A stretch of DNA of 64,000 bases from Anaerolineae bacterium. GTDB lineage: Bacteria > Chloroflexota > Anaerolineae > Aggregatilineales > Phototrophicaceae. The position numbers and the translations under genes are program-made. Below the pieces are notes generated by a model. It was given only the letters and a program-made list of their open reading frames with translations, was not told where the DNA came from and ran no database searches. Where the stretch lies: assembly GCA_023382675.1 (NCBI GenBank), contig JAHDWN010000007.1, positions 92,072-156,071 on the forward strand, written 5' to 3'. Of the stretch, positions 1-64,000 are shown in pieces (within the stretch, counting starts at the first letter, position 1; every line of letters begins with the position of its first letter).

Positions 1-198
1 GCCGGTGTCCTCGTAGAGTTCTTCCATGTCGAGAATCTCGTACAGCCAGGGGATAATCTCGTCTTTTTGTGCTTCCAGCAGGCGCGCGATGCCTTCCGGG
101 CGCTTCGACTCGGTAAACAACACCCACGCGGCCTTGTGGCGCGGATGATTCGCGTCTTTAATGGCTTCGCGCCAGATGGCAATTTTCTCGTCACTCAT
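1..198 (-). CDS. N-terminal part of an unidentified helical protein (cut by window edge)
   Basis: Sixty-six codons are visible from an ATG at 198 running off the left edge without a stop. The ATG is preceded by GAGGAG at good spacing (rc of ctcctc at about 207-212). The fragment is charged and helical, with alternating Trp/Leu and acidic residues (for example IIPWLYEILDMEELYED near its end), which would suit an alpha-solenoid or HEAT-like repeat, but that is a guess. I do not recognise the family. The terminator of the upstream helicase gene lies between the two, so it is probably a separate transcript. Confidence 0.6.
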   Translation of the reverse strand, partial: MSDEKIAIWREAIKDANHPRHKAAWVLFTESKRPEGIARLLEAQKDEIIPWLYEILDMEELYEDTG

Positions 199-273
199 GG
201 GCACATCTCCTCAGTTGTGACACGACTTCTCAGCCAGGATAAGTCGATCATGGCGCATCGCACAACGAGAATC

Positions 274-303
274 AAAAAGGCGTGCCCTGGTGAGCACGCC
301 TCT
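274..303 (-). terminator. Rho-independent terminator of the helicase gene
   Basis: On the minus strand, AGGCGTGC (301-294) pairs with GCACGCCT (285-278) around an 8-base loop, followed by a run of five T (rc of aaaaa at 274-278). It lies just past the helicase stop at 326. Confidence 0.85.
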
Positions 304-325
304 GTTCATATCTCGCATACGCCTC

Positions 326-2101
326 TTAACGCACGCGCTCGCGATAGCCGCGCTTGCGTGGACGCTCATAGCCATCGCCATCACCACGTGGGCGGCGCGG
401 TGGACGCGACTCCTCATCCGCGACGCGCACGCGCGCAGGCACGCCACGCAGGGTGATGCGGTTGGCATCGCGCAGGATGCGCTCCACATATTCCTCACGC
501 ACGTCAAAGAAGGCCTGGCGCGCCTCAAGATCGATTGCGCCAATGCTTTTGCCAGGGATATTGGCCTCGCTGGCAACCGCGCCGACGATGTCGCCCGGCT
601 GGACACCATCCGCGCGACCGGCATCGATCGTCAAGCGCACCATCCCGGCTTCGCGGCCCGTGCGCCGGCGGGTCGGACGGTCATCGAAGCGGTCAAACCG
701 GTCGCGACGCTCAAACCCATCGCGACGCTCATAACCACCCCGTCGTTCACGGCGTTCGCGCCGCTCATCGTGCGGACGTTCGACGACTTCGTGAACATCA
801 TCCAGCGGGCGCAGCGCCTCGACCGCACGTGCCATCTGCATCAATGCGGCAGCGATTTCCGTCGGATCAAGACCGTTTTCGGCCAGCCTGGCGATTATCT
901 CGCGCTCGCGCGCCAGTTCTTCGCTGCCCATCATCGTCTGCAAGCGCTCGATAAAGCGGGTATCCCGAACGGCGAGCACGTCGTCGCGCGCAGGGAGTTT
1001 GCCCCGTTCAATCGGCTGGCGCGTGTAACGTTCGATAGTCTTGAGCAGGCGATGTTCGCGCGGTGTCACCAGGGTAATGGCGACACCCTCACGCCCAGCG
1101 CGACCTGTGCGGCCAATGCGATGCACGTAATCTTCCGGGTCGAAGGGAATATCGAAATTGAAGACGTGTGACACGCTTTCAATGTCGAGGCCGCGCGCCA
1201 TCACATCAGTGGCGACCAGAGTCGTCACCCAACCCTGACGGAAACGGCGCATAATCGTCTCGCGTACGTCCTGTGCCAGATCGCCATGGATGGCTTCGAC
1301 CGGATAGCCGCGCCCAATGAGCGTTTCCGCGAGCGCTGCCGCGCCGAGCTTTGTCCGCGTGAAAATCAGCGCGCTCTTGACATCTTCGACTTCGAGCAGC
1401 CGCATCAAAACTGCTTCTTTGTCGTCCTGGCGCACCATGTAATAGCGCTGCTCGGTCTGCTCGACGGTCAGCGTTTTGCGTTCGATGCGCACGGTCGCCG
1501 GTTCGCGCATATAGCTGCGCGCCAGCCTGAGCACTTCTGTCGGGAACGTCGCCGAAAAAAGCGCCGTCTGTCGCTCGGCAGGTGTTTGATTGAGGATCGT
1601 CTCTACATCTTCCGCGAAGCCCAGGTCGAGCATCCGGTCGGCCTCATCGAGCACAACCGTTTCGACATGGCTAAGGTTGAGCACCCCACGATTCAGCAGG
1701 TCGAGCACGCGCCCCGGCGTCCCGACAACGATCTGCGCGCCTTCGCGCAGCTTCTTGATTTGTCTGGAATAGGCAGAGCCACCATAGATCGGTGCAATGC
1801 GCGCACCGCGATACTTGCCGTACTGCTCGACGGCTTCGGCGACCTGCAAGGCCAGTTCTCGCGTGGGCGTGAGCACAATGCCGCGCACGCCGTCCCCCAT
1901 CAGGTCGAGCCGCTGGAGCATCGGCAGCGCGAATGCTGCCGTCTTGCCCGTCCCGGTCTGCGCCTGCCCCAATACATCCCGCCCATCCAGCAATGACGGA
2001 ATAGCACCCCGCTGAATCTCAGTGGGCTGTTCGAACCCCAGCTCCTCAACCGCGCGGACCAACTCCTCGCGCAGGCCGAGGGCCTCAAACGGATTGATCA
2101 T
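326..2101 (-). CDS. deaD: DEAD-box ATP-dependent RNA helicase with C-terminal DbpA-type RNA-binding domain
   Basis: This protein should unwind RNA duplexes using ATP, in ribosome assembly or mRNA turnover. All helicase motifs are present: Q motif (FEQPTEIQ, about 23-30), Walker A AQTGTGKT (47-54), PTREL, GTPGR, DEAD (152-155), SAT and HRIGRTGR. A linker extremely rich in Arg, Asp and Gly (about 450-490) leads into a DbpA-like RNA-binding domain (about 490-565), then a basic tail ending RKRGYRERVR. The 591-residue length fits the CsdA/DeaD class rather than the shorter RhlE class. The start ATG at 2101 has an AGAGGAG ribosome binding site. The gene looks monocistronic with its own terminator downstream. 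Confidence 0.95.
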   Translation of the reverse strand: MINPFEALGLREELVRAVEELGFEQPTEIQRGAIPSLLDGRDVLGQAQTGTGKTAAFALPMLQRLDLMGDGVRGIVLTPTRELALQVAEAVEQYGKYRGARIAPIYGGSAYSRQIKKLREGAQIVVGTPGRVLDLLNRGVLNLSHVETVVLDEADRMLDLGFAEDVETILNQTPAERQTALFSATFPTEVLRLARSYMREPATVRIERKTLTVEQTEQRYYMVRQDDKEAVLMRLLEVEDVKSALIFTRTKLGAAALAETLIGRGYPVEAIHGDLAQDVRETIMRRFRQGWVTTLVATDVMARGLDIESVSHVFNFDIPFDPEDYVHRIGRTGRAGREGVAITLVTPREHRLLKTIERYTRQPIERGKLPARDDVLAVRDTRFIERLQTMMGSEELAREREIIARLAENGLDPTEIAAALMQMARAVEALRPLDDVHEVVERPHDERRERRERRGGYERRDGFERRDRFDRFDDRPTRRRTGREAGMVRLTIDAGRADGVQPGDIVGAVASEANIPGKSIGAIDLEARQAFFDVREEYVERILRDANRITLRGVPARVRVADEESRPPRRPRGDGDGYERPRKRGYRERVR

Positions 2102-2122
2102 TAGACTCCTCTAGTGAACATG

Positions 2123-2146
2123 AAAACCCTGCCGAAGGTGGCAGGG
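2123..2146 (-). terminator. Rho-independent terminator after the CoA-binding gene
   Basis: On the minus strand CCCTGCC (2146-2140) pairs with GGCAGGG (2133-2127) around a 6-base loop and is followed by TTTTC. It lies 67 bases past the stop of the CoA-binding protein gene and just upstream of the helicase start. Confidence 0.75.
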
Positions 2147-2212
2147 CACGTTGGCAGTCGATGCTGCAACACCAGCCAGTATATCATGCTTTGTGACCGG
2201 CGTGAATACCCG

Positions 2213-2632
2213 TTAGCGCAGCAGTCGCGAATGGGCAACTTTGATGCAAACGTTCATCACGATGGGTGTGCAGGCAGCTTCAGCTTTGCGCTCTGCATCT
2301 GGATGAGTCACCCCCAGCTGTGCCCAAACAGCTTTCGCGCCGATAGCAATGGCTTCGTCCACCACGCCGGGCAAATACTCCGCCCGACGGAAGACATTTA
2401 CGATGTCGATTGGCTCCGGCACATCGGCAAGCGACGGGTAGCTGGGTTCGCCGTCGATCTCCCGTACCGTGGGATTGACGGCATAGACCTTATAGCCTGC
2501 ACGCTTGAGATAGCCCGCGATTTGATGGCTCGTTCGAAATGGATCGGGCGAATAGCCGACGACCGCGATGACCTTGCTCTCTTGCAGGAGCTGGCGCTGT
2601 GCATCGGCATCCCCAGAAATATTCATCGCCAT
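2213..2632 (-). CDS. CoA-binding domain protein (YccU-like)
   Basis: A 139-residue single-domain Rossmann protein of the CoA-binding family related to the N-terminal part of succinyl-CoA synthetase alpha. The nucleotide-binding start VIAVVGYSPDPFRTS (about 22-36), the VNP turn in YAVNPT and the C-terminal cysteine segment NVCIKVAHSRL are characteristic. The family signature is usually CxxxEH; here the Glu is Ala. The physiological role of these small proteins is not established. It is 13 bases downstream of the MFS transporter gene on the same strand, so probably cotranscribed with it. Confidence 0.85.
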   Translation of the reverse strand: MAMNISGDADAQRQLLQESKVIAVVGYSPDPFRTSHQIAGYLKRAGYKVYAVNPTVREIDGEPSYPSLADVPEPIDIVNVFRRAEYLPGVVDEAIAIGAKAVWAQLGVTHPDAERKAEAACTPIVMNVCIKVAHSRLLR

Positions 2633-2644
2633 GATGATGACCTC

Positions 2645-3928
2645 CTAGTCTCCGACTGCGGGAGCACGCAGAATCTTTCCTCGTTGGCGTGGCGCAGGGT
2701 CACGCAGGCGCAGGTAGGCGACGATCAGCGCCAGCACACCGCCGAAAGCCGCGAACGCGAAGGCCGATTCAAAACCCGCCTGCTCCACCAGCCAGCCGGT
2801 GAGCACCGGAATAAGGAGTGTCGCCGGGGCGACCAGCGTATTCGACAAACCAATGTAGTACGGGCGCTCTGCCGGTGTGCCGAACTCGGCCGTCATCGCC
2901 AACACCGTCGTCCAGAGCGCGCCGCTAGCGATACCTGAGAGCGCGAAGGCGATATAGAAACTGCCTGCGCCAGTTGCATATAGGGCGGATAACGCACTGC
3001 CGGTCGCCGCTACCGCGCCAATGATCACGGCATAACGATGGCCGAAGCGATCTCCCAGCCAACCGAGCAGCGGATTACTGAGCGCCTGCGCCACCAGTAA
3101 AACGGTGGTCATCACGCCCGCGATCACGTCATCTTGAATGCCGAAGCGGCGCAGCGCGAAAATGGCGAAGAAGCTCTGGGCCACCATGGCGATCTGCGCC
3201 AGAACGCGCACGACCGTGAACCAGCGGAAGTTGGCATCGCGCTTCAGAATTGTCCGAGCAGAACGCAGCACATCGCGAAATCCAATGCGATCCGGCTGCT
3301 CAACCTCGTGCTCGGCTTCTCGCGTTTGCGCCAGAAAGCCGAACGAAATCGTCATCCCCACGGCGGCGACAGCGAAGCAAGCCGCGTAATCCAAGGGCGT
3401 ATCGAGCCGTTCGAGCAGAAAACCTGCCAGGAGCGCGCCGACGATCCCCATGCCTTGCGCCAGCGATGACTGCGCGCCATAGAATCTGCCGCGCATGTCG
3501 TCGGGCATGATCTTGGCGATCATGCTCTGCCAGCCGGTGGCGGTGAGTCCCGAGCCGATGCCCTGCCACATCACCATCAGGAAAGCGGTAATCAGCGCCA
3601 GTTGACGCGAAATGTGCGGCAAGGCCAGCGCGATCAACAGCAGGCCGATGTAGGGCACACGCTCCTGGATCGTCATCATCAAGACGAAAGGCTTGTAACG
3701 GCGCAGGCGCGCGACGTGGCCGACCGTAAACATCTGTGGGAGCTGCCAGCCGAGGAAATGAATCGAGCCGATCAAGCCGATCAAAAGCGCAGAATCGGTC
3801 AGAGTCGCAAAGAACAGCGGCAGCACGGTTTGATAGGATGCGGCGTACATGCCGAAGCCAAAGAAAGCGCCATCCATAGCATTGACGGCGAAATTGTAGC
3901 GCAGATGAGGCTGTCTATTCGGTTGCAC
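2645..3928 (-). CDS. MFS transporter, 12 transmembrane segments
   Basis: A hydrophobic protein of about 427 residues with roughly twelve membrane segments in two halves and a charged central loop (EAEHEVEQPDRIGFRDVL). The second half has the MFS-like turn GWLGDRFGHR. Substrate unknown; it belongs to the poorly characterised single-component drug/sugar efflux-like group. I prefer the GTG at 3928 (MQPNRQPHL...): it has GGAG eight bases upstream, and a candidate -10 (TATACA, 3985-3980 on the minus strand) abuts the alternative GTG at 3979, which would leave that codon outside the transcript. It shares the intergenic region with the divergent deaminase gene. Confidence 0.85.
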   Translation of the reverse strand: MQPNRQPHLRYNFAVNAMDGAFFGFGMYAASYQTVLPLFFATLTDSALLIGLIGSIHFLGWQLPQMFTVGHVARLRRYKPFVLMMTIQERVPYIGLLLIALALPHISRQLALITAFLMVMWQGIGSGLTATGWQSMIAKIMPDDMRGRFYGAQSSLAQGMGIVGALLAGFLLERLDTPLDYAACFAVAAVGMTISFGFLAQTREAEHEVEQPDRIGFRDVLRSARTILKRDANFRWFTVVRVLAQIAMVAQSFFAIFALRRFGIQDDVIAGVMTTVLLVAQALSNPLLGWLGDRFGHRYAVIIGAVAATGSALSALYATGAGSFYIAFALSGIASGALWTTVLAMTAEFGTPAERPYYIGLSNTLVAPATLLIPVLTGWLVEQAGFESAFAFAAFGGVLALIVAYLRLRDPAPRQRGKILRAPAVGD

Positions 3929-4001
3929 GATGATGCTCCGGTGAAAGGTATCGGCATTGTACAGCCAACTCCTAAGCACTGTATAGAGCCGTTATCGTCT
4001 T

Positions 4002-4030
4002 TTGACACGCGGTTCACAGGCCCTTAAAAT
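4002..4030 (+). promoter_or_regulatory. Sigma-A type promoter of the MTA/SAH deaminase gene
   Basis: TTGACA (4002-4007), a 17-base spacer, and TAAAAT (4025-4030). The ATG of the downstream gene is at 4063, with CGGAG upstream of it. This is one of the best promoter matches in the window and has the same boxes and spacing as the rluD promoter at 46183. Confidence 0.8.
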
Positions 4031-4062
4031 CTGCCGCGTCAGACGCACAGACGGAGCCAGCC

Positions 4063-5397
4063 ATGCCCGACTTACTGCTCAAAAATGCGATGGTGCTGCA
4101 AATCGATAAGGACGGCAAACGCGCGCATCTCCTGCACGATCACGACGTGCTGATTAGCGGCAGCCGGATCGAGACGGTGCAGCCAACCGGGCAAACCGAT
4201 CCTTCGCACTTCCGCGAGGTGATCGACGTGGGTGGGCGGCTGGTGATGCCAGGGTTGATCAACACACACGCCCACGTGCCAATGGTCATCTTCCGGGGGT
4301 TGGCCGAAGACGTGACCATCGACAAATGGTTCAACGATTACATGTGGCCGCTGGAAAGCAACCTGCAAGCCGAGGATGTGTATTGGGGGATGCAGCTTGG
4401 CCTGGCGGAGATGATCCGCGCGGGCGTAACCTCAGTCGCCGATCATTATTTCTACATGGATGAGGCCGCCCAGGCAGTCGAGAAAGCCGGGACGCGCGCG
4501 CTGCTGGGCTGGGCGATCTTCGGCAGTCAGGGCACGCCGATGATCGAGCGCACACGAGAGTTCGTGACACGCTGGCAAGGCGCAGCCAATGGGCGCATCC
4601 GCACGTGGCTCGCGCCGCACGCGCCCTACACGTGCGATGACGATTTCCTGCGGGCGAGCGTTGCCGCCGCGCGACAACTGGGCGTCGGCATCCATATCCA
4701 CGTCGCCGAGACGATGGATCAGACACAGGCGAGTGTCGCCAAGCGCGGCATGACACCGCTGCAAGTGCTGCAAGAGACAGGCATCCTCGACGTGCCGACG
4801 ATCCTGGCACACGTCTGTGGCGCGCTGCCTCAGGACATCGAATTGATGGCGAAACATCCGGTCGGCATCGCCCACGCGCCCAAGACCTACCTTAAACTGG
4901 CGATGGATATCGCCCCGGTGATCGCCTTCCGCGAGGCGGGCATCCCGGTCGGGCTGGCGACTGACGGCGCAGTCAGCAACAACACTCTCGACCTGTGGGA
5001 ATCGCTGCGGCTGCTGGCGATGATGCAGAAAGATCGCGCCCATACACCGGAAGTGATGACGATCCCGGAGGTGCTCTACGTCGCCACGCGTGAAAGCGCA
5101 CGCGTCTATGGCCTGCCGGATGATCTTGGCGCGGTCGAACCGGGCTATCTGGCCGATTTGATCGTGGTCGATCTGAGCGGCGTACATCACCAGCCGCTGC
5201 ACAGTGTGACGGCGAGCCTGGTCTACAATATGCAACCGGGCGACGTGCAGACGGTGATTGTCGACGGCAAGGCTATCATGCGTGATCGCGCGCTGCTGAC
5301 GCTTGATGAGAGCGAGATCGTCATCCAGGTGCGTGCGAGCATGGCCCGGTTGGCGCAGCGCACGCCGGATCGGCGCATCCAAAGCTACAACCCCTGA
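4063..5397 (+). CDS. mtaD: Amidohydrolase, 5-methylthioadenosine/S-adenosylhomocysteine deaminase type
   Basis: A 444-residue metal-dependent deaminase of the amidohydrolase superfamily. It should convert MTA and/or SAH to the inosine derivatives in purine/methionine salvage. Zn ligands are visible: HAH at 69-71 (MPGLINTHAHVPM), the IHIHVAET strand, AHVCG, and the metal-binding Asp in GLATDGAVSNNTLDLWE. The segment FRGLAEDVTIDKWFNDYMWPLE after HxH is characteristic of the MtaD/Atz-like group. Length is normal. Substrate choice among MTA, SAH, adenosine or guanine-like compounds cannot be decided by reading. A small unknown gene follows after about 20 bases and is likely cotranscribed. Confidence 0.85.
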   Translation: MPDLLLKNAMVLQIDKDGKRAHLLHDHDVLISGSRIETVQPTGQTDPSHFREVIDVGGRLVMPGLINTHAHVPMVIFRGLAEDVTIDKWFNDYMWPLESNLQAEDVYWGMQLGLAEMIRAGVTSVADHYFYMDEAAQAVEKAGTRALLGWAIFGSQGTPMIERTREFVTRWQGAANGRIRTWLAPHAPYTCDDDFLRASVAAARQLGVGIHIHVAETMDQTQASVAKRGMTPLQVLQETGILDVPTILAHVCGALPQDIELMAKHPVGIAHAPKTYLKLAMDIAPVIAFREAGIPVGLATDGAVSNNTLDLWESLRLLAMMQKDRAHTPEVMTIPEVLYVATRESARVYGLPDDLGAVEPGYLADLIVVDLSGVHHQPLHSVTASLVYNMQPGDVQTVIVDGKAIMRDRALLTLDESEIVIQVRASMARLAQRTPDRRIQSYNP

Positions 5398-5421
5398 CCA
5401 GGAATGACGAGGAGATAGTTG

Positions 5422-5766
5422 GTGATCGATAAAGCCCTGCTCACCCAAAGCCACGCCGGAGTACGGCTGATCGCGCTGGCGACGCTCTACAACAAGGGCG
5501 ATTTCGAACGCCTGGGCGCATACATTAGCGAGCATTACAACGAGGCGGCGTTAGCGGTCGAGGCCGCCGAGGCGCGTCTGGATGATCTGCGCGGGCAGTT
5601 CGAGCAGGCGGGTAAGGTGCGCGTGCGCCAACTGCTGGCATACGACAAGTATCACGTCGTCGTCATGCACGACACGCAAGCGGGCATGATGGTGCTGGAA
5701 GACTTGCAAGTCGAAGAAGACTATCCGCACAAGATCAGCGTACACACACGCCAGTTGGTGGTGTAA
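5422..5766 (+). CDS. Small unknown protein, probably cotranscribed with mtaD
   Basis: About 114 residues, soluble, with an N-terminal helical half (LIALATLYNKGDFERLGAYI...) and a C-terminal beta-rich half (KYHVVVMHDTQAGMMVLEDLQVEEDYP). Not recognised. AGGAG (5410-5414) lies seven bases before the GTG at 5422, favouring that codon over the adjacent TTG at 5419. It sits 24 bases after mtaD with no terminator between, so it is probably the second gene of that transcript. Confidence 0.6.
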   Translation: MIDKALLTQSHAGVRLIALATLYNKGDFERLGAYISEHYNEAALAVEAAEARLDDLRGQFEQAGKVRVRQLLAYDKYHVVVMHDTQAGMMVLEDLQVEEDYPHKISVHTRQLVV

Positions 5767-5851
5767 AGGCTGTTAGCTTTCGGCAGTCGGCTGCTAGCTA
5801 TTTACCGTAACGAGATGCGAGCGCGCTGGCCATCAACCCACCACTGGCACA

Positions 5852-8524
5852 TTAGCCGGTGGTCTTCATCCCGGCGGCGATGCCATTGATAGTCGCCAAC
5901 ACCGCATCGAGCACACGCTCGTATTCAGGCGAATCCGGCTGCAAGACGCGGAGTGTCCGCAGCAGCGACACCTGAATGAAGTTGAGCGGATCGACGTAAG
6001 GATTGCGTCGGTCTATCGAGCGACGCATGATCGGCGTGTTTTCGAGCAGATCATTCTGCCCGGTAACGCGGCAGATCATCGCGCGTGTGAGCGCATGTTC
6101 CGTCTGGAGACGGGTGAAGATTTGCGCGCGTAATTGCGGATCGCTGACCAGCGTCGAATACAGCTCGGCGATACCCATGTCGGCCTTGGCAACGTCAAGC
6201 TGGCAGTTTTCGATGAGCGCACCGAAGAACTGCCACTCCCGGTACATCGTCTGCAACAGCGGCAGATTTTCCGGCCTCGCGTTGGCAAAAACGTCAAGCG
6301 CCGAGCCGACGCCAAACCAACTGGGGATGATGGCGCGGCTTTGCATCCACGAAAACATCCAGGGAATAGCGCGGACTTCCGAAAATCCACCGGCTTTGCG
6401 CTTAGCAGGGCGCGAACTGATCGGCAGCTTGGATAGCTCAGAGATCGGCGTCGCCTGCTGCCAATACTCGCTGAAGCCGGGCGTCTCATAGACGAAATCG
6501 CGATAGGCTTCCCGCCCCAGCGCGCCCAGCGTTTCCATCGTCTCGATCCACCCTGGATCAGGCGTCATGTTCGGCGGCGCACCCAGCGCCAGAAGCGCCG
6601 CGTGCATCACCTGATGAAGATGGCGACGACCGATAGTTCTATTGCCGTAGCGGTAAGCGATCACCTCCCCCTGCTCAGTGATTTTCATACGCCCGGTGAA
6701 TGTGCCCGCCGGCTGAGCCAGGATGGCGCGATTGGTGGGGCCGCCGCCGCGCCCGATGCTGCCGCCGCGCCCGTGAAAAAGCTCCAGAGCGATGCCATGC
6801 TCTTGGCAAACATCGCTGAGCGTCTGCTGGGCGCGGAAGAGATTCCAGTTCGAAGCGATGTAGCCGCCATCTTTGTTGCTGTCCGAGTAGCCGACCATGA
6901 TCTGCTGGCGATTGCCGCGCGCCGCCAGGTGCTTGCGATACTCTTCGTTGCTAAAGAGTGTTTCCATGATGTCCGGTGCGGCGCGCAAATCTTCGATAGT
7001 TTCGAAGAGCGGCACCACATCGACCAGATCGGCAACGGCGACTTCGCGCGCGAACAGCAGCATGGTCAACACGTCGCTTGGTACGGTGCTCATGCTCGCG
7101 ATCACGGTATCGATGGTCTGAGCACCGTGCAGCCGATGCACTTGGCGGATCATGCGCCACATATCGATGATCTTGTTGGTCGTCTCACCAAATTGCGGCT
7201 CGATGGGAAACATCGGGCGGCGGCTGGCGATCTCCCGGGTGAGCAGTGTTTGCTTGTCGTTTTCAGGCAGCGCTGCAAAATCATCACACAGGCCGTAGTG
7301 AGCGAACAGTTCGGCGACGGCGGCAGCGTGCAGACGCGAGTCTTCGCGCACATCGAGCGGCGCGAGATGCAGCCCGAAGAGACGCACCTTCTGGATCACC
7401 CGGCGCACCTCGCCTGCAGAGACGCGAAAGCCGTGATAAACACGCAAACTCTGCGCAACCAATTCCAGATCGGCGACCAGATCATCGCCTGTGCGATACA
7501 CATCCGCCTGCAACCGGCGGTAGATCACGTCCAGGATCGCCCGGTAATCTTCGTCGATATAACGGCCATCGCGCTCCGCAATCGGAAAGCGCTCTGCCAG
7601 TGCCGCCGTCATGCCGACTTCATCGGCAGACTGGGTGAGATGATCGCGAAGGAAAGCAATTTCATGAAGATAAACGTCACGCGCAGCGGCGCGCATGGTA
7701 TCGAGTGCAGCCAACGTCACGTCGGGCGTGACGTTCGGGTTGCCGTCCCGGTCGCCACCGACCCATGAAGCAAAGCGCAGAAACTCAGGCAGATGCGTCC
7801 AATCGGCCTCCGGATAGTGTTTCTCTAGAGCATCGCGCATGTCGAGATAGATCTCGACCACGACATCCATCACTGCCGACGTGAGAAAATAGACACTGAA
7901 GTCGATTTCATCGAAGACGGTCGCCTTGGCTGTGCGGGTCGGGCGAGTGTGCCACAGTTCTTCAATCTCCTCGGTCATCGCCGCCTCAAAACGAGCGTGC
8001 TCGCGCGGCAGGGCCTCGATACTGCCGTAGTCAGCGAGAATCTCCGCGACACGCCGCAGCTTGACCAGCACTTCTTTGCGCTTGGCCTCTGAGGGATGCG
8101 CCGTCATCACCAGGCGTATGCCCAACTGATCAAGCAGCAAGCGCATCGTCGTCGCGTCAACGCCCTCCGCGTGCAGTGTTTCGATGGCCTGGTCAATCGT
8201 CTCGGCGAGCGCATCGCCTCGCTCACGTTCTCTCAGGACACGGATCCGCTGTTGATCTTCCGCAATATTGATGAGCTGAAAGTAATTGCTGAACGCTTTG
8301 GTCAAGACCTTCAGCAAGCGCAGATCAAGCGCCTGGATGGTTTCTGCGAGCGCACGGGAGGCCTCTCCATCGCCTGTACGCCGCGCTTTGGCAGCGGCGC
8401 GAACGCTTTCAACCAGAGCAAAGGCAGTTTCGCCATCCTGCTCACGGATGATATTGCCGAGCAAATTTCCGAGCAGATGAATGTCAGCGCTGAGTAAATT
8501 AACGGCTTCGTGAGTATCGGTCAT
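5852..8524 (-). CDS. ppc: Phosphoenolpyruvate carboxylase
   Basis: Carboxylates PEP with bicarbonate to oxaloacetate, replenishing the TCA cycle; the cytosolic enzyme is usually a homotetramer. The 890-residue protein has the catalytic His segment TAHPSEAKR (His143), the FHGRGGSIGRGGGP glycine loop, GYSDSNKDGGY and the C-terminal end (NGIAAGMKTTG) typical of the bacterial family. Length is normal. Together with citrate synthase at 57.8 kb it indicates an oxaloacetate/TCA-based metabolism. It is transcribed alone, divergently from the TetR gene, across an AT-rich 205-base region. Confidence 0.97.
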   Translation of the reverse strand: MTDTHEAVNLLSADIHLLGNLLGNIIREQDGETAFALVESVRAAAKARRTGDGEASRALAETIQALDLRLLKVLTKAFSNYFQLINIAEDQQRIRVLRERERGDALAETIDQAIETLHAEGVDATTMRLLLDQLGIRLVMTAHPSEAKRKEVLVKLRRVAEILADYGSIEALPREHARFEAAMTEEIEELWHTRPTRTAKATVFDEIDFSVYFLTSAVMDVVVEIYLDMRDALEKHYPEADWTHLPEFLRFASWVGGDRDGNPNVTPDVTLAALDTMRAAARDVYLHEIAFLRDHLTQSADEVGMTAALAERFPIAERDGRYIDEDYRAILDVIYRRLQADVYRTGDDLVADLELVAQSLRVYHGFRVSAGEVRRVIQKVRLFGLHLAPLDVREDSRLHAAAVAELFAHYGLCDDFAALPENDKQTLLTREIASRRPMFPIEPQFGETTNKIIDMWRMIRQVHRLHGAQTIDTVIASMSTVPSDVLTMLLFAREVAVADLVDVVPLFETIEDLRAAPDIMETLFSNEEYRKHLAARGNRQQIMVGYSDSNKDGGYIASNWNLFRAQQTLSDVCQEHGIALELFHGRGGSIGRGGGPTNRAILAQPAGTFTGRMKITEQGEVIAYRYGNRTIGRRHLHQVMHAALLALGAPPNMTPDPGWIETMETLGALGREAYRDFVYETPGFSEYWQQATPISELSKLPISSRPAKRKAGGFSEVRAIPWMFSWMQSRAIIPSWFGVGSALDVFANARPENLPLLQTMYREWQFFGALIENCQLDVAKADMGIAELYSTLVSDPQLRAQIFTRLQTEHALTRAMICRVTGQNDLLENTPIMRRSIDRRNPYVDPLNFIQVSLLRTLRVLQPDSPEYERVLDAVLATINGIAAGMKTTG

Positions 8525-8611
8525 GGGTCAGGTGTTAGATTTACTTCTATCGGTGGGCGGTCGGCGGATTCTACCTCAATACCGGTAAAGGTAAAGTATT
8601 TATGAATTCGA

Positions 8612-8626
8612 ATTAATATTGTTAAT
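8612..8626. promoter_or_regulatory. Candidate operator (ATTAA-N5-TTAAT) in the ppc/tetR intergenic region
   Basis: A symmetric 5+5+5 inverted repeat in a strikingly AT-rich stretch between divergent ppc and tetR. An adjacent palindrome ATTCGAAT lies at 8606-8613. TetR proteins often bind such sites next to their own gene, but AT-rich sequence gives chance symmetry easily. Confidence 0.3.
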
Positions 8627-8650
8627 ATGCATTACAACTCTGTCACATCC

Positions 8651-8679
8651 TTGTATGCGCTTATGGAAGTGTCTATATT
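8651..8679 (+). promoter_or_regulatory. Candidate promoter upstream of the TetR gene
   Basis: TTGTAT (8651-8656), a 17-base spacer, TATATT (8674-8679). It would give a 5' UTR of about 44 bases without a convincing Shine-Dalgarno site. An alternative -10, AATAAT (8718-8723), lies exactly six bases before the ATG at 8730 and would give a leaderless mRNA. Confidence 0.45.
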
Positions 8680-8729
8680 TGTAATGTTTACGGTGAAGAT
8701 TGTAATTAAAGTGAGCGAATAATCGCATT

Positions 8730-9317
8730 ATGCGACGTACCCCCCAACAGGAACGCGGGCAACGTCGAGTCCAACAGATACTGGCCGCGGCAGCGGGGCT
8801 GTTCTCCGAAGTTGGTTACGAGGCAGCAACAACGAACATGATCGCCCACCGCGCAAATACTTCAATCGGCTCGCTCTATCAATTCTTTCCAAATAAAGAG
8901 GCGATTGTCGAAACCCTGGCGCAGCGATTAGCCGATGATCTGGCGCGCACTCTGATTGCGCCCGCTCAACCTATTGATTGTGTGCGAGCCATTGAAGGTT
9001 TTGTCGACCAGCTCGAACGCTTTTCGCGCGAGCATCCCGGCTTTTTGCCGCTCTTGCACAGCACATTGTGCTCTGGCAGCACGATACACTTATCTCCCCT
9101 GCTGCACAAAAGCTTGCAACACTACCTACAGGCATTGCTGTCTGCGAACGACCTGCCCGAAATGCAGAGCATCAACATCGCGATCTGCTCCACTGCCGCT
9201 GTCCTCTGCTTCATGCCGACTCAGGAAGCCAAGTTCCACCCGCTGATACTCGCGGAACTCAAAAAAGCGCTAACAAGATACCTTTGCCCCGATGTTCCCC
9301 CAACACTCACCTGCTAA
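8730..9317 (+). CDS. TetR/AcrR family transcriptional regulator
   Basis: A 195-residue repressor-like protein. The N-terminal helix-turn-helix is clear: LAAAAGLFSEVGYEAATTNMI followed by ANTSIGSLYQFFPNKEAIVETLA (about 15-65). The C-terminal helical domain (about 75-190) should bind a ligand and dimerise; ligand unknown. It is divergent from ppc across an AT-rich region with candidate palindromes, so autoregulation or control of ppc is possible but unproven. No Shine-Dalgarno sequence is seen, consistent with a leaderless mRNA. Confidence 0.9.
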   Translation: MRRTPQQERGQRRVQQILAAAAGLFSEVGYEAATTNMIAHRANTSIGSLYQFFPNKEAIVETLAQRLADDLARTLIAPAQPIDCVRAIEGFVDQLERFSREHPGFLPLLHSTLCSGSTIHLSPLLHKSLQHYLQALLSANDLPEMQSINIAICSTAAVLCFMPTQEAKFHPLILAELKKALTRYLCPDVPPTLTC

Positions 9318-9319
9318 CC

Positions 9320-9360
9320 AAAACAAACACGCCCGTGCCTTTTCTGGCAGCGAGCGTGTT
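9320..9360 (-). terminator. Terminator of the protease operon
   Basis: On the minus strand AACACGC (9360-9354) pairs with GCGTGTT (9332-9326), with further imperfect pairing inside, followed by TTGTTTTGG. It lies between the convergent tetR and protease genes. Confidence 0.6.
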
Positions 9361-9435
9361 CGTGACGAAGCCGTATAGTCGTAATGACGCGAAGCGTGGG
9401 CGACCAACCCACCACCTACGCCCGGCTCAAATAGC

Positions 9436-10047
9436 TCACACGATGGTTTCGGGCACCGGCGACCCCAGTGTCTCGCGCAGGAATTCCTTGACAACATCGA
9501 CGGCAATCGCAACGCCGATCTCCGGCCCGTTCATCAGCATGTTCACGCCGACCAGTCGCCCCTGAAAATCGACTAGAGGGCCGCCGGAATGTCCGGGGCG
9601 CAGCCGAAGATTGGCAACCACGCCATCGTAGGCGAGATGAGGCAGCTCCGGGAAATCTTTGCCCACGCCGATCACAATGCCGCCGGTTGCGCCGTTGGCA
9701 ATGCCCCATGGATAGCCCAACGCCATGACGAAATCCCCCGGCTTGAGTGCCCGCGACCGGCCTAACGGGATAGCAGGCAGTTGTGCCGCATCCACCGCGA
9801 GCGCCGCCAGATCCCGATCCTGACTATGAGCAAGCACACGTGCTGGCAGCGTGCGGCCATCCGCAAGCCGCACCTGAAGGCCATGTCCGCGCCCGACCAC
9901 ATGTGCATTGGTCACGATCAAGCCATCTGAGTGCCAGACCGCGCCAGCGCCCACGCCGCTGCCGCCCGACACGATGCGGACGAGACTGCGCTGCACGCCG
10001 GAAGCGACCGCTGCCAGTTCATCGTTGAGCTGCTGTAAGGTGCTCAC
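9436..10047 (-). CDS. Trypsin-like serine protease without PDZ domain
   Basis: A 203-residue chymotrypsin-fold protease of the HtrA-like (S1C) group. The triad is readable: His49 in TNAHVVG, Asp79 in SQDRDLAALAV, Ser154 in PGHSGGPLV. No PDZ domain and no signal peptide or membrane segment is present, so it should act in the cytosol. It overlaps the upstream PDZ-containing protease gene by four bases, indicating translational coupling and probably a joint function. Substrates unknown. Confidence 0.9.
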   Translation of the reverse strand: MSTLQQLNDELAAVASGVQRSLVRIVSGGSGVGAGAVWHSDGLIVTNAHVVGRGHGLQVRLADGRTLPARVLAHSQDRDLAALAVDAAQLPAIPLGRSRALKPGDFVMALGYPWGIANGATGGIVIGVGKDFPELPHLAYDGVVANLRLRPGHSGGPLVDFQGRLVGVNMLMNGPEIGVAIAVDVVKEFLRETLGSPVPETIV

Positions 10048-10940
10048 GCGCGTTCGCCAATGACTACTGTGCGTTCGATCTGCTCACCACCGCGAACGAT
10101 GGCCACAGTCACCGATTTGCCGACACGATCTCCCGTGAGCAGTGCCATCAAATCGTCCATGTGGCGGACAGGCTGCCCATCCAGCGCCACGAGCGTATCG
10201 CCGAGGAACAGGCCGCCTGCTTCCGCCGGGCTGACCGCCTCGACAGAGGCAATCAACAGGCCGGTCTCCTGTCCGATAGCCTGAGCCAGTGCTTCAGGCA
10301 GACGTGCAGGCTGTGCGCTAACGCCCAGGAAGCCGCGACGTACCCGCCCATGTGCGAGCAAAGTCTCGACAACCCGCTTGATGGTCGCTGCGGGTAGTGT
10401 CACGCTGACGCCACGCAGCAGCGCTGAGGTGTTCATGCCAGCAAAACCGCCGCCCGCCCCAACCAATGGCCCGCCGGAAAAGCCCGGATACATGATGACA
10501 TCGGTCTGGAGATAGGCGTCGATCACACCGCCGGCTGCCGTGCGCCAGCTTTCTTCTAGCGCACTGACAATACCCAGTGTTGCCTGCGGCTCCCTACTGG
10601 GACGCCCGACGGCGAGTACCAGATGCCCGACTTTTATCTCATCAAGCGTCAACCAGTGCGGTGCAGCCAGGCCGCTTGCCTGCGTGCGCAGCACGGCAAT
10701 GTCGGTTGTGGGATCACGTCCGACGAGCGTCGCTTCGGCAGTGCTTCCGTCCGGCAGCCCGATCCGGATACCTTCATCGCGTTCGACAACGTGATGGCTG
10801 GTGACGAGTACACCATCAGACGACCAGGCGATGCCAGACGCAGGCGTGCGGCGGCGGGCTTCGATGCGCACAAGGCTGGCGGATGCCGTCTCTACCACTG
10901 CGGCAAGATCAGACGAGAGCGATTTCAGAACATCACTCAT
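10044..10940 (-). CDS. HtrA/DegP-like serine protease with one PDZ domain, no signal peptide
   Basis: A 298-residue S1C protease. The triad is His50 (VTSHHVVE), Asp80 (PTTDIAVLR) and Ser155 (YPGFSGGPLV). A single PDZ domain fills about 195-298 (RRGFLGVSAQ ... GDTLVALDGQPVRHMDDL ...). HtrA proteins normally carry a signal peptide or N-terminal anchor; here the N-terminus (MSDVLKSLSSDLAAVVE) is a soluble helix, so it is probably cytosolic. The start has a GGGGAGG ribosome binding site. It is followed with a 4-base overlap by a PDZ-less paralogue. Confidence 0.92.
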   Translation of the reverse strand: MSDVLKSLSSDLAAVVETASASLVRIEARRRTPASGIAWSSDGVLVTSHHVVERDEGIRIGLPDGSTAEATLVGRDPTTDIAVLRTQASGLAAPHWLTLDEIKVGHLVLAVGRPSREPQATLGIVSALEESWRTAAGGVIDAYLQTDVIMYPGFSGGPLVGAGGGFAGMNTSALLRGVSVTLPAATIKRVVETLLAHGRVRRGFLGVSAQPARLPEALAQAIGQETGLLIASVEAVSPAEAGGLFLGDTLVALDGQPVRHMDDLMALLTGDRVGKSVTVAIVRGGEQIERTVVIGERA

Positions 10941-11051
10941 AGAAATACCTCCCCGAAGATTTCAAGCTTGACCTGATTAAACCAGGAAATGCACAGGAAA
11001 AGATCGCCTATAAAGCGAGGTGGATACTGGAAGAATGGCTAGGCAGCGCAG

Positions 11052-11696
11052 TTAGAGCGAGATCAAACCACGCCGTGTCGCCTGGACAACAGCCTCTGTG
11101 CGGCTCTGGACATTGAGCTTGGTCATGATCGCGTTGACGTGAAACTTCACGGTATGCTCGCTGATATTGAGGCGCAGCGCGATCTGTTTGTTTGCCAGCC
11201 CTTCCGCAAGCATGTTGAGGACTTCCATTTCTCGCGCTGTCATGATTTCGGCAGTCAGGGGCGTCTGCGCGGGGACAGAAGACTCGACAAGTGAGAGAAA
11301 CTCTGCGCCGAAAACAACGAGACCTTGCGCCAGGGCGCGTAGAGCAGCCAACAGGGCGGGCAGATCGACGTTCGAGAAGAGCAGCCCGCGTACACCCGCA
11401 GCCAGGAGACTGGCAGCGCGGTCGTGTTGGGATACGAGCGCAAGCACAGGAACATCGATTTCGCCCAGCTCTTCGAACTGCTGACTCTCGATGTCGCCAT
11501 CGTAAGACGGTTCCCAGATGATGACCTGCGGCGCATAGAGTTGAACCATCTCGGCCCAGCGTGAATCTGCGGGAATTTGTCCGACGACATCAACGCCAGG
11601 TTGATCGTTAAGGAGTGAAACGATGCCTGCCCGGACGAATGGGCTTTCTGCTATGACCAGGACACGAAGCGTGTCAGTCTGAGTGGTCACACCCAA
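11052..11696 (-). CDS. LuxR/NarL-type response regulator with atypical receiver
   Basis: 214 residues: an N-terminal receiver-like domain (about 10-125) and a C-terminal LuxR helix-turn-helix (about 148-214; TAREMEVLNMLAEGLANKQIA and ISEHTVKFHVNAIMTKLNV). The receiver lacks key residues: the phospho-acceptor position in PQVIIWEPS is Glu62 instead of Asp, and the acidic pair near the N-terminus reads Ala16-Glu17. It probably works without phosphorylation or as a phosphomimic. No histidine kinase is adjacent. The start is TTG at 11696 or GTG at 11690, directly at the edge of an 11-bp inverted repeat. The protease pair lies downstream on the same strand after 111 bases. Confidence 0.88.
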   Translation of the reverse strand: MGVTTQTDTLRVLVIAESPFVRAGIVSLLNDQPGVDVVGQIPADSRWAEMVQLYAPQVIIWEPSYDGDIESQQFEELGEIDVPVLALVSQHDRAASLLAAGVRGLLFSNVDLPALLAALRALAQGLVVFGAEFLSLVESSVPAQTPLTAEIMTAREMEVLNMLAEGLANKQIALRLNISEHTVKFHVNAIMTKLNVQSRTEAVVQATRRGLISL

Positions 11697-11741
11697 TCCA
11701 TGTGGCTTATGAAAGTAATACGATCATGATGCCACATGGAT
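11696..11741. repeat. Perfect 11-bp inverted repeat at the start of the LuxR-type gene
   Basis: ATCCATGTGGC (11696-11706) and GCCACATGGAT (11731-11741) are exact complements separated by 24 bases. One arm overlaps the probable TTG start codon, so it could be a dimeric operator or an mRNA hairpin controlling translation. Confidence 0.8.
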
Positions 11742-11839
11742 AGTTAGAGCGATGTTGGAGGCGGGAGAAATCGGCTGAACAATTCGCAGGCCGGATCGTT
11801 GCCTTATCAGGAAAGGTCAATGCAAATCGTTTTAGTCTG

Positions 11840-14497
11840 CTAGCGAATCACAATATCAACGGTCAGGGACACAGAATCACTAGTCGCAGATAGTTGAACA
11901 CGCTGATTGGTTGTCGGATCGTACATCCCGACAATGACTGTAGCTGATCCTGGATGCGCGTTGGCGTTGTAAAGAAGGCGATGTGAGTCGACAATATACT
12001 CTCCCGGACGCCAGCCCGTAGTCGGGCGCATGTCCTGTGCCGGTCTCGCGTCGCTTTGGGCGATCAAGCGCCCCTGTTCGTCAAGAAGTTGAACGAACAC
12101 GACATAATCGACCATCGGCGCAACATCCCCGGCACGCCAGATCAGCGTGATCTGTGGGGGAGAATCCAGCGTGATCTGAGGTGTCTCCAGTGTGAAGCCG
12201 ACAAGTGTGCCAACATCGGGGAAATCGACCGCCAGCGGTTGTTCGAATGCAGGAGGCTCATAGACGGCAGTAACTGCCTCGATAGGCTGGCGCGCAAGCA
12301 AAGTCCCATCTGGCAAGATCAGTTCAGCCATACCCGTTGGAGCGTCTGGCGGTATGTGGGCCTCGCGCCAATCAAGCACGATACCATCGGCAAGCGCCAG
12401 CGTCGTTTCGACAGGCATCGTCCAGTGCCCCGCCGCATCACGCAGAGTCAACGCGGGCGGCAGCGTATCTGTTTCCCAGAGCAATGTCATCGCGATGGTG
12501 TCACCATTGCGACGTGCAGGCAGTTCCGTAGGAATATTGTGGGCGATCAAGCGCGCGCCCACGCCAAATGCCCTATCGAGATGGAATGGCAGATCGGTGG
12601 TGCGATTGGTCGCTTCCCAAGCGGGAGTGGCCTGTGCCTGCCAGGTTGCAAGCACCAGATCGCGCCCAGAAGTGACGACCTCCTGGGAGGCCATCGGTTC
12701 ATAGCCTGAAGGCAGTGATTCGTCATAGATGCGCAGCAGCACCTGATAATCGCCCGGCGGCGTCCCATACGGCAGACGCAGCAGGGGATAGGCCGTCAGT
12801 TGGTCGCCCGGCAACCGCTGATCGCTTGTCTGTTGATCGGCCTGGGCGAAGGTCGCATCAGCGCGTGCGATCTCCCAGCCAAGCTGGTTACGCACAATCA
12901 GGGCGACTTTGAGCGGCTTGAGCGTAGCCTCGCTGAGCCTAAGCGTCAGAGGTACACAGCGCGCCGCCGCCGGAGAACCCGGCGCAATCTCGCCATAGCC
13001 GATCAGTGTGGCGATAGGCTGTCCGGCGCTGCCAAATGCAACATCCATCTGGCGCATGTCCGGCAGTTCCCGGCCAGGAGCACTGTAGAGTTCACTGGTC
13101 ATGCCGGAGACGGTGAAGGTCTCTGGCAAATCGACGGTATCATTTGCCAGTACGCAGGCAAGCATACCGCGATAATCCGCACGCTGGGCGTACCAGACGT
13201 TGCGGGCAATACGCCCCTCTTGGGGCAGAAGCGGCAGAACAGCCTGGGCGTCCGCACCTTCGGGAAGGGTCACACGGCGCGCGGTCACTCTCAACCGATC
13301 CCAATAGTAGGCCAATTCGTAACGATCGGCATAAGACCAGGCAACGACCGTATCCACACTCGTCAACGTCTGCGCATAGTAACGCACCAAAGTTCGCGCG
13401 TCGTCATGCTGATAAAGTGGGTTTTGCGCCAGGACAATAGCAACGACCAACAGAACGATGAAAAGTGTGGCCACTGTGTAACGAAGCCAACGCCAGCGCA
13501 CACGAGCGATGCCCGCGCCCAAAGGCACGGCCAGCAGTGGTGCGACCATCGTCAAATAACGCCCGTGCATATCATTGCCGAGCAAGATCAAACCGGCAAC
13601 GACGCCAGCAGTGAGCAAGGCCGTATGCAAGACGAGCCAGCGCGCGTGCGCACGCCGCCAGGGCGTCAGAAACAGGAAGATGAGAAAAGCCAGCGCGCTC
13701 AACCCGATCAGAACCCCATTCTGGTTGACCAGACTCCACGGGCCGGCGAAAAAAGCCTGCCATAGATCCGCCAACAAGGTCAATGAGAGCACGGGCGCGC
13801 TCGTCACAGCGCTGTTGGCGTCCGTCAGGCGCAAATAGTAGTTGACGAACCAGAGCGCATACGCCAGCGCGACGATCCCCTGCCCTGCTACCCACATGCG
13901 CCAATCCGGGCGGCGCAAACTACGGCTGACGAGCCAGGTGATCAACGTCACGACGTTCAACCAGATAGCAGCGATAGGCCCTGTATTGTGTACATACAGC
14001 AAGCCCAACTCCGCGAGCAGAAGCGCAACCCACGCCCAACGCGACGGAGACTTCAAGAGTCGGTGCCAGGCAAACGCGCAGACCATCACCAGAAATGCCA
14101 GCAGCGTATACATCCGTGCTTCTTGCGCTGCCCACCAGAGCAGGGGTAAGCACGCAGCCAAAAGCGCCGCATAGCCACCAGCCCGCCGACCAAATAGCAG
14201 CGCCGCCAGACGATAGACAAGCGCGATGGTCAGCAAACCGAACAACGTCGAGACCCAACGCAGCGCAAATTCGCTCAACCCGAACACCGAAGCGGCAATA
14301 TGTAGTATCATGTAATAAAGTGGGGGATTGGTCAGATCAGCCTGGGCAGCAGCCAGCAGCGATGTCTGTGAGGCAGCATACGCCGACCAGCCCTCATCGA
14401 ACCAGATACTTTGAGTCTCAATGCGAAACAGGCGCACAGCGGTTGCCATCAACAGAATGGCGACCATCATCCAGAGTATGGCCCGGGGTTTGATCAT
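11840..14497 (-). CDS. Membrane glycosyltransferase, GT39/PMT-like (ArnT type)
   Basis: An 885-residue membrane protein. Residues about 1-400 hold roughly ten or more transmembrane segments, with the early loop FDEGWSAYAASQ that matches the acidic catalytic loop of lipid-linked sugar transferases (GT39/GT83). The loop is followed by TNPPLYYMILH, also typical. The remaining roughly 480 residues are a predicted extracytoplasmic beta-rich region (for example IPPDAPTGMAELILPDG), possibly Ig-like or carbohydrate-binding. It should transfer a sugar from a polyprenyl-phosphate donor to a protein or glycan outside the membrane. Donor and acceptor cannot be read from sequence. Confidence 0.85.
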   Translation of the reverse strand: MIKPRAILWMMVAILLMATAVRLFRIETQSIWFDEGWSAYAASQTSLLAAAQADLTNPPLYYMILHIAASVFGLSEFALRWVSTLFGLLTIALVYRLAALLFGRRAGGYAALLAACLPLLWWAAQEARMYTLLAFLVMVCAFAWHRLLKSPSRWAWVALLLAELGLLYVHNTGPIAAIWLNVVTLITWLVSRSLRRPDWRMWVAGQGIVALAYALWFVNYYLRLTDANSAVTSAPVLSLTLLADLWQAFFAGPWSLVNQNGVLIGLSALAFLIFLFLTPWRRAHARWLVLHTALLTAGVVAGLILLGNDMHGRYLTMVAPLLAVPLGAGIARVRWRWLRYTVATLFIVLLVVAIVLAQNPLYQHDDARTLVRYYAQTLTSVDTVVAWSYADRYELAYYWDRLRVTARRVTLPEGADAQAVLPLLPQEGRIARNVWYAQRADYRGMLACVLANDTVDLPETFTVSGMTSELYSAPGRELPDMRQMDVAFGSAGQPIATLIGYGEIAPGSPAAARCVPLTLRLSEATLKPLKVALIVRNQLGWEIARADATFAQADQQTSDQRLPGDQLTAYPLLRLPYGTPPGDYQVLLRIYDESLPSGYEPMASQEVVTSGRDLVLATWQAQATPAWEATNRTTDLPFHLDRAFGVGARLIAHNIPTELPARRNGDTIAMTLLWETDTLPPALTLRDAAGHWTMPVETTLALADGIVLDWREAHIPPDAPTGMAELILPDGTLLARQPIEAVTAVYEPPAFEQPLAVDFPDVGTLVGFTLETPQITLDSPPQITLIWRAGDVAPMVDYVVFVQLLDEQGRLIAQSDARPAQDMRPTTGWRPGEYIVDSHRLLYNANAHPGSATVIVGMYDPTTNQRVQLSATSDSVSLTVDIVIR

Positions 14498-14636
14498 GCG
14501 CAGACGGTATCACGCGGCCATTTGTCTGTCAAACAGCATATTACCTGTTTCGAAAAATTGAGATTGCACTAATTTGATAAAGAGCCATAGAATACCCATA
14601 TAGGTTGTTGTGATCAGTGAGTCGTGTGACAGCGTC

Positions 14637-15401
14637 ATGATGGAAGACCCCAAGCCACAGAACAAGCCCAGCCAGCCAGAAAGTCCCGTATCAAAAGCAG
14701 CAGCGCCAGCGCCAAAACCAGCAGCGCCTCATGCGACGACCGCCGATATCTCGTCATTGCGGGTATCAAAACGGCTGGGAGATATTACGAATAACAAGTG
14801 TCCCAACTGTGACCTGGTAAATCGTGTCGGTGTACTGGTCTGCGAGAATTGTGGCACGAGTCTGATCGCTGGTGCGGCATCCATACCGGCAACCCGCAAT
14901 CTGAGCGATCCAAAGATGGTCACGGGGCGGCTGTTCCCGGACAGATTGCCCGATCTTTTAGGCGGACACAAACTCCCGTTTACGCCCGCGCCGGAAAAAG
15001 CTGCGCCCGCACCGTCGCATAAGGTCGGCGGCAGCCTGTTTGACGACGATATGATCCTGCGCCTGGAGGTTATCGGCGCAACCATTCCCATTCTCGTCTA
15101 TCCCAAGCGCGAAATTATCATCGGCAGACGCGATGTTGCCACTGGTACGCAGCCTGACGTCGATTTGACTTCCTATGCAGGGTATCGAATGGGTGTCAGC
15201 CGCCGCCACGCGCAGATCCACCTAAAAGATGGTCATCTGGAGATCACGGATTTGGGCAGCAGCAATGGCTCAAAACTCAACGGCGTGGTCATGCCCGCCA
15301 ATCGTCCCTTTCCAGTGCGAGATGGCGACGAGATCACCCTGGGCAATATGAAATTGCGCGTGATTTTTCAAAATGGAACGCAGCGCATCAAGCACCCATA
15401 A
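14637..15401 (+). CDS. FHA domain protein with N-terminal zinc ribbon
   Basis: About 254 residues from the ATG at 14637 (an in-frame GTG at 14610 is less likely). An N-terminal Pro/Ala-rich stretch is followed by a zinc ribbon (NKCPNCDLV ... CENCGTSL, about 55-80) and a C-terminal FHA domain (about 155-250) with the conserved GRR, SRRHAQI, and LGSSNGSKLNG motifs that bind phosphothreonine peptides. It should be a cytosolic adaptor reading Ser/Thr phosphorylation; no kinase is encoded nearby. It converges on a roadblock/LC7 gene with only six bases between the stops. Confidence 0.9.
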   Translation: MMEDPKPQNKPSQPESPVSKAAAPAPKPAAPHATTADISSLRVSKRLGDITNNKCPNCDLVNRVGVLVCENCGTSLIAGAASIPATRNLSDPKMVTGRLFPDRLPDLLGGHKLPFTPAPEKAAPAPSHKVGGSLFDDDMILRLEVIGATIPILVYPKREIIIGRRDVATGTQPDVDLTSYAGYRMGVSRRHAQIHLKDGHLEITDLGSSNGSKLNGVVMPANRPFPVRDGDEITLGNMKLRVIFQNGTQRIKHP

Positions 15402-15407
15402 CCTCGC

Positions 15408-15809
15408 TCAGTAACTAAGCACTGTCTCGACTTCTTGTGCCGCCTTTTTTGCCGCATAAAGCACGTGGCTGAGACGAGCACCTTTTTCGACCAACACGGC
15501 CAGCGAAGCACGCCCGGCGGGAAAGATCACAATTACGCCTTCTTCGCCTTCCATGAGTAGACGTTCAAGCTGCCCCTGAGCGAGACGCCCCAGGGTTTTT
15601 TCTGCCAGACCAACCAGAGTCGCAGACATCGCGGCCACCTGAGGGCTGCTCGTTGGGTTTTGATGAGGATTTTCTTCGTCGGTGGGCGGATACGCGGCAA
15701 CCAGCAACCCATCAATGTTGACGATCACCGTCGCTTTTACGCCGTCAACCGCGACATGCAGCGTTTTCAGCGTGCGCTCCAGCACTGTGCTTCGCGACTC
15801 TTGGAACAT
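15408..15809 (-). CDS. Roadblock/LC7 domain protein
   Basis: About 133 residues from the ATG at 15809, which has GGAAGAGA upstream; the longer in-frame extension to 15884 lacks a signal. The order of strands and helices fits a roadblock/LC7 fold: VDGVKATVIVNIDGLLVAAYP, then a central helix with MSATLVGLAEKTLGRLAQG, then VIVIFPAGRASLAVLVEKGARL. Such proteins typically partner small MglA-like GTPases, but no GTPase gene lies in the window. It is convergent with the FHA gene. Confidence 0.85.
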   Translation of the reverse strand: MFQESRSTVLERTLKTLHVAVDGVKATVIVNIDGLLVAAYPPTDEENPHQNPTSSPQVAAMSATLVGLAEKTLGRLAQGQLERLLMEGEEGVIVIFPAGRASLAVLVEKGARLSHVLYAAKKAAQEVETVLSY

Positions 15810-15920
15810 GCGTGTTCTCTTCCCAAAATTAAGCATGCCGGATAGCGCCCGGCTTGAATGATGCTGACTGAGACAACCCCTCACAGTATAGCGGATGAGT
15901 TGTGACGGCTCAAATAAGGT

Positions 15921-16673
15921 TCAATCCAGCCTCCGCAGGGCATCTTCCTCGGCGAATTCGGCCAGCAGATAGCGCTCGGCCTCTGAAAGCGGTGCCTTAA
16001 GGAGCAAATCCGGGCGATTATGCCAGGTGCGACGCAAGCCCTCGGCGCGCCGCCAGTGCTCGATCTCGGCATGATTCCCTTGCTGAAGCACCTGTGGCAC
16101 GGACAGCCCTCTATATACCTGCGGTCGGGTGTAATGCGGGCCTTCGAGAATGCCGTCGGCGTGACTATCCCGGTCGGCAGCACCTTCTGCGCCCAATACC
16201 CCCGGAATATGGCGGATGACCGCATCGATCACAACCATGGCCGCCAGTTCCCCACCCGTCAATACATAATCGCCGATGCTGATCTCGTCGGTGATGACCA
16301 GTTGGCGAACACGGTCGTCAATGCCCTCGTAACGCCCACAAACGAGCACAATATGCTCGTGCTGTGCCAACTCAGTAGCGATCTGATGCGAGAATACGCG
16401 TCCCTGTGGCGTCATCAGAATGACGGGCGTGCCGTGTGCAGCATCCTGCAACGCAGACTCCACCGCATCGACCACCGGCTGCGGCTTCATGATCATCCCG
16501 CCGCCACCGCCATAGGGTGTGTCGTCCGCCGTGTGATGGCGGTCGGTTGTGAAATCGCGAATCTGAACGAAACGCAGGTCGAGAAGCTTACGGTCACGCG
16601 CCTTCCAGAGCATACTCTCTGTCATTGGTCCCTCAAAGAGTGCGGGGAAGAGTGTGACAACATCGATGCGCAT
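15921..16673 (-). CDS. trmD: tRNA (guanine-N1)-methyltransferase TrmD
   Basis: Methylates G37 of tRNAs with SAM to prevent frameshifting. The SPOUT trefoil knot region is visible in [25 protein letters not shown] and [18 protein letters not shown]. About 250 residues from the ATG at 16673 ([10 protein letters not shown]), the usual TrmD start; an upstream in-frame ATG at 16703 is unlikely. It is not in the common rpsP-rimM-trmD-rplS order; its neighbours are unrelated. Confidence 0.96.
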
Positions 16674-16776
16674 AATTCGCCCTTTCTTGCTGAGCGCAGG
16701 CAAATTGTAGCTTGCAGGCCGGTTACATCAACCCGATAATCGGAAAGTAGGGTGGCAGCTGTAGGAACCATGCGTC

Positions 16777-17136
16777 ATGGATGAACCGACTTACACGGTG
16801 TGGATCAAAACGGGCGATCAAGTGCTTGGGGGCACGGACTCCAACGTCTACATCATGCTCTACGGTCAAAACGGGCAAACGGATTGGATTTTCTTGCCCA
16901 CGGAAGACATTTTCGCCTTCGAGGAAGGCAGCGTGGATAAGTTTGTCCTGGTCGCGCCCGACGTGGGCGCGCTCACGCGCTGCTGTGTAGGCCACGACGC
17001 CAGCGCCGATTCGGGTTGGTATGTGGAACAGGTGCGCGTCGAACACATGCCGAGCGGGCAGACCTGGACATTCGTTTTCAATGCCTGGGTCGGCGAAGAA
17101 GAAGCCGGACGACGCGCTGTATGCGTAGACGCCTAG
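16777..17136 (+). CDS. Stand-alone PLAT/LH2 domain protein
   Basis: A 119-residue protein that is essentially one PLAT (LH2) beta-sandwich: YTVWIKTGDQVLGGTDSNVYIMLYG at the start, then FEEGSVDKFVL, GALTRCCVGHDASADSGWYVEQVRVE and a closing WTFVFNAWV strand match the family pattern in order. In eukaryotes PLAT domains mediate membrane or protein contacts of lipoxygenases and lipases. There is no signal peptide, so it is probably cytosolic. The stop overlaps the start of the following lipoprotein gene by 16 bases. Confidence 0.85.
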   Translation: MDEPTYTVWIKTGDQVLGGTDSNVYIMLYGQNGQTDWIFLPTEDIFAFEEGSVDKFVLVAPDVGALTRCCVGHDASADSGWYVEQVRVEHMPSGQTWTFVFNAWVGEEEAGRRAVCVDA

Positions 17137-17552
17137 GATTAATCTCCGCCGGCCTGCTGTTGCTCAACGCCTGCAATTTGAGCACCACAGCCCCGGAGCC
17201 AACACCTGAACGGATCGTACCCACGGTCGAATTTCTCTATCCGACCAACGCCAGCCTGGTCATTGAGGGTACGGATGTGCAAATCGAGTTGCTGGCGCAA
17301 GACCCGAATGGCGTCGGTGTCGCGCGCGTCGAGCTATACGTTGACGATGTGCCACACCAGGAAGGTGCGCCCCAGGTCAGCGCGGCAGTGACGGTTTTCA
17401 CGGTTGACATGAACTGGCTGGCAGAGGGCGTTGGTCTTCATGCGCTGTCTGCCATCGCCTACCGCCCGGACGGCACTGCAAGCGACGCGACTACGATCAG
17501 CCTGCAAGTTGTGCCGTCTGATGGGGACAACGCGACCGCGACCAATCCGTAA
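17121..17552 (+). CDS. Lipoprotein with Ig-like domain
   Basis: About 143 residues from the ATG at 17121, which overlaps the PLAT gene. A basic start (MRRRLG), a hydrophobic stretch and the lipobox LLNAC give a type II signal peptide with Cys at about residue 18. The mature part (PTVEFLYPTNASLVIEGTDVQI ... VARVELYVDDV ...) resembles the Ig-like domains of surface proteins. It is the second gene of a run of four plus-strand genes; function unknown. Confidence 0.75.
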   Translation: MRRRLGLISAGLLLLNACNLSTTAPEPTPERIVPTVEFLYPTNASLVIEGTDVQIELLAQDPNGVGVARVELYVDDVPHQEGAPQVSAAVTVFTVDMNWLAEGVGLHALSAIAYRPDGTASDATTISLQVVPSDGDNATATNP

Positions 17553-17574
17553 TGAAAGGCAAGGGATTCGCCGG

Positions 17575-17958
17575 ATGCAATATCTCGTTCGCCCCAAAGC
17601 ACCGCCCTTCATCGATCAGCTCGCCGAGGCCGATCAACGGTATCTGCGCGGACGCTTCGATGCTCACCCGGCAGAACTAACCGTCAATGGCGATGTGATC
17701 CCGTGGCAGGATATTGACGAAGTGGAGGTCGTGAAGGCAGCGCGCCGAAATGACCTCTCAGGCTGGTTCGTGCGCAAGATCGTCTATCAGGATGAACGGT
17801 ATCACGTCGGTATCTATTATGGGAAGCATGAGCAGGTGCTGACGAACGTGACCCTGGCGGTCGCCCTGTTCGTCGTTCAAGCAATTGCCTATTACATGCA
17901 AACGTCGATCAAGTACACCGGCCTGGACGACATTGCACAGACGGCCAGCCGCGATTAG
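17575..17958 (+). CDS. Small unknown protein with one predicted membrane segment
   Basis: 127 residues from the ATG at 17575. A soluble N-terminal part (MQYLVRPKAPPFIDQLAEAD...) has a PH-like feel (strands TVNGDVIPWQDIDEVEVVK, KIVYQDERYHVGIYYGK), followed by a hydrophobic helix VTLAVALFVVQAIAYYMQ near the C-terminus. Not recognised. It starts 22 bases after the lipoprotein gene and ends 6 bases before the next one, so it is very likely in the same operon. Confidence 0.6.
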   Translation: MQYLVRPKAPPFIDQLAEADQRYLRGRFDAHPAELTVNGDVIPWQDIDEVEVVKAARRNDLSGWFVRKIVYQDERYHVGIYYGKHEQVLTNVTLAVALFVVQAIAYYMQTSIKYTGLDDIAQTASRD

Positions 17959-17964
17959 GCAGCC

Positions 17965-19182
17965 ATGCAGCCCTACGCCCGCACACAGATTTCGTTGATC
18001 GTCGCCGTCATTGCGATTTTGCTGCTGGCGACAAGTGGCTGCTCAGAATCGGATAAAGCGGAGTCCGCCTGGGAGATCATGACCATCGCGCAGGCGGAAC
18101 AGAGCGAACCGCCCGCGTTGGCTCTCGTAGACGATTACATTGTGACCGCCTGGATCGGCGCAGATACGCGCGGCGTGCATCATGATGCGCGCATCATAAG
18201 TGAGAATGGGCTTGCAGACCCGGTGACGCTGCCCCTTCCGCCGCGCCAACCCCACGCGCAACAGCTCATTCCCGGCAGCAACGGCACGGCCCATCTGCTC
18301 TGGTTGGATGCCGACGAGAACGGCGTGATCCAGTTGTACAGCGCGCTAATCGCCGTCCACAGCTTGATGGTGATTCGTGGCTCGACGCCGGTCAGTCAGC
18401 AAACCGTGCTCCGATTTACCGCGCTGGCAGAACCAGGCGGCAGCGTGCTGATCGCCTGGGCAGGCGGCAATCCGGCTGAGCCGGGCATCAGCCTCCAGCG
18501 CATCGACAACGAAGGGCGACCGACCGAGCAGTTAGGCTACCTTCAAGCAGCGAACTACCCCACTCTCCTGCGCGCGAACGGCGAAGTGTATGTCTATTGG
18601 CTGGGTGAGCAGGATGATGGCATATATCGCACCCGGATCGCAGCCGATACGCTGCGCGACACCGAGCGCTTGACCTCATCGCCAGGCCGCGCAGCAGGCG
18701 ACCGCCTGATCGATATGCGTGCGGGCACAGATCGTAGCTATGTGTATCTATTCTGGAATCTGGCGCGTGCGAGCGGCGCGTGCGAGACGTGGTTCACCAC
18801 CGCCGCAGCGACTGCTCCGTTCCTATTGCAGCCTGCCCCGCTCAAGCTCAGCATCGATAACGCACGAACCGTCGAAACGGGCTTCAACTCTGGCACTGTC
18901 TACGGGACACAGATCGGCGAAATGCCAATCTGCATGGCCGCGCCGTTATCCGAGACTGGTGACACACTGGCGGTTGGGGTACAGAACGGCCCCGACACCG
19001 TTATGGTCTACTTTCGCGACGGTCAAAGTGTCGGACAACAGGTGCTTGCTACCGACACAGGCGTGCTGCTGCGCCCGCCGGTGCTGTTGAGCGACCAGGA
19101 TCGCAATCTGTATCTCGCCTGGTCGGAGCCGACGGCCTCTGGCGTCGCCGATCTCAAACTGGCGAGATCCGGCGCACGCTAA
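17965..19182 (+). CDS. Lipoprotein with repeated beta-rich segments (propeller-like)
   Basis: 405 residues. The signal region LIVAVIAILLLATSGC gives a lipobox with Cys at about 26, so it should be anchored on the outer face of the membrane. The body repeats short blocks such as VLIAWAGGNPAEPG, VYVYWLGEQDDG, VYLFWNLARA and LYLAWSEPTASG, reminiscent of blades of a beta-propeller; this is inference from pattern. No function assigned. It ends in a 4-base overlap with the convergent gene at 19179. Confidence 0.7.
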   Translation: MQPYARTQISLIVAVIAILLLATSGCSESDKAESAWEIMTIAQAEQSEPPALALVDDYIVTAWIGADTRGVHHDARIISENGLADPVTLPLPPRQPHAQQLIPGSNGTAHLLWLDADENGVIQLYSALIAVHSLMVIRGSTPVSQQTVLRFTALAEPGGSVLIAWAGGNPAEPGISLQRIDNEGRPTEQLGYLQAANYPTLLRANGEVYVYWLGEQDDGIYRTRIAADTLRDTERLTSSPGRAAGDRLIDMRAGTDRSYVYLFWNLARASGACETWFTTAAATAPFLLQPAPLKLSIDNARTVETGFNSGTVYGTQIGEMPICMAAPLSETGDTLAVGVQNGPDTVMVYFRDGQSVGQQVLATDTGVLLRPPVLLSDQDRNLYLAWSEPTASGVADLKLARSGAR

Positions 19183-19526
19183 CAGGTAAACCGCGCCAGC
19201 AAATCAAGAATCTCATCGGCAGCCTGGACGAGATCGCCCTGCCCATTCAACTGCGCTTGATATCGGATCTGTTCCACACTCGTCGAATGCAGGCTGCGGA
19301 AATCGCCATATGGCAAGGTGTAACGGTCTTTCGAGCCTTCTTGGACGTCGGTATTGATGGCGAGATGCCACAATCCGAACGCAGCCAGACCATGATCAGC
19401 AATATAACGATCTTCGGCAGCTGGAGACGGACGATTCTCGCCCCAGATAGAGTTCAGGCGAAAATTCGCCTTCTCCACCAGCTTAATCGCCTGTTCCAGA
19501 CCGTCTCGATTAACGACGATTGCCAT
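19179..19526 (-). CDS. Unknown small soluble protein
   Basis: 115 residues with no signal peptide or membrane segment. It has a helical start (MAIVVNRDGLEQAIKLVEKANFRLNSIWGENRP) and a middle with a run of aromatic and His residues (YIADHGLAAFGLWHLAINTD). I do not recognise the family. It is convergent with the lipoprotein gene and upstream of nothing obvious; codon use looks like its neighbours. Confidence 0.6.
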   Translation of the reverse strand: MAIVVNRDGLEQAIKLVEKANFRLNSIWGENRPSPAAEDRYIADHGLAAFGLWHLAINTDVQEGSKDRYTLPYGDFRSLHSTSVEQIRYQAQLNGQGDLVQAADEILDLLARFTC

Positions 19527-19594
19527 CGCTCAGCCTCCGCTCCATAAACTTTGCCGCAATCAGTCTAGAGCAAGCAGAGGGCAACATCCTTACC

Positions 19595-20518
19595 TCAGCC
19601 GACCGGACGGAAGACGACGCGATAGGTGATGATCGAGCGCCCGCCGCCCTCCAGGGGACATGACGTAGCCGTGAGCGGCTGAGACGGATCGGCACGACCG
19701 GGCATATCAACGACGTAGCTCAAGCCCGGTTCCATCTGGAAGTCAGCATAGCCCGCGCCGCGCTCTGGCTTGAGGCCGGTGGCAAAAACGCTTGCGCCGC
19801 CATCCCAGGTCACGCGGACAAGCTGGCCGGGAATGCCCTGCCCATTAAAATCGACCACCTGAACTTCGATCAATCCGGCTCGAGCTTCACTGCAAACTGT
19901 CGGGATATTGGCGATCTCGAAATCGCTTTGCGGCGGACTGGTCGGGACAATGAAAGCGGTCGGTGTGCCACCCACACGATCCACTGCATCCGGCGTTGGC
20001 GTCTTGGTAACAGGCGGGGTCAGGGTTGGCGTCGGCGGCTCGATGAGTACCACCTGCGGCGAGGCTGTCACATCGGCAAGGATCAACGAGTCTGCGCAGC
20101 CGCTGCGCCCCTGCAACTGATAGAAGGTCATCATGGCGCGGACGGCCCGCAAGCCACTGCTGTTGTTGGCATAGCCCTCCGTCGTCAGTGTGCAGGCGAC
20201 ATCGGCAACTTCCTGGATGAAATCGCGCGGGAGGCGCAAAGCAGCCAGGCGTTGGGTTGCCAGACTGAGATCGGCGTTATGGGAATAGTCGAGCATCACA
20301 GCGACAATGTACTGGGCGCGATCAGCTTCAGTCAACTGCCAGGGCTGGGTGTCAAATTCCTCGATTGGATCGAAGCCCCAGGTATAGATCAGGCCACCGG
20401 CAATCCCCAGGACAAGGCCAAGCAGCACACCCGCCCAGGAAATGAACGAACGCGGTCGCTGATAGCGCTCGGCGACGCGCGGCGTCTGGTCGAATTCAGG
20501 CAGCGTATCCGGTTTCAT
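19595..20518 (-). CDS. Single-pass membrane protein, paralogue of the upstream gene
   Basis: 307 residues. A membrane helix (WAGVLLGLVLGIAGGLIYTWGF, about 29-50) is followed by a helical extracytoplasmic domain (about 60-150), a Pro/Thr linker (PPTPTLTPPVTKTPTPD) and a C-terminal beta-rich domain (about 200-307) with strands such as LIEVQVVDFNGQGIPGQLVRVTWDGG, resembling an Ig/carboxypeptidase-regulatory fold. The helical domain resembles that of the 127-residue protein whose gene it overlaps by four bases. Not recognised as a named family. Confidence 0.7.
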   Translation of the reverse strand: MKPDTLPEFDQTPRVAERYQRPRSFISWAGVLLGLVLGIAGGLIYTWGFDPIEEFDTQPWQLTEADRAQYIVAVMLDYSHNADLSLATQRLAALRLPRDFIQEVADVACTLTTEGYANNSSGLRAVRAMMTFYQLQGRSGCADSLILADVTASPQVVLIEPPTPTLTPPVTKTPTPDAVDRVGGTPTAFIVPTSPPQSDFEIANIPTVCSEARAGLIEVQVVDFNGQGIPGQLVRVTWDGGASVFATGLKPERGAGYADFQMEPGLSYVVDMPGRADPSQPLTATSCPLEGGGRSIITYRVVFRPVG

Positions 20519-20898
20519 GCGCCCTGCCCCGGTAGCGCTAACTGGCGATATGGCTCCATCACCGGTGTCAGGCGTCCCATCCCCTCGGCGAGACGCACCA
20601 GAAGACGAATGTCATCGATCCCTCGTGAATTCGTGATATAACGCTCGGTGACTTCCTGAACGTAGGCGGGCACGTTATCGACGCCGAGAACGCGCAGCCG
20701 TTCGACCGCGCCGTTGAGATCGCCATCGTCGGCATACGCACCGGCGATCATGAGCGTGTATTCATCCTTCGCGCTCTGGGCAAGCGCGCTGGCCGGGCTA
20801 TCGACGAATTGAACTGGAAACTGCACCCAGCCAAGATACAGGCCGATCCCCACTCCAATGAGGAGCGCGACCAGAAATGAGGCCAGAAACCGTCGCAT
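20515..20898 (-). CDS. Small membrane-anchored helical protein, paralogue of the downstream gene
   Basis: 127 residues: an N-terminal anchor (LASFLVALLIGVGIGLYLGW) followed directly by a helical domain (DEYTLMIAGAYADDGDLNGAVERLRVLG ...). The same anchor-plus-helical layout, including similar Asp/Leu/Ala-rich helices, opens the adjacent 307-residue protein, so the two look like duplicates, one with an added C-terminal domain. Function unknown; translation is coupled by a 4-base overlap. Confidence 0.7.
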   Translation of the reverse strand: MRRFLASFLVALLIGVGIGLYLGWVQFPVQFVDSPASALAQSAKDEYTLMIAGAYADDGDLNGAVERLRVLGVDNVPAYVQEVTERYITNSRGIDDIRLLVRLAEGMGRLTPVMEPYRQLALPGQGA

Positions 20899-21050
20899 GG
20901 ACCATCCGTTGCTGTGTTAAGACATGCTGCGATTATAGCGTAGCGCGGAAGACGGCAAGAGTGAGAACCTCGCTCATTGCGCGCAGTTGTCCGCCGCCTG
21001 GCATCATCAAATTGACTTCGCCCTACGGAAGACGTACCATTGCCGCCATA

Positions 21051-21080
21051 GATAAGCAAAAACCAGGCAGTGTGCCTGGT
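21051..21080 (-). terminator. Rho-independent terminator after tRNA-Leu
   Basis: On the minus strand ACCAGGCA (21080-21073) pairs perfectly with TGCCTGGT (21069-21062) around a 3-base loop and is followed by TTTTTGC. It lies directly downstream of the tRNA gene. Confidence 0.85.
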
Positions 21081-21088
21081 CTCTGTAG

Positions 21089-21174
21089 TGGTGCCGGAGG
21101 TGGGAGTCGAACCCACACGCCCTTGCGGACAATTGATTTTGAGTCAATCGCGTCTGCCATTTCGCCACTCCGGC
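21089..21174 (-). tRNA. tRNA-Leu (anticodon CAA)
   Basis: The minus strand folds as a class II tRNA. The acceptor arm GCCGGAG (21174-21168) pairs with CTCCGGC, followed by discriminator A and an encoded CCA (21091-21089). The T-arm contains GGTTCGACTCC, and a long variable arm (TGTCCGCAAGGGCGT) is present as expected for Leu. The anticodon loop CTCAAAA gives anticodon CAA, reading UUG. It has its own terminator downstream. Confidence 0.95.
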
Positions 21175-21247
21175 ATTTTCATTCAACTCATGACGAGTGG
21201 CACGATTTGGGATTGAGCAATCGTAAACACGAGCCGCAGAATTGTCA

Positions 21248-21859
21248 ATGCCTGGCATCCTCGATAACGAACCGGTCTTAATTGCCCGCGCACAACGAGG
21301 CAATCTGGACGCCTTCAATGAACTGGTACTCCATTATCAGGATGCTGCATTCACGCTTGCCTACCGTCTGATGGGGGATCGTGCCAGCGCCGCTGATACA
21401 GCGCAAGAGGCCATCATCGCTGCGTATCGCAAGCTGAACACCTATCGCGGCGGCAGTTTCCGTGCCTGGCTGCTGCGCATCGTCACCAACCGCTGTTACG
21501 ACGAGCTGCGCCGTGCACAACGCCGCCCGACGATTTCGCTCAGCGGCTCCAGTAATGACGACGTGCCGGAACCCCTGGATGTTCCGGCTCCCGACGCAAC
21601 CCCGGAGGAAGAAGCACTCGCGCGCGAACTCCAGCGCGCCATCCAGGATTGCATCAACGAATTGAATGCTGACCAACGTCTCGTGCTGGTGCTGAGCGAC
21701 ATCGAAGGCTTGAGCTACGAGGAAATCGCCGCGCAATCCGGCAGCCAGTTGGGCACTGTGAAATCGAGGCTCAGCCGTGCGCGCGCCAATGTGCGTGATT
21801 GTCTGGCGGAGGTTCGGGAACTTCTACCAGCGCAATTTCGTCTTAGAGAAGAGACTTAG
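21248..21859 (+). CDS. ECF-family RNA polymerase sigma factor
   Basis: A sigma-70 factor of the extracytoplasmic function class. Region 2 (about 20-90) has the helix pattern AFNELVLHYQDAAFTLAYRLMGDRASAADTAQEAIIAAY and GSFRAWLLRIVTNRCYDELRR. Region 4 (about 140-195) has LNADQRLVLVLSDIEGLSYEEIA and GTVKSRLSRARANVRDCL, the -35-binding helix-turn-helix. An acidic Pro-rich linker joins them. I take the ATG at 21248 rather than the TTG two codons earlier. A putative anti-sigma gene follows after 29 bases. Confidence 0.93.
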   Translation: MPGILDNEPVLIARAQRGNLDAFNELVLHYQDAAFTLAYRLMGDRASAADTAQEAIIAAYRKLNTYRGGSFRAWLLRIVTNRCYDELRRAQRRPTISLSGSSNDDVPEPLDVPAPDATPEEEALARELQRAIQDCINELNADQRLVLVLSDIEGLSYEEIAAQSGSQLGTVKSRLSRARANVRDCLAEVRELLPAQFRLREET

Positions 21860-21888
21860 AGTCATATGATGGGTGCATTGACCGGCTA

Positions 21889-22896
21889 ATGGGCATGGAC
21901 GAGCGTGATCTGGAACTGCTGTCCGCGTATCTGGATGGCAGATTGAACGAAGATGAACAACAAGCGCTGGCAATGCGCCTGGCGCAAGATGCCCTGCTGC
22001 GCCGCGAATTGGACACCCTGCGCGAGACTACTTCTCTGCTGCGAGCATTGCCAGAACTGAAATCGCCGCGCAATTTGACGCTTGAAGCGTCTCTCCAGCA
22101 GAAATGGACGCCGCTGGTGCTATCGCCGTGGGTGAGCACATTGAGCGCGGTCGCCGCCGCGTTCATGCTGATCGCCGGGTTCGTGCTCCTCAGCCGCACC
22201 GGCACATTTCAGACAGGGCAGGATGCGTTGTCGCAAGTGGAGATCGGTTTTGCCGCGACCCATCAGCCTGTAGAATCGACCACCGTGCCTACGCTTGCAG
22301 AACTCATCGCGCCCGCGCCATTGCCGCTGACGGCGACAACACCCCTGACAGAAGCGGTCATTGGCGGTAGCGTGCAGGCGCAAGAGATGGAGGATCAAGC
22401 ACCGGGAACCACGGGCGCGACAGCACTGAGCACAGCGCCTGCCCCGCCCGCACTAGCCATGCAGCCCGCACCCAGCGCAGAGGCACCTGAAGATGTGCTG
22501 ATCCCCGCTGCGCCGTCAACTGCCGGAGAAGGCGCAGGGAGCGAGGCTTACTCGAATGCGGATCGGGCACAAGAACCTGCTCCCAGCCCGTCGCCAGAAC
22601 CTGCCGCAGCCCAGGGCATCACAGCCGAAACGGACACGCGAGCACTGTCCACCCGGGACGAGCAGCAGCCCGGCGCGGCCCGCGCTGTCTCAACGGCTGC
22701 GCCAGCAACTCCAGCCCCGACCGCAAGCAGCGTGCCCAGTCCGTCGCCGACAGCCATACCGACGGCGATCCCGGCATTACCGCCGGCTCCCTCAGCGGAG
22801 ACCAGCCCGGCAGGCGCAGTCCTCATCATCATGGGCGCGGTTCTGCTGTTGGCCGCCGCGATTACGACGCTGTTGCGAAGGCGTCAGGCCCAGTGA
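21889..22896 (+). CDS. Putative anti-sigma factor with two membrane segments
   Basis: 335 residues. The N-terminal helix MDERDLELLSAYLDGRLNEDEQ (ATG at 21889 or 21895) is the shape of anti-sigma domains, but the zinc-binding HxxxCxxC of classical ZAS domains is absent. A membrane helix at about 84-105 is followed by a long Pro/Ala/Thr/Ser-rich extracytoplasmic stretch (about 110-305) and a second hydrophobic helix with a basic end (AVLIIMGAVLLLAAAITTLLRRR). So both ends are membrane-anchored with a flexible loop outside. It sits directly behind the ECF sigma gene, and translation of the next gene overlaps its stop codon. Confidence 0.75.
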   Translation: MGMDERDLELLSAYLDGRLNEDEQQALAMRLAQDALLRRELDTLRETTSLLRALPELKSPRNLTLEASLQQKWTPLVLSPWVSTLSAVAAAFMLIAGFVLLSRTGTFQTGQDALSQVEIGFAATHQPVESTTVPTLAELIAPAPLPLTATTPLTEAVIGGSVQAQEMEDQAPGTTGATALSTAPAPPALAMQPAPSAEAPEDVLIPAAPSTAGEGAGSEAYSNADRAQEPAPSPSPEPAAAQGITAETDTRALSTRDEQQPGAARAVSTAAPATPAPTASSVPSPSPTAIPTAIPALPPAPSAETSPAGAVLIIMGAVLLLAAAITTLLRRRQAQ

Positions 22897-23396
22897 TGCG
22901 GATCGCCAATTTCTGCCCAATCTGCGGCGCACCGACAACGATGCGCGAACGCTTCGGCAAAGTGCGCCCGGTGTGCAGCCAATGCAATCACACCGTCTTC
23001 TTCGAACCGAAAGTAGCAGTCGTCGTCTTTGTCACAAATGGCGAACAGATCCTGCTCGTGCAGCGCGCCAATGATCCGGCCAGAGACACATGGGCACTGC
23101 CCGCAGGCTTCGTCGATCCGGAGGAAGACCCGCGCGAGGCGGCACGGCGCGAGACGCTGGAGGAGACAGGACTGGCGGTGGAGATCACACAGTTGATCGA
23201 CGTGCTGCATCGTCCCGATGCCAATGGCCTGGCCGACATCGTGCTCGCCTTCCGCGCCGAGGTGATCGGCGGGCAACTGCACGCGGGCGATGACGCCGCC
23301 GATGCCGGTTGGTTCGCGCGCACGGCGCTGCCGGAGATTGGCTTCAAGACGACGGAGATTCTGCTCTCAAGATGGTCGGAGATTGACGGTAGTTGA
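22896..23396 (+). CDS. Nudix hydrolase with N-terminal zinc ribbon
   Basis: 166 residues from the ATG at 22896, which overlaps the stop of the preceding gene (TGATG). A zinc ribbon CPIC ... CSQC (Cys7, 10, 27, 30) leads into a Nudix domain. The Nudix box spans Gly71 to Leu93 and is complete (GFVDPEEDPREAARRE then TLEETGL). Substrate unknown; zinc-ribbon Nudix proteins include NADH pyrophosphatases and ADP-ribose hydrolases, but this one lacks the NudC SQPWPFPxS signature. It is likely coupled to the sigma/anti-sigma pair. Confidence 0.9.
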   Translation: MRIANFCPICGAPTTMRERFGKVRPVCSQCNHTVFFEPKVAVVVFVTNGEQILLVQRANDPARDTWALPAGFVDPEEDPREAARRETLEETGLAVEITQLIDVLHRPDANGLADIVLAFRAEVIGGQLHAGDDAADAGWFARTALPEIGFKTTEILLSRWSEIDGS

Positions 23397-23409
23397 ATGC
23401 CGTTCGCTG

Positions 23410-24150
23410 TCATCGCTTGCGCGCGATGCCGACCTGATTCACCCCCAGAGCAAGCGGCATAAACGTCGTGCGCGTCATCACCTGTAAGAATGCGGGAAAG
23501 CCGAACAGCGCAAACTGCGCCGATTTCGGAATGACTGGCAGGTAGGGCACGTCCCAGAGGCCATCGCCAAAATGCCTGACCATCTCCAGGCCATTTTGCG
23601 CACACCAGGCGCGCCACTGCGCCGGAGGATGAACGTTGATGTGCGTTTTGTCCTTGCCGATGGCGTCGCTTTCGCGGTCTTTGAAGCGACGTAGCGCGTA
23701 GTCTGGATGTGGCGTGGCAAAGAGGAAGATGCCGCCCGATTTCAGCAACTGGCTCACCTGGCGGATCACATCCGCCGGATCGGCGAGATGCTCGACCAAA
23801 TGCAGCGCGACGACCGCCGAAAAAGCCCCGGTCTCGAAGCTGCTCAAATCGTCGGCGCTCATCTGATAGGCTTCTGCGCGGGGTGCATTGACTTTTGTAC
23901 GCTCGACGCTGTAATCGATCAGGTCGATGCCGGTGCAGGCGAAATCATCCTGCAAGAGACTGAGCAGATCGCCCAGGCCACAGCCCAATTCGAGCAACTT
24001 ACCGCCCGGCGGCGCATAGCGGCGCACCAGCGCTGCATAATAGCGGCGCGCAAACCAGTACATCGAAAACCGCCCAAGCGGACGGTCAGCATAATTCCAT
24101 TTCTCGAAATATTCGCGTGTGTAGTGTTCAGTCGGGGCTTTCTGCGTCAT
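23410..24150 (-). CDS. SAM-dependent methyltransferase (class I)
   Basis: 246 residues. The SAM-binding motif I is KLLELGCGLGDLLSLL (about 49-65); further motifs FACTGIDLIDYS and FSAVVALHLVEHLADP with PGGKLLE before it fit the class I Rossmann fold of UbiE/Bioc-like enzymes. A C-terminal hydrophobic part follows. Acceptor substrate unknown. The gene overlaps the upstream phosphoesterase gene by four bases, so the two are translationally coupled. Confidence 0.88.
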   Translation of the reverse strand: MTQKAPTEHYTREYFEKWNYADRPLGRFSMYWFARRYYAALVRRYAPPGGKLLELGCGLGDLLSLLQDDFACTGIDLIDYSVERTKVNAPRAEAYQMSADDLSSFETGAFSAVVALHLVEHLADPADVIRQVSQLLKSGGIFLFATPHPDYALRRFKDRESDAIGKDKTHINVHPPAQWRAWCAQNGLEMVRHFGDGLWDVPYLPVIPKSAQFALFGFPAFLQVMTRTTFMPLALGVNQVGIARKR

Positions 24151-24731
24151 CGCAGCATCACCTTCTCTCCCGGTGCCGTGGTCAGATCAAAAACCTCGAA
24201 CACCAGATCCGGCAGGCGCAGCACGCCATAGGTATGCGATGTCGAACGGCTTGTATCGAATGTGTAGAGGGAGCCAGGATTGATCACACAGCCGCGATCG
24301 ACACGTGAATAAAACGGCACGTGTGTATGCCCGGTGATCATGACATCGGCATTGAGTGAGACCAGCATCATGTTCAGCAGCGTATCGGAGATGTGATCGC
24401 GATACAGTCCCCACAGATTATTACCCGGCTTGCCATGACACATATAAAAACTTGCGCCGCCCAACGCCCCCCGCCATTCAAGCGGCAGTGCGCGAAGGTA
24501 ACGCGCGTTATCCGGCGACAGCGGATACTCCCATTCGTCGTGGTTGCCGCGCACGGTCGGGATGCCGCGCTCACGGATGGTACGCACCACACGATCAGGA
24601 TCAGGGCCACGCCCGACAAGATCGCCTGCACACAGGATATAGGACACTCGGTGATAGTTATCCAGACGATCTAATGCCGTTGCTAACGCGGCGTTGTCGC
24701 CGTGTATATCCGAAATGATGCCGATGTTCAT
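24147..24731 (-). CDS. Calcineurin-type metallophosphoesterase (YfcE-like)
   Basis: 194 residues with all the metal motifs: ISDIHGDNAAL (7-17), GDLVGRGPDP, VRGNHDEW and the C-terminal TGHTHVPF. Small members like this hydrolyse phosphodiesters, often nucleotides; the substrate is not known. Its start at 24731 has an extended -10 promoter candidate (TGGTATAAT on the minus strand) upstream and an overlapping palindrome. It is the first gene of a two-gene transcript with the methyltransferase. Confidence 0.92.
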   Translation of the reverse strand: MNIGIISDIHGDNAALATALDRLDNYHRVSYILCAGDLVGRGPDPDRVVRTIRERGIPTVRGNHDEWEYPLSPDNARYLRALPLEWRGALGGASFYMCHGKPGNNLWGLYRDHISDTLLNMMLVSLNADVMITGHTHVPFYSRVDRGCVINPGSLYTFDTSRSTSHTYGVLRLPDLVFEVFDLTTAPGEKVMLR

Positions 24732-24754
24732 TCCGCAATCCTGGATCGTGATGG

Positions 24755-24784
24755 TTCGTGAACGAAATTGGGGTCATTATACCA
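24755..24784 (-). promoter_or_regulatory. Extended -10 promoter with TTCGT-GA-ACGAA palindrome, for the phosphoesterase gene
   Basis: On the minus strand TGG then TATAAT (24784-24776) forms an extended -10. The palindrome TTCGTGAACGAA (24755-24766) lies about ten bases downstream, around the expected transcription start, and could be an operator. No good -35. Confidence 0.45.
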
Positions 24785-24885
24785 TCATCAAGGACAGTCT
24801 CGCAGACGACTTTATAGGCGTTTACAGCCTTCTCAGACTCGGTGTAATTCTGAGACAGTTCTGTTATGCAAGCCTAATGGGAATG

Positions 24886-24894
24886 TGCTATGAT
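24886..24894 (+). promoter_or_regulatory. Extended -10 promoter of the phosphatase/DUF3090/SCO1664 cassette
   Basis: TGC followed by TATGAT (24889-24894), 34 bases before the ATG at 24929. No convincing -35 box, which fits an extended -10 promoter. Confidence 0.5.
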
Positions 24895-24928
24895 CCACAT
24901 CTACACGAAAGACTGATACGCGAGAGCT

Positions 24929-25582
24929 ATGACACAAATTCTGCTGATTCGCCACGCCGTAAATGATTTTGTCAAGACTGGCAAGCTGGCAGGTTGGACG
25001 CCGGAGGTTCATCTAAATGACGAGGGCAAAGCTCAGGCAGAGGCGCTCGGCAAGCGGTTGGCAGATGCGCCGATCCAGCATCTGTACAGCAGCCCTCTCG
25101 AACGCACCATGGAGACAGCAGAAGCCATTCAGCAGCATCATCCACATCTGACGATCAAGCAGAATCTCGCGATGGGTGAAGTACAATATGGCGATTGGCA
25201 GGGGCAGGCAATCTCTGTGCTGACGAAACGCAAGATGTGGCACGTTATCCAGGAGTATCCATCGCGCGCGAGCTTTCCGAATGGCGAAACGATGCGTGAA
25301 GTGCAAACGCGCGCCGTGAACGAAATGGAGGCATTGAGCCGACGTCATCCGCGTGAGACCGTGATCGTCGTCAGCCATGCAGATGTGATCAAGATGACGC
25401 TGGCGCATTATTTGGGGATGCACCTCGATAACTTTCAACGCATCGTCGTTTCCCCGGCTTCCATCAGCAGTCTGGTGTTGGGCTATGGGCGGCCCTACGT
25501 CGGTACCGTCAACGACACGGCACATATTGCCCAGCTACAACGGGAACATCGCCAACAAGCGGCGAAAAACGGTACAGAATAA
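24929..25582 (+). CDS. Histidine phosphatase family protein (MSMEG_4193-like)
   Basis: 217 residues. The RHA catalytic motif is at the start (LIRHAVND), with SSPLERTMETAEAI, EVQYGDWQGQ and the second His in VVSHADVIKMTLAHYLGM. This matches the phosphoglycerate mutase-like superfamily; the substrate is unknown. From memory, Actinobacteria encode a specific subgroup (TIGR03848) next to DUF3090 and SCO1664-family genes, often near mshC. The same order appears here, without mshC. First gene of the cassette, 13 bases before the next. Confidence 0.9.
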   Translation: MTQILLIRHAVNDFVKTGKLAGWTPEVHLNDEGKAQAEALGKRLADAPIQHLYSSPLERTMETAEAIQQHHPHLTIKQNLAMGEVQYGDWQGQAISVLTKRKMWHVIQEYPSRASFPNGETMREVQTRAVNEMEALSRRHPRETVIVVSHADVIKMTLAHYLGMHLDNFQRIVVSPASISSLVLGYGRPYVGTVNDTAHIAQLQREHRQQAAKNGTE

Positions 25583-25595
25583 ACATTCATAAGGT

Positions 25596-26117
25596 ATGCA
25601 AGATTCAATGCCGAATCAGGAGATAGAACTCAATCCGGTAGATTTCATCACTGTCGGGACGGTCGGGCCCAAAGGGCGTCGGCTGTTTCATCTACAGGCA
25701 GGCGACGAACACCAGATTGTCTCGCTCATTATCGAGAAAGAACAGGCACGCGCGCTGAGTGAAGCCATCGGCGAAATGCTTGATGATCTGGACACACGCT
25801 TTCCAGCGCCCGTGGAGCGCAGTTTCGACATCGGTCAGACGAACATGGAACTGCGTGATCCTATCGAACCGGTGTTCCGGGTTTCGCAAATGGGTCTGGG
25901 CTACGACGAGCAGCGCGACATGATCGTCCTGGTCGCTCAGGAATTGCTTACGGTCGAAGAAGAGGATGTTAGTCCAGACGAAATCGAACCCAGTGTCGTG
26001 CGCCTATGGTGTGATCGGGCGCAAATCCGCGCGCTGGGCACACGGGCACAGGAAGTAGTGCAGTCCGGGCGGCCCGATCCCCGTTTGAACGGCAGGCTAG
26101 TCTTCTACTGGACCTAA
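25596..26117 (+). CDS. DUF3090 family protein
   Basis: 173 residues. The sequence NPVDFITVGTVGPKGRRLFHLQAG and QIVSLIIEKEQARALSEAIGEMLDDL is the start of the DUF3090 (TIGR03847) family as I remember it; the C-terminus runs through CDRAQIRALGTRAQEVVQSGRPDPRL. No enzymatic motif is obvious and no membrane segment is present. ATG at 25596 or at 25608; neither has a clear ribosome binding site. It sits between the histidine phosphatase and the SCO1664-like gene, one base before the latter. Confidence 0.85.
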   Translation: MQDSMPNQEIELNPVDFITVGTVGPKGRRLFHLQAGDEHQIVSLIIEKEQARALSEAIGEMLDDLDTRFPAPVERSFDIGQTNMELRDPIEPVFRVSQMGLGYDEQRDMIVLVAQELLTVEEEDVSPDEIEPSVVRLWCDRAQIRALGTRAQEVVQSGRPDPRLNGRLVFYWT

Positions 26118-26118
26118 T

Positions 26119-26880
26119 ATGAATCCCCAGGATAATGGCCCGCAGCCAGACAGTCAGATGATCAGCGTGGCGCGTGCGCTGGAGGCGCTGCAAAAAGGCG
26201 AGATCGCCGTCGAGCACGGCCTGCTGCGCTGGTCATCGAATTACGCTTTTCTGGTGACAATCGCGCATGACGATGTCGAGGTGACGACTGTCTATAAACC
26301 GCAGCGGGGTGAGCGGCCATTGTGGGATTTCCCGGATGGGACGCTCTGCTATCGCGAGATGGCGTCATTCCTGACTTCCGAGGAACTTGGCTGGCAAATC
26401 GTCCCACCGACGGTGCTGCGTGAAGGCTCGCGCGGGCTTGGCACCTTTCAACTCTTCATCGATCACGACCCAGAGATCAACTATTTCACCTTCGACGAAA
26501 CCCAACAGCCACAGCTCATGCGCATGGCCACGCTGGATGCGATCATCAACAACGCCGACCGAAAAGGTGGACATTGCATCCTGGACAAACAGGGACATCT
26601 GTGGGGAATCGACCATGGGATTACGTTCAATACGGCGCACAAGCTGCGCACCGTGATCTGGGACTTCGCGGGGCAAACGCTGCCAGCTCACATTGTGGAA
26701 GATGTTGGCCGTCTGTGCGTGAGTTTGAACGACACGAATACGCCTTACCGCAAGCAGATGCAAGAACTGCTCACCAACAGTGAAATTGCGGCGTTTCAGA
26801 GGCGGATCGACCGTTTGCTCAGCGCTCCGCGCTATCCGCTGCCAGGGTCAGGCCCGAATTATCCATGGCCGCCTGTCTAG
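26119..26880 (+). CDS. SCO1664 family protein (PI3/4-kinase-like fold)
   Basis: 253 residues. Segments such as VTTVYKPQRGERPLWDFPDGTL (Lys-containing strand), ATLDAIINNADRKGGHCI and HLWGIDHGITFN resemble the nucleotide-binding/catalytic loops of PI3/4-kinase-related folds used by the SCO1664 family (TIGR03843). In these, NADRK and DHG play the roles of catalytic and metal-binding loops. It may be a kinase or adenylyl-transferring enzyme; the substrate is unknown. Third gene of the cassette, one base after DUF3090, so clearly coupled. Confidence 0.85.
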   Translation: MNPQDNGPQPDSQMISVARALEALQKGEIAVEHGLLRWSSNYAFLVTIAHDDVEVTTVYKPQRGERPLWDFPDGTLCYREMASFLTSEELGWQIVPPTVLREGSRGLGTFQLFIDHDPEINYFTFDETQQPQLMRMATLDAIINNADRKGGHCILDKQGHLWGIDHGITFNTAHKLRTVIWDFAGQTLPAHIVEDVGRLCVSLNDTNTPYRKQMQELLTNSEIAAFQRRIDRLLSAPRYPLPGSGPNYPWPPV

Positions 26881-26988
26881 GTTGAATTTGACAAATATTT
26901 CGCAAAAGCTTTCGCAGGGCTTTAATGTCAATGGTGAAATTGTCGCCGATTGGCAAAGCATGTGTTTTCTTTTCTTTTGGAGGCGAGC

Positions 26989-28599
26989 ATGAAGCAAAGA
27001 CTGTCGGTACTCCTTATCGTTCTGGCGACTGCCCTTCTCGTAATCGGCAGCGCCGCCGCCCAGGACGACACCTTCGCGCTGACCATTCTGCACACCAACG
27101 ATACCCACGCCGCACACGAACCCAACAACAATGGCGATGGCGGCGTGGCGCGCGAAGTAACCGTCGTGAAACAGGTTCGTGCTGAGGGCGGCAATGTCCT
27201 GCTCGTAGATGGAGGCGATCGCTTTACGGGCACATTGTTCCATCGGTTGTACCTGGGGCAGGATCAGGTCGAGATCATGAATCTGCTCGGCTACGATGTC
27301 ATGACGCTGGGCAATCATGAGTTTGACAACGGGACAGACGTGCTCCTGGCCTTCTTGCAGGGGTTGGACTTTCCCGCAGTAAGCAGCAATATCGATTTTG
27401 GCAGCACCCCATTGGCGCGGGAAGTTTCTCCCTACGTCGTGCTTGAGGTCGGCGGTGAGAAAGTCGGCGTCATCGGTTTGACAACGCCGGAAACATGGGA
27501 AATCTCGTCGCCCGGCGCAGGCATATCATTCAGCGATGATCTGATGGGCAGAGTCGAAAGTGCGGTCGCTGAGCTTACCGCTGACGGTGTTAACAAGATC
27601 ATGGTGATTGGGCACACCGGTATTCTGGTTGACGAGCCATTGCTCGCACAGCTCAACGGCGTCGATGTGTTCGTCGGTGGGCACAGCCATACACTGCTCG
27701 GCAACACTTATGCCAGCGCAGCCGAGGAGTACCCGGTAACTGCGGAAACCGAAGCCGGCGAACCGATTGTCTACGTGCAGGCAGGCTCCAACAATGTGTA
27801 TCTGGGGCGTCTGGATGTCGAGTTCGATGCCAACGGTGTGCTGACGGGTTGGGGCGGCGACACGATTCTGCTGTCGCGCTACATCACGCCGGATCCCGAA
27901 ATGGAAGCCCTTGTCAATGATCTGGCAGGGCCGGTCGATGAGTTACAGACAGCACCCACCGGGGCGACCGCCGAAGTGGCGCTGGTTGGCGACCGCCGTG
28001 TCTGCCGCGTCGAAGAATGCGACCTGGGCAACATCATCACCGATGCCATGCTGAAAGAGACCGGCGCACAGATCGCCTTCATGAACGGCGGCGGCATCCG
28101 CGCCAACATCGACGACGGCGAGATTACCGTTGGCGAGGTGCTCACGGTTCTGCCATTTGGCAACTTGATCAGCACCTTCGACTTAAAAGGCTCAGATGTG
28201 ATCGCCGCGCTGGAAAACGGCGTCATGGGTGTCACGGTTGAGAACGGCCAGGTGGTCCGTGACGGCGCGCCCGGACGCTTCCCGCAGGTCGCGGGCATTC
28301 GCTTCAGCTTTGATCCAACGCAGGAAGCCGGCAGCCGCATCGTGAGCGTCGAAGTGCGCAACGAAGACGGCAGCTATAGCCCTCTCGATCCGGAAGCGAC
28401 CTATTCGGTCGTCAGCAATGACTTCATGCGCCAGGGCGGTGATGGCTACATCATGTTCGCGGAGAACGCGATCAATCCCTATGACTTTGGCCGCCCGCTG
28501 GACGAGGTGCTGGCGAACTATCTGGTCGAAAACAGCCCGGTCGCGTCCATGATCGAGGGCCGGATTACGCTCGTGAATGCGACCATAGCACCCGAATAA
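26989..28599 (+). CDS. Secreted 5'-nucleotidase / 2',3'-cyclic phosphodiesterase family protein
   Basis: 536 residues from the ATG at 26989 (ribosome binding site GGAGG just upstream; an earlier in-frame ATG at 26950 is unlikely). Signal peptide: MKQRLSVLLIVLATALLVIGSAAA with cleavage before QDD. The N-terminal metallophosphatase domain has ILHTNDTHAAHEP, GNHEFDNG and GGHSHTLLG; the C-terminal nucleotidase domain has FMNGGGIRANI and the substrate-binding region (VSNDFMRQGGDGY). It should dephosphorylate extracellular nucleotides to nucleosides for uptake. No lipobox or anchor is seen. Followed by a strong terminator. Confidence 0.93.
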   Translation: MKQRLSVLLIVLATALLVIGSAAAQDDTFALTILHTNDTHAAHEPNNNGDGGVAREVTVVKQVRAEGGNVLLVDGGDRFTGTLFHRLYLGQDQVEIMNLLGYDVMTLGNHEFDNGTDVLLAFLQGLDFPAVSSNIDFGSTPLAREVSPYVVLEVGGEKVGVIGLTTPETWEISSPGAGISFSDDLMGRVESAVAELTADGVNKIMVIGHTGILVDEPLLAQLNGVDVFVGGHSHTLLGNTYASAAEEYPVTAETEAGEPIVYVQAGSNNVYLGRLDVEFDANGVLTGWGGDTILLSRYITPDPEMEALVNDLAGPVDELQTAPTGATAEVALVGDRRVCRVEECDLGNIITDAMLKETGAQIAFMNGGGIRANIDDGEITVGEVLTVLPFGNLISTFDLKGSDVIAALENGVMGVTVENGQVVRDGAPGRFPQVAGIRFSFDPTQEAGSRIVSVEVRNEDGSYSPLDPEATYSVVSNDFMRQGGDGYIMFAENAINPYDFGRPLDEVLANYLVENSPVASMIEGRITLVNATIAPE

Positions 28600-28618
28600 C
28601 CATCGATTTGCCGCGACT

Positions 28619-28662
28619 GAAACGGGCGAGCCAGAGAGTTCGCCCGTTTCGTTTATGTTTTT
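28619..28662 (+). terminator. Rho-independent terminator of the nucleotidase gene
   Basis: GAAACGGGCGA (28619-28629) and TCGCCCGTTTC (28640-28650) are exact complements around a 10-base loop, followed by GTTTATGTTTTT. Confidence 0.85.
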
Positions 28663-28719
28663 ACGACCTGCATTGCCCCTAGAATAAGGATGCAACTATC
28701 TTCACGAGGAGCACTTGAC

Positions 28720-30879
28720 GTGGCAAGCGATCAAGCACGTGAACTGCGTCACCAGGGAATCAATGCTGCCAAATCCGGGCAGAAAGATCTGGCGCGACAA
28801 CTTTTACAACAGTCCATCCGAATAGAACCGCGTAACGAAGCTTCCTGGCTCTGGCTTGCCAGCGTTGCGCGCGACTCGCGTGAGCGTCATTTTTGCCTCC
28901 AGAAGATCCTGGAGATCAATCCGGACAATGAACAGGCACAGAAGGCGCTGCGCACATTGGAAGCCCAGATGGCGAGCGCAACAGCAGTCCCAGAGAAGCC
29001 AGCCGTAAGTGATCATCCACAGTCGGCTGCCCAGGCCTCGACTCAGGAGATGATGTCGCAGACACCGGGCGTGCCGATACCGACTCGCGACTCGGTCATG
29101 CACGCGCTGGAACAGATACAACCCATCGTCGAAGAATTCCAGCAAGTCCCGCCAAGCGATGCGAATTGGACGAAAAAGACCAAAGGCCGCGCCGGGGAAC
29201 GCGATGTCTGGATCTTACGCGGTTACGTAACCGCCGCTGCTGTAGCTGCCATGATCGTGCTGTGCGGTGCGGCCTATCTCTTCATTACATCCAATAACAT
29301 CGTCATTGGCCCCAACGGCATCGCTTTCAACCCGACCAAGACACCGACGCCGACTGTGACCCTCACGCCAACACCTGGCTCGACACCCACACCCAGCGCG
29401 ACTCCGCGCGTTGCACCGCGTGCGAGCGCCACAATCCCGCCGCTTGCGCCGACCGCCAATGTCTATTCGCCACAAGCAACCGACATCTATCCGCCCATTT
29501 TCGAAGCGCCGCTCAAGAACGCGGTCAATTTGCTTGAGAGCGGCAACCCGGATACAGCGCTGCCCACACTGGAAGCCGAGCGTGTCAATACAGCCGCCCG
29601 CTTCAATCCAAATCCCTACTACTACGAAGCGCTGGCTCAGGCGCAGTTAGGCAATATCGAGGGCGCATTGCAGACGCTGGAAGACGCGGAAGCACGGCTG
29701 GAAGAAACGCCAAACGATAATTACAAGCCGCTGATCGACGCAGGCTTTGCCGCGATTTACGTCATGGAGGCAGAGGCAGCGCTTAAGAGCGGAGACAGAC
29801 AAGATGCTCAGGATTTCCTGGATCAGGCGCAAGAGCGCTCTGAAAGCGCCGCCGAAGGCGACCCCAGACTGGCAGCCGGTCATCTCTTGCAGGCGCGCGT
29901 GCTGAGTTTGAGCGGCGATTACGAAGGCGCGCTGGAAGCGTTGGATGTCGGGCTTGCCGTGCCCGACCTGAGCTACGACACCAATCTGATCATCGAAAAA
30001 GCGCGTGTGCTGATGGAAAACGGCGACTATCAGGAAGCTGCCGACGTGGCGGCGTTCACCCTGTATCTTGACCCGACAATCGAACGCGCCTATCAGATCC
30101 AGGCCGAGGCCGCGCTCAAGGAGGACAAACCCGGCCTGGCGGTTTTGCTCTTGCAAGGATACCGGCTCTATTATCCGGGCAGCACCGTCGCCTATCGCCT
30201 CCTGGGCGATGCCCGTGCAGCCGAAGGCAATCTCGACCTGGCGGTCGAAGCCTACACACGCGCACTCAGCGCAGAACAAGACCCGGCAACCACCTTGGCC
30301 GCCTACGTGGGTCGCGCAGGCGTCTTCGCCAGACAGCATCTTTACGATCTGGCGCTGGACGATTATTCCGAAGCGCTCAAACTGGGGGCTGACGACACGG
30401 TCTTGTTCCAGCGGATGCAAACCGCCTACCTTGCCCAGGATTATGCGACGGTGCTGCGCGACTCCCAATCACTCGCGGGCTCGGATGAGGTACCCGCTAC
30501 CGAGGTGGCTGCGCTGCATGCCCGCGCATTGGTCGAACAGGCCGAAGCCGAGGGCAGCACGTTGACGAACGACGACCTCGCCCTCGTGCGAAACAGCCTG
30601 ACGTCAAATAATGCCGCAGCCAGAGCGACCGCCGACGAGTATCTGGCACGCGCCCGCTACCTGCGCGGTGAATACAGAGATGCACTGACTGCGATTGATG
30701 CTGCTATCGAAGATGGCGACACGGCCATGCGCCACTACGTGCGCGGCTTGATCCTGGAAGCGCAGAATGAACGGAATGAAGCGATACGCGAATTTGAATG
30801 GGTGCTGACCTGGAGCACGTTGTATCCGTTCCCAGCGCGCGCTGATGTGGAAAGTCGGCTGGAAGACCTGCGTCGTTAG
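28720..30879 (+). CDS. Membrane-anchored TPR protein with extracytoplasmic repeats
   Basis: About 719 residues from the GTG at 28720, which has AGGAG eight bases upstream; the in-frame ATG at 28690 has no usable site. Cytosolic N-terminus with about one to two TPRs (ELRHQGINAAKSGQKDLARQ ...), a Pro/Gln/Ala linker, a membrane helix (VTAAAVAAMIVLCGAAYLFI, about 177-196), a Thr-Pro linker (TPTPTVTLTPTPGSTPTPS) and then about ten TPR-like repeats to the C-terminus (for example DPATTLAAYVGRAGVFARQ). It likely holds protein complexes at the cell surface; partners unknown. Confidence 0.8.
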   Translation: MASDQARELRHQGINAAKSGQKDLARQLLQQSIRIEPRNEASWLWLASVARDSRERHFCLQKILEINPDNEQAQKALRTLEAQMASATAVPEKPAVSDHPQSAAQASTQEMMSQTPGVPIPTRDSVMHALEQIQPIVEEFQQVPPSDANWTKKTKGRAGERDVWILRGYVTAAAVAAMIVLCGAAYLFITSNNIVIGPNGIAFNPTKTPTPTVTLTPTPGSTPTPSATPRVAPRASATIPPLAPTANVYSPQATDIYPPIFEAPLKNAVNLLESGNPDTALPTLEAERVNTAARFNPNPYYYEALAQAQLGNIEGALQTLEDAEARLEETPNDNYKPLIDAGFAAIYVMEAEAALKSGDRQDAQDFLDQAQERSESAAEGDPRLAAGHLLQARVLSLSGDYEGALEALDVGLAVPDLSYDTNLIIEKARVLMENGDYQEAADVAAFTLYLDPTIERAYQIQAEAALKEDKPGLAVLLLQGYRLYYPGSTVAYRLLGDARAAEGNLDLAVEAYTRALSAEQDPATTLAAYVGRAGVFARQHLYDLALDDYSEALKLGADDTVLFQRMQTAYLAQDYATVLRDSQSLAGSDEVPATEVAALHARALVEQAEAEGSTLTNDDLALVRNSLTSNNAAARATADEYLARARYLRGEYRDALTAIDAAIEDGDTAMRHYVRGLILEAQNERNEAIREFEWVLTWSTLYPFPARADVESRLEDLRR

Positions 30880-30910
30880 TGCAACTACGCAAACGCAACC
30901 AGAGTCAAAG

Positions 30911-30938
30911 CGGACGCCTCAGCGGCGTCCGTTTTCTT
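30911..30938 (+). terminator. Rho-independent terminator of the TPR protein gene
   Basis: CGGACGCC (30911-30918) pairs with GGCGTCCG (30924-30931) around a short loop, followed by TTTTCTTT. It lies between the convergent TPR and glycosidase genes. Confidence 0.85.
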
Positions 30939-32887
30939 TACTGCGCTTCCGCCTCATCCTCGAATGTGACAACGGGCGTCGCATTCACGTCGCCATAGAT
31001 TTCGCCGAGGAATTCTGCCACCCACAGGGGCCGTCCTTCATAATTGACTTGCAGCCACGAGCCATCCTCAAGACGACCGATGATAGGTACATACTGACGT
31101 GGGCGCAAAGTTGCGATGACGTTCGTGCCCTCCGTGCCCGGTAGATCGCGCAGGCGCGCGTGCTGAAGACTGTAGAAGACAACGCCCGTCGGTGATGTCG
31201 CCGTCAATTCCGCAATCTGGGTATCGCTCAGGGCAGCACCAGGCACGGGTGTGACGACACTTGCGGGCTGTCGTGTCGACTCGAATGTCAGGTACGTGAG
31301 CTGCTCCCAGGCAGCATCGTCCTGAACGGTCTCAACCAGAATCACCGGCATCCCGCCAATATCGACGGGCAACCGCGGTTCGCGGAAGCGCTGGCGCGGC
31401 ATTTCGGCAGGCGACAGCGACAGCGTGTACGCGCCGTCTTCTGCTGTCAAAGTGCGGTGTCCCCGGACGGTATACAGCGTCGCCTGTTCACCCGCAGCGG
31501 GCAGCGACAATTCGACAGCATCCTCGCGCGTGTTCCAGATGACGACCACCCGCTCGCGCGCTTGCGGGCGGGCGAACGTGATCAGCGCCGCGCCGTCGTC
31601 ACGCGCATCGTCGATGACACCACGACGGCTGAAGTGGTGGCTGCCGAAAACGTCGGCCAGCAAGCGGTAGGCGTTCGCGACCGGACGCGCGGTATCTGGC
31701 CGAGGATGTTGCGAAAAACAGATGGCATCGGCAGGGTTGCGATAGATGCCAAACACGTCTCCAGCGCAAATTTCGCCTGGCTGACAGACATTATCGGCAC
31801 TGGCAGGCGGCGCGAAGTCGGTGCCGGGCGGCTGATTGCCACAGTCATCGTAGAGCTGGTGATAGATGACGACCTGCGCGCCCTCCGACCAGGCATAGGC
31901 CGCGCTCTGCACGACAAAGGCAGCCTGCTGTGTTTCAGTCGCCAGGAGCTTGCGCGCATCCGGTTCATCCCTCGTCCACTGCGGCCCCGGATAATCGTCC
32001 CAGATGGGCACGCCCGTCTCTGTGACCCAGATCGGGCGCTCAAGGCCGTACTCGACCAGCGTCTGGCGCACGACCAACGTCAGCCAGCCGCTACGCCATG
32101 AGTCGCCGTAGTTATGGATAGCCACGGCGTCCATATACCAATTGTGGTCTTCCGGCGACGGCTCATCCTGATAGATGGACAGGATTTGCGCGAGGAAGTT
32201 GCTTCGCGTCGGATACAGTAAGCCACCAACCATCACAGTCGCTTCTGGATCGACACTATGGATGACAAGATAGGCCACCTTGAGCAGCCGCGCGTATTCG
32301 TGGACGGTGCTGCTCCAGAAGAACTCGAAATCGGGTTCGTTCCAGATTTCCCAGACGCGCACCCCCTGCCCGGCAGGCCAACCCTCGACACGCGCGCGGT
32401 CGCCGCCCGGCATGTAGCGATTGACCGCCGCATGGACAAATGTCGCCCAGGGATTATCGGCATTGACCGCTTTGCCGGGCGCAGGTGTATCGGTTCCATC
32501 GGCGAAAACCGCCATCTGCAAGCCGCCGATGAGGTCTTCATCGCGGCGAAAGGCGGGAGCGCCCAGCAGAATCACATCCAATCGCAGCCCATATTCCAGA
32601 TCGGTCTTGACGAGCGCATCGTAGGCCGACCAGTCAAACCGATCAGGCCGAGTCTCGACTCGATCCCAATAGAGCGGCCAGCGATTCCACCCCGCACCCA
32701 ACGACAGAGCACGGCGATAACGCTCGTCCGAACGAGGACTATCGACCGCGCTGATGTGCGCGATACCCAGCCGGTCGGCATGGGTATACGTCTCGATCTC
32801 AACCGGTGATGCGGGCTGCGCGGCGCTGCGCGGCTGCGCAATGATCAACAGAATGCAGGCGACAAATAGGGCAAGGATTCGATGCAT
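30938..32887 (-). CDS. Secreted glycoside hydrolase-like protein (GH39/GH5-like) with C-terminal SH3 domain
   Basis: 649 residues from the ATG at 32887 (signal peptide MHRILALFVACILLIIAQPRSA). The catalytic TIM barrel has WEIWNEPDFEFFW with the acid/base Glu, and PIWVTETGVPIWDD with the likely nucleophile Glu, as in clan GH-A enzymes. The C-terminal part has a beta-sandwich and an SH3-type (bacterial SH3b) segment near the end (LQHARLRDLP ... LEDGSWLQVNYEGRPLWVAE). SH3b domains bind peptidoglycan or peptides, so it may act at the cell wall; the exact substrate is unknown. Confidence 0.8.
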   Translation of the reverse strand: MHRILALFVACILLIIAQPRSAAQPASPVEIETYTHADRLGIAHISAVDSPRSDERYRRALSLGAGWNRWPLYWDRVETRPDRFDWSAYDALVKTDLEYGLRLDVILLGAPAFRRDEDLIGGLQMAVFADGTDTPAPGKAVNADNPWATFVHAAVNRYMPGGDRARVEGWPAGQGVRVWEIWNEPDFEFFWSSTVHEYARLLKVAYLVIHSVDPEATVMVGGLLYPTRSNFLAQILSIYQDEPSPEDHNWYMDAVAIHNYGDSWRSGWLTLVVRQTLVEYGLERPIWVTETGVPIWDDYPGPQWTRDEPDARKLLATETQQAAFVVQSAAYAWSEGAQVVIYHQLYDDCGNQPPGTDFAPPASADNVCQPGEICAGDVFGIYRNPADAICFSQHPRPDTARPVANAYRLLADVFGSHHFSRRGVIDDARDDGAALITFARPQARERVVVIWNTREDAVELSLPAAGEQATLYTVRGHRTLTAEDGAYTLSLSPAEMPRQRFREPRLPVDIGGMPVILVETVQDDAAWEQLTYLTFESTRQPASVVTPVPGAALSDTQIAELTATSPTGVVFYSLQHARLRDLPGTEGTNVIATLRPRQYVPIIGRLEDGSWLQVNYEGRPLWVAEFLGEIYGDVNATPVVTFEDEAEAQ

Positions 32888-32983
32888 AACGAACTCGACG
32901 GTTGCAGGCTGCCGGATAGATTCTTTCTCAGGCAGCCTCATTATAGCCGCGAGTCAACCGGTCACAGGCTTGACATTCGTCCT

Positions 32984-33964
32984 TCAGCGTTCCTCAAAGC
33001 GTGTGCCGAGCGCCGCGGGTGGATCGCTGCGCAAGAGGTTACGCGTCCACACCTGCGCTGAACGTGGCAGCGCCCGCAGCAAGCGTTCGATAGCGCCGCT
33101 GCTGACCAGCAGCAGTGTGCCGATCATGAGCAGCCAGGGCAGCGCATTGATGAGTACGAGCGGAATCTGAATGTCGGGGCTGCGCTGGATGGCCGAGGAG
33201 ATCGCGCGCAAGCCTGCGAACAGATAAGCACCCAACACCACGCGGAACGGATGCCAACCGCCAAAGATAACGATTGCCAGCGCAATCCAGCCGTCGCCAC
33301 GCATGGCCGGTGGATTCGTCCAGCCCGCCTTGATGGAAAGTGAATACGCCGCACCCGCCAACCCGACCAGCGAGCCGCCGAGAAGTGTGTACAGATAGCG
33401 CAGGCGATTTACTTTCGTCCCACGGGCAAAGGCTGACGCCGGTCGTTCGCCAACCGCCCGGAGTGCAAGGCCGGGCCGCGTGCGAAATATCCACCACCAG
33501 GTCACGAATACCAGCAATAGACTGATGTAGACGAGCGGATTGTGATCGGTGAAAAACACCGGGCCGAGGATCGGGATGTCTTTCAGGAAAGTGAGCGAGA
33601 CAAATGGCAGTTCTGGCCCACGCACGCGCGTATAGCTCTGGCCGATGAATTGGGCCAGCGAGGCCGCCAGCAGCGTCAGCACAAAACCGATGGCAACCTG
33701 ATCCTGTTTTAGCTCGATGTCGGCTACGACAATGATCAGGGCGATAAGCGCGCCCACGACCATAGCGGCGATGATGCCTACCAGCGCGCTGCCGCTGCCT
33801 ACCGCGGCGATAAAGCCAATCGCCGCTGCCAGCGTGATGCTGCCATCCAACGACAGATTGACAACGCCCGCCCGTTCGGTAAGAGTCTCCCCCAGAGCGG
33901 CGATCACCAGCGGCGTTGAACTCGTCACCAACGTTTGCAGAATATTGAGCAGTTCTTCATTCAT
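32984..33964 (-). CDS. BMP-type ABC transporter permease (second)
   Basis: About 326 residues from the ATG at 33964, which overlaps the end of the previous permease gene by eight bases. The longer in-frame start at 34060 would overlap it by about 100. Roughly eight to ten membrane segments, with LNLSLDGSITLAAAIGF-like and GWTNPPAMRGDGWIALAIVIFGGWHPF motifs characteristic of the BPL_transp-type permeases of nucleoside/simple-sugar importers (YufQ/NupQ group). It should pair with the first permease to form the import pore. Last gene of a four-gene operon. Confidence 0.92.
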   Translation of the reverse strand: MNEELLNILQTLVTSSTPLVIAALGETLTERAGVVNLSLDGSITLAAAIGFIAAVGSGSALVGIIAAMVVGALIALIIVVADIELKQDQVAIGFVLTLLAASLAQFIGQSYTRVRGPELPFVSLTFLKDIPILGPVFFTDHNPLVYISLLLVFVTWWWIFRTRPGLALRAVGERPASAFARGTKVNRLRYLYTLLGGSLVGLAGAAYSLSIKAGWTNPPAMRGDGWIALAIVIFGGWHPFRVVLGAYLFAGLRAISSAIQRSPDIQIPLVLINALPWLLMIGTLLLVSSGAIERLLRALPRSAQVWTRNLLRSDPPAALGTRFEER

Positions 33965-35069
33965 GGGTTGTCGCCTCCGCTGCGGTCGTGACGGTCGGTT
34001 GTGCTTGCGGTTCGGGCTGAATGCTCGATTCCGCACCCGGCCCGCCCAGAATGCGCCCACGCAGGCCGTTTGCCATCAGCACCAATAGAACGACAAAGCC
34101 TTGCAAAACCTCCGCCAATGATTGGTCAAGCTGAAGCACCACGCGCAGGCGGGTGCTGCCAGCGAGAATCGCAGCAAACACGAAGCCGACGATGGGCGCA
34201 AGCAGCGCGCGATTGGCAACCACCAGCACGACCAACAATGCTAGGAATCCGATCCCGCCGGAAGGAAGCGGTCGCAGACTGTCGAACGTGAACAAAACGC
34301 GATATGCGCCGCCGATGCCCGCAATCGCCCCACAAATGACGAATGCCGACAGCGCGGACTGCGTCGTCGGCACGCCCAGAAGCAATGCCGAACGTGGATT
34401 CTTGCCTGTCGCCTTGAGGTTCAATCCCCAGCGAGTGCCTCGCAGCGCCAGAAAAACAGCCGCAACGATAATCACTATCAGAAACAAGGCCAGCAAACTG
34501 ACCGGAAATTCGCTCGAAATCTCAGGCAGCAAGCTCTCCGCCGGAAATGGCGGCGTCGATTGGGCACTGCCGCCTTCCGGTGGCTGCCACGGGCCGCTGA
34601 TGAGATAAATGACGAGCACATTGGCCAGCGCATTCAATGCGACCCCGCCAAAGATTTCATTGACGCCCAACCGGACTCTGAGAAAGCCGACCAGGAAGCC
34701 CCAAAATGCGCCACCCAGCATCGCCAGGACGATTTCAAGCGGCAGCAGAACAGGCGATGGTAAGGTGAGCGTGCGTGCAGCCCAACTGGCGAAGACCGCG
34801 CCGAGCATCATCTGGCCTTCCACACCGATATTCCATAGACCGGCAGTGAAGGTGATCACCAACCCCAGACAGGCGAACGTGAGCGGAATCCAGAAGTTGA
34901 CGACACCCGCGACCGCATTCGAATTTCTGAATGCCCCTTCCCAGATGGCGGTCATCACTTCCAGGGGGTTCTTACCAACAGCGAGGACAAGGATCGCGGT
35001 GATCGCCAGCGAGAGCACAATTGGCGCGATCAACAAGAGAATGCGCAGCGGCGTTCGATTGTCGGTCAT
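33957..35069 (-). CDS. BMP-type ABC transporter permease (first)
   Basis: 370 residues with eight to ten membrane segments. The start MTDNRTPLRILLLIAPIVLSLAIT and segments such as TFTAGLWNIGVEGQMMLGAVFASW and GVNEIFGGVALNALA are typical of YufP/NupP-type permeases for nucleosides or simple sugars. It overlaps both neighbouring genes: four bases with the ATPase gene and eight with the second permease. The C-terminal tail is Glu/Gln/Pro/Ala-rich (ESSIQPEPQAQPTVTTAAEATTHE). Confidence 0.92.
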   Translation of the reverse strand: MTDNRTPLRILLLIAPIVLSLAITAILVLAVGKNPLEVMTAIWEGAFRNSNAVAGVVNFWIPLTFACLGLVITFTAGLWNIGVEGQMMLGAVFASWAARTLTLPSPVLLPLEIVLAMLGGAFWGFLVGFLRVRLGVNEIFGGVALNALANVLVIYLISGPWQPPEGGSAQSTPPFPAESLLPEISSEFPVSLLALFLIVIIVAAVFLALRGTRWGLNLKATGKNPRSALLLGVPTTQSALSAFVICGAIAGIGGAYRVLFTFDSLRPLPSGGIGFLALLVVLVVANRALLAPIVGFVFAAILAGSTRLRVVLQLDQSLAEVLQGFVVLLVLMANGLRGRILGGPGAESSIQPEPQAQPTVTTAAEATTHE

Positions 35070-36535
35070 CGTGCGGCCTCCTCGAAATTGCCGCCGATCA
35101 GATGGCCGAGTACCTCGACGGTCGCCGTAGACGCATCCTCAATCAGATGGAACCGACCGGCAAAGAAGACAATAATCCGGTCGCTGTAGGTGACAATCTC
35201 GTCCAGATCAGGCGAATTAAAGATAATTGCGGTGCCATGCGCGCGCCGGTCGAGCAAAAGCTGCCAGACCCAGCGCGCTGAATCTACGTCGAGGCCGCGG
35301 GTCGGCTGTTCCAGAATCATGACGCGAGGCTGTTCCGGCAGGAGCGCCATGAGCCAGCGCTGCTGATTGCCACCGGAGAGCATCTCGATCCTGTCTTCCG
35401 CGCGACCACGCACGTTGTAGCGCTCGATCTGCCTGCGCGTAATATCGCGCACACCCGGCCAGTCGATCATCGTGCGTTCGCTGTCCATCAGCGCCATATG
35501 CTCGGTCAACGTCAGCCCGGCGACCAGGCCTTCTTCCAGGCGTCCGGCGGCGCTGAATGCCAATCCGGCGCGCATCCGCTCGCGATAGGAACGCCGGGTC
35601 AGATCGCGATCTTTGAGCACCACGTTCCCGCCAACTACGGGCGTCAGGCCGACACAGGCGCGCATGAGTGCTTCCTGGCCGCTGCCATCGAGGCCAGCCA
35701 GGCCGATTACCTCGCCCTCGCGCACATCAAGCGACAGAGTCTCGACACGAACACGCCGATCTTGAATCGTCAGGCTGTCGAGTTTCAAAACGATCTCACC
35801 AAGACTACCAGCACTGCGCTCCTGCGGCGCAATATCCTGCCCAAACATCAAGCGCACCAGTTCGGCCTTGGTCGCAGGCATCGCTCGCTCACCGACAAGA
35901 CAGCCTGCGCGCAGCACCACGACTTCGTCGCATAAGGCGATCACGTCTTCGAGTTTGTGTGATACCAGGAGCACGGTCATGCCCTGATCGCGCGCTAACG
36001 CTTGCAACGCATCGAAGAGAATTGTCTTTTGTTGTGCTGAAATGCCGGTCGTGGGTTCGTCGAGAATCAGGGTACGGACGCCCAGAGTCAGCAAGCGCAC
36101 GATTTCCAACTGTTGGCGCTGGCCGATACTGATTCGCGCCGCTGGCGTTTCCGGGTCGAGATGAAAGCCGAATTCATGAGAAATCTTGGCGAGGTCAGAC
36201 CGAGCAGCACGCCGAGTCATGGAAGCCGGCTGCCCATAAAGAAAGTTTTCCAGAACCGTGAAGGCAGGGACATCGAGCGGATCTTGCTGGAGCATTCCGA
36301 CGCCCGCAGCAATGGCGGCCTGAGGGCCATGGTAACCCGCTTTCTGGCCGTCAATCAGAATGCTGCCGCTGTCGGCGGGCTGATAGCCTGAGAGAATTTT
36401 CATTAAGGTCGATTTGCCCGCGCCGTTTTCGCCGAGCACGCCGATGATGCGTCCACCGTGCAGCTTGAGCGAGATGTCGTTGTTGGCGTGAACGCGGCCA
36501 AACCGCTTGTGGATGTGCTGTAATTCAATCTCCAT
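35066..36535 (-). CDS. ABC transporter ATP-binding protein, two ATPase domains (nucleoside/sugar type)
   Basis: 489 residues from the ATG at 36535 (MEIELQHIHKRFG). The first domain has Walker A GENGAGKSTLMK (about 36-47), signature ISIGQRQQLEIVRLL and Walker B LILDEPTTGI. The second domain has a degenerate Walker A (GLDGSGQEALMR), the signature SGGNQQRWLMALL and MILEQPTRGLD. This tandem layout is the RbsA/YufO/NupO type powering simple-sugar and nucleoside importers. It is preceded by the binding-protein gene and an intercistronic hairpin. Confidence 0.95.
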   Translation of the reverse strand: MEIELQHIHKRFGRVHANNDISLKLHGGRIIGVLGENGAGKSTLMKILSGYQPADSGSILIDGQKAGYHGPQAAIAAGVGMLQQDPLDVPAFTVLENFLYGQPASMTRRAARSDLAKISHEFGFHLDPETPAARISIGQRQQLEIVRLLTLGVRTLILDEPTTGISAQQKTILFDALQALARDQGMTVLLVSHKLEDVIALCDEVVVLRAGCLVGERAMPATKAELVRLMFGQDIAPQERSAGSLGEIVLKLDSLTIQDRRVRVETLSLDVREGEVIGLAGLDGSGQEALMRACVGLTPVVGGNVVLKDRDLTRRSYRERMRAGLAFSAAGRLEEGLVAGLTLTEHMALMDSERTMIDWPGVRDITRRQIERYNVRGRAEDRIEMLSGGNQQRWLMALLPEQPRVMILEQPTRGLDVDSARWVWQLLLDRRAHGTAIIFNSPDLDEIVTYSDRIIVFFAGRFHLIEDASTATVEVLGHLIGGNFEEAAR

Positions 36536-36593
36536 ATTTGCGACCCATCTGAGAAAAATGTAAGCAGAAACCGAGCTAACCCGGCCATATATG

Positions 36594-36621
36594 ATCAGGG
36601 GCGGATGCAGACCCGCCCCTG
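36594..36621 (-). other. Intercistronic hairpin between the binding-protein and ATPase genes
   Basis: TCAGGGGCGG (36594-36603) and CCGCCCCTGA (36612-36621) are exact 10-bp complements with an 8-base loop and no T-run after it on the minus strand. Such hairpins often stabilise the binding-protein mRNA or partly terminate, giving more binding protein than pump. Confidence 0.75.
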
Positions 36622-36643
36622 AAGCACACATGATCGAGGAGAG

Positions 36644-37867
36644 TTACTCGCTCGCGCCGACCATACCTTCGAGCAGTTGCGGTAAATACCAGATCGTCAG
36701 GGGGTTATCCTTCTCAATCGGCTTCACCACTTCGCCCTCAGCCGCAAGCACTGTCCCATCCTGGAGCGCCAGCGGGCCTTCCCAGAGAGCTATTGCAGTC
36801 GGGATACCATTCTCATCTGGATGATCTGCGGCAAAAGCTGCCAGGGACGCGATGAAGTCGTCAAGGTGCTGGGCGTTCTCTTCGCTGAGACCGTCACCGA
36901 CGACAAAACCGACGCCCGACGTATCCGGGTTGTTCAGGTCGGCCCAGTCGGGACCAAACCACGTCCATTCCTGGGTATAGGTGCCGTCCTTGACGCGTGA
37001 AACGATGTCCAGGTAACTGGGACCCCAGTTGAAGTACGGAGAGCCGAGGCAGATTTCCGGCGAGACATCGCAGCCCGCAGCGTAGTCATAAGCAACGCCA
37101 TGAACCGCTTCGCCACGGCCAGCACGCTGCCCGGCGACAGTCATGACTTCCGGCGTGTCGATGCCCGACATGGCGACGTCAGCGCCATTGTCGAAGAAGG
37201 TGTTGACCTCTGCGGTCGGATCGAGCGTAACACCGGGGATATTGAACCAGAAGCCAATCCAGGTCACGGTGAACGTGAGATCGGCCGGATCGCCGCCCTT
37301 GTAGTTTTCGTAGCAATAGCGCGCGCCCAGATAGGCCGACGCCGCCAGACGGCGGGTTTCACCATTGATGAGCGGGCCAAGATAACCGATGCTGCCGGTT
37401 TCGGTCGTCAGGCCAGCGGCACAACCGGCGATCAGCTTGCCCCACTCCATCTGCCCCATCGTATTGCCGACATTCGCAGGCGCTTCGCCAGTAAACGCAT
37501 TGTCGCCGGAAGAATTGATGAACACGACGTCTGGGAATGCTTCTGCGACCACATCCGTGTCTTCTTCAAAGGCATCCGACGATGTGATGATCAACTTGGC
37601 TCCCTGATCGACCATCTCGGTCGCGACCTGGAGCAGTGTCGTCTCAGGCGCATCAGCGGGATTCAAGCTCTCGAAAACCAGCATCCGCGCACCGGGCAGA
37701 TTGGCCTCAACGTACTGTCCAGCCTCATAATGTGCCTGGCTCCAGCCGCGATCATTCTGCGGCCCGACGAGCACCATTCCAAACACGAATTCGTCCTGCG
37801 CTACGGCGGGCAGTGCCATCGAGACAGCCAGCGCCACAACCAGAACCACAAAGAACAGTTTGCGCAT
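36644..37867 (-). CDS. BMP family ABC transporter substrate-binding protein
   Basis: 407 residues with a signal peptide (MRKLFFVVLVVALAVSMALPAVAQ) but no lipobox cysteine, so it is not a classical lipoprotein. The mature protein has BMP/PnrA-family features: GMVLVGPQNDRGWSQAHYEAG, MGQMEWGKLIAG and GYLGPLINGETRRLA. Known family members bind nucleosides, purines or autoinducer-like sugars. Its gene opens the importer operon, with GAGAGG before the ATG. Together with the secreted nucleotidase and the deaminase at 4 kb, nucleoside salvage is plausible. Confidence 0.92.
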   Translation of the reverse strand: MRKLFFVVLVVALAVSMALPAVAQDEFVFGMVLVGPQNDRGWSQAHYEAGQYVEANLPGARMLVFESLNPADAPETTLLQVATEMVDQGAKLIITSSDAFEEDTDVVAEAFPDVVFINSSGDNAFTGEAPANVGNTMGQMEWGKLIAGCAAGLTTETGSIGYLGPLINGETRRLAASAYLGARYCYENYKGGDPADLTFTVTWIGFWFNIPGVTLDPTAEVNTFFDNGADVAMSGIDTPEVMTVAGQRAGRGEAVHGVAYDYAAGCDVSPEICLGSPYFNWGPSYLDIVSRVKDGTYTQEWTWFGPDWADLNNPDTSGVGFVVGDGLSEENAQHLDDFIASLAAFAADHPDENGIPTAIALWEGPLALQDGTVLAAEGEVVKPIEKDNPLTIWYLPQLLEGMVGASE

Positions 37868-38045
37868 TGCACACCTCTCAACCTATCTAGCGCAAGTAAG
37901 ACGGGTGGAGTTTATCCAATCCTCAGTCGATATGCACGCAAACAAGCAACCGAATCTAGGATGGAGAAAGCTAGTCAGAATGTTTAATTGAGACGTGACT
38001 TCACGCGCACGCCACAATTTTTCGTGTTATCCTGTGAAGGGTGTA

Positions 38046-38051
38046 TATAAT
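38046..38051 (+). promoter_or_regulatory. TATAAT -10 upstream of the acidic WL/TPR gene
   Basis: A perfect TATAAT (38046-38051), about 75 bases before the ATG at 38126. The -35 position holds no TTGACA-like box and no TGn precedes it. The remaining intergenic DNA (37868-38125) shows nothing else I can name. Confidence 0.4.
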
Positions 38052-38125
38052 GCAAACATATGGACTTTGTACTCTCATTTTGCAACCAGAGTGTAGTGCA
38101 ATGAGTGGAAGGTGGTGAACCACCA

Positions 38126-41100
38126 ATGGCAGATGTCAGTCTTCGCGAGTACCTGGCAAAGCTCGCCGGTTGGATGCATGATGGATCTGCCGATCAGGTC
38201 ATCTGGCACGCGCGGCATATCCTGCAATATTATCCCAAGAACGTGGATGCCTATCGATACATCGGGCAGGCCCTCGCTTCTTTGGGGCGTCTTGAAGAAG
38301 CCAGCGCTGTATTACGCCGCGCTTTAAGCGTGATCCCGGACGATGGGAAGACGCACGCGATCCTCAGCAGCATTTATGAGCGTCTTGATCGCTCGAACGA
38401 AGCTATCTGGCATATGGAACGCGCCTACGAGCAGGACACCAACGCTACAGATGTCATCGACAATCTTCAGCGGTTGTATCGCGAATTCCGGAATGTCAGC
38501 CATCCGCGCTTGCATCTGACGACAGCCGCAGCAGCACGCCAGAGCATGCGCAGCGGTGCCTATGATCGCGCTGTCGATTCGCTGCGTGGCGCGTTGAATC
38601 GCGCTCCACAACGCGCAGATTTGCAGATTCTTCTGGCTCAAGCATTGTGGCAGCGCGGTGATTTCATCGATGCCGCTGAAGTCGCCATGGATGTCTTGAA
38701 CACCTACCCGGACTGCCTGGTGGCAAACCAACTTCTGGCCGAATTGTGGCTGCGCGAGGAGCGCCCCTCCGACGCCCAGCGGTATCTCAATCGTCTGGAA
38801 AGCATCGATCCCTATCTGGCTCTGTCACTCATCCAACCGGGCAAAGCCGATCCCAATCTCTTCCACCTGCCTGAACTCGATTTTGACAAAAGCACACAGT
38901 CGGCGATGGTCGGTGGCAAACTCGACTGGCTGGAAGGAATCGAGGCTGGCGATGTTCCCAGCGAGGCAGTGGCCAACGAATATGCCGCTACGATAGAAGA
39001 TTGGCTGGAACCAGAGTCTGAAGCAGCACCGCCGGTTACTCCCCTGCTGGAAGTATCGAGTATTGATGAAGCAGATAACTGGCTTTCGGAACTCGACAAC
39101 ATCGAACAGAACTATAAGGTCACTACCGACGAATTCCAGACCACAACGTCGCCGCTTTCCGATGACAACGATCTTCCACAGCCGGACATGGAAACACTGG
39201 CCGGTGAACAAGAGGACGCCGACCTGAGCATCGAGTGGATGGGGGATAGCCTCGGTGAACCAATCAGCGGCAGCGAGGATGATCCTTTTAGCTGGCTGCT
39301 GACCTCAGAGAACGAGCTTGATGAGGGTGCGCCAGCCACGATTGACACCGAAGATCCGCTTGCATGGATGCGCCAAGCCGATATGAAGCTTCCCGATACG
39401 ACGGAACTCACGCCTGAAATGCTCCAGGAAGCCGCCGAAGAGGATGATGACTCAATGGGCTGGCTGAGCGAGTACAGTACCGACATGATCAGCAATTGGC
39501 AAGATACGGCTGCTGAAAACCCACCTGTGGCGACAAACCAGCCCATCGAGCCTGCACCGGACGCACTCACGTTCGAAGAGGACGAGGAATTCCTTTTTGG
39601 CGAGCTTCCTTTTGCGCAAACTGACGCAGACTACGCGGCAGAATTGATCGAAGAAGCACAACCTGACGCCGCACCGCCCGATGACATGGTGCCGGCAAAC
39701 ACCCCAATCGAGACTGTTGAAGATGATTGGTCGCTAAATGAAACCCTACTCGAAGAAACATTCGGCCTCGAAGCACTGACGGATGATGCCACAGGTTGGC
39801 GACCCGAACTTGCATCTACGTCCGCTCCCCCGGAATGGACTCCTGAAGGCGAACCCGCTGAAGGGTTCGCTGAAACATTACAGGGCACAGAGCGAGGAAA
39901 CACTATGTCTGACGCAGCAACTCCAGACTTTGACTGGCTGGATGACGACTCTGAATCCTCCGGGGAAGCCACGCCTACCGGCGCAACAGGAATGCTCGAT
40001 TGGCTTTCCCGAAGTGAGGCGGCGAGTTCCGAAGACGTGGAAGCTATGGCCGATACCAGCGATGTCGATGCCTTCCAGCCAGAGGATGGTTCGACCGGCA
40101 TGACAGACATGCTGGACTGGATGGAGGGTGCTGAAGCGGAACCAGATGAATCGCCCGACGTGGAGACACCTGAAGATATGTCTACCGGTTCAACAGGCAT
40201 GTTGAACTGGCTATCGCAGAACCGTCCACTGCCGGCAACCATGCCGCTGCAACCTCAGGACATTGCGGAACAAGCGCAGGCTTCTTCTGCGGATGATGCA
40301 GAAGAATGGCTCGCCGATCTGAGTGACAACGTACCAGACGCTGCAGAAGAAATCGCAGCCGAGGGCGCAAGCATGTTGGATTGGCTGGGCACTGATGCGA
40401 TCCCTGCCGCCGAAAGCAGTGAACCCGTCCCCGCGGCGGGCGAACTTGAAAACGCTGATGCGTGGCTGGCTGACCTGATGGGACATGATGAGGCCGCGTC
40501 TGAGGACGAAGCTGACCGATCAATCGAGTGGTCGCCAGAAGCACAAGTGCAGGAAGATGCCGCTGTAGCTGACGATCTGAGCTGGCTTACCAGCGAGGCG
40601 CAGCCGGAGGCAGAACCAACGCTCGACGATCTGACGATGATCGAAGGTATCGAACCTGAAACCGCCGAGACGTTGCAGATGTTCGGCATTACGACCTTCC
40701 AAGCACTGGCTGCCGCGAATGAAGACGAGCTGCTTGCCGCGCTCCAGGCTGGAGGATTGAACATATCGAGCGTTACAAACTGGTTAACACAAGCGCATTT
40801 CCTGGCTGCGGGCGATATTCAGGGGTTCTACAGTTTCCAGGATTCCCTGTCTGTAGGTATTGAGGAACCGGTGGGCGATGCGACCGGCATTCCTGCGCTC
40901 TCCCCGTCAGACATGCCGGAGATAGACTGGATGGGCGAAGACGCAGCGCTTGAGACCGGCGAAGAAGTGGCTGAAGAGCCTTTCTGGCTTGATGCTGCGA
41001 TGTCACTGGAAGATGACGAGAAGGCTGAGCAAGTCCCTCAACCGGAAGAAGTCCCCTGGCCCAGTGAAGATATACCCGTTGAAACTGGCGAAGAAATCCC

Positions 41101-42265
41101 CGATGCACCTTCATGGCTTGACACGACGATGTCGCTGGAAGATGACGAGAATGCCGAACTAGCTCCTGAACCCGAAGATGTCCCCTGGCCGAGTGAGGAC
41201 ATACCGGCTGAGACCGGCGAAGAAGTGGCTGAAGAGCCTTCATGGCTTGATGCTGCGATGTCGCTGGAAAATGATGAGAACCCCGAACAGGTTCCTGAAC
41301 CGGAAGCAGAAATCGATTGGTTTGGTGCTGATGACCTTGATGAAGAAGCTGAGGAAGTCTCCAGCGAACCCGATTGGCTGACTGCCAACGCAGCATTTGA
41401 AGAGGCGATGGATGTAGGTGAAACAGAGGAACCGTTCACGTCCATGGAAGAACCGTTGCCCGCCAGCGAAACGTGGGCGACCGCCGAAGAAGACGTATCA
41501 GCTTTTGCCGAGGGCATAGGGGAAGCCCAGGCAGAAGCGCAAGAATCGATTGAGGCGATGCTGCTGGAAGAAGGCGAAGAAGAGAGTGTTCCAGCCTGGA
41601 TGACGGAAGAGCAGACGCCGGAGCCACTGGGCGATATTGAATTCGATCCTCTGGCGGCGTTGGATGCAGCCGACGATGTTCAGGCATTCGAATCACCGAC
41701 CGAAGACGCTGAGCCATCTGCCGAAGGATGGAATACCGAAGAACCGGCGGTGATGGGTGACGGGCTGCCGATTGATGACGAAGAGCCGGTCACGGTCTCC
41801 GATTCTGACCTCTGGGGTGTTACGGACGAAGAAGTGGCCGCGATGCGTGATAGCGAGATGTTTGCCGAAGCGGAAGTCACGCCGGACGACTATTCCACAG
41901 CATTCGAGGATGCCCCAGAAGCGGCGGAAATTGCGCCCGCCCCCAACGCGCCGGACTGGTTGAACGCGATGGTGCCCGGGTTGGATATAGACTACGAAGC
42001 ATCCGAAGATGAACCCTTGGAGACTGCGTTTGAGACACCTAGCCATGATGACGGTGAACTCGAACCCGCCATGCCCGAGGATTTTGGTTGGGTGACGGAA
42101 ATTGTCGATGAAGAAATGCGCCCGCAGCCGGTGCTGGAAGGCACAACCGCGCGCGCACCGCGCTTCGTATTCTCGCGTCCGCCGGTGTGGCTCCGTCGGT
42201 TGCTCGAACGTGGGTCGGAACAACCGTCAGGAGAAGATGATGATTTACCGGCTTGGTTGCGCTGA
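38126..42265 (+). CDS. Large acidic protein: N-terminal TPRs, many Trp-Leu motifs, tandem repeats, HhH-like insert
   Basis: About 1379 residues from the ATG at 38126 (GTG at 38105 possible). Residues about 1-225 are TPR-like helices (ARHILQYYPKNVDAYRYIGQA, AVLRRALSVIPDDGKTHAIL ...). The rest is a very acidic, Ala/Glu/Asp/Pro-rich, probably disordered chain with over thirty tryptophans in short motifs of the type hydrophobic-x-W-[LM] (LDWLSR, PDWLTA, PSWLDA, PAWMTE, DAWLAD). A folded insert at about 830-895 (DLTMIEGIEPETAETLQMFG, then DELLAALQAGG) looks like a helix-hairpin-helix. Three tandem 43-residue repeats lie at 40952-41338. The C-terminus is short and basic (RPPVWLRRLLERG). No signal peptide. 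Unassigned; looks like a scaffold with repeated docking motifs. Confidence 0.85.
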   Translation: MADVSLREYLAKLAGWMHDGSADQVIWHARHILQYYPKNVDAYRYIGQALASLGRLEEASAVLRRALSVIPDDGKTHAILSSIYERLDRSNEAIWHMERAYEQDTNATDVIDNLQRLYREFRNVSHPRLHLTTAAAARQSMRSGAYDRAVDSLRGALNRAPQRADLQILLAQALWQRGDFIDAAEVAMDVLNTYPDCLVANQLLAELWLREERPSDAQRYLNRLESIDPYLALSLIQPGKADPNLFHLPELDFDKSTQSAMVGGKLDWLEGIEAGDVPSEAVANEYAATIEDWLEPESEAAPPVTPLLEVSSIDEADNWLSELDNIEQNYKVTTDEFQTTTSPLSDDNDLPQPDMETLAGEQEDADLSIEWMGDSLGEPISGSEDDPFSWLLTSENELDEGAPATIDTEDPLAWMRQADMKLPDTTELTPEMLQEAAEEDDDSMGWLSEYSTDMISNWQDTAAENPPVATNQPIEPAPDALTFEEDEEFLFGELPFAQTDADYAAELIEEAQPDAAPPDDMVPANTPIETVEDDWSLNETLLEETFGLEALTDDATGWRPELASTSAPPEWTPEGEPAEGFAETLQGTERGNTMSDAATPDFDWLDDDSESSGEATPTGATGMLDWLSRSEAASSEDVEAMADTSDVDAFQPEDGSTGMTDMLDWMEGAEAEPDESPDVETPEDMSTGSTGMLNWLSQNRPLPATMPLQPQDIAEQAQASSADDAEEWLADLSDNVPDAAEEIAAEGASMLDWLGTDAIPAAESSEPVPAAGELENADAWLADLMGHDEAASEDEADRSIEWSPEAQVQEDAAVADDLSWLTSEAQPEAEPTLDDLTMIEGIEPETAETLQMFGITTFQALAAANEDELLAALQAGGLNISSVTNWLTQAHFLAAGDIQGFYSFQDSLSVGIEEPVGDATGIPALSPSDMPEIDWMGEDAALETGEEVAEEPFWLDAAMSLEDDEKAEQVPQPEEVPWPSEDIPVETGEEIPDAPSWLDTTMSLEDDENAELAPEPEDVPWPSEDIPAETGEEVAEEPSWLDAAMSLENDENPEQVPEPEAEIDWFGADDLDEEAEEVSSEPDWLTANAAFEEAMDVGETEEPFTSMEEPLPASETWATAEEDVSAFAEGIGEAQAEAQESIEAMLLEEGEEESVPAWMTEEQTPEPLGDIEFDPLAALDAADDVQAFESPTEDAEPSAEGWNTEEPAVMGDGLPIDDEEPVTVSDSDLWGVTDEEVAAMRDSEMFAEAEVTPDDYSTAFEDAPEAAEIAPAPNAPDWLNAMVPGLDIDYEASEDEPLETAFETPSHDDGELEPAMPEDFGWVTEIVDEEMRPQPVLEGTTARAPRFVFSRPPVWLRRLLERGSEQPSGEDDDLPAWLR
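40952..41338 (+). repeat. Three tandem 129-bp (43-codon) repeats inside the acidic WL/TPR gene
   Basis: Units start at 40952, 41081 and 41210, exactly 129 bases apart. Each encodes ETGEE(V/I)..(E/D)(E/A)P(F/S)WLD..MSLE(D/N)D(E). The DNA is strongly conserved between units 1 and 3; unit 3 diverges near its end. In-frame spacing preserves the protein pattern. Confidence 0.9.
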
Positions 42266-42284
42266 ATTGCGATGAGGGAAAGCG

Positions 42285-44267
42285 ATGTCATCGGATAACA
42301 CGCCAAATTTCGACAATATGACGCCTGAGGAAATCATGGCGTGGATGGAGTCACTGGCAAAACGTCAGGGGGCAGATGAGGGTTTCACGACGGCTGCTGA
42401 CGTTGACGTACCGGAGATCGATCCGAATTCGGTTGTTATCGACGAACCCGGCTATATTCCATACGGACAAGAAGAACAGTACGCGCGGTCGGCGGCCAAA
42501 CCAGCTGCCGCTGCGCCACCTCCACCACCACAGCCACAGCCCGCGCCGGTTCCGCTACCGCTGGATGAAGCACCCGCCGCGCCCCCGCCAGCCGAACCGG
42601 TGGCCGAGCCACCAGCGGCAAAGCTGGAAAGCTCCATGGGCGAGAGCGCACTTGCCTGGTTGGAAAGCCTGGCCGCCGACCAGAGCGCGTCGGATTTCAA
42701 TCTTGATCTGGCATCGCTTGAACCTGAGACTGCCCCCGTATCTGAAGCCAAAGACATCGATCCGATGACGTGGCTTCAGGGCATCGCATCCGAACCTGAA
42801 CTCCCCGAAACCAAACATCCTGAATTCAAAAGCGCTGATGAGCCGCTCGGCGGCATCGATCCGATGGAATGGCTTGAGTCGCTTGCCCGCCGCCAGGGCG
42901 TGCCCAGTGAAGACTTGACCACTGCTGCGAGTCTGGACGTGCCGATCCCGGATGAAGCGGATGTTAACATGTCTCCCGCCGATGCAGATCAACCGGAACC
43001 GGCGCGTGAGAACCCTGCCGCATGGTTAGACTCGCTGGCGGTTGCCGGTGGTTTCGAAGACGAAGCGGTGCGTGCAGAACCTTCCGTGCGCGCGCGGACC
43101 GAGGACGAAATGTCCATCGAAGCCATCGAACAGGCTATCCGTGAAGGCGTCGTCACGCCGGAACAGATCCGGTTCTATCAGGAATACCAGATGGAACGCG
43201 CCGCACAGCGGGACGATGTCGAAGACTATGATGTCGATGTGGACATTCCGGCCGAAGCAGCGGAAATGCCTGATTGGCTTGCCGAGATGAAAGCCGAAGC
43301 GGAAGCAGAGACACAGGAAGAAACTGCCCCGGCCGAACGTCCCCCACTGGAAGCGCTCTTTGAGGCGCCCGCTTCCCCGGCGTCGGCGGTCGCGTTCCCG
43401 GACTGGCTGTCCGAAGACGAGGGGGAGAGTGAAACGGTCAAGAGTATCTTTGCCGATGAAGACGCCAGCGATATCAAGGTAGATTATACCGATCCCTGGG
43501 TCGAGGCCTTCGACGAAGAATACGAACGGGGTGGCAAAGATATTGAAGCGGTACCGGACTGGTATCTCAAGAACACCTCTGATCCGGAGCGAATGGCGAT
43601 TGTTGACGAAGTCATCAGCAGTGCGACTGTCCCATCCGTAGAGACGCCAGTGGAAAACCCGCCTCTGCCAGAGCCGGTGGCTGCGCCGATCCAGGTCGTC
43701 GTACCTGTACAACTGGCACACGCCGAGCTTCCCAACGAGGCGAATCTGCCCGCAGGCGAAAGACAGGCACTACCAGCGTGGATTTCGATTTCGTCTACAC
43801 AGACTGCTGCTGCCGTCAGTGTTGCGCCGCCTACTGCAGAAGCCGCTCCAACCGCAGTACCGCCGAGTGGTACACCCGATTGGCTGCAAGAAATCGAGGA
43901 ACCACCGGGAGAGGAAGTGCCGGATTGGCTATCAGAAATCGCGCCAGTCGAGGACGTGCCATCCGCACCAGCCCCGGCAGCCGTGACGGTGTCGCCGCCT
44001 CCCGCAGCACCACCCGTCGTCAGCGGCACGCTCGATCAGGCACGCACACGCTATCGGGACGGCGATATGGAAGGCAGCCTTGCTATCTATGAAGGCCTGG
44101 TGCGCACGAGCCAGGTACTGGCCGATGTTGCCAATGACCTGGCCAACATGGCGAAAGAGCAGAAGAACAATCCTGTCGTTTACCGCGTCCTGGGCGACAG
44201 CCTGATGCGCCAGGGCCGGTTGCAGGAAGCCTTGAACACCTATCGTGAGGCGCTCAACTGGCTGTAG
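42285..44267 (+). CDS. Second acidic Trp-Leu motif protein, with C-terminal TPR
   Basis: 660 residues, 19 bases downstream of the previous gene and of the same kind. It starts MSSDNTPNFDNMTPEEIMAWMESLAKRQG; closely similar blocks recur at about 190-225 (DPMEWLESLARRQGV, then TTAASLDVPIP), showing an internal duplication. Between are Pro/Ala-rich linkers and further motifs (ALAWLESLAADQ, MTWLQGIASE, PDWLAEM, FPDWLSED, TPDWLQEIEEPPGEEVPDWL). The C-terminal about 75 residues form TPR helices (DQARTRYRDGDMEGSLAIYEG, LMRQGRLQEALNTYREAL). So TPRs are N-terminal in the first protein and C-terminal in the second. Function unknown. Confidence 0.85.
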   Translation: MSSDNTPNFDNMTPEEIMAWMESLAKRQGADEGFTTAADVDVPEIDPNSVVIDEPGYIPYGQEEQYARSAAKPAAAAPPPPPQPQPAPVPLPLDEAPAAPPPAEPVAEPPAAKLESSMGESALAWLESLAADQSASDFNLDLASLEPETAPVSEAKDIDPMTWLQGIASEPELPETKHPEFKSADEPLGGIDPMEWLESLARRQGVPSEDLTTAASLDVPIPDEADVNMSPADADQPEPARENPAAWLDSLAVAGGFEDEAVRAEPSVRARTEDEMSIEAIEQAIREGVVTPEQIRFYQEYQMERAAQRDDVEDYDVDVDIPAEAAEMPDWLAEMKAEAEAETQEETAPAERPPLEALFEAPASPASAVAFPDWLSEDEGESETVKSIFADEDASDIKVDYTDPWVEAFDEEYERGGKDIEAVPDWYLKNTSDPERMAIVDEVISSATVPSVETPVENPPLPEPVAAPIQVVVPVQLAHAELPNEANLPAGERQALPAWISISSTQTAAAVSVAPPTAEAAPTAVPPSGTPDWLQEIEEPPGEEVPDWLSEIAPVEDVPSAPAPAAVTVSPPPAAPPVVSGTLDQARTRYRDGDMEGSLAIYEGLVRTSQVLADVANDLANMAKEQKNNPVVYRVLGDSLMRQGRLQEALNTYREALNWL

Positions 44268-44282
44268 GAACAATCGATAGGC

Positions 44283-44337
44283 TATAATGGTCATTCGTGA
44301 GCGTGGTGCCGGGTTGAACCGGCGTCCAGCGCTCACG
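44283..44337 (+). promoter_or_regulatory. TATAAT box and large 5' stem-loop upstream of ndk
   Basis: TATAAT (44283-44288) would start RNA near 44295, where a two-tier hairpin begins: GTGAGCG (44297-44303) pairs with CGCTCAC (44330-44336), and GCCGG (44308-44312) with CCGGC (44319-44323). The ndk GTG is at 44369 behind AAGGAG. It may be a leader element or a terminator of the acidic operon; the T-run after it is poor. Confidence 0.5.
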
Positions 44338-44368
44338 TTTCATGTTTTGCCTTATGAAGGAGTTCTCT

Positions 44369-44827
44369 GTGGAACGTACACTGATCATCATCAAGCCCGA
44401 CGCCGTTCAACGCGGGCTGAGTGGCGAAATCATCAAGCGCTTCGAGCAGCGCGGCCTGCGCATCGTCGGGATGAAATTCATGTCGGTTTCGCGGTCTTTG
44501 GCGGAAAAGCACTACGAGGAACACAAAGGCAAATCCTTCTTTGAAGGATTGGTCAACTACATTACCTCGGCTCCGGTGATTGTGTTTGCGCTCGAAGGCA
44601 CGAATGCCGTCGAGGCGGCGCGGACGACCATCGGCAAAACCAAACCGTTCGAATCCCCTGCCGGGACAATTCGCGGCGATTTCGCGCTGGAGGTTGGGCG
44701 CAATCTTGTTCATGGCTCAGACAGCGTAGCCAGCGGCGAACGCGAAGTCGCCAACTTCTTCAGCGAGAGCGAACTGATCTCGTGGAAGCGGAATACTGAC
44801 CCGTGGATCTTCGAGAATCCTTCTTGA
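44369..44827 (+). CDS. ndk: Nucleoside diphosphate kinase
   Basis: Transfers the gamma phosphate of ATP to nucleoside diphosphates through a phospho-His. 152 residues from the GTG at 44369, which has AAGGAG upstream; the in-frame ATG at 44342 is probably not used. The start VERTLIIIKPDAVQRGLSGEII and the active-site segment NLVHGSDS (catalytic His115) are standard, and the length equals the family's. It follows a candidate leader hairpin and stands alone. Confidence 0.97.
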   Translation: MERTLIIIKPDAVQRGLSGEIIKRFEQRGLRIVGMKFMSVSRSLAEKHYEEHKGKSFFEGLVNYITSAPVIVFALEGTNAVEAARTTIGKTKPFESPAGTIRGDFALEVGRNLVHGSDSVASGEREVANFFSESELISWKRNTDPWIFENPS

Positions 44828-44900
44828 GCGATCCCCAGCGCTGGGTGTATGTCAATTCTGCATGATCAATCGGGCGTCCATGATGGGACGCCTGATGTGG

Positions 44901-45233
44901 CTATTGGATGTTGAGCAGCACGGTCGCTTTGCTCCACAATTCTTCCAAATTGTAGAAGCGCCGTTCCTCTTCAAGAAATACATGGACGATCACGTGGCCG
45001 TAATCGAGCAGCACCCAACCACTGTCACCTTTGCCTTCCATAGCAACGGGCAGCAGTTGATAGGTTTCTTTGACCTTCTCGCGCACGTTTTCCGCCAGCG
45101 CTTTTGCCTGACGGTCACTGTTGGCACTGCAAATCACGAAGAAATCTGCAATAACCGTGTCCGGGCGCAGGTCAAGGACAACGATGTCTGCCCCCTTCTT
45201 GTCCTCCAAGGTTTGTACGATAAAGTGCGTCAA
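44901..45233 (-). CDS. rsfS: Ribosomal silencing factor RsfS (Iojap family)
   Basis: 110 residues as counted from the TTG at 45233. RsfS blocks 30S-50S joining by binding L14 in starvation. The sequence LEDKKGADIVVLDLRPDTVIADFFVICSANSDRQAKALAENV and GWVLLDYGHVIVHVFLEEERRFYNLEELW is diagnostic. The true start is probably upstream: the in-frame extension ILDGLEL restores the usual N-terminal helix. A strong GGGAGGGG site precedes an ATT (45251) or CTG (45248), and no ATG/GTG/TTG exists between there and the upstream stop. The a/b hydrolase gene lies upstream on the same strand. Confidence 0.92.
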   Translation of the reverse strand: MTHFIVQTLEDKKGADIVVLDLRPDTVIADFFVICSANSDRQAKALAENVREKVKETYQLLPVAMEGKGDSGWVLLDYGHVIVHVFLEEERRFYNLEELWSKATVLLNIQ

Positions 45234-45314
45234 TTCTAAGCCGTCCAGAATAGTCCCCTCCCTGGTCTTTTCTCGATTACGGTATCAGAACTTGTGTGTC
45301 ATCTTACCACAGGT

Positions 45315-46145
45315 CTAGGCCCTTTGAATGTCCCGCTCATCAGCGTGGATGAATTCGCGAACAAGGGCGACGAAGCGCTCCGGATCTTCATCCAGGGGTT
45401 GGTGATGCGCTGTCTCGAATTCGACGAGACGTGCATTCGGCATCAATTGGGCGGCTAATCGCCCTTCATCCGGCGGCACCGTGAAATCGCGACTGCCCAC
45501 GACAACAAGCGCCGGTTGCTCTATTTGGGGTAGATGCGGGCGCATGGTGTTGTTGGCGATACTTTCCAGGGCAGCGACCGCCGCATCCCAGGTCGTGGAT
45601 TGAAAATCACGTACGTAGCGCGGATGTAACGCTTTATCGACATAGAATGGCGCGCTGAACATCGGAGCCAGTTTGTCGGACTGAATGAGCGACCAGAACT
45701 TGCGTGTATACGCAGAAAGCAGCATCCAGAATTGGGATGCGAAAACTTCGTTGACACTCAGACCAAAACGACCGGTAACGACCGGACACATCAAGATGAG
45801 CCGCTGTGCCAGATCGGGTCGCGCATGAGCGAGCTTGAGCGCCAGCAGCCCGCCCATCGAATGCCCGATCACGACCCTAGGTTGCACCCGATGTCGTTCG
45901 CAAAAAGCGATGATCCAGGCTAAATGGGCATCGAGATCCGGACGTATATGAACGGGCAGCGGCGAGCGGCCAAAGCCCGCCAGATCCAGCGTCCAGCAGC
46001 GCGCCGCGTCATCCAGCGCCTGGGTCAGTGGTGTCCACATCCGGCCCGACGATGCCCAGCCGTGAATCATCAACACGTCGGCACCGTCGCCGCTGCGTTC
46101 ATAATACAAGTCGTTGATGGATGATGAAACGGGTGCCGAATTCAT
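45315..46145 (-). CDS. Alpha/beta hydrolase
   Basis: About 276 residues from the ATG at 46145 (MNSAPVSSSIND); a longer start at 46214 is unlikely. The nucleophile elbow is VIGHSMGGLLAL (Ser), with the oxyanion region MIHGWASSGRMW, acid Asp in VVVGSRDFTVPPDEG and catalytic His in FETAHHQPLDEDPERF. It resembles BioH-like or general carboxylesterase hydrolases; the substrate is unknown. Upstream of rsfS on the same strand and divergent from rluD. Confidence 0.9.
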   Translation of the reverse strand: MNSAPVSSSINDLYYERSGDGADVLMIHGWASSGRMWTPLTQALDDAARCWTLDLAGFGRSPLPVHIRPDLDAHLAWIIAFCERHRVQPRVVIGHSMGGLLALKLAHARPDLAQRLILMCPVVTGRFGLSVNEVFASQFWMLLSAYTRKFWSLIQSDKLAPMFSAPFYVDKALHPRYVRDFQSTTWDAAVAALESIANNTMRPHLPQIEQPALVVVGSRDFTVPPDEGRLAAQLMPNARLVEFETAHHQPLDEDPERFVALVREFIHADERDIQRA

Positions 46146-46182
46146 AGGGGCATTATAGCATGTGGAGTCGTTTTGCCATTCA

Positions 46183-46211
46183 TTGACAATGTAGCACATC
46201 TGTACTAAAAT
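46183..46211 (+). promoter_or_regulatory. Sigma-A type promoter of rluD
   Basis: TTGACA (46183-46188), a 17-base spacer and TAAAAT (46206-46211), 33 bases before the ATG. Same boxes and spacing as the mtaD promoter. Confidence 0.8.
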
Positions 46212-46244
46212 CACCTGCCAGTATCGTACCAGAATGCAATTTCT

Positions 46245-47168
46245 ATGCCGTTAGCGAAGCCGATTGAATTCGTCAATGATACGCCGGGCGAGCGCCTTGA
46301 TAAGATCGTCGTCGCGCGCCTGGGTGAAGGCTTTTCACGCACTCAGGCACAGAAGCTCATCGACGATGGCAACGTCAGCGTTGACGGCGCAGCGATCAAA
46401 GCTGGCGCCAAGCTCAAAGGCGGCGAATTCATCCGTATCGCTATTCCCGTGCCAGCCCCACAGCAAGATGTTCAAGCGGAAGATATCCCATTGAGGATTG
46501 TCTACGAAGATGCGGATATCGCCGTCATCGACAAACCAGCCGGCTTGATCGTCCATCCAGGCGCGGGCAACGAGCACGGCACACTGGTGAATGCCCTGCT
46601 GGCACGCTACCCGGAGATCGAACAGATCCCGATTGCGCCCAAACGGCGTGGCATCGTCCACCGGCTCGATAAAGATACCAGCGGCTTGATCCTGGCGGCG
46701 CGGAATGCCACAGCCATGCACAAATTGATGGCACAGTTCCAGGCACGGACGGTCGAAAAAACCTATGTGACGCTGGTCGAACGCCCGCCGAAAACCACGA
46801 CAGGCCGCATCGAAGCGCCTATTGCCCGCGATCCTGGGGATCGTAAGCGGATGGCCGTTCAACGCGGTGGACGCCCCGCCATTAGCGAGTTCGAGACGAT
46901 CCAGCGCTATAAAGAAGGTTATGCGCTGCTGCGTGTGCGACTGCTAACAGGACGCACGCACCAGATCCGCGTACACATGGCTTTCGTTGGCTGCCCGGTG
47001 GTCGGCGATGTCATGTATGGCTACCGCCGCCAGCGATTGATGCGCGGCCAGTTTCTGCACGCGGCCCGATTGTGCTTCGATCATCCGCGCACAGGCGAGC
47101 GCTTGTGTTTCGAAGCACCGCTCTCACCACGCTTACAGGCGGTGCTCGAATCGCTGACGCCAATCTAG
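46245..47168 (+). CDS. rluD: 23S rRNA pseudouridine synthase RluD family
   Basis: 307 residues. An N-terminal S4 domain (RLDKIVVARLGEGFSRTQAQKLIDDGNVSV) is followed by the RluA/RluD catalytic domain with the motif HRLDKDTSG carrying the catalytic Asp, PAGLIVHPGAG and the C-terminal GRTHQIRVHMAFVGCPVVGD. It should make pseudouridines in helix 69 of 23S rRNA. No clear ribosome binding site, but a near-perfect promoter. It is monocistronic. Confidence 0.95.
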   Translation: MPLAKPIEFVNDTPGERLDKIVVARLGEGFSRTQAQKLIDDGNVSVDGAAIKAGAKLKGGEFIRIAIPVPAPQQDVQAEDIPLRIVYEDADIAVIDKPAGLIVHPGAGNEHGTLVNALLARYPEIEQIPIAPKRRGIVHRLDKDTSGLILAARNATAMHKLMAQFQARTVEKTYVTLVERPPKTTTGRIEAPIARDPGDRKRMAVQRGGRPAISEFETIQRYKEGYALLRVRLLTGRTHQIRVHMAFVGCPVVGDVMYGYRRQRLMRGQFLHAARLCFDHPRTGERLCFEAPLSPRLQAVLESLTPI

Positions 47169-47254
47169 AGTGAACCGCCTCAAGACTACTTTTTCAGCTA
47201 TCATTCAATAACCAAATCGGGCATAATTGAGAATGCAAACGAGAGGATGAGCCG

Positions 47255-48091
47255 ATGCGTGAAATCACCGTAGCGACCGTGCAGATGAGGCCCAGGCTTG
47301 GCGAGGCAGAAGACAATCTCGTCAAGATGTCCGAGATGATCTCCAAAATCGCATCTCAGCAAAAAGTCGACCTGATTGTGTTCCCGGAGTTGATCACCAG
47401 CGGCTACGAGTTGGGGCTGCGTTTCACCGAACTGGCACAACGTGTGCCGGGGCCAACGGTCAACCTGATCGCTCAGCGCGCCAATGAATATGGGGTCTAC
47501 ATCGCCTTTGGCATGGTGACGAAAGAACGTGTCGAAAGCGTGCTCTACAATTCGTCGGTGCTCGTTGGGCCTGAGGGCGAACTGCTAGAGGTCTACAACA
47601 AGATTCACCTACGCGGCGAAGAGCGCATGGCCTTCCGCGAAGGATTCAAACTGCCCATCGTCGAAACAGAAGTCGGCAACATCGGCATGATGATCGGCTA
47701 CGATCTCGCTTTCCCTGAGGTTGCCCGCAGCCTTGTGCTCGATGGAGCGGATGTGCTGTGTGTGGTCGGCAACTGGGAAGCAGCGACCATCGATGAGTGG
47801 AAAACTTACCTGCGCGCACGCGCCTACGAGAATGCTGTTTTTGTCGTCGGGGCCAATCGTGTCGGCGAAGATGTGACGCTGACGTTCGGTGGCGAGAGCA
47901 TGATCGTCGGGCCGCGCGGGCAAATCTACGCCTCGCTCGCGAACGAAACCGATCCCAACACGGGCGCGCCTTTGGAGGGCTTCGCCGTCGCGCGCATCGA
48001 CCTCGATGAGGTGCGCAAGAATCGCGAAGAGTTCCAACTGATTCAAAACCGACAGCCGCTCGTCTACAAATCCATCGTTCGCCGCTACTAA
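47255..48091 (+). CDS. Nitrilase-fold protein lacking the catalytic cysteine (pseudo-amidase?)
   Basis: 278 residues of the carbon-nitrogen hydrolase superfamily. Glu45 (VFPELITSGYE) and Lys116 (YNKIHLRGEERM) of the triad are present, but the Cys position in the usual xxxCYDxxFPE box reads MMIGYDLAFPE: Gly148 (codon GGC at 47696-47698) instead of Cys (TGC/TGT). The rest of the fold is intact, so this is either an inactive homologue with a regulatory or binding role, or a sequence error in one base. It has its own GAGAGG site and a terminator downstream. It does not have an adjacent NAD synthetase. Confidence 0.88.
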   Translation: MREITVATVQMRPRLGEAEDNLVKMSEMISKIASQQKVDLIVFPELITSGYELGLRFTELAQRVPGPTVNLIAQRANEYGVYIAFGMVTKERVESVLYNSSVLVGPEGELLEVYNKIHLRGEERMAFREGFKLPIVETEVGNIGMMIGYDLAFPEVARSLVLDGADVLCVVGNWEAATIDEWKTYLRARAYENAVFVVGANRVGEDVTLTFGGESMIVGPRGQIYASLANETDPNTGAPLEGFAVARIDLDEVRKNREEFQLIQNRQPLVYKSIVRRY

Positions 48092-48117
48092 TAACGTCCC
48101 TCTGAGCTAACAGTTCT

Positions 48118-48152
48118 ATCGAGGCGCTCGCATAAGTGCCTCGATTCTTCTT
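48118..48152 (+). terminator. Terminator of the nitrilase-fold gene
   Basis: ATCGAGGC (48118-48125) pairs with GCCTCGAT (48138-48145), followed by TCTTCTTG, a modest T-tract. Confidence 0.6.
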
Positions 48153-48202
48153 GCTTGATTTGCGGAGAATTAATTATTCTACCATAGTAATTCGCGTAAC
48201 TC

Positions 48203-48231
48203 TTGGTAGACTTCACTGTTATCACTATATA
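48203..48231 (+). promoter_or_regulatory. Promoter of mscL
   Basis: TTGGTA (48203-48208), a 17-base spacer and TATATA (48226-48231), about 80 bases before the ATG at 48313, which has AAGGGGG upstream. Confidence 0.6.
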
Positions 48232-48312
48232 GAATACAGCAATGGCTCATAACCCAGGCTGTACTGTTTAGCGTGCCTTTTCAGAGACACTCTCCAACAA
48301 GGGGGCCGCAGC

Positions 48313-48735
48313 ATGTTAAAAGAGTTTCGCGAGTTCATCATCAAAGGGAATGCGCTTGACCTGGCCGTCGGTGTGATCATCGGTGCCGCGTTCGGCGCAG
48401 TCATTAATTCGCTGGTGGCGGACATTATCATGCCCATCATCTCGGCGATTTTCCAGGCACCCGATTTTTCGAATATCTTCATCGTTCTGCGCGAAGGAGC
48501 GACCGCAGGCCCATACGCAACCTACCAGGCGGCGGTCGACGCTGGCGCAGCCGTCATCGGCATCGGCACGTTTATCAACGTGCTCATCAATCTGTTGATC
48601 GTTGGGTTCGCATTGTTCTTGATCGTTCGCGCGATCAACAAACTGCGTAAGCCCGAACCGGCCCCGGCTCCGGCAGGCCCCACAACCGAGGAAAAGCTCG
48701 TCTCCGTCCTCGAAAAGCTCGAGAAGAAGATCTAA
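48313..48735 (+). CDS. mscL: Large-conductance mechanosensitive channel MscL
   Basis: 140 residues, opening a wide pore under hypo-osmotic shock. The N-terminus MLKEFREFIIKGNALDLAVGVIIGAAFGAVINSLVADIIMP is the canonical MscL start with amphipathic helix and TM1; TM2 is FINVLINLLIVGFALFLIVRAINKL; the C-terminal helical bundle EEKLVSVLEKLEKKI follows a Pro/Ala linker. A strong hairpin terminator follows at 48762. Confidence 0.97.
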   Translation: MLKEFREFIIKGNALDLAVGVIIGAAFGAVINSLVADIIMPIISAIFQAPDFSNIFIVLREGATAGPYATYQAAVDAGAAVIGIGTFINVLINLLIVGFALFLIVRAINKLRKPEPAPAPAGPTTEEKLVSVLEKLEKKI

Positions 48736-48761
48736 GCGACATTTTCCACCATCAGGGGAGT

Positions 48762-48797
48762 AGTGCAGGCGGCCTTCAACACCGCCTGCACTCGTTT
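48762..48797 (+). terminator. Hairpin terminator of mscL
   Basis: AGTGCAGGCGG (48762-48772) and CCGCCTGCACT (48782-48792) are exact 11-bp complements around a 9-base loop, followed by CGTTTA. The T-tract is short. Confidence 0.65.
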
Positions 48798-48802
48798 ATG
48801 CT

Positions 48803-49609
48803 ATGGTTCATCACCTCATTTATGGCGTCGATTTCAGCGGCGCGGCGGATGCCGGTAAGCACATCTGGATTGCCGAGTGTGTGCTCGATTCAGCGCAACT
48901 ATGTGTCATGCATTGTGCCCCGGCAGAGGCGCTGCCCAAGAGTGGGCGCACACGAGAGGTGGCGCTGGCTGCGCTCTCGCGGTTGATCGCTGCCAGCAAA
49001 AATGCCGTTTTCGGTCTCGACTTCCCTTTCAGTCTGCCAGATGCTCAGATGAATGCGCCATCGTGGCTCGACTTTGCCCGCTTGTTTGGCACACGCTACC
49101 CCACCGCCGAAGATTTCTATCGTCGGCATGGCGGCAAAGGCAATGAACAGCAGCGGCGCATCACGGATGAGCGCGCCAGGCCGCCCTTTGCATCGGCGAA
49201 CCTGCGCATGTATCGCCAGACTTATTACGGCATCGGTGATCTGCTTGCGCCGCTGGCACTCACCGGACAGGCGTGCGTACTGCCGATGATGAAAGCGGAG
49301 GCAGGCAAACCCTGGCTGATCGAAACCTGCCCCGCCGTCATCCTGCGCGAACTAAAGCTGCGCCTGACAAACTATAAGCAACAGAGTGACGCCGGTCAGG
49401 AGCGGCGCAGCCTGATTTTGCAGGGATTGGAGCAGGTGGGCGTTCGCTTTGCAGAAGATAGTCTGAAAGTGCGCATGATCACCGATAGTCGCGGAGATGC
49501 GTTAGACAGCGTGATCGCCGCCCTGGGAGCAGCACGTGCGCTTCAGAGCGGCACGCTGGCCCAGGCTGATGACCCTATACTCCGGCGCGAAGGCTGGATC
49601 TATCCGTGA
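48803..49609 (+). CDS. DUF429 family protein (RNase H-like fold)
   Basis: 268 residues. GVDFSGAADAG at the start, FGLDFPFSLPDA, LIETCPAVILREL and DALDSVIAALGAARAL near the end match DUF429, a family of predicted RNase H-fold nucleases or resolvases; the Asp/Glu residues in these motifs could be metal ligands. Biochemical role unknown. It starts six bases after the mscL terminator without an obvious ribosome binding site or promoter, so the mechanism of its expression is unclear. Confidence 0.8.
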   Translation: MVHHLIYGVDFSGAADAGKHIWIAECVLDSAQLCVMHCAPAEALPKSGRTREVALAALSRLIAASKNAVFGLDFPFSLPDAQMNAPSWLDFARLFGTRYPTAEDFYRRHGGKGNEQQRRITDERARPPFASANLRMYRQTYYGIGDLLAPLALTGQACVLPMMKAEAGKPWLIETCPAVILRELKLRLTNYKQQSDAGQERRSLILQGLEQVGVRFAEDSLKVRMITDSRGDALDSVIAALGAARALQSGTLAQADDPILRREGWIYP

Positions 49610-49649
49610 TGTGACGATTTCCTTTGTGAGCTTATTTGCGGAATCGAAC

Positions 49650-49668
49650 TTCCGGAAAGCAGTATAAT
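49650..49668 (+). promoter_or_regulatory. TATAAT with TTCCGGAA palindrome upstream of comEA
   Basis: A perfect TATAAT (49663-49668), 100 bases before the comEA ATG at 49768. An 8-bp palindrome TTCCGGAA (49650-49657) sits within the spacer region. No TTGACA at the right distance. Confidence 0.4.
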
Positions 49669-49767
49669 AGTTTCATAGACTGCGGAGTCCAGTTTGCAGA
49701 AGGTTATCGATTGCATCAGACCCCCATGCCGGTGATTCCATGCCAGCGGATGCCTAAGAAATAAGCC

Positions 49768-50364
49768 ATGTCAGACGACCCCCAATCCCCCTATCAGAGT
49801 CGCCAGCTTGTGATCGTCTTCGGGCTGCTGGCGGCGCTGATCGTCGCCGGTTCGGCGCTGCTGCTCTTGAGCCGACCGGAGCCGGTGACCATCACCATTA
49901 ATCCACCGCCGCCTTCGGTCACGCCGCTGCCGACGAACACGCCCAGCCCGCTGCAAATCTATGTAACGGGCGCAGTCGCGCAACCTGGCACCGTAATAAT
50001 GCTGCCTGCGGGCAGCCGTGTTGAAGATGCAATCGCTGCTGCGGGTGGCGCGCTCGACACCGCCAACCTCGAAGCTGTGAACCTGGCTGCCCTGCTCAGA
50101 GATGGCGACCAAATCCACGTGCCGGAACAAGGCGCTGCACCCGCAGTGCTGGCAACCACGAGCGGCGGCACGCTCATCCACATCAATTCGGCCACGCTGG
50201 AAGAAATCGATACTTTACCCGGCATTGGCCCGGCGCTGGCGCAGCGTATCATCGACTACCGGGAAGCCAATGGCCCTTTCACCAGCTTTGACGATCTGGA
50301 TGCCGTGGATGGCATCGGCCCAGACCTGCTGTCACAGATCGCGGATATGATCACCTTCGACTGA
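49768..50364 (+). CDS. comEA: ComEA-type DNA receptor with SLBB and HhH domains
   Basis: 198 residues. An N-terminal membrane helix (LVIVFGLLAALIVAGSALLLL, about 12-33), a Pro/Thr linker, an SLBB domain (YVTGAVAQPGTVIMLPAGSR ... NLAALLRDGDQIHVPE), and a C-terminal double helix-hairpin-helix (LIHINSATLEEIDTLPGIGP and DLDAVDGIGPDLLSQI). ComEA binds double-stranded DNA on the cell surface for uptake. No comEC is adjacent; the next gene converges on it with 3 bases between the stops. Confidence 0.94.
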   Translation: MSDDPQSPYQSRQLVIVFGLLAALIVAGSALLLLSRPEPVTITINPPPPSVTPLPTNTPSPLQIYVTGAVAQPGTVIMLPAGSRVEDAIAAAGGALDTANLEAVNLAALLRDGDQIHVPEQGAAPAVLATTSGGTLIHINSATLEEIDTLPGIGPALAQRIIDYREANGPFTSFDDLDAVDGIGPDLLSQIADMITFD

Positions 50365-50367
50365 TAT

Positions 50368-51450
50368 TCAGCCGACGCGGGTTTGCGTCTCGCGATCAAA
50401 ATAGGTGATTGTGCCTGTATCCAACGCGCAGCAGATCTGATCTCCGACCTCGACCCGTGTTTCTATCGGCACGAGCATCACCCATTGTTCACCGTTGGCG
50501 CTCATTTCTACCTGATAGTGGCGCTCGGAAAAATGCGGTATCACCGACTCGACATAGGCCCGTACCCCCTCCTCGGCAACCTGGATGAACTCCGGACGCA
50601 CCCCCATGATGATCCGTGTCCCATCCTCCAGATCGGCGCGAATCGGATAGCCGCCAAAGTTGAGGCCGTGCCATTGATGATCGCGCACCTCGCCTTCGAA
50701 GAGATTAATCGTCGGCAGGCCGATAAAGGTGGCGACAAACAAATTGAGCGGATTGTGATAAAGCTGCTGAAACGTCCCCATCTGTTCGATTCCGCCTTCG
50801 CGCATGACAGCGATGCGATCCGCAAGCGCAATGGCTTCCACCTGGTCATGGGTCACGTAAACACTGGTGACGGGAAACTCGTTGAGCAGCCGCCTGAGTT
50901 CGACGCGCGCCTGCGAGCGCAGTTTGGCATCCAGATTCGAAAATGGCTCATCGAACAGAAACACTCGCGGATCGCGCGCCAGCGCTCTTGCGACACCCAC
51001 CCGCTGTCTTTCTCCGCCGGAAAGCTGTCCCGGCAGCCGGTCAAGGAGCTTCTCCAGGCCGATGCCGGTGATCTGGCTGATCCGGGCAACGCGCTCCGGG
51101 ACTTCATGTTCGCGGTGACGCAGCCAGAGAAAGAAGCCAATATTCTGACGCGCTTCCCAATGCGGAATGAGCGCGCCTTCCTGAAAGACCATGCCGATCC
51201 CCCGGTCTTGCGAGGGGATTTCTTCAAGCGGGACATTGTCGTACAAGATCCGGCCAGAGTCGGGGATAAGCAGCCCGGCGATCAAGCGCAGCAGCGTCGA
51301 CTTCCCACACCCGGACGGGCCAAGCACAGCCAGCACCTGGCCCGATGCGATTCGCATCGAAACGTTGTCTACAGCACGAGCATAAACAACCTTCCCGCCA
51401 GCAGCCTGCTCAAAGCGCTTGCTGACGTTTTCGAGCACAATCGTCGTCAT
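50368..51450 (-). CDS. ABC transporter ATP-binding protein (MalK/UgpC/PotA-like) with TOBE domain
   Basis: 360 residues from the ATG at 51450, which has GGGAGG upstream (the GTG at 51456 is less good). Walker A GPSGCGKSTLLR, Q-loop, signature LSGGERQRVGVARAL, Walker B VFLFDEPFSNLD and H-loop VYVTHDQVEA are complete. A C-terminal TOBE region (about 250-360) suggests a solute importer of the CUT1 or polyamine type. No permease or binding-protein gene is adjacent, so it may serve remote permeases. It converges on comEA and is divergent from ltaE. Confidence 0.92.
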   Translation of the reverse strand: MTTIVLENVSKRFEQAAGGKVVYARAVDNVSMRIASGQVLAVLGPSGCGKSTLLRLIAGLLIPDSGRILYDNVPLEEIPSQDRGIGMVFQEGALIPHWEARQNIGFFLWLRHREHEVPERVARISQITGIGLEKLLDRLPGQLSGGERQRVGVARALARDPRVFLFDEPFSNLDAKLRSQARVELRRLLNEFPVTSVYVTHDQVEAIALADRIAVMREGGIEQMGTFQQLYHNPLNLFVATFIGLPTINLFEGEVRDHQWHGLNFGGYPIRADLEDGTRIIMGVRPEFIQVAEEGVRAYVESVIPHFSERHYQVEMSANGEQWVMLVPIETRVEVGDQICCALDTGTITYFDRETQTRVG

Positions 51451-51603
51451 GTCCACGCCTCCCGCCTGGACAGCTATCCTTCATCTTATAGACGTACTGT
51501 CATTGTATCCTGGATCGGATAGACACGCTCACCATAAGCGCTTGCCATCGAGGCGCATCGGGTTTACGATTCGCGCGTCACAACTGCACCACGAGGAACA
51601 ATC

Positions 51604-52692
51604 ATGACGATGAGTGTGATCGACCTGCGCAGCGACACAGTCACCGTGCCCACGCCGGAAATGCGCGAGGCAATGGCGAATGCGCCGGTCGGCGACGACG
51701 TTTATGGCGAAGACCCGACGCTAAACCTGCTGCAAGACGAAGCCGCCGAGATGCTCGGCAAAGAAGCCGCCCTATTCGTCCCCAGCGGCACGATGGGCAA
51801 TCTGACGAGTGTGCTGACACACTGCGCGCGCGGCGACGAAATGATCGTCGGCAAAGACGCGCATATTTTCCGCTACGAAGTTGCCAGCGCTGCCATGTAC
51901 GGCGGTGTTCAGCCGAATACGCTGCCTGTGCAAGCAGATGGCACGCTCGATCTCGATCAGATTCGGAGTGCGATCCGCGGCGACAACGCGCATTTTCCAC
52001 CGACACGACTCATCTGCCTGGAAAATACTCAAGCCTCCGCCTTCGGCGCGCCCCTCCCTGTCAAGTACATATCAGCCGTGGCGGAGATCGCGCGTGTGTA
52101 CAATCTGAAGCTGCACGTCGATGGCGCGCGGCTGTTTAACGCGGCGACGGCGCTCGGCGTGGAGGCACGCGAGCTGGTGGCGGAGGCTGACAGCGTCAGC
52201 GTTTGCCTGTCGAAAGGCTTGTGCGCGCCGGTCGGATCAGTGATCGCCGGGTCGCGTGAGTTCATCAAGCGGGCGCACCGTGTGCGCAAAAGCCTCGGCG
52301 GTGGGATGCGTCAGGCGGGTATTCTGGCTGCCGCAGGCCTGATCTCGCTACGCGTCATGACGAAACGCCTGCAAGAGGATCATGACACCGCGCGGCAGTT
52401 TGCCGAGGGTATCGGGCAGATCCCCTACATCAAAGTTGACGTGAATCGCGTTCGGACAAACATCATCTATTTCAATCTGACACCAGACGCACCGATCAGC
52501 GTCGAGCAGCTTTCGGCGCGTCTGAAAGATGAGCACGACATTCTGATGCGCCCGTATGACGTGCGTGAGCAATCGGTTCGCGTGCTGACCCACTACTGGA
52601 TCAAGCCGGAACATATCGACCGCACCGTGACGGCGATGCGCAGCCTGCTCGACCCGGCTGGAGCGCGTCGCGAGCGCATTTCGGCAGACTGA
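51604..52692 (+). CDS. ltaE: Low-specificity L-threonine aldolase
   Basis: 362 residues of the PLP-dependent threonine aldolase / beta-eliminating lyase family. The start IDLRSDTVTVPTPEMREAM is diagnostic; the PLP-binding Lys204 is in VCLSKGLCAPVGS; HVDGARLFNA and a Gly-rich SLGGGMRQAG follow. It cleaves threonine or allo-threonine to glycine and acetaldehyde. ATG at 51604 behind GAGGAAC; the next gene starts five bases after the stop. Confidence 0.96.
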   Translation: MTMSVIDLRSDTVTVPTPEMREAMANAPVGDDVYGEDPTLNLLQDEAAEMLGKEAALFVPSGTMGNLTSVLTHCARGDEMIVGKDAHIFRYEVASAAMYGGVQPNTLPVQADGTLDLDQIRSAIRGDNAHFPPTRLICLENTQASAFGAPLPVKYISAVAEIARVYNLKLHVDGARLFNAATALGVEARELVAEADSVSVCLSKGLCAPVGSVIAGSREFIKRAHRVRKSLGGGMRQAGILAAAGLISLRVMTKRLQEDHDTARQFAEGIGQIPYIKVDVNRVRTNIIYFNLTPDAPISVEQLSARLKDEHDILMRPYDVREQSVRVLTHYWIKPEHIDRTVTAMRSLLDPAGARRERISAD

Positions 52693-52696
52693 CGCC

Positions 52697-53434
52697 ATGT
52701 ACCCGCAAGTGCCTGATGACGATCAATTCGAGGTGATCCCGCCGGAAGACACCGCCTACGTGGAGGAGGTGGAGTCTGATACACCGCGTTCACCTGTTTC
52801 GTATCGCGGCAGCAGCAGCGATCCTACATTCGGCTACCTGATCGCACTGGCACTGGCGGTTGGGTTGACGCCCACGCTGCCGGCGAATGGCGACATGCGT
52901 TACACGCTGGTGTGGGCAGTCATGGCGGGGTTTGCAGTGCTCGGTTGGCTGTTCGGCACCATGCAGCGCATCGAGCAGGAACTGCCGGAGAATCTGGCCT
53001 GGGGCGTCATTTTCGGGATCATTGTCGGCGCGCCGCTGCTGCTGGTCGGCGGCAGCGCGCTCACGACCACGGTCGAACGCCTTTTTAGCATCGAAACTGA
53101 TGGCAGCCTGCACGCTCTGTCTGCTGGGGTAGTTCTGGCCTACCTTGTCTTCGTCATGCCCCTGGCCGAGACGTTGTTCTTTCGCGGTTTGATGCAGGAG
53201 CGGCGCGCCTTCTGGCTGGTCGGCGCGCTCAGCACCGTATGGTCGCTGGTCTTGTTCGCGCCGATGCTCGATCTGCTCAACTTCCCTGGCGTCGCCGTGT
53301 TGATCGGTGTGGCACTGCTGCTGATGAACATGATCTACAGCTACGTGCGCGAACGTAACGGCCTGGCAGCAGCGTGGTTGTGCCAGATCACAGTCAATAT
53401 TCTCGTTCTGTTTGTGCCGTTCATCTCGCGCTAA
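52697..53434 (+). CDS. CPBP-like membrane protein with degenerate active site
   Basis: 245 residues. An acidic N-terminus (about 1-45) precedes about six to seven membrane segments. The segment PLAETLFFRGLMQER (154-168) aligns with the EExxxR motif of CPBP/Abi intramembrane proteases, but the first Glu is Ala157; only Glu158 and Arg163 remain. The later His motifs are missing too (FAPML instead of a FxxxH; WLCQITVN instead of a His-containing helix). So it is probably an inactive relative. Five bases behind ltaE, so likely cotranscribed. Confidence 0.75.
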   Translation: MYPQVPDDDQFEVIPPEDTAYVEEVESDTPRSPVSYRGSSSDPTFGYLIALALAVGLTPTLPANGDMRYTLVWAVMAGFAVLGWLFGTMQRIEQELPENLAWGVIFGIIVGAPLLLVGGSALTTTVERLFSIETDGSLHALSAGVVLAYLVFVMPLAETLFFRGLMQERRAFWLVGALSTVWSLVLFAPMLDLLNFPGVAVLIGVALLLMNMIYSYVRERNGLAAAWLCQITVNILVLFVPFISR

Positions 53435-53449
53435 CCGCGTAATATCACA

Positions 53450-54508
53450 TTAGCCGAAGAAGAAGGGATCGTCATCTTCGAGCCGGAGCACGTCGCTCAT
53501 GAGGATCGCGCCTTCGTTGCTGCGGGGCAGGCGGCTGAGGTAACGTTCGGTGACGGCGACATTGGCATGACGCAGCAGGCGGCTGATCTTGTCGACCGGC
53601 ACGCCGCTTTCATGCAGCGCCCCGGCCACCGAGCGGCGCAGATCGTGCGGCGCGACGTGGCCGATGCCCGCCTGAACAGCCGCGTCACCGATGATCCACC
53701 AGATGCCATCCGGCGTCAGCCCCCACTTGCTGATGCGCCCGCCCTTCCAGATGCGGCGGACGAGCGGCGTCTCCGGTGCGGTGCGCGCGTCTGAGGCGAT
53801 CATTGCGCGGTGCCATTGGTCGAGCGCGTTGAGGACAGGCCGCGGCACATCAATCATCGCCATCTTTTTGCCCTTGCCGTGTACCCGCAGGACAGCGCGG
53901 TCGTTCTGGCGCGAGAGATCGCCCCAGCGCGCGAGGGCTAATTCATCGCGACGCAGCGCCATCGTACACAACATGGTCGCCACGACGTTGTTGCGCAGAA
54001 GCATATTGTCGCTGGTGGCGATGCTGCGCGCCGCCAGCATGAGCATTCGCAGCTCGTTGACGGATAACCAGCGTCCGGGGCGTTGGCCTTCTTCCGCGCT
54101 CGGCGGGCGCACATTGCCCATGCCTGCGCTGATGTGATCCGGCAGAAACTCGGCTTCGGCGAGCAAACTCGCCAGCGTGACAATGGAAGCGCGTGCCTGG
54201 GTGATACCCTGCTTGCCATGCCCTTCCACAGCCAACGCCCCTAACCAGGCGCGCAGTTGTGGTGCGTTCATGGCAACCAGCACAGGCTCAATCGGCAGCG
54301 CACTCATGAACTGCTCGCGGGTGATCGACGTGGGACGCTCCAGCCCGGCCATGTCCTGAAGATAGCGGTCGATCCAGCGGAAGTAGGCACGCTGGCTGTG
54401 ACGGCTGCTGGCACGCCCAGGCAGCACAGCAGCAAGATTGAACGTCAGCGACGAGTCGCTGGTGACAATTGCGCGGGGAGGCACCTTGCGGCGCTGGAGA
54501 CTGCTCAT
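53450..54508 (-). CDS. Tyrosine recombinase / integrase (XerC/D-like)
   Basis: 352 residues. N-terminal SAM-like core-binding domain (about 35-130), then the catalytic domain with the full set Arg186, Lys212, His288, Arg291, His314 and nucleophile Tyr323 (in PHDLRRSVAG and LLRHANVAVTERYLSR). Possible roles: chromosome dimer resolution or integrase of an element. No att duplication, tRNA target or excisionase is seen nearby, so mobility is not supported. The ATG is six bases downstream of an extended -10, suggesting a leaderless mRNA. Confidence 0.93.
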   Translation of the reverse strand: MSSLQRRKVPPRAIVTSDSSLTFNLAAVLPGRASSRHSQRAYFRWIDRYLQDMAGLERPTSITREQFMSALPIEPVLVAMNAPQLRAWLGALAVEGHGKQGITQARASIVTLASLLAEAEFLPDHISAGMGNVRPPSAEEGQRPGRWLSVNELRMLMLAARSIATSDNMLLRNNVVATMLCTMALRRDELALARWGDLSRQNDRAVLRVHGKGKKMAMIDVPRPVLNALDQWHRAMIASDARTAPETPLVRRIWKGGRISKWGLTPDGIWWIIGDAAVQAGIGHVAPHDLRRSVAGALHESGVPVDKISRLLRHANVAVTERYLSRLPRSNEGAILMSDVLRLEDDDPFFFG

Positions 54509-54514
54509 ACGCAG

Positions 54515-54523
54515 ATTATAGCA
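54515..54523 (-). promoter_or_regulatory. Extended -10 promoter with ATG at about +1 (leaderless), recombinase gene
   Basis: On the minus strand TGC then TATAAT (54523-54515), then six bases, then the ATG at 54508. This places transcription start at or next to the ATG. Confidence 0.6.
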
Positions 54524-54552
54524 TCGAACCCCAGCGCCGCCCGGACGACCTA

Positions 54553-55926
54553 TCAGTCACCGGCAGCCGCCAGCTCCGTTTCCACGGGCACGTAGGTGTC
54601 ACGCGCATGGACGATCATATCCATGCCGTATTTCGGACGCAGGGTGAACATGCGCTGCGGCTCGACCATCTGCCCCGGTGCGAGCGTCAGCCGGAAGCGC
54701 TGCGCCACCGTCGCCAACACGAGCTTGGCTTCCATCATCGCAAAAGCATTGCCGACGCAAATGCGTGGCCCATTGCCGAAGGGAATGTAGGCGTGCTTGG
54801 GGATGCTCTTCTCACGTTCCGGGCTGAAGCGCTCCGGATCGAAGGTCAGCGGATCCGGGAAGAAACGCTCATCCCGATGCATCCCGTAGATGTTGATGAA
54901 AACGGTGTCGCGCTTCTTGAGCGGATATTCCCGAAGCTGAGTCTCCGCAATCACTTCGCGGGTCGTTCCCCATGCGGGCGGGTAGAGGCGCATAGACTCC
55001 TTGATCACCATCTCGGTGTATTTCAGGCCAGGCAGGTCATCCAGCGTTGGCGTCCGGCCAGCCAGAACCTGGGCCAGTTCTTCGTGCAGTTTCGCTTCTA
55101 CCTCCGGATGCTGGGATAGCAAGTACCACGTCCAGGTCAGCGCGACGGCGGTGGTTTCATGGCCCGCGCCAAAGAGCGTGAGCGCCTCATCGCGCACCTG
55201 CTTATCGGTCATCACACTGCCGTCGTCATCCTGAGCGGCGAGCAGCATCGACAGCAGATCGCCCTTGTCTTCGCCGCTGGTGCGCCGCTCGTCGATGAAG
55301 CGCTGAATCAGCGTGTCGAGCTTGGCGATATTGGTGCGCAGTTGACGATTGATGCGATTGGGCACCCAGTAAGGTATCGTCGGCACCTGGTTGAAGCGGT
55401 CGTCCGTGTTCTTCAGGACGATCGAGATCGCTTCGCCGATCAGATCGACATCACTGGCAACCTCGGCGTCAAACAGGGTTTTCGAAATGATGCGCATCGT
55501 CAGGTGCGTCATCTCGTCGTCCACTGCCAGGCGCGCGCCTGGCTGCCATGTATCCAGTATCCGCTCGGCATAACTCGTGATGATGTCGGCGTATGCGCCG
55601 ATGCGCTTCGTATGGAACGAAGGCTGCACGAGTTTGCGCTGCCGCCGCCAGAATTCGCCATCGCTGGTGAAGATGCCGTTACCGAGAACAGGTTCGAGAA
55701 CATTCTTGGTGACGCTCGATTTGTGATATTTGTCCGCGTTCGTCACCAGAACGTCATGGATGACATCCGGGTGGTTGAGCACATACGCGGGAAATGGCCC
55801 GAAGCGGAGCGCAACGATGTCCCCGTACTCGCGCATCTTCAACATGAAAGCCAGCGTATCGGCGCTGAATTCAGGCAAGTGGCCGAGCAGGAAATGCCCT
55901 TTAGGGCTCGGAGGTTTGAGACGCAA
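54553..55926 (-). CDS. Cytochrome P450
   Basis: 457 residues. Start at TTG (55926). The I-helix motif GAGHETTAVALTW, the ExxR motif in KESMRLYPPAWG, the PERF segment and the heme-binding loop FGNGPRICVGNAFAMMEAKL with its Cys are complete, so it should be a functional monooxygenase. The overall pattern (MRLKPPSPKGHFLLGHLPEF, GRTPTLDDLPGLKYTEMVIKE) resembles CYP102-like fatty-acid hydroxylases, but no reductase is fused. No redox partner gene is adjacent. Confidence 0.95.
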   Translation of the reverse strand: MRLKPPSPKGHFLLGHLPEFSADTLAFMLKMREYGDIVALRFGPFPAYVLNHPDVIHDVLVTNADKYHKSSVTKNVLEPVLGNGIFTSDGEFWRRQRKLVQPSFHTKRIGAYADIITSYAERILDTWQPGARLAVDDEMTHLTMRIISKTLFDAEVASDVDLIGEAISIVLKNTDDRFNQVPTIPYWVPNRINRQLRTNIAKLDTLIQRFIDERRTSGEDKGDLLSMLLAAQDDDGSVMTDKQVRDEALTLFGAGHETTAVALTWTWYLLSQHPEVEAKLHEELAQVLAGRTPTLDDLPGLKYTEMVIKESMRLYPPAWGTTREVIAETQLREYPLKKRDTVFINIYGMHRDERFFPDPLTFDPERFSPEREKSIPKHAYIPFGNGPRICVGNAFAMMEAKLVLATVAQRFRLTLAPGQMVEPQRMFTLRPKYGMDMIVHARDTYVPVETELAAAGD

Positions 55927-56060
55927 AATGCACCACCATTGTGAAAGGTTTCACGAATAGAAGACACTATACGCCTAAAATTGCTGGCGGTCAAGCAAAT
56001 GATGCGCAGAAACACAAGTGACAGTTGTCATGTAGTTACAGGAGGTTGATCCTATTCGGT

Positions 56061-56088
56061 GCGAGGGCAGCCATGCCGGTGGCTGCCC
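56061..56088 (-). other. Perfect hairpin downstream of the rhomboid genes, without T-run
   Basis: GAGGGCAGCC (56061-56070) and GGCTGCCCTC (56079-56088) are exact complements with an 8-base loop. Neither strand has a T-run after it, so it may be a weak terminator or an RNA-stabilising stem. Confidence 0.5.
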
Positions 56089-56109
56089 TCCTGGTCAGCG
56101 CCAGACGAA

Positions 56110-56802
56110 TCAATCAGAAGTCTTGGGCGGCAAGCCCTTGAACAGCGTGACGCCAAAGGCGAACAGCGCCCCGAAAATGAAGCCGGCGATGTGTGCCATG
56201 AAAGCGACGCCCCCCTCACCCAGAGTATCGACGCCGAGCGTGAACCAGCCGTTGATCAACTGGAGCACAAACCAGTAGCCCAACACCAGCCAGACCGGCA
56301 GCAGGAATGTCTGGAAGAAGAAGCGGAAGAAGACGACACCGACGCGCACTTTGATCCCCGGATAGAGGATGATGTAGCTGCCTAGGATGGCTGAGATCGC
56401 CCCACTTGCGCCGATGACAGGGATGCAAAGATTCCACGCGACCAGCGACTGCGCAAGGCCAGCAACTACCCCGCCGAGCAAATAGAAGAGCACGAAGGTG
56501 CGGCGTCCGAAGTAATCCTCGATATTCGAGCCGAAGATCCACAAGAAGAGCATATTCCCGCCGAGATGCAGCCAATCCCCGTGCAGGAACATGCTGCGCA
56601 AAAAGTCGAGCGCAGTCTCGCCAGTGAAGAAATTGTTGCCCAATTCGCACGGCACCAACGCCAGGTTGTAAAACGCTGAGCGCAGGGCTTGCGGCGGCAG
56701 GGTCGTCTCCCACAAGAAGACAAGAACGTTAAGCAGAATCAAAGCATAGGTAAGATATGGAACGCGCCCGGTGCGGGCATTCGTAGTTCGGATCGGAATC
56801 AT
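56110..56802 (-). CDS. Rhomboid family intramembrane serine protease (second of tandem pair)
   Basis: 230 residues from the ATG at 56802 (GGGAG eight bases upstream; a GTG at 56820 is in frame but has no site). Six membrane segments. The catalytic Ser is in GASGAISAILGSY and the His in FMAHIAGFIFGALFAF; HGDWLHLGGNMLFLWIFG gives the conserved loop-1 region. It cleaves membrane-anchored substrates; substrate unknown. Lies 90 bases downstream of a paralogue on the same strand. Confidence 0.92.
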   Translation of the reverse strand: MIPIRTTNARTGRVPYLTYALILLNVLVFLWETTLPPQALRSAFYNLALVPCELGNNFFTGETALDFLRSMFLHGDWLHLGGNMLFLWIFGSNIEDYFGRRTFVLFYLLGGVVAGLAQSLVAWNLCIPVIGASGAISAILGSYIILYPGIKVRVGVVFFRFFFQTFLLPVWLVLGYWFVLQLINGWFTLGVDTLGEGGVAFMAHIAGFIFGALFAFGVTLFKGLPPKTSD

Positions 56803-56892
56803 CGGGTGTTCTCCCGGCACTCATGCAGTTTAATCGTGTATACGCAGGCGAACACCCGTAAGTTGTGCAGCACGTCGCTGCCGAATCTGCGG

Positions 56893-57612
56893 CTATCCGC
56901 GTCCCACACGGTCATACAACATTTGATAGCGCGATTGCGCCGGCGGCTGTGGCACCATACGCATGAAGGCGAAAGCCAGCACAGCACCGGCGATGAAGCC
57001 ACCAATGTGCGCAAAGAAGGCCACGCCACCGCCATAAGCAGCCGCCGCGCCCAGCGAAGCAACCCCATTGAACAACTGAAGCACGAACCAGAAGCCCAGG
57101 ACGACAAGCGCAGGGAGTTCGGCAAGCCGGGCAAAATAGCCGAGGAAGATCAACGCCCGCACGCGCACGTTCGGGAACATCACGAGATACGCGCCCAGCA
57201 CACCTGCAATCGCCCCACTCGCACCGATCATCGGTATCGTGGACTGGGGATCGATAATGACCTGGGCATAGACCGCTGCGTAGCCGCTGGCGAAGTAGAG
57301 GACGAGATACAGAAGCTTGCCCAGACGATCCTCGATATTGTCACCAAACAAGAACAGATAGAGCATGTTGCCGATGATGTGCTCAAAACCCCCATGCAAG
57401 AACATGCTGCGCAGGCCATCCAGCAGTGACTCTAACGCAAAGGGGCTGGCAGAAATGCTCCGCGGCACGGCGGCAATATCCATGAACATGGCATTGAGCT
57501 GCTCCGGCGAAACTGAAATCTCCCAGATGAAGACGAGCACATTAATGACGATCAGTATCCAGGTCAGGATCGGTGTTCTTCGCACCGGGTTGATGTCACC
57601 CACGGGAAGCAT
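56893..57612 (-). CDS. Rhomboid family intramembrane serine protease (first of tandem pair)
   Basis: 239 residues from the ATG at 57612 (MLPVGDINPVRRTPILTW), with AAGGAG upstream; a longer start at 57657 is unlikely. The catalytic residues are in GASGAIAGVLGAYLVM (Ser) and FFAHIGGFIAGAVLAF (His). HGGFEHIIGNMLYLFLFGDN matches the usual loop. It resembles the downstream rhomboid and is most likely a tandem duplicate. Located between the citrate synthase terminator and its paralogue. Confidence 0.92.
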   Translation of the reverse strand: MLPVGDINPVRRTPILTWILIVINVLVFIWEISVSPEQLNAMFMDIAAVPRSISASPFALESLLDGLRSMFLHGGFEHIIGNMLYLFLFGDNIEDRLGKLLYLVLYFASGYAAVYAQVIIDPQSTIPMIGASGAIAGVLGAYLVMFPNVRVRALIFLGYFARLAELPALVVLGFWFVLQLFNGVASLGAAAAYGGGVAFFAHIGGFIAGAVLAFAFMRMVPQPPAQSRYQMLYDRVGRG

Positions 57613-57730
57613 GGTGTTGTCTCCTTGCGAACCGGCGTTGCGAGGTTCCGAGCACAAACAGGTGTAACATGAGCGCTATGGAAAAACAATAAACACGATG
57701 ATGGTGCTCCACGTCCACCACCGATCAGCC

Positions 57731-57770
57731 GACAAAACAAACCAGGGACGCCGCTGTGGCGTCCCTGGTT
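57731..57770 (-). terminator. Rho-independent terminator of citrate synthase
   Basis: On the minus strand AACCAGGGACGCC (57770-57758) pairs exactly with GGCGTCCCTGGTT (57752-57740) around a 5-base loop, then TGTTTTGTC follows. Confidence 0.85.
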
Positions 57771-57814
57771 GCTGTAGATTTCTGATTCTGTCGCACGCCT
57801 GCGATTGGCGAGGT

Positions 57815-58966
57815 CTATTTCCGGTCTGCCAGCGCCACCCAGGGCAAATCGACCGCGCCGGTATAGACGACATCCGGGCGCATGAGGCGGTTGTTGGCCG
57901 TCTGCTCCATGATGTGCGCCGTCCAACCCGCCATGCGGCTCATGGCGAACAGCGGTGTGAACATATCGACTTCCAAGCCGAGGGTGTAGAGGACAATTGC
58001 GCTGTAGTAATCGACGTTCGGGTAGAGCTTGCGCTCAATGAAGTATTCGTCGGCAAGGGCGAGGTTCGCCAGGCTGTCTGCGATGTCGAACCACTTGCCA
58101 TTGCCGGAAGCACGGGCCAGCTTCTCCGCCCGATCGCGCAGAACGGCTGCGCGCGGATCGTAAGCCTTGTAGACGCGGTGGCCAATGCCCATGATCTTGC
58201 CACCGCCCTTCTTGACCTTCTGATCGAACCAGGGCGCGACATTCGCAACCTCGCCGATTTCAAGGAACATACGCATCGCTTCGGTGTTGGCGCCGCCGTG
58301 CAGCGGCCCTTTGAGCGTGCCAACGGCGCTGACGATGGCACTGTGCATATCGCTCTTGGTGCTGGTGGTCGCGCGCCCGACGAAGGTGCTGGCGTTCATG
58401 CCATGCTCGGTCAGGAGCACCATGAAGGCGTTGACCGCATTGACCGCGTTGACTTCGGGTTCTGTCTCATTCAGCATGTACATGAAGTTCTGAGCCAGAT
58501 TGAAATCTTTGCGCGGCGCGACCGGTGCCAGCCCTTTGCGAATTCGCGGCCAGGCCGCAGTCAGGGTTGTTACCTGGCCGGTCATCCGGGCAGCCTTACG
58601 GCGGTTCGCTTCCGGGCTGCTGTCATTAGCATCGGGATCGTACAGCGCCAGCGCCGATACAGCCGTGCGCAACACCGCCATCGGGTCAGACTCTTTGGGG
58701 AACTGCTGCACCATCGCCATCACCGAGGCGGGTACTTCGGCCCCGGCTGCGATTTCAGCGCGGAGCGATTCCAACTCCGTAGACGTCGGCAGGCGATTGT
58801 TCCAGAGGAGATAGACCACCTCCTCATACAGCGCATGTTCAGCCAGATCTTCGATCTTGTACCCGGCGTAGATCAATTTGCCTTCCGCGCCATTGACGAG
58901 GCTCAGACGCGACTCGTCAATGATCACGTTATCCAAGCCCTTATGGATCACCACTTCTTCAGACAT
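57815..58966 (-). CDS. gltA: Citrate synthase (GltA/PrpC family)
   Basis: 383 residues from the ATG at 58966 (MSEEVVIHKGLDNVIIDESRL), with AGGAGT upstream; the 31-residue in-frame extension to 59059 lacks a site. Condenses acetyl-CoA with oxaloacetate. Catalytic His regions are in GGANTEAMRMFLEIGE and GIGHRVYKAYDPRA; the Asp segment NVDYYSAIVLYTLGL is conserved. The length fits the short type I (methyl)citrate synthases, so propionyl-CoA could also be a substrate. It has its own terminator and is divergent from the metY leader. Confidence 0.95.
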   Translation of the reverse strand: MSEEVVIHKGLDNVIIDESRLSLVNGAEGKLIYAGYKIEDLAEHALYEEVVYLLWNNRLPTSTELESLRAEIAAGAEVPASVMAMVQQFPKESDPMAVLRTAVSALALYDPDANDSSPEANRRKAARMTGQVTTLTAAWPRIRKGLAPVAPRKDFNLAQNFMYMLNETEPEVNAVNAVNAFMVLLTEHGMNASTFVGRATTSTKSDMHSAIVSAVGTLKGPLHGGANTEAMRMFLEIGEVANVAPWFDQKVKKGGGKIMGIGHRVYKAYDPRAAVLRDRAEKLARASGNGKWFDIADSLANLALADEYFIERKLYPNVDYYSAIVLYTLGLEVDMFTPLFAMSRMAGWTAHIMEQTANNRLMRPDVVYTGAVDLPWVALADRK

Positions 58967-59049
58967 TGTCAGAGACTCCTGTAGGAAAGCGAGCTTCGTC
59001 GTCATACGCTCCACGTGAAGCGCGAGTACGCAGTTATTTGGACGGCATA

Positions 59050-59058
59050 ATGATAGCA
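59050..59058 (-). promoter_or_regulatory. Extended -10 promoter of citrate synthase (candidate)
   Basis: On the minus strand TGC then TATCAT (59058-59050), about 84 bases before the ATG at 58966. No clear -35. Confidence 0.35.
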
Positions 59059-59113
59059 AATTCCGGTTCAGGTATATACGTGAGGCTCAATAAAAATGAA
59101 GCTTGCGAACTGC

Positions 59114-59142
59114 TTGCATTTGCACACAAAGCATGATAGTCT
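59114..59142 (+). promoter_or_regulatory. Promoter of the metY leader
   Basis: TTGCAT (59114-59119), a 17-base spacer ending in TGA, and TAGTCT (59137-59142). The ATG of the leader ORF is seven bases later, so the RNA would start at or next to it. The -10 is a weak match. Confidence 0.45.
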
Positions 59143-59149
59143 GTTGCCC

Positions 59150-59257
59150 ATGAGCAATTTGAACTCACACGTCCACCCCATTTCCAACCGCGCAGCCGGC
59201 TGCGCTGGTATGGACATGTGTTGCATGCGGAACAGGGATACCGCCCAGGACGTGTAA
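59150..59257 (+). CDS. Candidate leader peptide rich in Cys and Met codons
   Basis: A 35-codon ORF that starts seven bases after a candidate -10 and stops (TAA) at 59255-59257. Cys18, Met21, Met23, Cys24, Cys25 and Met26 are concentrated at codons 18-26 (segment CAGMDMCCM). Its stop codon falls in the 5' arm of a potential antiterminator helix for the terminator at 59298. It precedes metY, which makes homocysteine/methionine, so Cys/Met-dependent translation would be a meaningful signal. It could also be a chance ORF in a structured riboswitch. Confidence 0.5.
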   Translation: MSNLNSHVHPISNRAAGCAGMDMCCMRNRDTAQDV

Positions 59258-59312
59258 AGCTCTGGCAGCGTTTGCTGCACCCCCGCACCGACATCAAAGA
59301 GCCAACCCGTCC
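59165..59312 (+). promoter_or_regulatory. Structured metY leader with mutually exclusive pairings (attenuator or riboswitch)
   Basis: Segment 1 (59165-59174) pairs with 2 (59211-59220; 10 bp with one mismatch), enclosing a GCGCAG/CTGCGC stem. Segment 1 (59167-59174) also pairs with GGACGTGT (59248-59255). Segment 3 (GGACG 59248-59252 and GCTCT 59259-59263) pairs collinearly with AGAGC (59298-59302) and CGTCC (59308-59312), which destroys the terminator stem. No known riboswitch core was recognised. The stretch 58967-59461 otherwise holds only the two promoters and the metY ribosome binding site. Confidence 0.65.
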
Positions 59313-59329
59313 AGGTTGGCTCTTTTTTT
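59298..59329 (+). terminator. Intrinsic terminator in the metY leader
   Basis: AGAGCCAACC (59298-59307) and GGTTGGCTCT (59314-59323) are exact 10-bp complements around a 6-base loop, and the stem's last T opens a run of seven T (59323-59329). It lies 132 bases before the metY ATG and after the leader ORF, so it should be regulated. Confidence 0.92.
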
Positions 59330-59461
59330 GCGTGTGGGACAGGGATGAGATCTGACCAATTAGAGGGAGGATGCGCGAACAAAAGGGGGAGAATGCGCAC
59401 TTCGACCGGCAGAGCAGGCATTGCGTTTCAGAACCGATTGACACAAGGAGTTGCAGATCTG

Positions 59462-60781
59462 ATGGCGAGCACAAACGGACACAAACACGCTTTCGACACG
59501 TTGGCCCTCCATGCGGGCTACAGTCCTGATCCGACGACCGGATCGCGCGCGGTACCGATTTACCAGACGACTTCCTATCAATTCCGCGACAGTGACCATG
59601 CGGCGGCACTGTTCGCGCTCCAGGAACCGGGCAATATCTATTCTCGCATCATGAATCCGACCAACGCGGTTTTTGAGGAGCGGATCGCAGCGCTGGAAGG
59701 CGGAATCGCAGCGCTTGCGACAGCCTCCGGGCATTTCGCCGAAGCGCTCACGATCCTGACGCTGTGCAATTCGGGCGACGAATTCATTTCCACCAGCGCG
59801 CTTTATGGCGGCAGCTTCTCAATGTTTTCGCACACGCTGCGCCGCCTCGGCATCAAGGCGCATCTCGTCCAGGACATCACGGCGGAAAAAATCGAGCCGC
59901 TGATCAATGACCGCACCCGCCTGATCTATCTGGAGACCATCGGCAATCCCAAACTCGAAATTCCCGATTTCGAGAGCATCGCTGCCCTGGCAAAAGCTCA
60001 CGGCCTACCCGTTGTCATCGACAACACGTTCGCGACGCCGTATCTGTTTGAGCCGTTCAAGTGGGGTATCAACATCAGCATCCACTCGACAACCAAATGG
60101 ATTGGCGGGCACGGCCTGAGCATCGGCGGCGTGATTGTCGATGGCGGCCAGTTCGATTGGACGGCCAGCGGTCGCCATGTCGGCATTGTTGAGCCGGAAC
60201 CGGAATACCACGGCGCAGTGCTGGTCGATGTGCTCGGCCCGGCGGCGTTCATCGGGCGCGCACGTGTCGTCGGCCTGCGCGACTTCGGCGGATCGCAAGC
60301 CCCCTTCAACGCCTTCCTGAATATCATCGGCCTGGAGACGCTGTCGCTGCGGATGCAGAAGCACGTTTCGAACACCCTGGCAGTCGCCCAATGGCTGGAG
60401 GCGAATCCAGCGGTCGCCTGGGTCAATTACCCCGGTCTACCCAACCACCCCAGCTACGAGCGCGCACAGAAGTACCTGCCCAAGGGTGCTGGCGGGGTGA
60501 TCGGCTTTGGCATCAAGGGCGGCAAAGATGCAGGCAAGGTGTTCATCGACAATCTAAAGTTGTTCTCGCACCTGGCAAATGTGGGCGATTCGCGATCGCT
60601 CGCCATCCACCCGGCTTCGACCACTCACTCTCAGCTCAGCGAAGCGGAACAACTCACGGCAGGAGTCACGCCCGATTATGTCCGGCTGTCTGTCGGGCTG
60701 GAAGACATCAACGATATTCTATGGGATCTGGATCAGGCGCTAACTGTGGCGCAGGGTTCGAAGGTACATGCGGTATCATAG
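59462..60781 (+). CDS. metY: O-acetylhomoserine sulfhydrylase (MetY)
   Basis: 439 residues from the ATG at 59462, after AAGGAG; the longer in-frame start at 59345 lacks support. PLP-dependent trans-sulfuration family: PIYQTTSYQF, NPTNAVFEERIAALEGG, IDNTFATPYL and the PLP-Lys motif IHSTTKWIGGHG (Lys212). The long C-terminus with HPASTTHSQLSEAEQ and DYVRLSVGLEDINDI is typical of MetY. It converts O-acetylhomoserine plus sulfide (or methanethiol) to homocysteine (or methionine). It lies behind the attenuator and ahead of metX. Confidence 0.96.
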   Translation: MASTNGHKHAFDTLALHAGYSPDPTTGSRAVPIYQTTSYQFRDSDHAAALFALQEPGNIYSRIMNPTNAVFEERIAALEGGIAALATASGHFAEALTILTLCNSGDEFISTSALYGGSFSMFSHTLRRLGIKAHLVQDITAEKIEPLINDRTRLIYLETIGNPKLEIPDFESIAALAKAHGLPVVIDNTFATPYLFEPFKWGINISIHSTTKWIGGHGLSIGGVIVDGGQFDWTASGRHVGIVEPEPEYHGAVLVDVLGPAAFIGRARVVGLRDFGGSQAPFNAFLNIIGLETLSLRMQKHVSNTLAVAQWLEANPAVAWVNYPGLPNHPSYERAQKYLPKGAGGVIGFGIKGGKDAGKVFIDNLKLFSHLANVGDSRSLAIHPASTTHSQLSEAEQLTAGVTPDYVRLSVGLEDINDILWDLDQALTVAQGSKVHAVS

Positions 60782-60797
60782 TTCGAGTCAGATAGCT

Positions 60798-60821
60798 CTG
60801 GGGGCGACACACCGCCCCCAG
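60798..60821 (+). other. Intercistronic hairpin between metY and metX
   Basis: CTGGGGGCG (60798-60806) and CGCCCCCAG (60813-60821) are exact 9-bp complements around a 6-base loop with no T-run. Likely a processing or stabilising stem rather than a terminator. Confidence 0.6.
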
Positions 60822-60851
60822 TGACAGCGCAAACGGCGGAGGCGCTCAATC

Positions 60852-62060
60852 ATGGCATCGCTCAACGGACACAAGAAACAAGTGCAGGCGCGTCGTGTGC
60901 AGCGCGGGTCAGTGGGGATCGTTCAGCGGCAATCCATCAGCTTTGAAGATACGCTGCCACTCCGCAGCGGGCAGATGCTGGATGGCTTCACGTTAGCGTA
61001 TGAGACCTACGGACAGTTGAACGCCGAGCGCACGAACGCAATTCTGATCTTTCATGCGTTATCTGGCGATGCACATGTAGCGGGCTATCACACTGACGAT
61101 CCGGATGAGAAACCGGGTTGGTGGGATGATGCGGTCGGGCCGGGCAAAATGTTCGATATCGACCGCTTTTTCGTCATTTGCGCGAATGTCATCGGCGGCT
61201 GTCAGGGCAGCACCGGCCCCTCTTCGCTCGCGCCCGATGGCAAGCCGTTCGGGCTGCGCTTCCCCATCGTTACTGTTCCTGATATGGTCGAAGCCCAGCG
61301 CTACCTGATCGACGCACTCGGCATCGAGACTTTGTTCGCTGTGGCCGGGGGCAGCATGGGCGGTATGCAGGCGCTGCAATGGAGTGTCGATTATCCTGAG
61401 CGCGTGCGCCATGTGCTCTTCCTGGCAAGCACGCCGAAATCATCGACCCAAAATATCGCCTTCAATGAAATCGGTCGCCAGGCTATCTATGCCGATCCGC
61501 GCTGGAACAAAGGGGATTACTACGGCAAAGAAGCGCCGAATGCCGGGCTAGCGGTGGCGCGCATGGTCGGGCACATCACCTACATGTCTGAGACGTCGCT
61601 CGATCACAAGTTTGGCCGTCGCTTTCACGGACGCGAGAGCTTCGGCTACACGTTTGAGACGGATTTCGAGGTCGAGAGCTATTTCCGCTACCAGGGCAGC
61701 AAATTCGTCCACCGCTTCGACGCGAACAGCTACCTGTATATCACCAAAGCGTTGGATTATTTCGACATTGCCGATGGCTACGGCTCGATGGAAGCGGCGC
61801 TCTCACGTATGAAGGCTGCGACGCTGGTCGTCAGCTTCTCAAGCGATTGGCTCTACACAGCGGAACAGGCGCTCGATCTGGTGACGGCGCTCGAACAACT
61901 CGAAAAGCCCGTCCAGTATCATCTCGTGCAGGCCTCCTTCGGCCACGACTCGTTCCTGGTCGAAGTCGAGCTGATGACCAGGCTCATCGGCGGCTACCTC
62001 GATCACCATTGGGCACTGTTGGAGCAAGAAACGGCCAGGGTGAAGCAGCCTCAGGAATAG
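60852..62060 (+). CDS. metX: Homoserine O-acetyltransferase (MetX)
   Basis: 402 residues of the alpha/beta hydrolase-fold MetX family, acetylating homoserine with acetyl-CoA to give the substrate of MetY. The nucleophile motif is AGGSMGGMQALQW (Ser); Asp and His are in SSDWLYT and FGHDSFLVE. PLRSGQMLDGFTLAYETYGQLN and ANVIGGCQGSTGPSS are typical. GGAGG precedes the ATG. It follows metY by 70 bases with a hairpin between, so the two form the direct-sulfhydrylation operon. Confidence 0.96.
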   Translation: MASLNGHKKQVQARRVQRGSVGIVQRQSISFEDTLPLRSGQMLDGFTLAYETYGQLNAERTNAILIFHALSGDAHVAGYHTDDPDEKPGWWDDAVGPGKMFDIDRFFVICANVIGGCQGSTGPSSLAPDGKPFGLRFPIVTVPDMVEAQRYLIDALGIETLFAVAGGSMGGMQALQWSVDYPERVRHVLFLASTPKSSTQNIAFNEIGRQAIYADPRWNKGDYYGKEAPNAGLAVARMVGHITYMSETSLDHKFGRRFHGRESFGYTFETDFEVESYFRYQGSKFVHRFDANSYLYITKALDYFDIADGYGSMEAALSRMKAATLVVSFSSDWLYTAEQALDLVTALEQLEKPVQYHLVQASFGHDSFLVEVELMTRLIGGYLDHHWALLEQETARVKQPQE

Positions 62061-62178
62061 CCCGGCAAGCACACAGCCCAGAAATCAGATAAACTCCCCC
62101 ATCCTTTGCCGGTGACAGCTGTGCTATCCTTGCGCGCAAGCGACCGCCATTGATCATCCGGACTCTGTGGAAACAAGC

Positions 62179-62565
62179 ATGAGCAACGAAAAACCTATCC
62201 CCCAGATTAGCGCACGAGACCTTACGGCACGTATCGACAGTGACGACGGTGTTTTCCTGCTAGATGTCCGCAATCCGAACGAGTGGGAGATTTGCCGCCT
62301 GGAGAACGCCGTCATGCTGCCGCTGCCAACCTTGCAACGGGAAGCGCAGGCAATCGCCTTCGGCGGCACGCCAGCCAAAGACAGCGAGCTCGCGCAAATT
62401 CCGCGCGACCGCGACGTGGTTGTCTACTGTCACACCGGCGTCCGCAGCCAATACGCCATCATGATGCTGCGCGCGATTGGTTATGCCCCTGAGCGTTTGG
62501 TCAATCTGACAGGCGGAATCGATAGTTGGGCAACCGATGTTGACCCAGCAATGAATACCTATTGA
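62179..62565 (+). CDS. Rhodanese domain sulfurtransferase
   Basis: 128 residues, single rhodanese domain. The active-site Cys84 is in CHTGVRS, preceded by DVVVYC, with LLDVRNPNEWE near the start and LTGGIDSWATDVDP at the end. It carries sulfur as a persulfide, or acts in thiol transfer; the acceptor is unknown. ATG at 62179 is preferred over GTG at 62167. It lies 118 bases behind metX on the same strand; no terminator is seen, so a link with sulfur assimilation is plausible but not proven. Confidence 0.9.
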   Translation: MSNEKPIPQISARDLTARIDSDDGVFLLDVRNPNEWEICRLENAVMLPLPTLQREAQAIAFGGTPAKDSELAQIPRDRDVVVYCHTGVRSQYAIMMLRAIGYAPERLVNLTGGIDSWATDVDPAMNTY

Positions 62566-62579
62566 TTCGAGGTGCTGGC

Positions 62580-63119
62580 TTAGCTGCGGTAGCGATCCGG
62601 CATCGGCTGTTCATCGACGCGGTAAACACTGAAGCCGCGCTTGGTGTAATTCGCCAAGGCGTGCTGGCCGTCCATGTTGCAGGTATGCACCCAAACACGC
62701 CGTGCGCCAGCTTCCCACGCACGTGCAATGCCGTAGCTGAGCAGGTGCTTCCCCAGGCCGCGCCCCTGGTACTGCGGCCGTAAACCGAAGTAGGCCACCT
62801 CGGTATCCTGCCCCTGCTTTTCCAGTTCGACGTATCCCGCAGGCGTCCCATGCACGTAGAGGACGTGTATGCTCGTATCCGGCGAGCGGAGCACCGCGCT
62901 GAGTTCGAAATCCGACATCAGCAAGCGGTCACGCCAGCGCAGATGGTAGCCGACTGAGGAGTAAAGGAAGCGGTAAAAATCAACATCAGGGGCTTCACAT
63001 TCCAGGATTTCGACGCCGCGCGGGGTAGAGACAAACGCAGGGTGAAACTGATCCGGAGACGTCATTTGCAAATAGGTTGTCACCAGTGTTTCTGGAACAT
63101 CCACGTATGCGACTGCCAT
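62580..63119 (-). CDS. GNAT family N-acetyltransferase
   Basis: 179 residues from the ATG at 63119 (GAGG site, MAVAYVDVPETL); the in-frame start at 63164 is less likely. The acetyl-CoA site is visible as LRPQYQGRGLGKHLLSYGIARAWEAGA with the RGxGK-like loop, followed by VWVHTCNMDGQHALANYTKRGFSVY. Amine acceptor unknown. It converges on the rhodanese gene (14 bases between the stops) and is divergent from the acyl-CoA dehydrogenase. Confidence 0.9.
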   Translation of the reverse strand: MAVAYVDVPETLVTTYLQMTSPDQFHPAFVSTPRGVEILECEAPDVDFYRFLYSSVGYHLRWRDRLLMSDFELSAVLRSPDTSIHVLYVHGTPAGYVELEKQGQDTEVAYFGLRPQYQGRGLGKHLLSYGIARAWEAGARRVWVHTCNMDGQHALANYTKRGFSVYRVDEQPMPDRYRS

Positions 63120-63259
63120 CGGATCATCCTCGAAGTGCGTGCAATTGGGTATAATAAAGATCATTCAACAAACGACGCCCCGGAGATACAGCAAAACCCG
63201 CTAAATTCTGTGGGGGTAATGTCGTCAAATTCACCAATAAAACATGACAAGAGGCTTCC

Positions 63260-64000
63260 ATGGACTTCTCATTGAATGAAGAGCACCAACAAGCACAAAA
63301 GATGGTGCGCGATTTCGCCGCGCGCGAAGTGATGCCAGTCATCAGCGAATGGGATCGCAAACAGGAGATGAAGCCGGAATTTCTGCCGCGCATGGCGGAA
63401 TTGGGCATCCTCGGCATCTGCATCCCTGTGCGTTATGGCGGGCAAGGATTCGATTACATCACCCTCGGATTGGTGTGCGAGGAACTGGAACGTGCAGATA
63501 CGACCCTGCGCGTGGTCATGTCTGTCCACACCGGGTTGAACAGCCTGTCCCTGCTGCAATGGGGCACGGAAGATCAGAAACAGCGCTTTCTGGTTCCGCA
63601 GGCGCGCGGCGAGAAATATGCAGCCTTTGGCCTGACAGAACCAGGCGTCGGCAGTGATGTCGTCAACATGCGCGCGACCGCTCGCCGCGAAGGGGATCGC
63701 TACATCCTCAATGGCGAGAAGATGTGGATCAGCCTGGCGACCAAGGCGCACAACTTCCTCGTAATCGCGAAAACTGATGTCGAAGCCGGACATCGCGGCA
63801 TGACGGCATTTATCGTCACCAACGACATGCCCGGCGTGACGACAGGCGACATCCACGGCAAACTGGGTGTGCGTGCAGGTTCGACCGGCTGGGTCAACAT
63901 GGAAAACGTCGAAGTGCCGGTCGAAAACCGCCTGGGCGAAGAAGGCGAAGGCTTCAAGATTGCGATGGCGGCGCTCGATAATGGGCGCTACACCGTGGCC
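63260..64000 (+). CDS. Acyl-CoA dehydrogenase, N-terminal 247 residues (cut by window edge)
   Basis: The frame from ATG 63260 is open to the window end. MDFSLNEEHQQAQKMVRDFA is the typical start of the helical N-terminal domain. FGLTEPGVGSDVVNMRATA and ILNGEKMWISLATKA are the FAD/substrate-binding segments of the middle beta domain. The catalytic Glu region is beyond the edge. It would oxidise acyl-CoA in beta-oxidation or branched-chain amino acid breakdown; chain-length specificity cannot be told. Confidence 0.95.
   Translation, partial: MDFSLNEEHQQAQKMVRDFAAREVMPVISEWDRKQEMKPEFLPRMAELGILGICIPVRYGGQGFDYITLGLVCEELERADTTLRVVMSVHTGLNSLSLLQWGTEDQKQRFLVPQARGEKYAAFGLTEPGVGSDVVNMRATARREGDRYILNGEKMWISLATKAHNFLVIAKTDVEAGHRGMTAFIVTNDMPGVTTGDIHGKLGVRAGSTGWVNMENVEVPVENRLGEEGEGFKIAMAALDNGRYTVA

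Follow-up and report, generated by a model that had tools for sequence, protein, structure and literature searches.

The window, a 64,000-nucleotide stretch of DNA, very probably carries at positions 59114-59329 a cysteine-responsive, ribosome-mediated transcription attenuator that has a leaderless leader peptide and controls metY-metX. The argument is made from DNA sequence: a short open reading frame (ORF), a promoter at a set spacing in front of it, a terminator behind it, alternative pairings that co-vary among homologues, and the placing of these pairings relative to the Cys codons and the stop codon.

The promoter (59114-59142, plus strand, like all leader features below) was read from the sequence just where the original prediction had put it. 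It has a -35 element TTGCAT (59114-59119), a 17-nt spacer and a -10 element TAGTCT (59137-59142), the last being an extended -10 (TG-n-TAGTCT, 59134-59142, with the TG at 59134-59135), and the aligned homologous leaders have the same layout. Read directly, the spacing from the -10 to the ATG at 59150 is 7 nt, and the RNA would start at or next to 59150. The leaderless ORF that begins there (59150-59257) has 35 codons and a TAA stop (59255-59257) and encodes the peptide MSNLNSHVHPISNRAAGCAGMDMCCMRNRDTAQDV. Its putative regulatory codons (59201-59227) are Cys18 (59201-59203) and the pair Cys24-Cys25 (59219-59224), among which lie Met21 (59210-59212), Met23 (59216-59218) and Met26 (59225-59227). 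This ORF and these codons are exactly those first described, and the ORF recurs in homologues.

Four segments make up the rest of the leader. Segment 1, the protector (59152-59174), consists of GAGC (59152-59155) and ACACGTCC (59167-59174) and pairs with segment 2 in the fold. Segment 2, the 5′ arm of the antiterminator (59248-59263), consists of GGACG and GCTCT with the leader stop codon inside. Segment 3 (59296-59312), the partner of segment 2, takes in the 5′ arm of the terminator (59296-59307) and the greater part of its loop, and segment 4 (59314-59329) contains the 3′ arm (59314-59325) and the T-tract (59323-59329). The terminator stem, 59296-59307 with 59314-59325, is 12 bp long and its hairpin is worth -19.3 kcal/mol; the 10-bp terminator with seven T originally noted at 59298 is its core. 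For the antiterminator, GGACG (59248-59252) can pair with CGTCC (59308-59312) and GCTCT (59259-59263) with AGAGC (59298-59302), and in the RNA folds a small hairpin, GCAGC-GTTT-GCTGC (59265-59278), is nested within it. A third pairing, also foreseen, is possible between ACACGTCC (59167-59174) and GGACGTGT (59248-59255). The RNA from 59150 to 59330 folds better than all 200 of its dinucleotide shuffles (z -4.0). The antiterminator duplex of the window alone is not significant against such shuffles (p 0.11), and 59236-59310 by itself folds no better than they do (z 0.9). The significance of the pairing comes from the homologues.

Downstream of the terminator lies metY (59462-60781, plus strand), encoding an O-acetylhomoserine sulfhydrylase/cysteine synthase (PF01053; TIGR01326 at 626.6 bits, cut-off 495.1). 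An AAGGAG (59445-59450) precedes its ATG, about 115 nt past the T-tract. It is followed on the same strand by metX (60852-62060), of the homoserine O-acetyltransferase family (NF001209 at 519.6 bits, cut-off 331), and by a rhodanese-domain gene (62167-62565; PF00581) that is possibly in the same operon. The genes behind the leaders serve homocysteine and probably cysteine synthesis; a role of the downstream gene in homocysteine/methionine synthesis had been proposed, and the TIGR01326 match of metY bears it out. Between the terminator and metY, at 59362-59376, there is a sequence AGAGGGAGGATGCGC that recurs as GAGAGGGAGGATACGC (G031, L069) and GAGAGGGAGCCTGCGC (G032, L060). On the minus strand at 56110-57657 there are two similar tandem ORFs, presumably for rhomboid-type membrane proteins.

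The leader is widespread in the family. The search for leaders covered the DNA upstream of two genes, metY and a Prok-JAB gene (PF14464), and went by content of Cys, or of Cys and Met. The curated set holds 90: 88 in 84 of the 98 family genomes, one in a genome (G221) from another family of the same order and one in a named MAG (L093). Searched by DNA similarity, 16 of the 98 family genomes (a total that counts the source genome) gave a match, mostly via the terminator alone. metY was found in 80 of the 98 (E<=1e-80) and falls into two identity groups, the distant one at 50-56%. Up to 4 kb upstream was taken for 40 of the closer orthologues, and here the conserved ORF and hairpins on which the original prediction had staked itself were looked for; a curated leader is present in 32 of the 40. 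Three of the remaining eight have a partial or non-standard leader, and the other five are stretches of 310-1940 bases that end at contig ends. A strict leader scan of the full regions upstream of Prok-JAB matched in 58 of 67. When the segments were limited to 771 nt, the same scan matched 57/67 in the forward sense versus 0/67 when reverse-complemented and 8/670 when shuffled.

Outside the family, 21 Prok-JAB loci were scanned (from 58 genomes of the class that have one) and a leader was seen in G221 only; the 20 loci scanned without one include three same-order genomes (f2). Named metY records include 16 with 73-81% identity. Of the closer named records, 15 could be scanned and 13 of them have a leader; L095 (76% identity) and L097 (74%) have none. 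Scanning of the more distant Chloroflexi metY records L105, L106 and L107 revealed no leader, and the named records L109 and L130 gave one chance-like match each.

A promoter model built from 42 leaders, which its members match by construction, was used to score up to 150 candidates per genome. Among the candidates scored in the source genome (G000) there were two matches, both of them leaders; across the genus (15 genomes) there were 18, of which 14 are known leaders (18 are known there). Four matches lie beyond the known leaders: G030:C14:41515, G036:C7:133022, G034:C343:6415 and G029:C335:2705.

Fourteen family genomes are without a full leader. Both a close metY and the Prok-JAB gene are missing from three of these (G045, G060, G096), and two (G008, G071) have no Prok-JAB gene and a metY match only from the distant 50-56% group. 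Contig ends cut two (G011, G019), and in two more (G016, G039) part of a leader stands at a contig end. No leader was seen in the few hundred bases available from G001 and G049. G042 and G053 have Cys/Met-rich ORFs and were left out for want of a standard start, and in G063 (L233) the leaderless ORF is present with no Cys codons.

Conserved features of the 90 leaders are the start, the terminator and the Cys codons. In 88 the distance from the end of the -10 to the start codon is 6-8 nt (7 nt in 67, 6 nt in 11, 8 nt in 10), a spacing that predicts an RNA start at the start codon and thus the leaderless start by which mycobacterial polycysteine sORFs are recognized. Three non-standard starts were set by hand. 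Two of them are the exceptions in spacing: G040 starts with GTG 4 nt after the -10, and G052 (L087) lacks a -10 at the standard spacing and has its ATG about 30 nt past a -10-like TTAGGCT. The third, G087 (L207), has AAG at the usual start place with the Cys-rich frame intact. A terminator follows the leader stop by 13-66 nt in 90/90 leaders; the lowest terminator score among them, 19, is equalled in 1.3% of 450 shuffles, and a score of 25 is reached by 80% of leaders versus 0 of the 450. Cys makes up 13.2% of residues in frame versus 6.3% and 4.1% for the two remaining frames, an enrichment and frame bias due partly to selection because leaders were sought by their Cys content; the scan controls give the size of this effect. 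The Cys codons are TGT in 246 cases and TGC in 132. Cys clusters occur in every sampled genus with leaders, and in 74 of the 90 the distance from the last clustered Cys to the stop is 9-18 codons. None of 11 leader peptides searched with NCBIfam profiles, those for leader peptides included, matched at E<=10.

The alternative pairings were also compared among homologues. Within genus g22, where 29 of 32 leaders were aligned in a single register, there is no excess co-variation in the antiterminator (257 of 500 shuffles were as high) and a slight excess in the terminator (equalled by 6 of 500 shuffles for cells paired and by 18 for the covariation score). The duplexes suggest that leader subgroups pair in different registers, and native pairs were therefore compared with permuted ones in place of single-register counts. 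This test used 29 of the 90 leaders, at less than 62% identity, with the window's leader taken first; its z and p values are not exact probabilities because the leader sequences are related. For the antiterminator arm with the terminator arm, native partners average -19.9 kcal/mol versus -15.9 for permuted ones (z -7.8), and 0 of 20000 permutations were as good. The predicted pairing of the terminator 5′ arm with 59248-59263, stop codon included, co-varies over the homologues. The control of early ORF against the same terminator arms gave nothing (z -0.6), and further controls gave z -0.4, 0.4 and 0.7. The 'arm vs terminator' control line was set aside because the arm was chosen by that very pairing. 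The protector, early ORF against antiterminator arm, reached z -4.1 (0/20000). It is the weaker claim, because the control of early ORF against spacer itself gave z -2.4. Tested singly against dinucleotide shuffles, the antiterminator duplex has p <0.05 in 41 of the 90 leaders, and there is a mild preference for nested hairpins in the stretch from arm to terminator (mean z -1.2; p <0.05 in 21 of 86).

The geometry of the leader suggests how it may work. If the RNA begins at the ATG, then the ribosome would load at the RNA 5′ end. With ample Cys-tRNA, it would pass Cys18, Cys24 and Cys25, reach the stop (59255-59257) and cover segment 2; segments 3 and 4 would then fold and transcription would end in the T-tract at about 59329 (OFF). 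In a shortage of Cys-tRNA, the ribosome would stall at Cys24 or Cys25 with its front edge at about 59234, short of segment 2. Free segment 2 would pair with segment 3 once this was made, enclosing the nested hairpin and allowing read-through into metY-metX (ON). With no translation, segment 1 would take segment 2 and the terminator would form.

The front edge of a ribosome lies about 10 nt beyond the A-site codon, and textbook footprint edges of this kind were used throughout. The antiterminator arm starts a median of 18 nt past the last clustered Cys codon, within 10-24 nt in 65 of the 90 leaders (28% in shuffles), and in 80 of the 90 it begins at or beyond the front edge of a Cys-stalled ribosome. 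A ribosome with the stop codon in its A site covers a median of 74% of the arm. Folding the window's RNA to 59318, less the stretch that a ribosome on Cys24 or Cys25 would occupy, gives the antiterminator as the best structure, at about -25 kcal/mol, with GGACG:CGTCC, GCTCT:AGAGC and the nested GCAGC hairpin. With the ribosome on the stop, which removes most of the arm by construction, the terminator starts forming. After transcription of the whole terminator, its hairpin surpasses the antiterminator in stability whether or not the arm is free; the outcome must therefore be settled kinetically, as is usual in other attenuators. The original prediction regarded the direction of control as something that reading could not fix. 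Because of where the arm lies relative to a Cys-stalled and a stop-bound ribosome, the geometry suggests that starvation for Cys switches the genes on through read-through.

In the family as a whole, the commoner target of the leader is a Prok-JAB/ThiS operon, and the metY-metX of the window has a second leader copy. The Prok-JAB gene is present in 91 of the 98 family genomes. In all 7 loci inspected by eye a ThiS-like gene follows it, and in 4 of these a ThiF-like gene lies within the stretch; one case of each was confirmed by Pfam. We take this layout to be that of CysO/Mec-type cysteine synthesis (for which the names M67, Mec and CysO are in use), and the genes probably have a CysO-type role. 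Among the close metY orthologues, the leader is often 600-1500 nt upstream because a Prok-JAB gene, sometimes with a two-domain rhodanese (PF00581) gene, intervenes. The source genome (6.4 Mb, 110 contigs) has its second leader, MRRETHFPTPFAVPMCCMGMCYPRIHQGRVAQGLR, before the Prok-JAB gene on contig C24 (L002, 1366-1534), with a terminator that resembles that of the window (88% over 34 bases). In G032 and G020 there is a leader before metY, and the Prok-JAB gene has none.

Which amino acid is sensed bears on the most serious alternative, an unlikely one in our view: that the same leader responds to methionine, alone or combined with Cys. In the window the Cys codons are flanked by Met21, Met23 and Met26, and the genes make a methionine precursor. 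Across the 90 leaders, Met accounts for 7.6% of residues in frame versus 1.2% and 1.0% for the two remaining frames. Non-start Met averages 4.1 in the 34 leaders that have metY in reach and 1.7 in the 56 that do not; for the 24 leaders without metY outside g22 the figure is 2.8 (p 0.006), with lineage effects still in that test. Against this, Met is bound to lineage, with 140 of 1178 non-start residues in g1 and g3 versus 25 of 1028 in g22, and the Cys clusters persist in g22, the Met-poor genus. Nor does Met follow metY in the four genomes with two leaders, because non-start Met counts are no higher overall in the metY copy than in the Prok-JAB copy (3:3 in G000, 3:2 in G031, 3:4 in G035 and 2:4 in G021). 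Of the Cys/Met leader first proposed, the Cys part stands as the residue common to leaders and the Met part is restricted to lineages. We therefore keep cysteine as the probable signal and methionine as a possible second one. It is tempting, if speculative and on the whole doubtful, to picture a single ribosome sensor that integrates the charging of Cys- and Met-tRNA and opens both the CysO-type cysteine operon and metY-metX, its Met half being gained or lost by lineage. With alternating Cys and Met codons (CMCMC, MCCM), either shortage would stall the ribosome in the same window of the leader.

Translational control of the mycobacterial kind, in which the leader ORF governs the ribosome site of the next gene and not termination, is improbable. 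It has a precedent in the passages of PMC13236596 that describe the cysteine genes of M. smegmatis as translation-attenuated. However, an intrinsic terminator with a T-tract is present in 90/90 leaders, the co-varying pairing involves a terminator arm, and the AAGGAG of metY is some 115 nt past the T-tract. Still less likely is a riboswitch (SAM, SAH, cobalamin or other) accompanied by a chance ORF, which the original prediction considered the main alternative. Its position before metY-metX and the strong overall fold (z -4.0) would suit a riboswitch, but no Rfam covariance model for riboswitches, T-boxes or other RNA families matched at the leader, so the known aptamer that was to replace the leader-peptide model did not appear. 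At E<=5, Rfam gives two matches in 58000-61000, to a C/D-box RNA and a human lncRNA element, which lie outside the leader and score well short of the cut-off, and the sole gathering-level match in the whole window is a tRNA (21092-21174). What homologues share is in-frame Cys, the start position and a post-stop terminator, with no common aptamer evident by eye, and ORF, promoter, terminator and pairings recur in 90 diverse leaders. Finally, a constitutive terminator of an unrelated small RNA, with ORF and pairings by chance, would fit the non-significant antiterminator of the window taken alone and is scarcely credible given recurrence in 84 of 98 genomes with scan controls at 8/670 and 0/67.

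The leader is best read as a trp-type 1-2-3-4 transcription attenuator that senses Cys-tRNA. Classical trp attenuation is of the leader-peptide type. S-box/SAM and other sulfur riboswitches also control met and cys genes by conditional termination; they use an aptamer where this leader has an ORF, and none matched here in Rfam. The features of a leader-peptide attenuator are present: an ORF, predicted to be translated, that is rich in codons for the regulated amino acid (Cys), a terminator between ORF and first gene, a mutually exclusive and co-varying antiterminator, and genes in the sensed pathway. With the trp/his-type systems it shares regulatory codons in a short ORF, the terminator, and an antiterminator masked by a stop-bound ribosome; it differs in being leaderless, Cys-sensing and found in Chloroflexota, and the likeness is of layout, not of sequence kinship. 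Other leader-peptide attenuators are those of trp in Corynebacterium and Streptomyces, treated in parts of PMC1262725, and ilvB1 of M. tuberculosis, as passages of PMC13236596 have it.

The closest comparison is with the Cys leaders of actinobacteria. Sections of PMC4633059 describe Cys-rich uORFs in mycobacteria, and PMC13236596 cites Canestrari 2020 on mycobacterial Cys-rich leaderless uORFs. A likeness to these was part of the original prediction, and it holds for the short Cys-rich ORF before sulfur genes and, as regards mycobacteria, for the leaderless start. It does not hold for the terminator or for the position of Cys. The actinobacterial cys leader peptides, as described in the relevant part of PMC1262725, carry their Cys runs close to the stop and lack a conserved terminator hairpin, whereas here a terminator is present in 90/90 leaders and 9-18 codons separate the last clustered Cys from the stop in 74 of the 90. 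Because of these two differences, we do not file the leader as a member of the mycobacterial sORFs. The uORFC-8-2 motif before cysS in Rhodobacterales, as its description in PMC8632094 goes, has tandem Cys codons in a uORF, a terminator and the same proposed sense of control. It is alphaproteobacterial and stands before cysS, that description does not mention a leaderless start, and we liken the two by description.

The original prediction knew of no such case in this type of organism. The passages on leader peptides and leaderless genes that we found in the Chloroflexi/Chloroflexota literature (Anaerolineae included; PMC4833913 among them) contain no such attenuator, and those found in the literature on cysteine leader peptides do not report a Chloroflexota leader. 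Leaderless genes are listed for this phylum in 4 of 12 genomes, at 4.7%, in the relevant part of PMC3160421. Leader peptides were by the account in PMC2965389 then known in Proteobacteria and Actinobacteria, to which it added a case in Firmicutes. Leader-peptide attenuation is described for these three phyla in the pertinent parts of PMC2965389 and PMC8632094, and the present leader would place it in Chloroflexota. Here a four-segment attenuator would act directly on a leaderless mRNA, and it appears to drive protein-thiocarboxylate cysteine synthesis as well as metY-metX. Dozens of natural variants are on offer for asking how a ribosome loaded at the extreme 5′ end can keep up with RNA polymerase.
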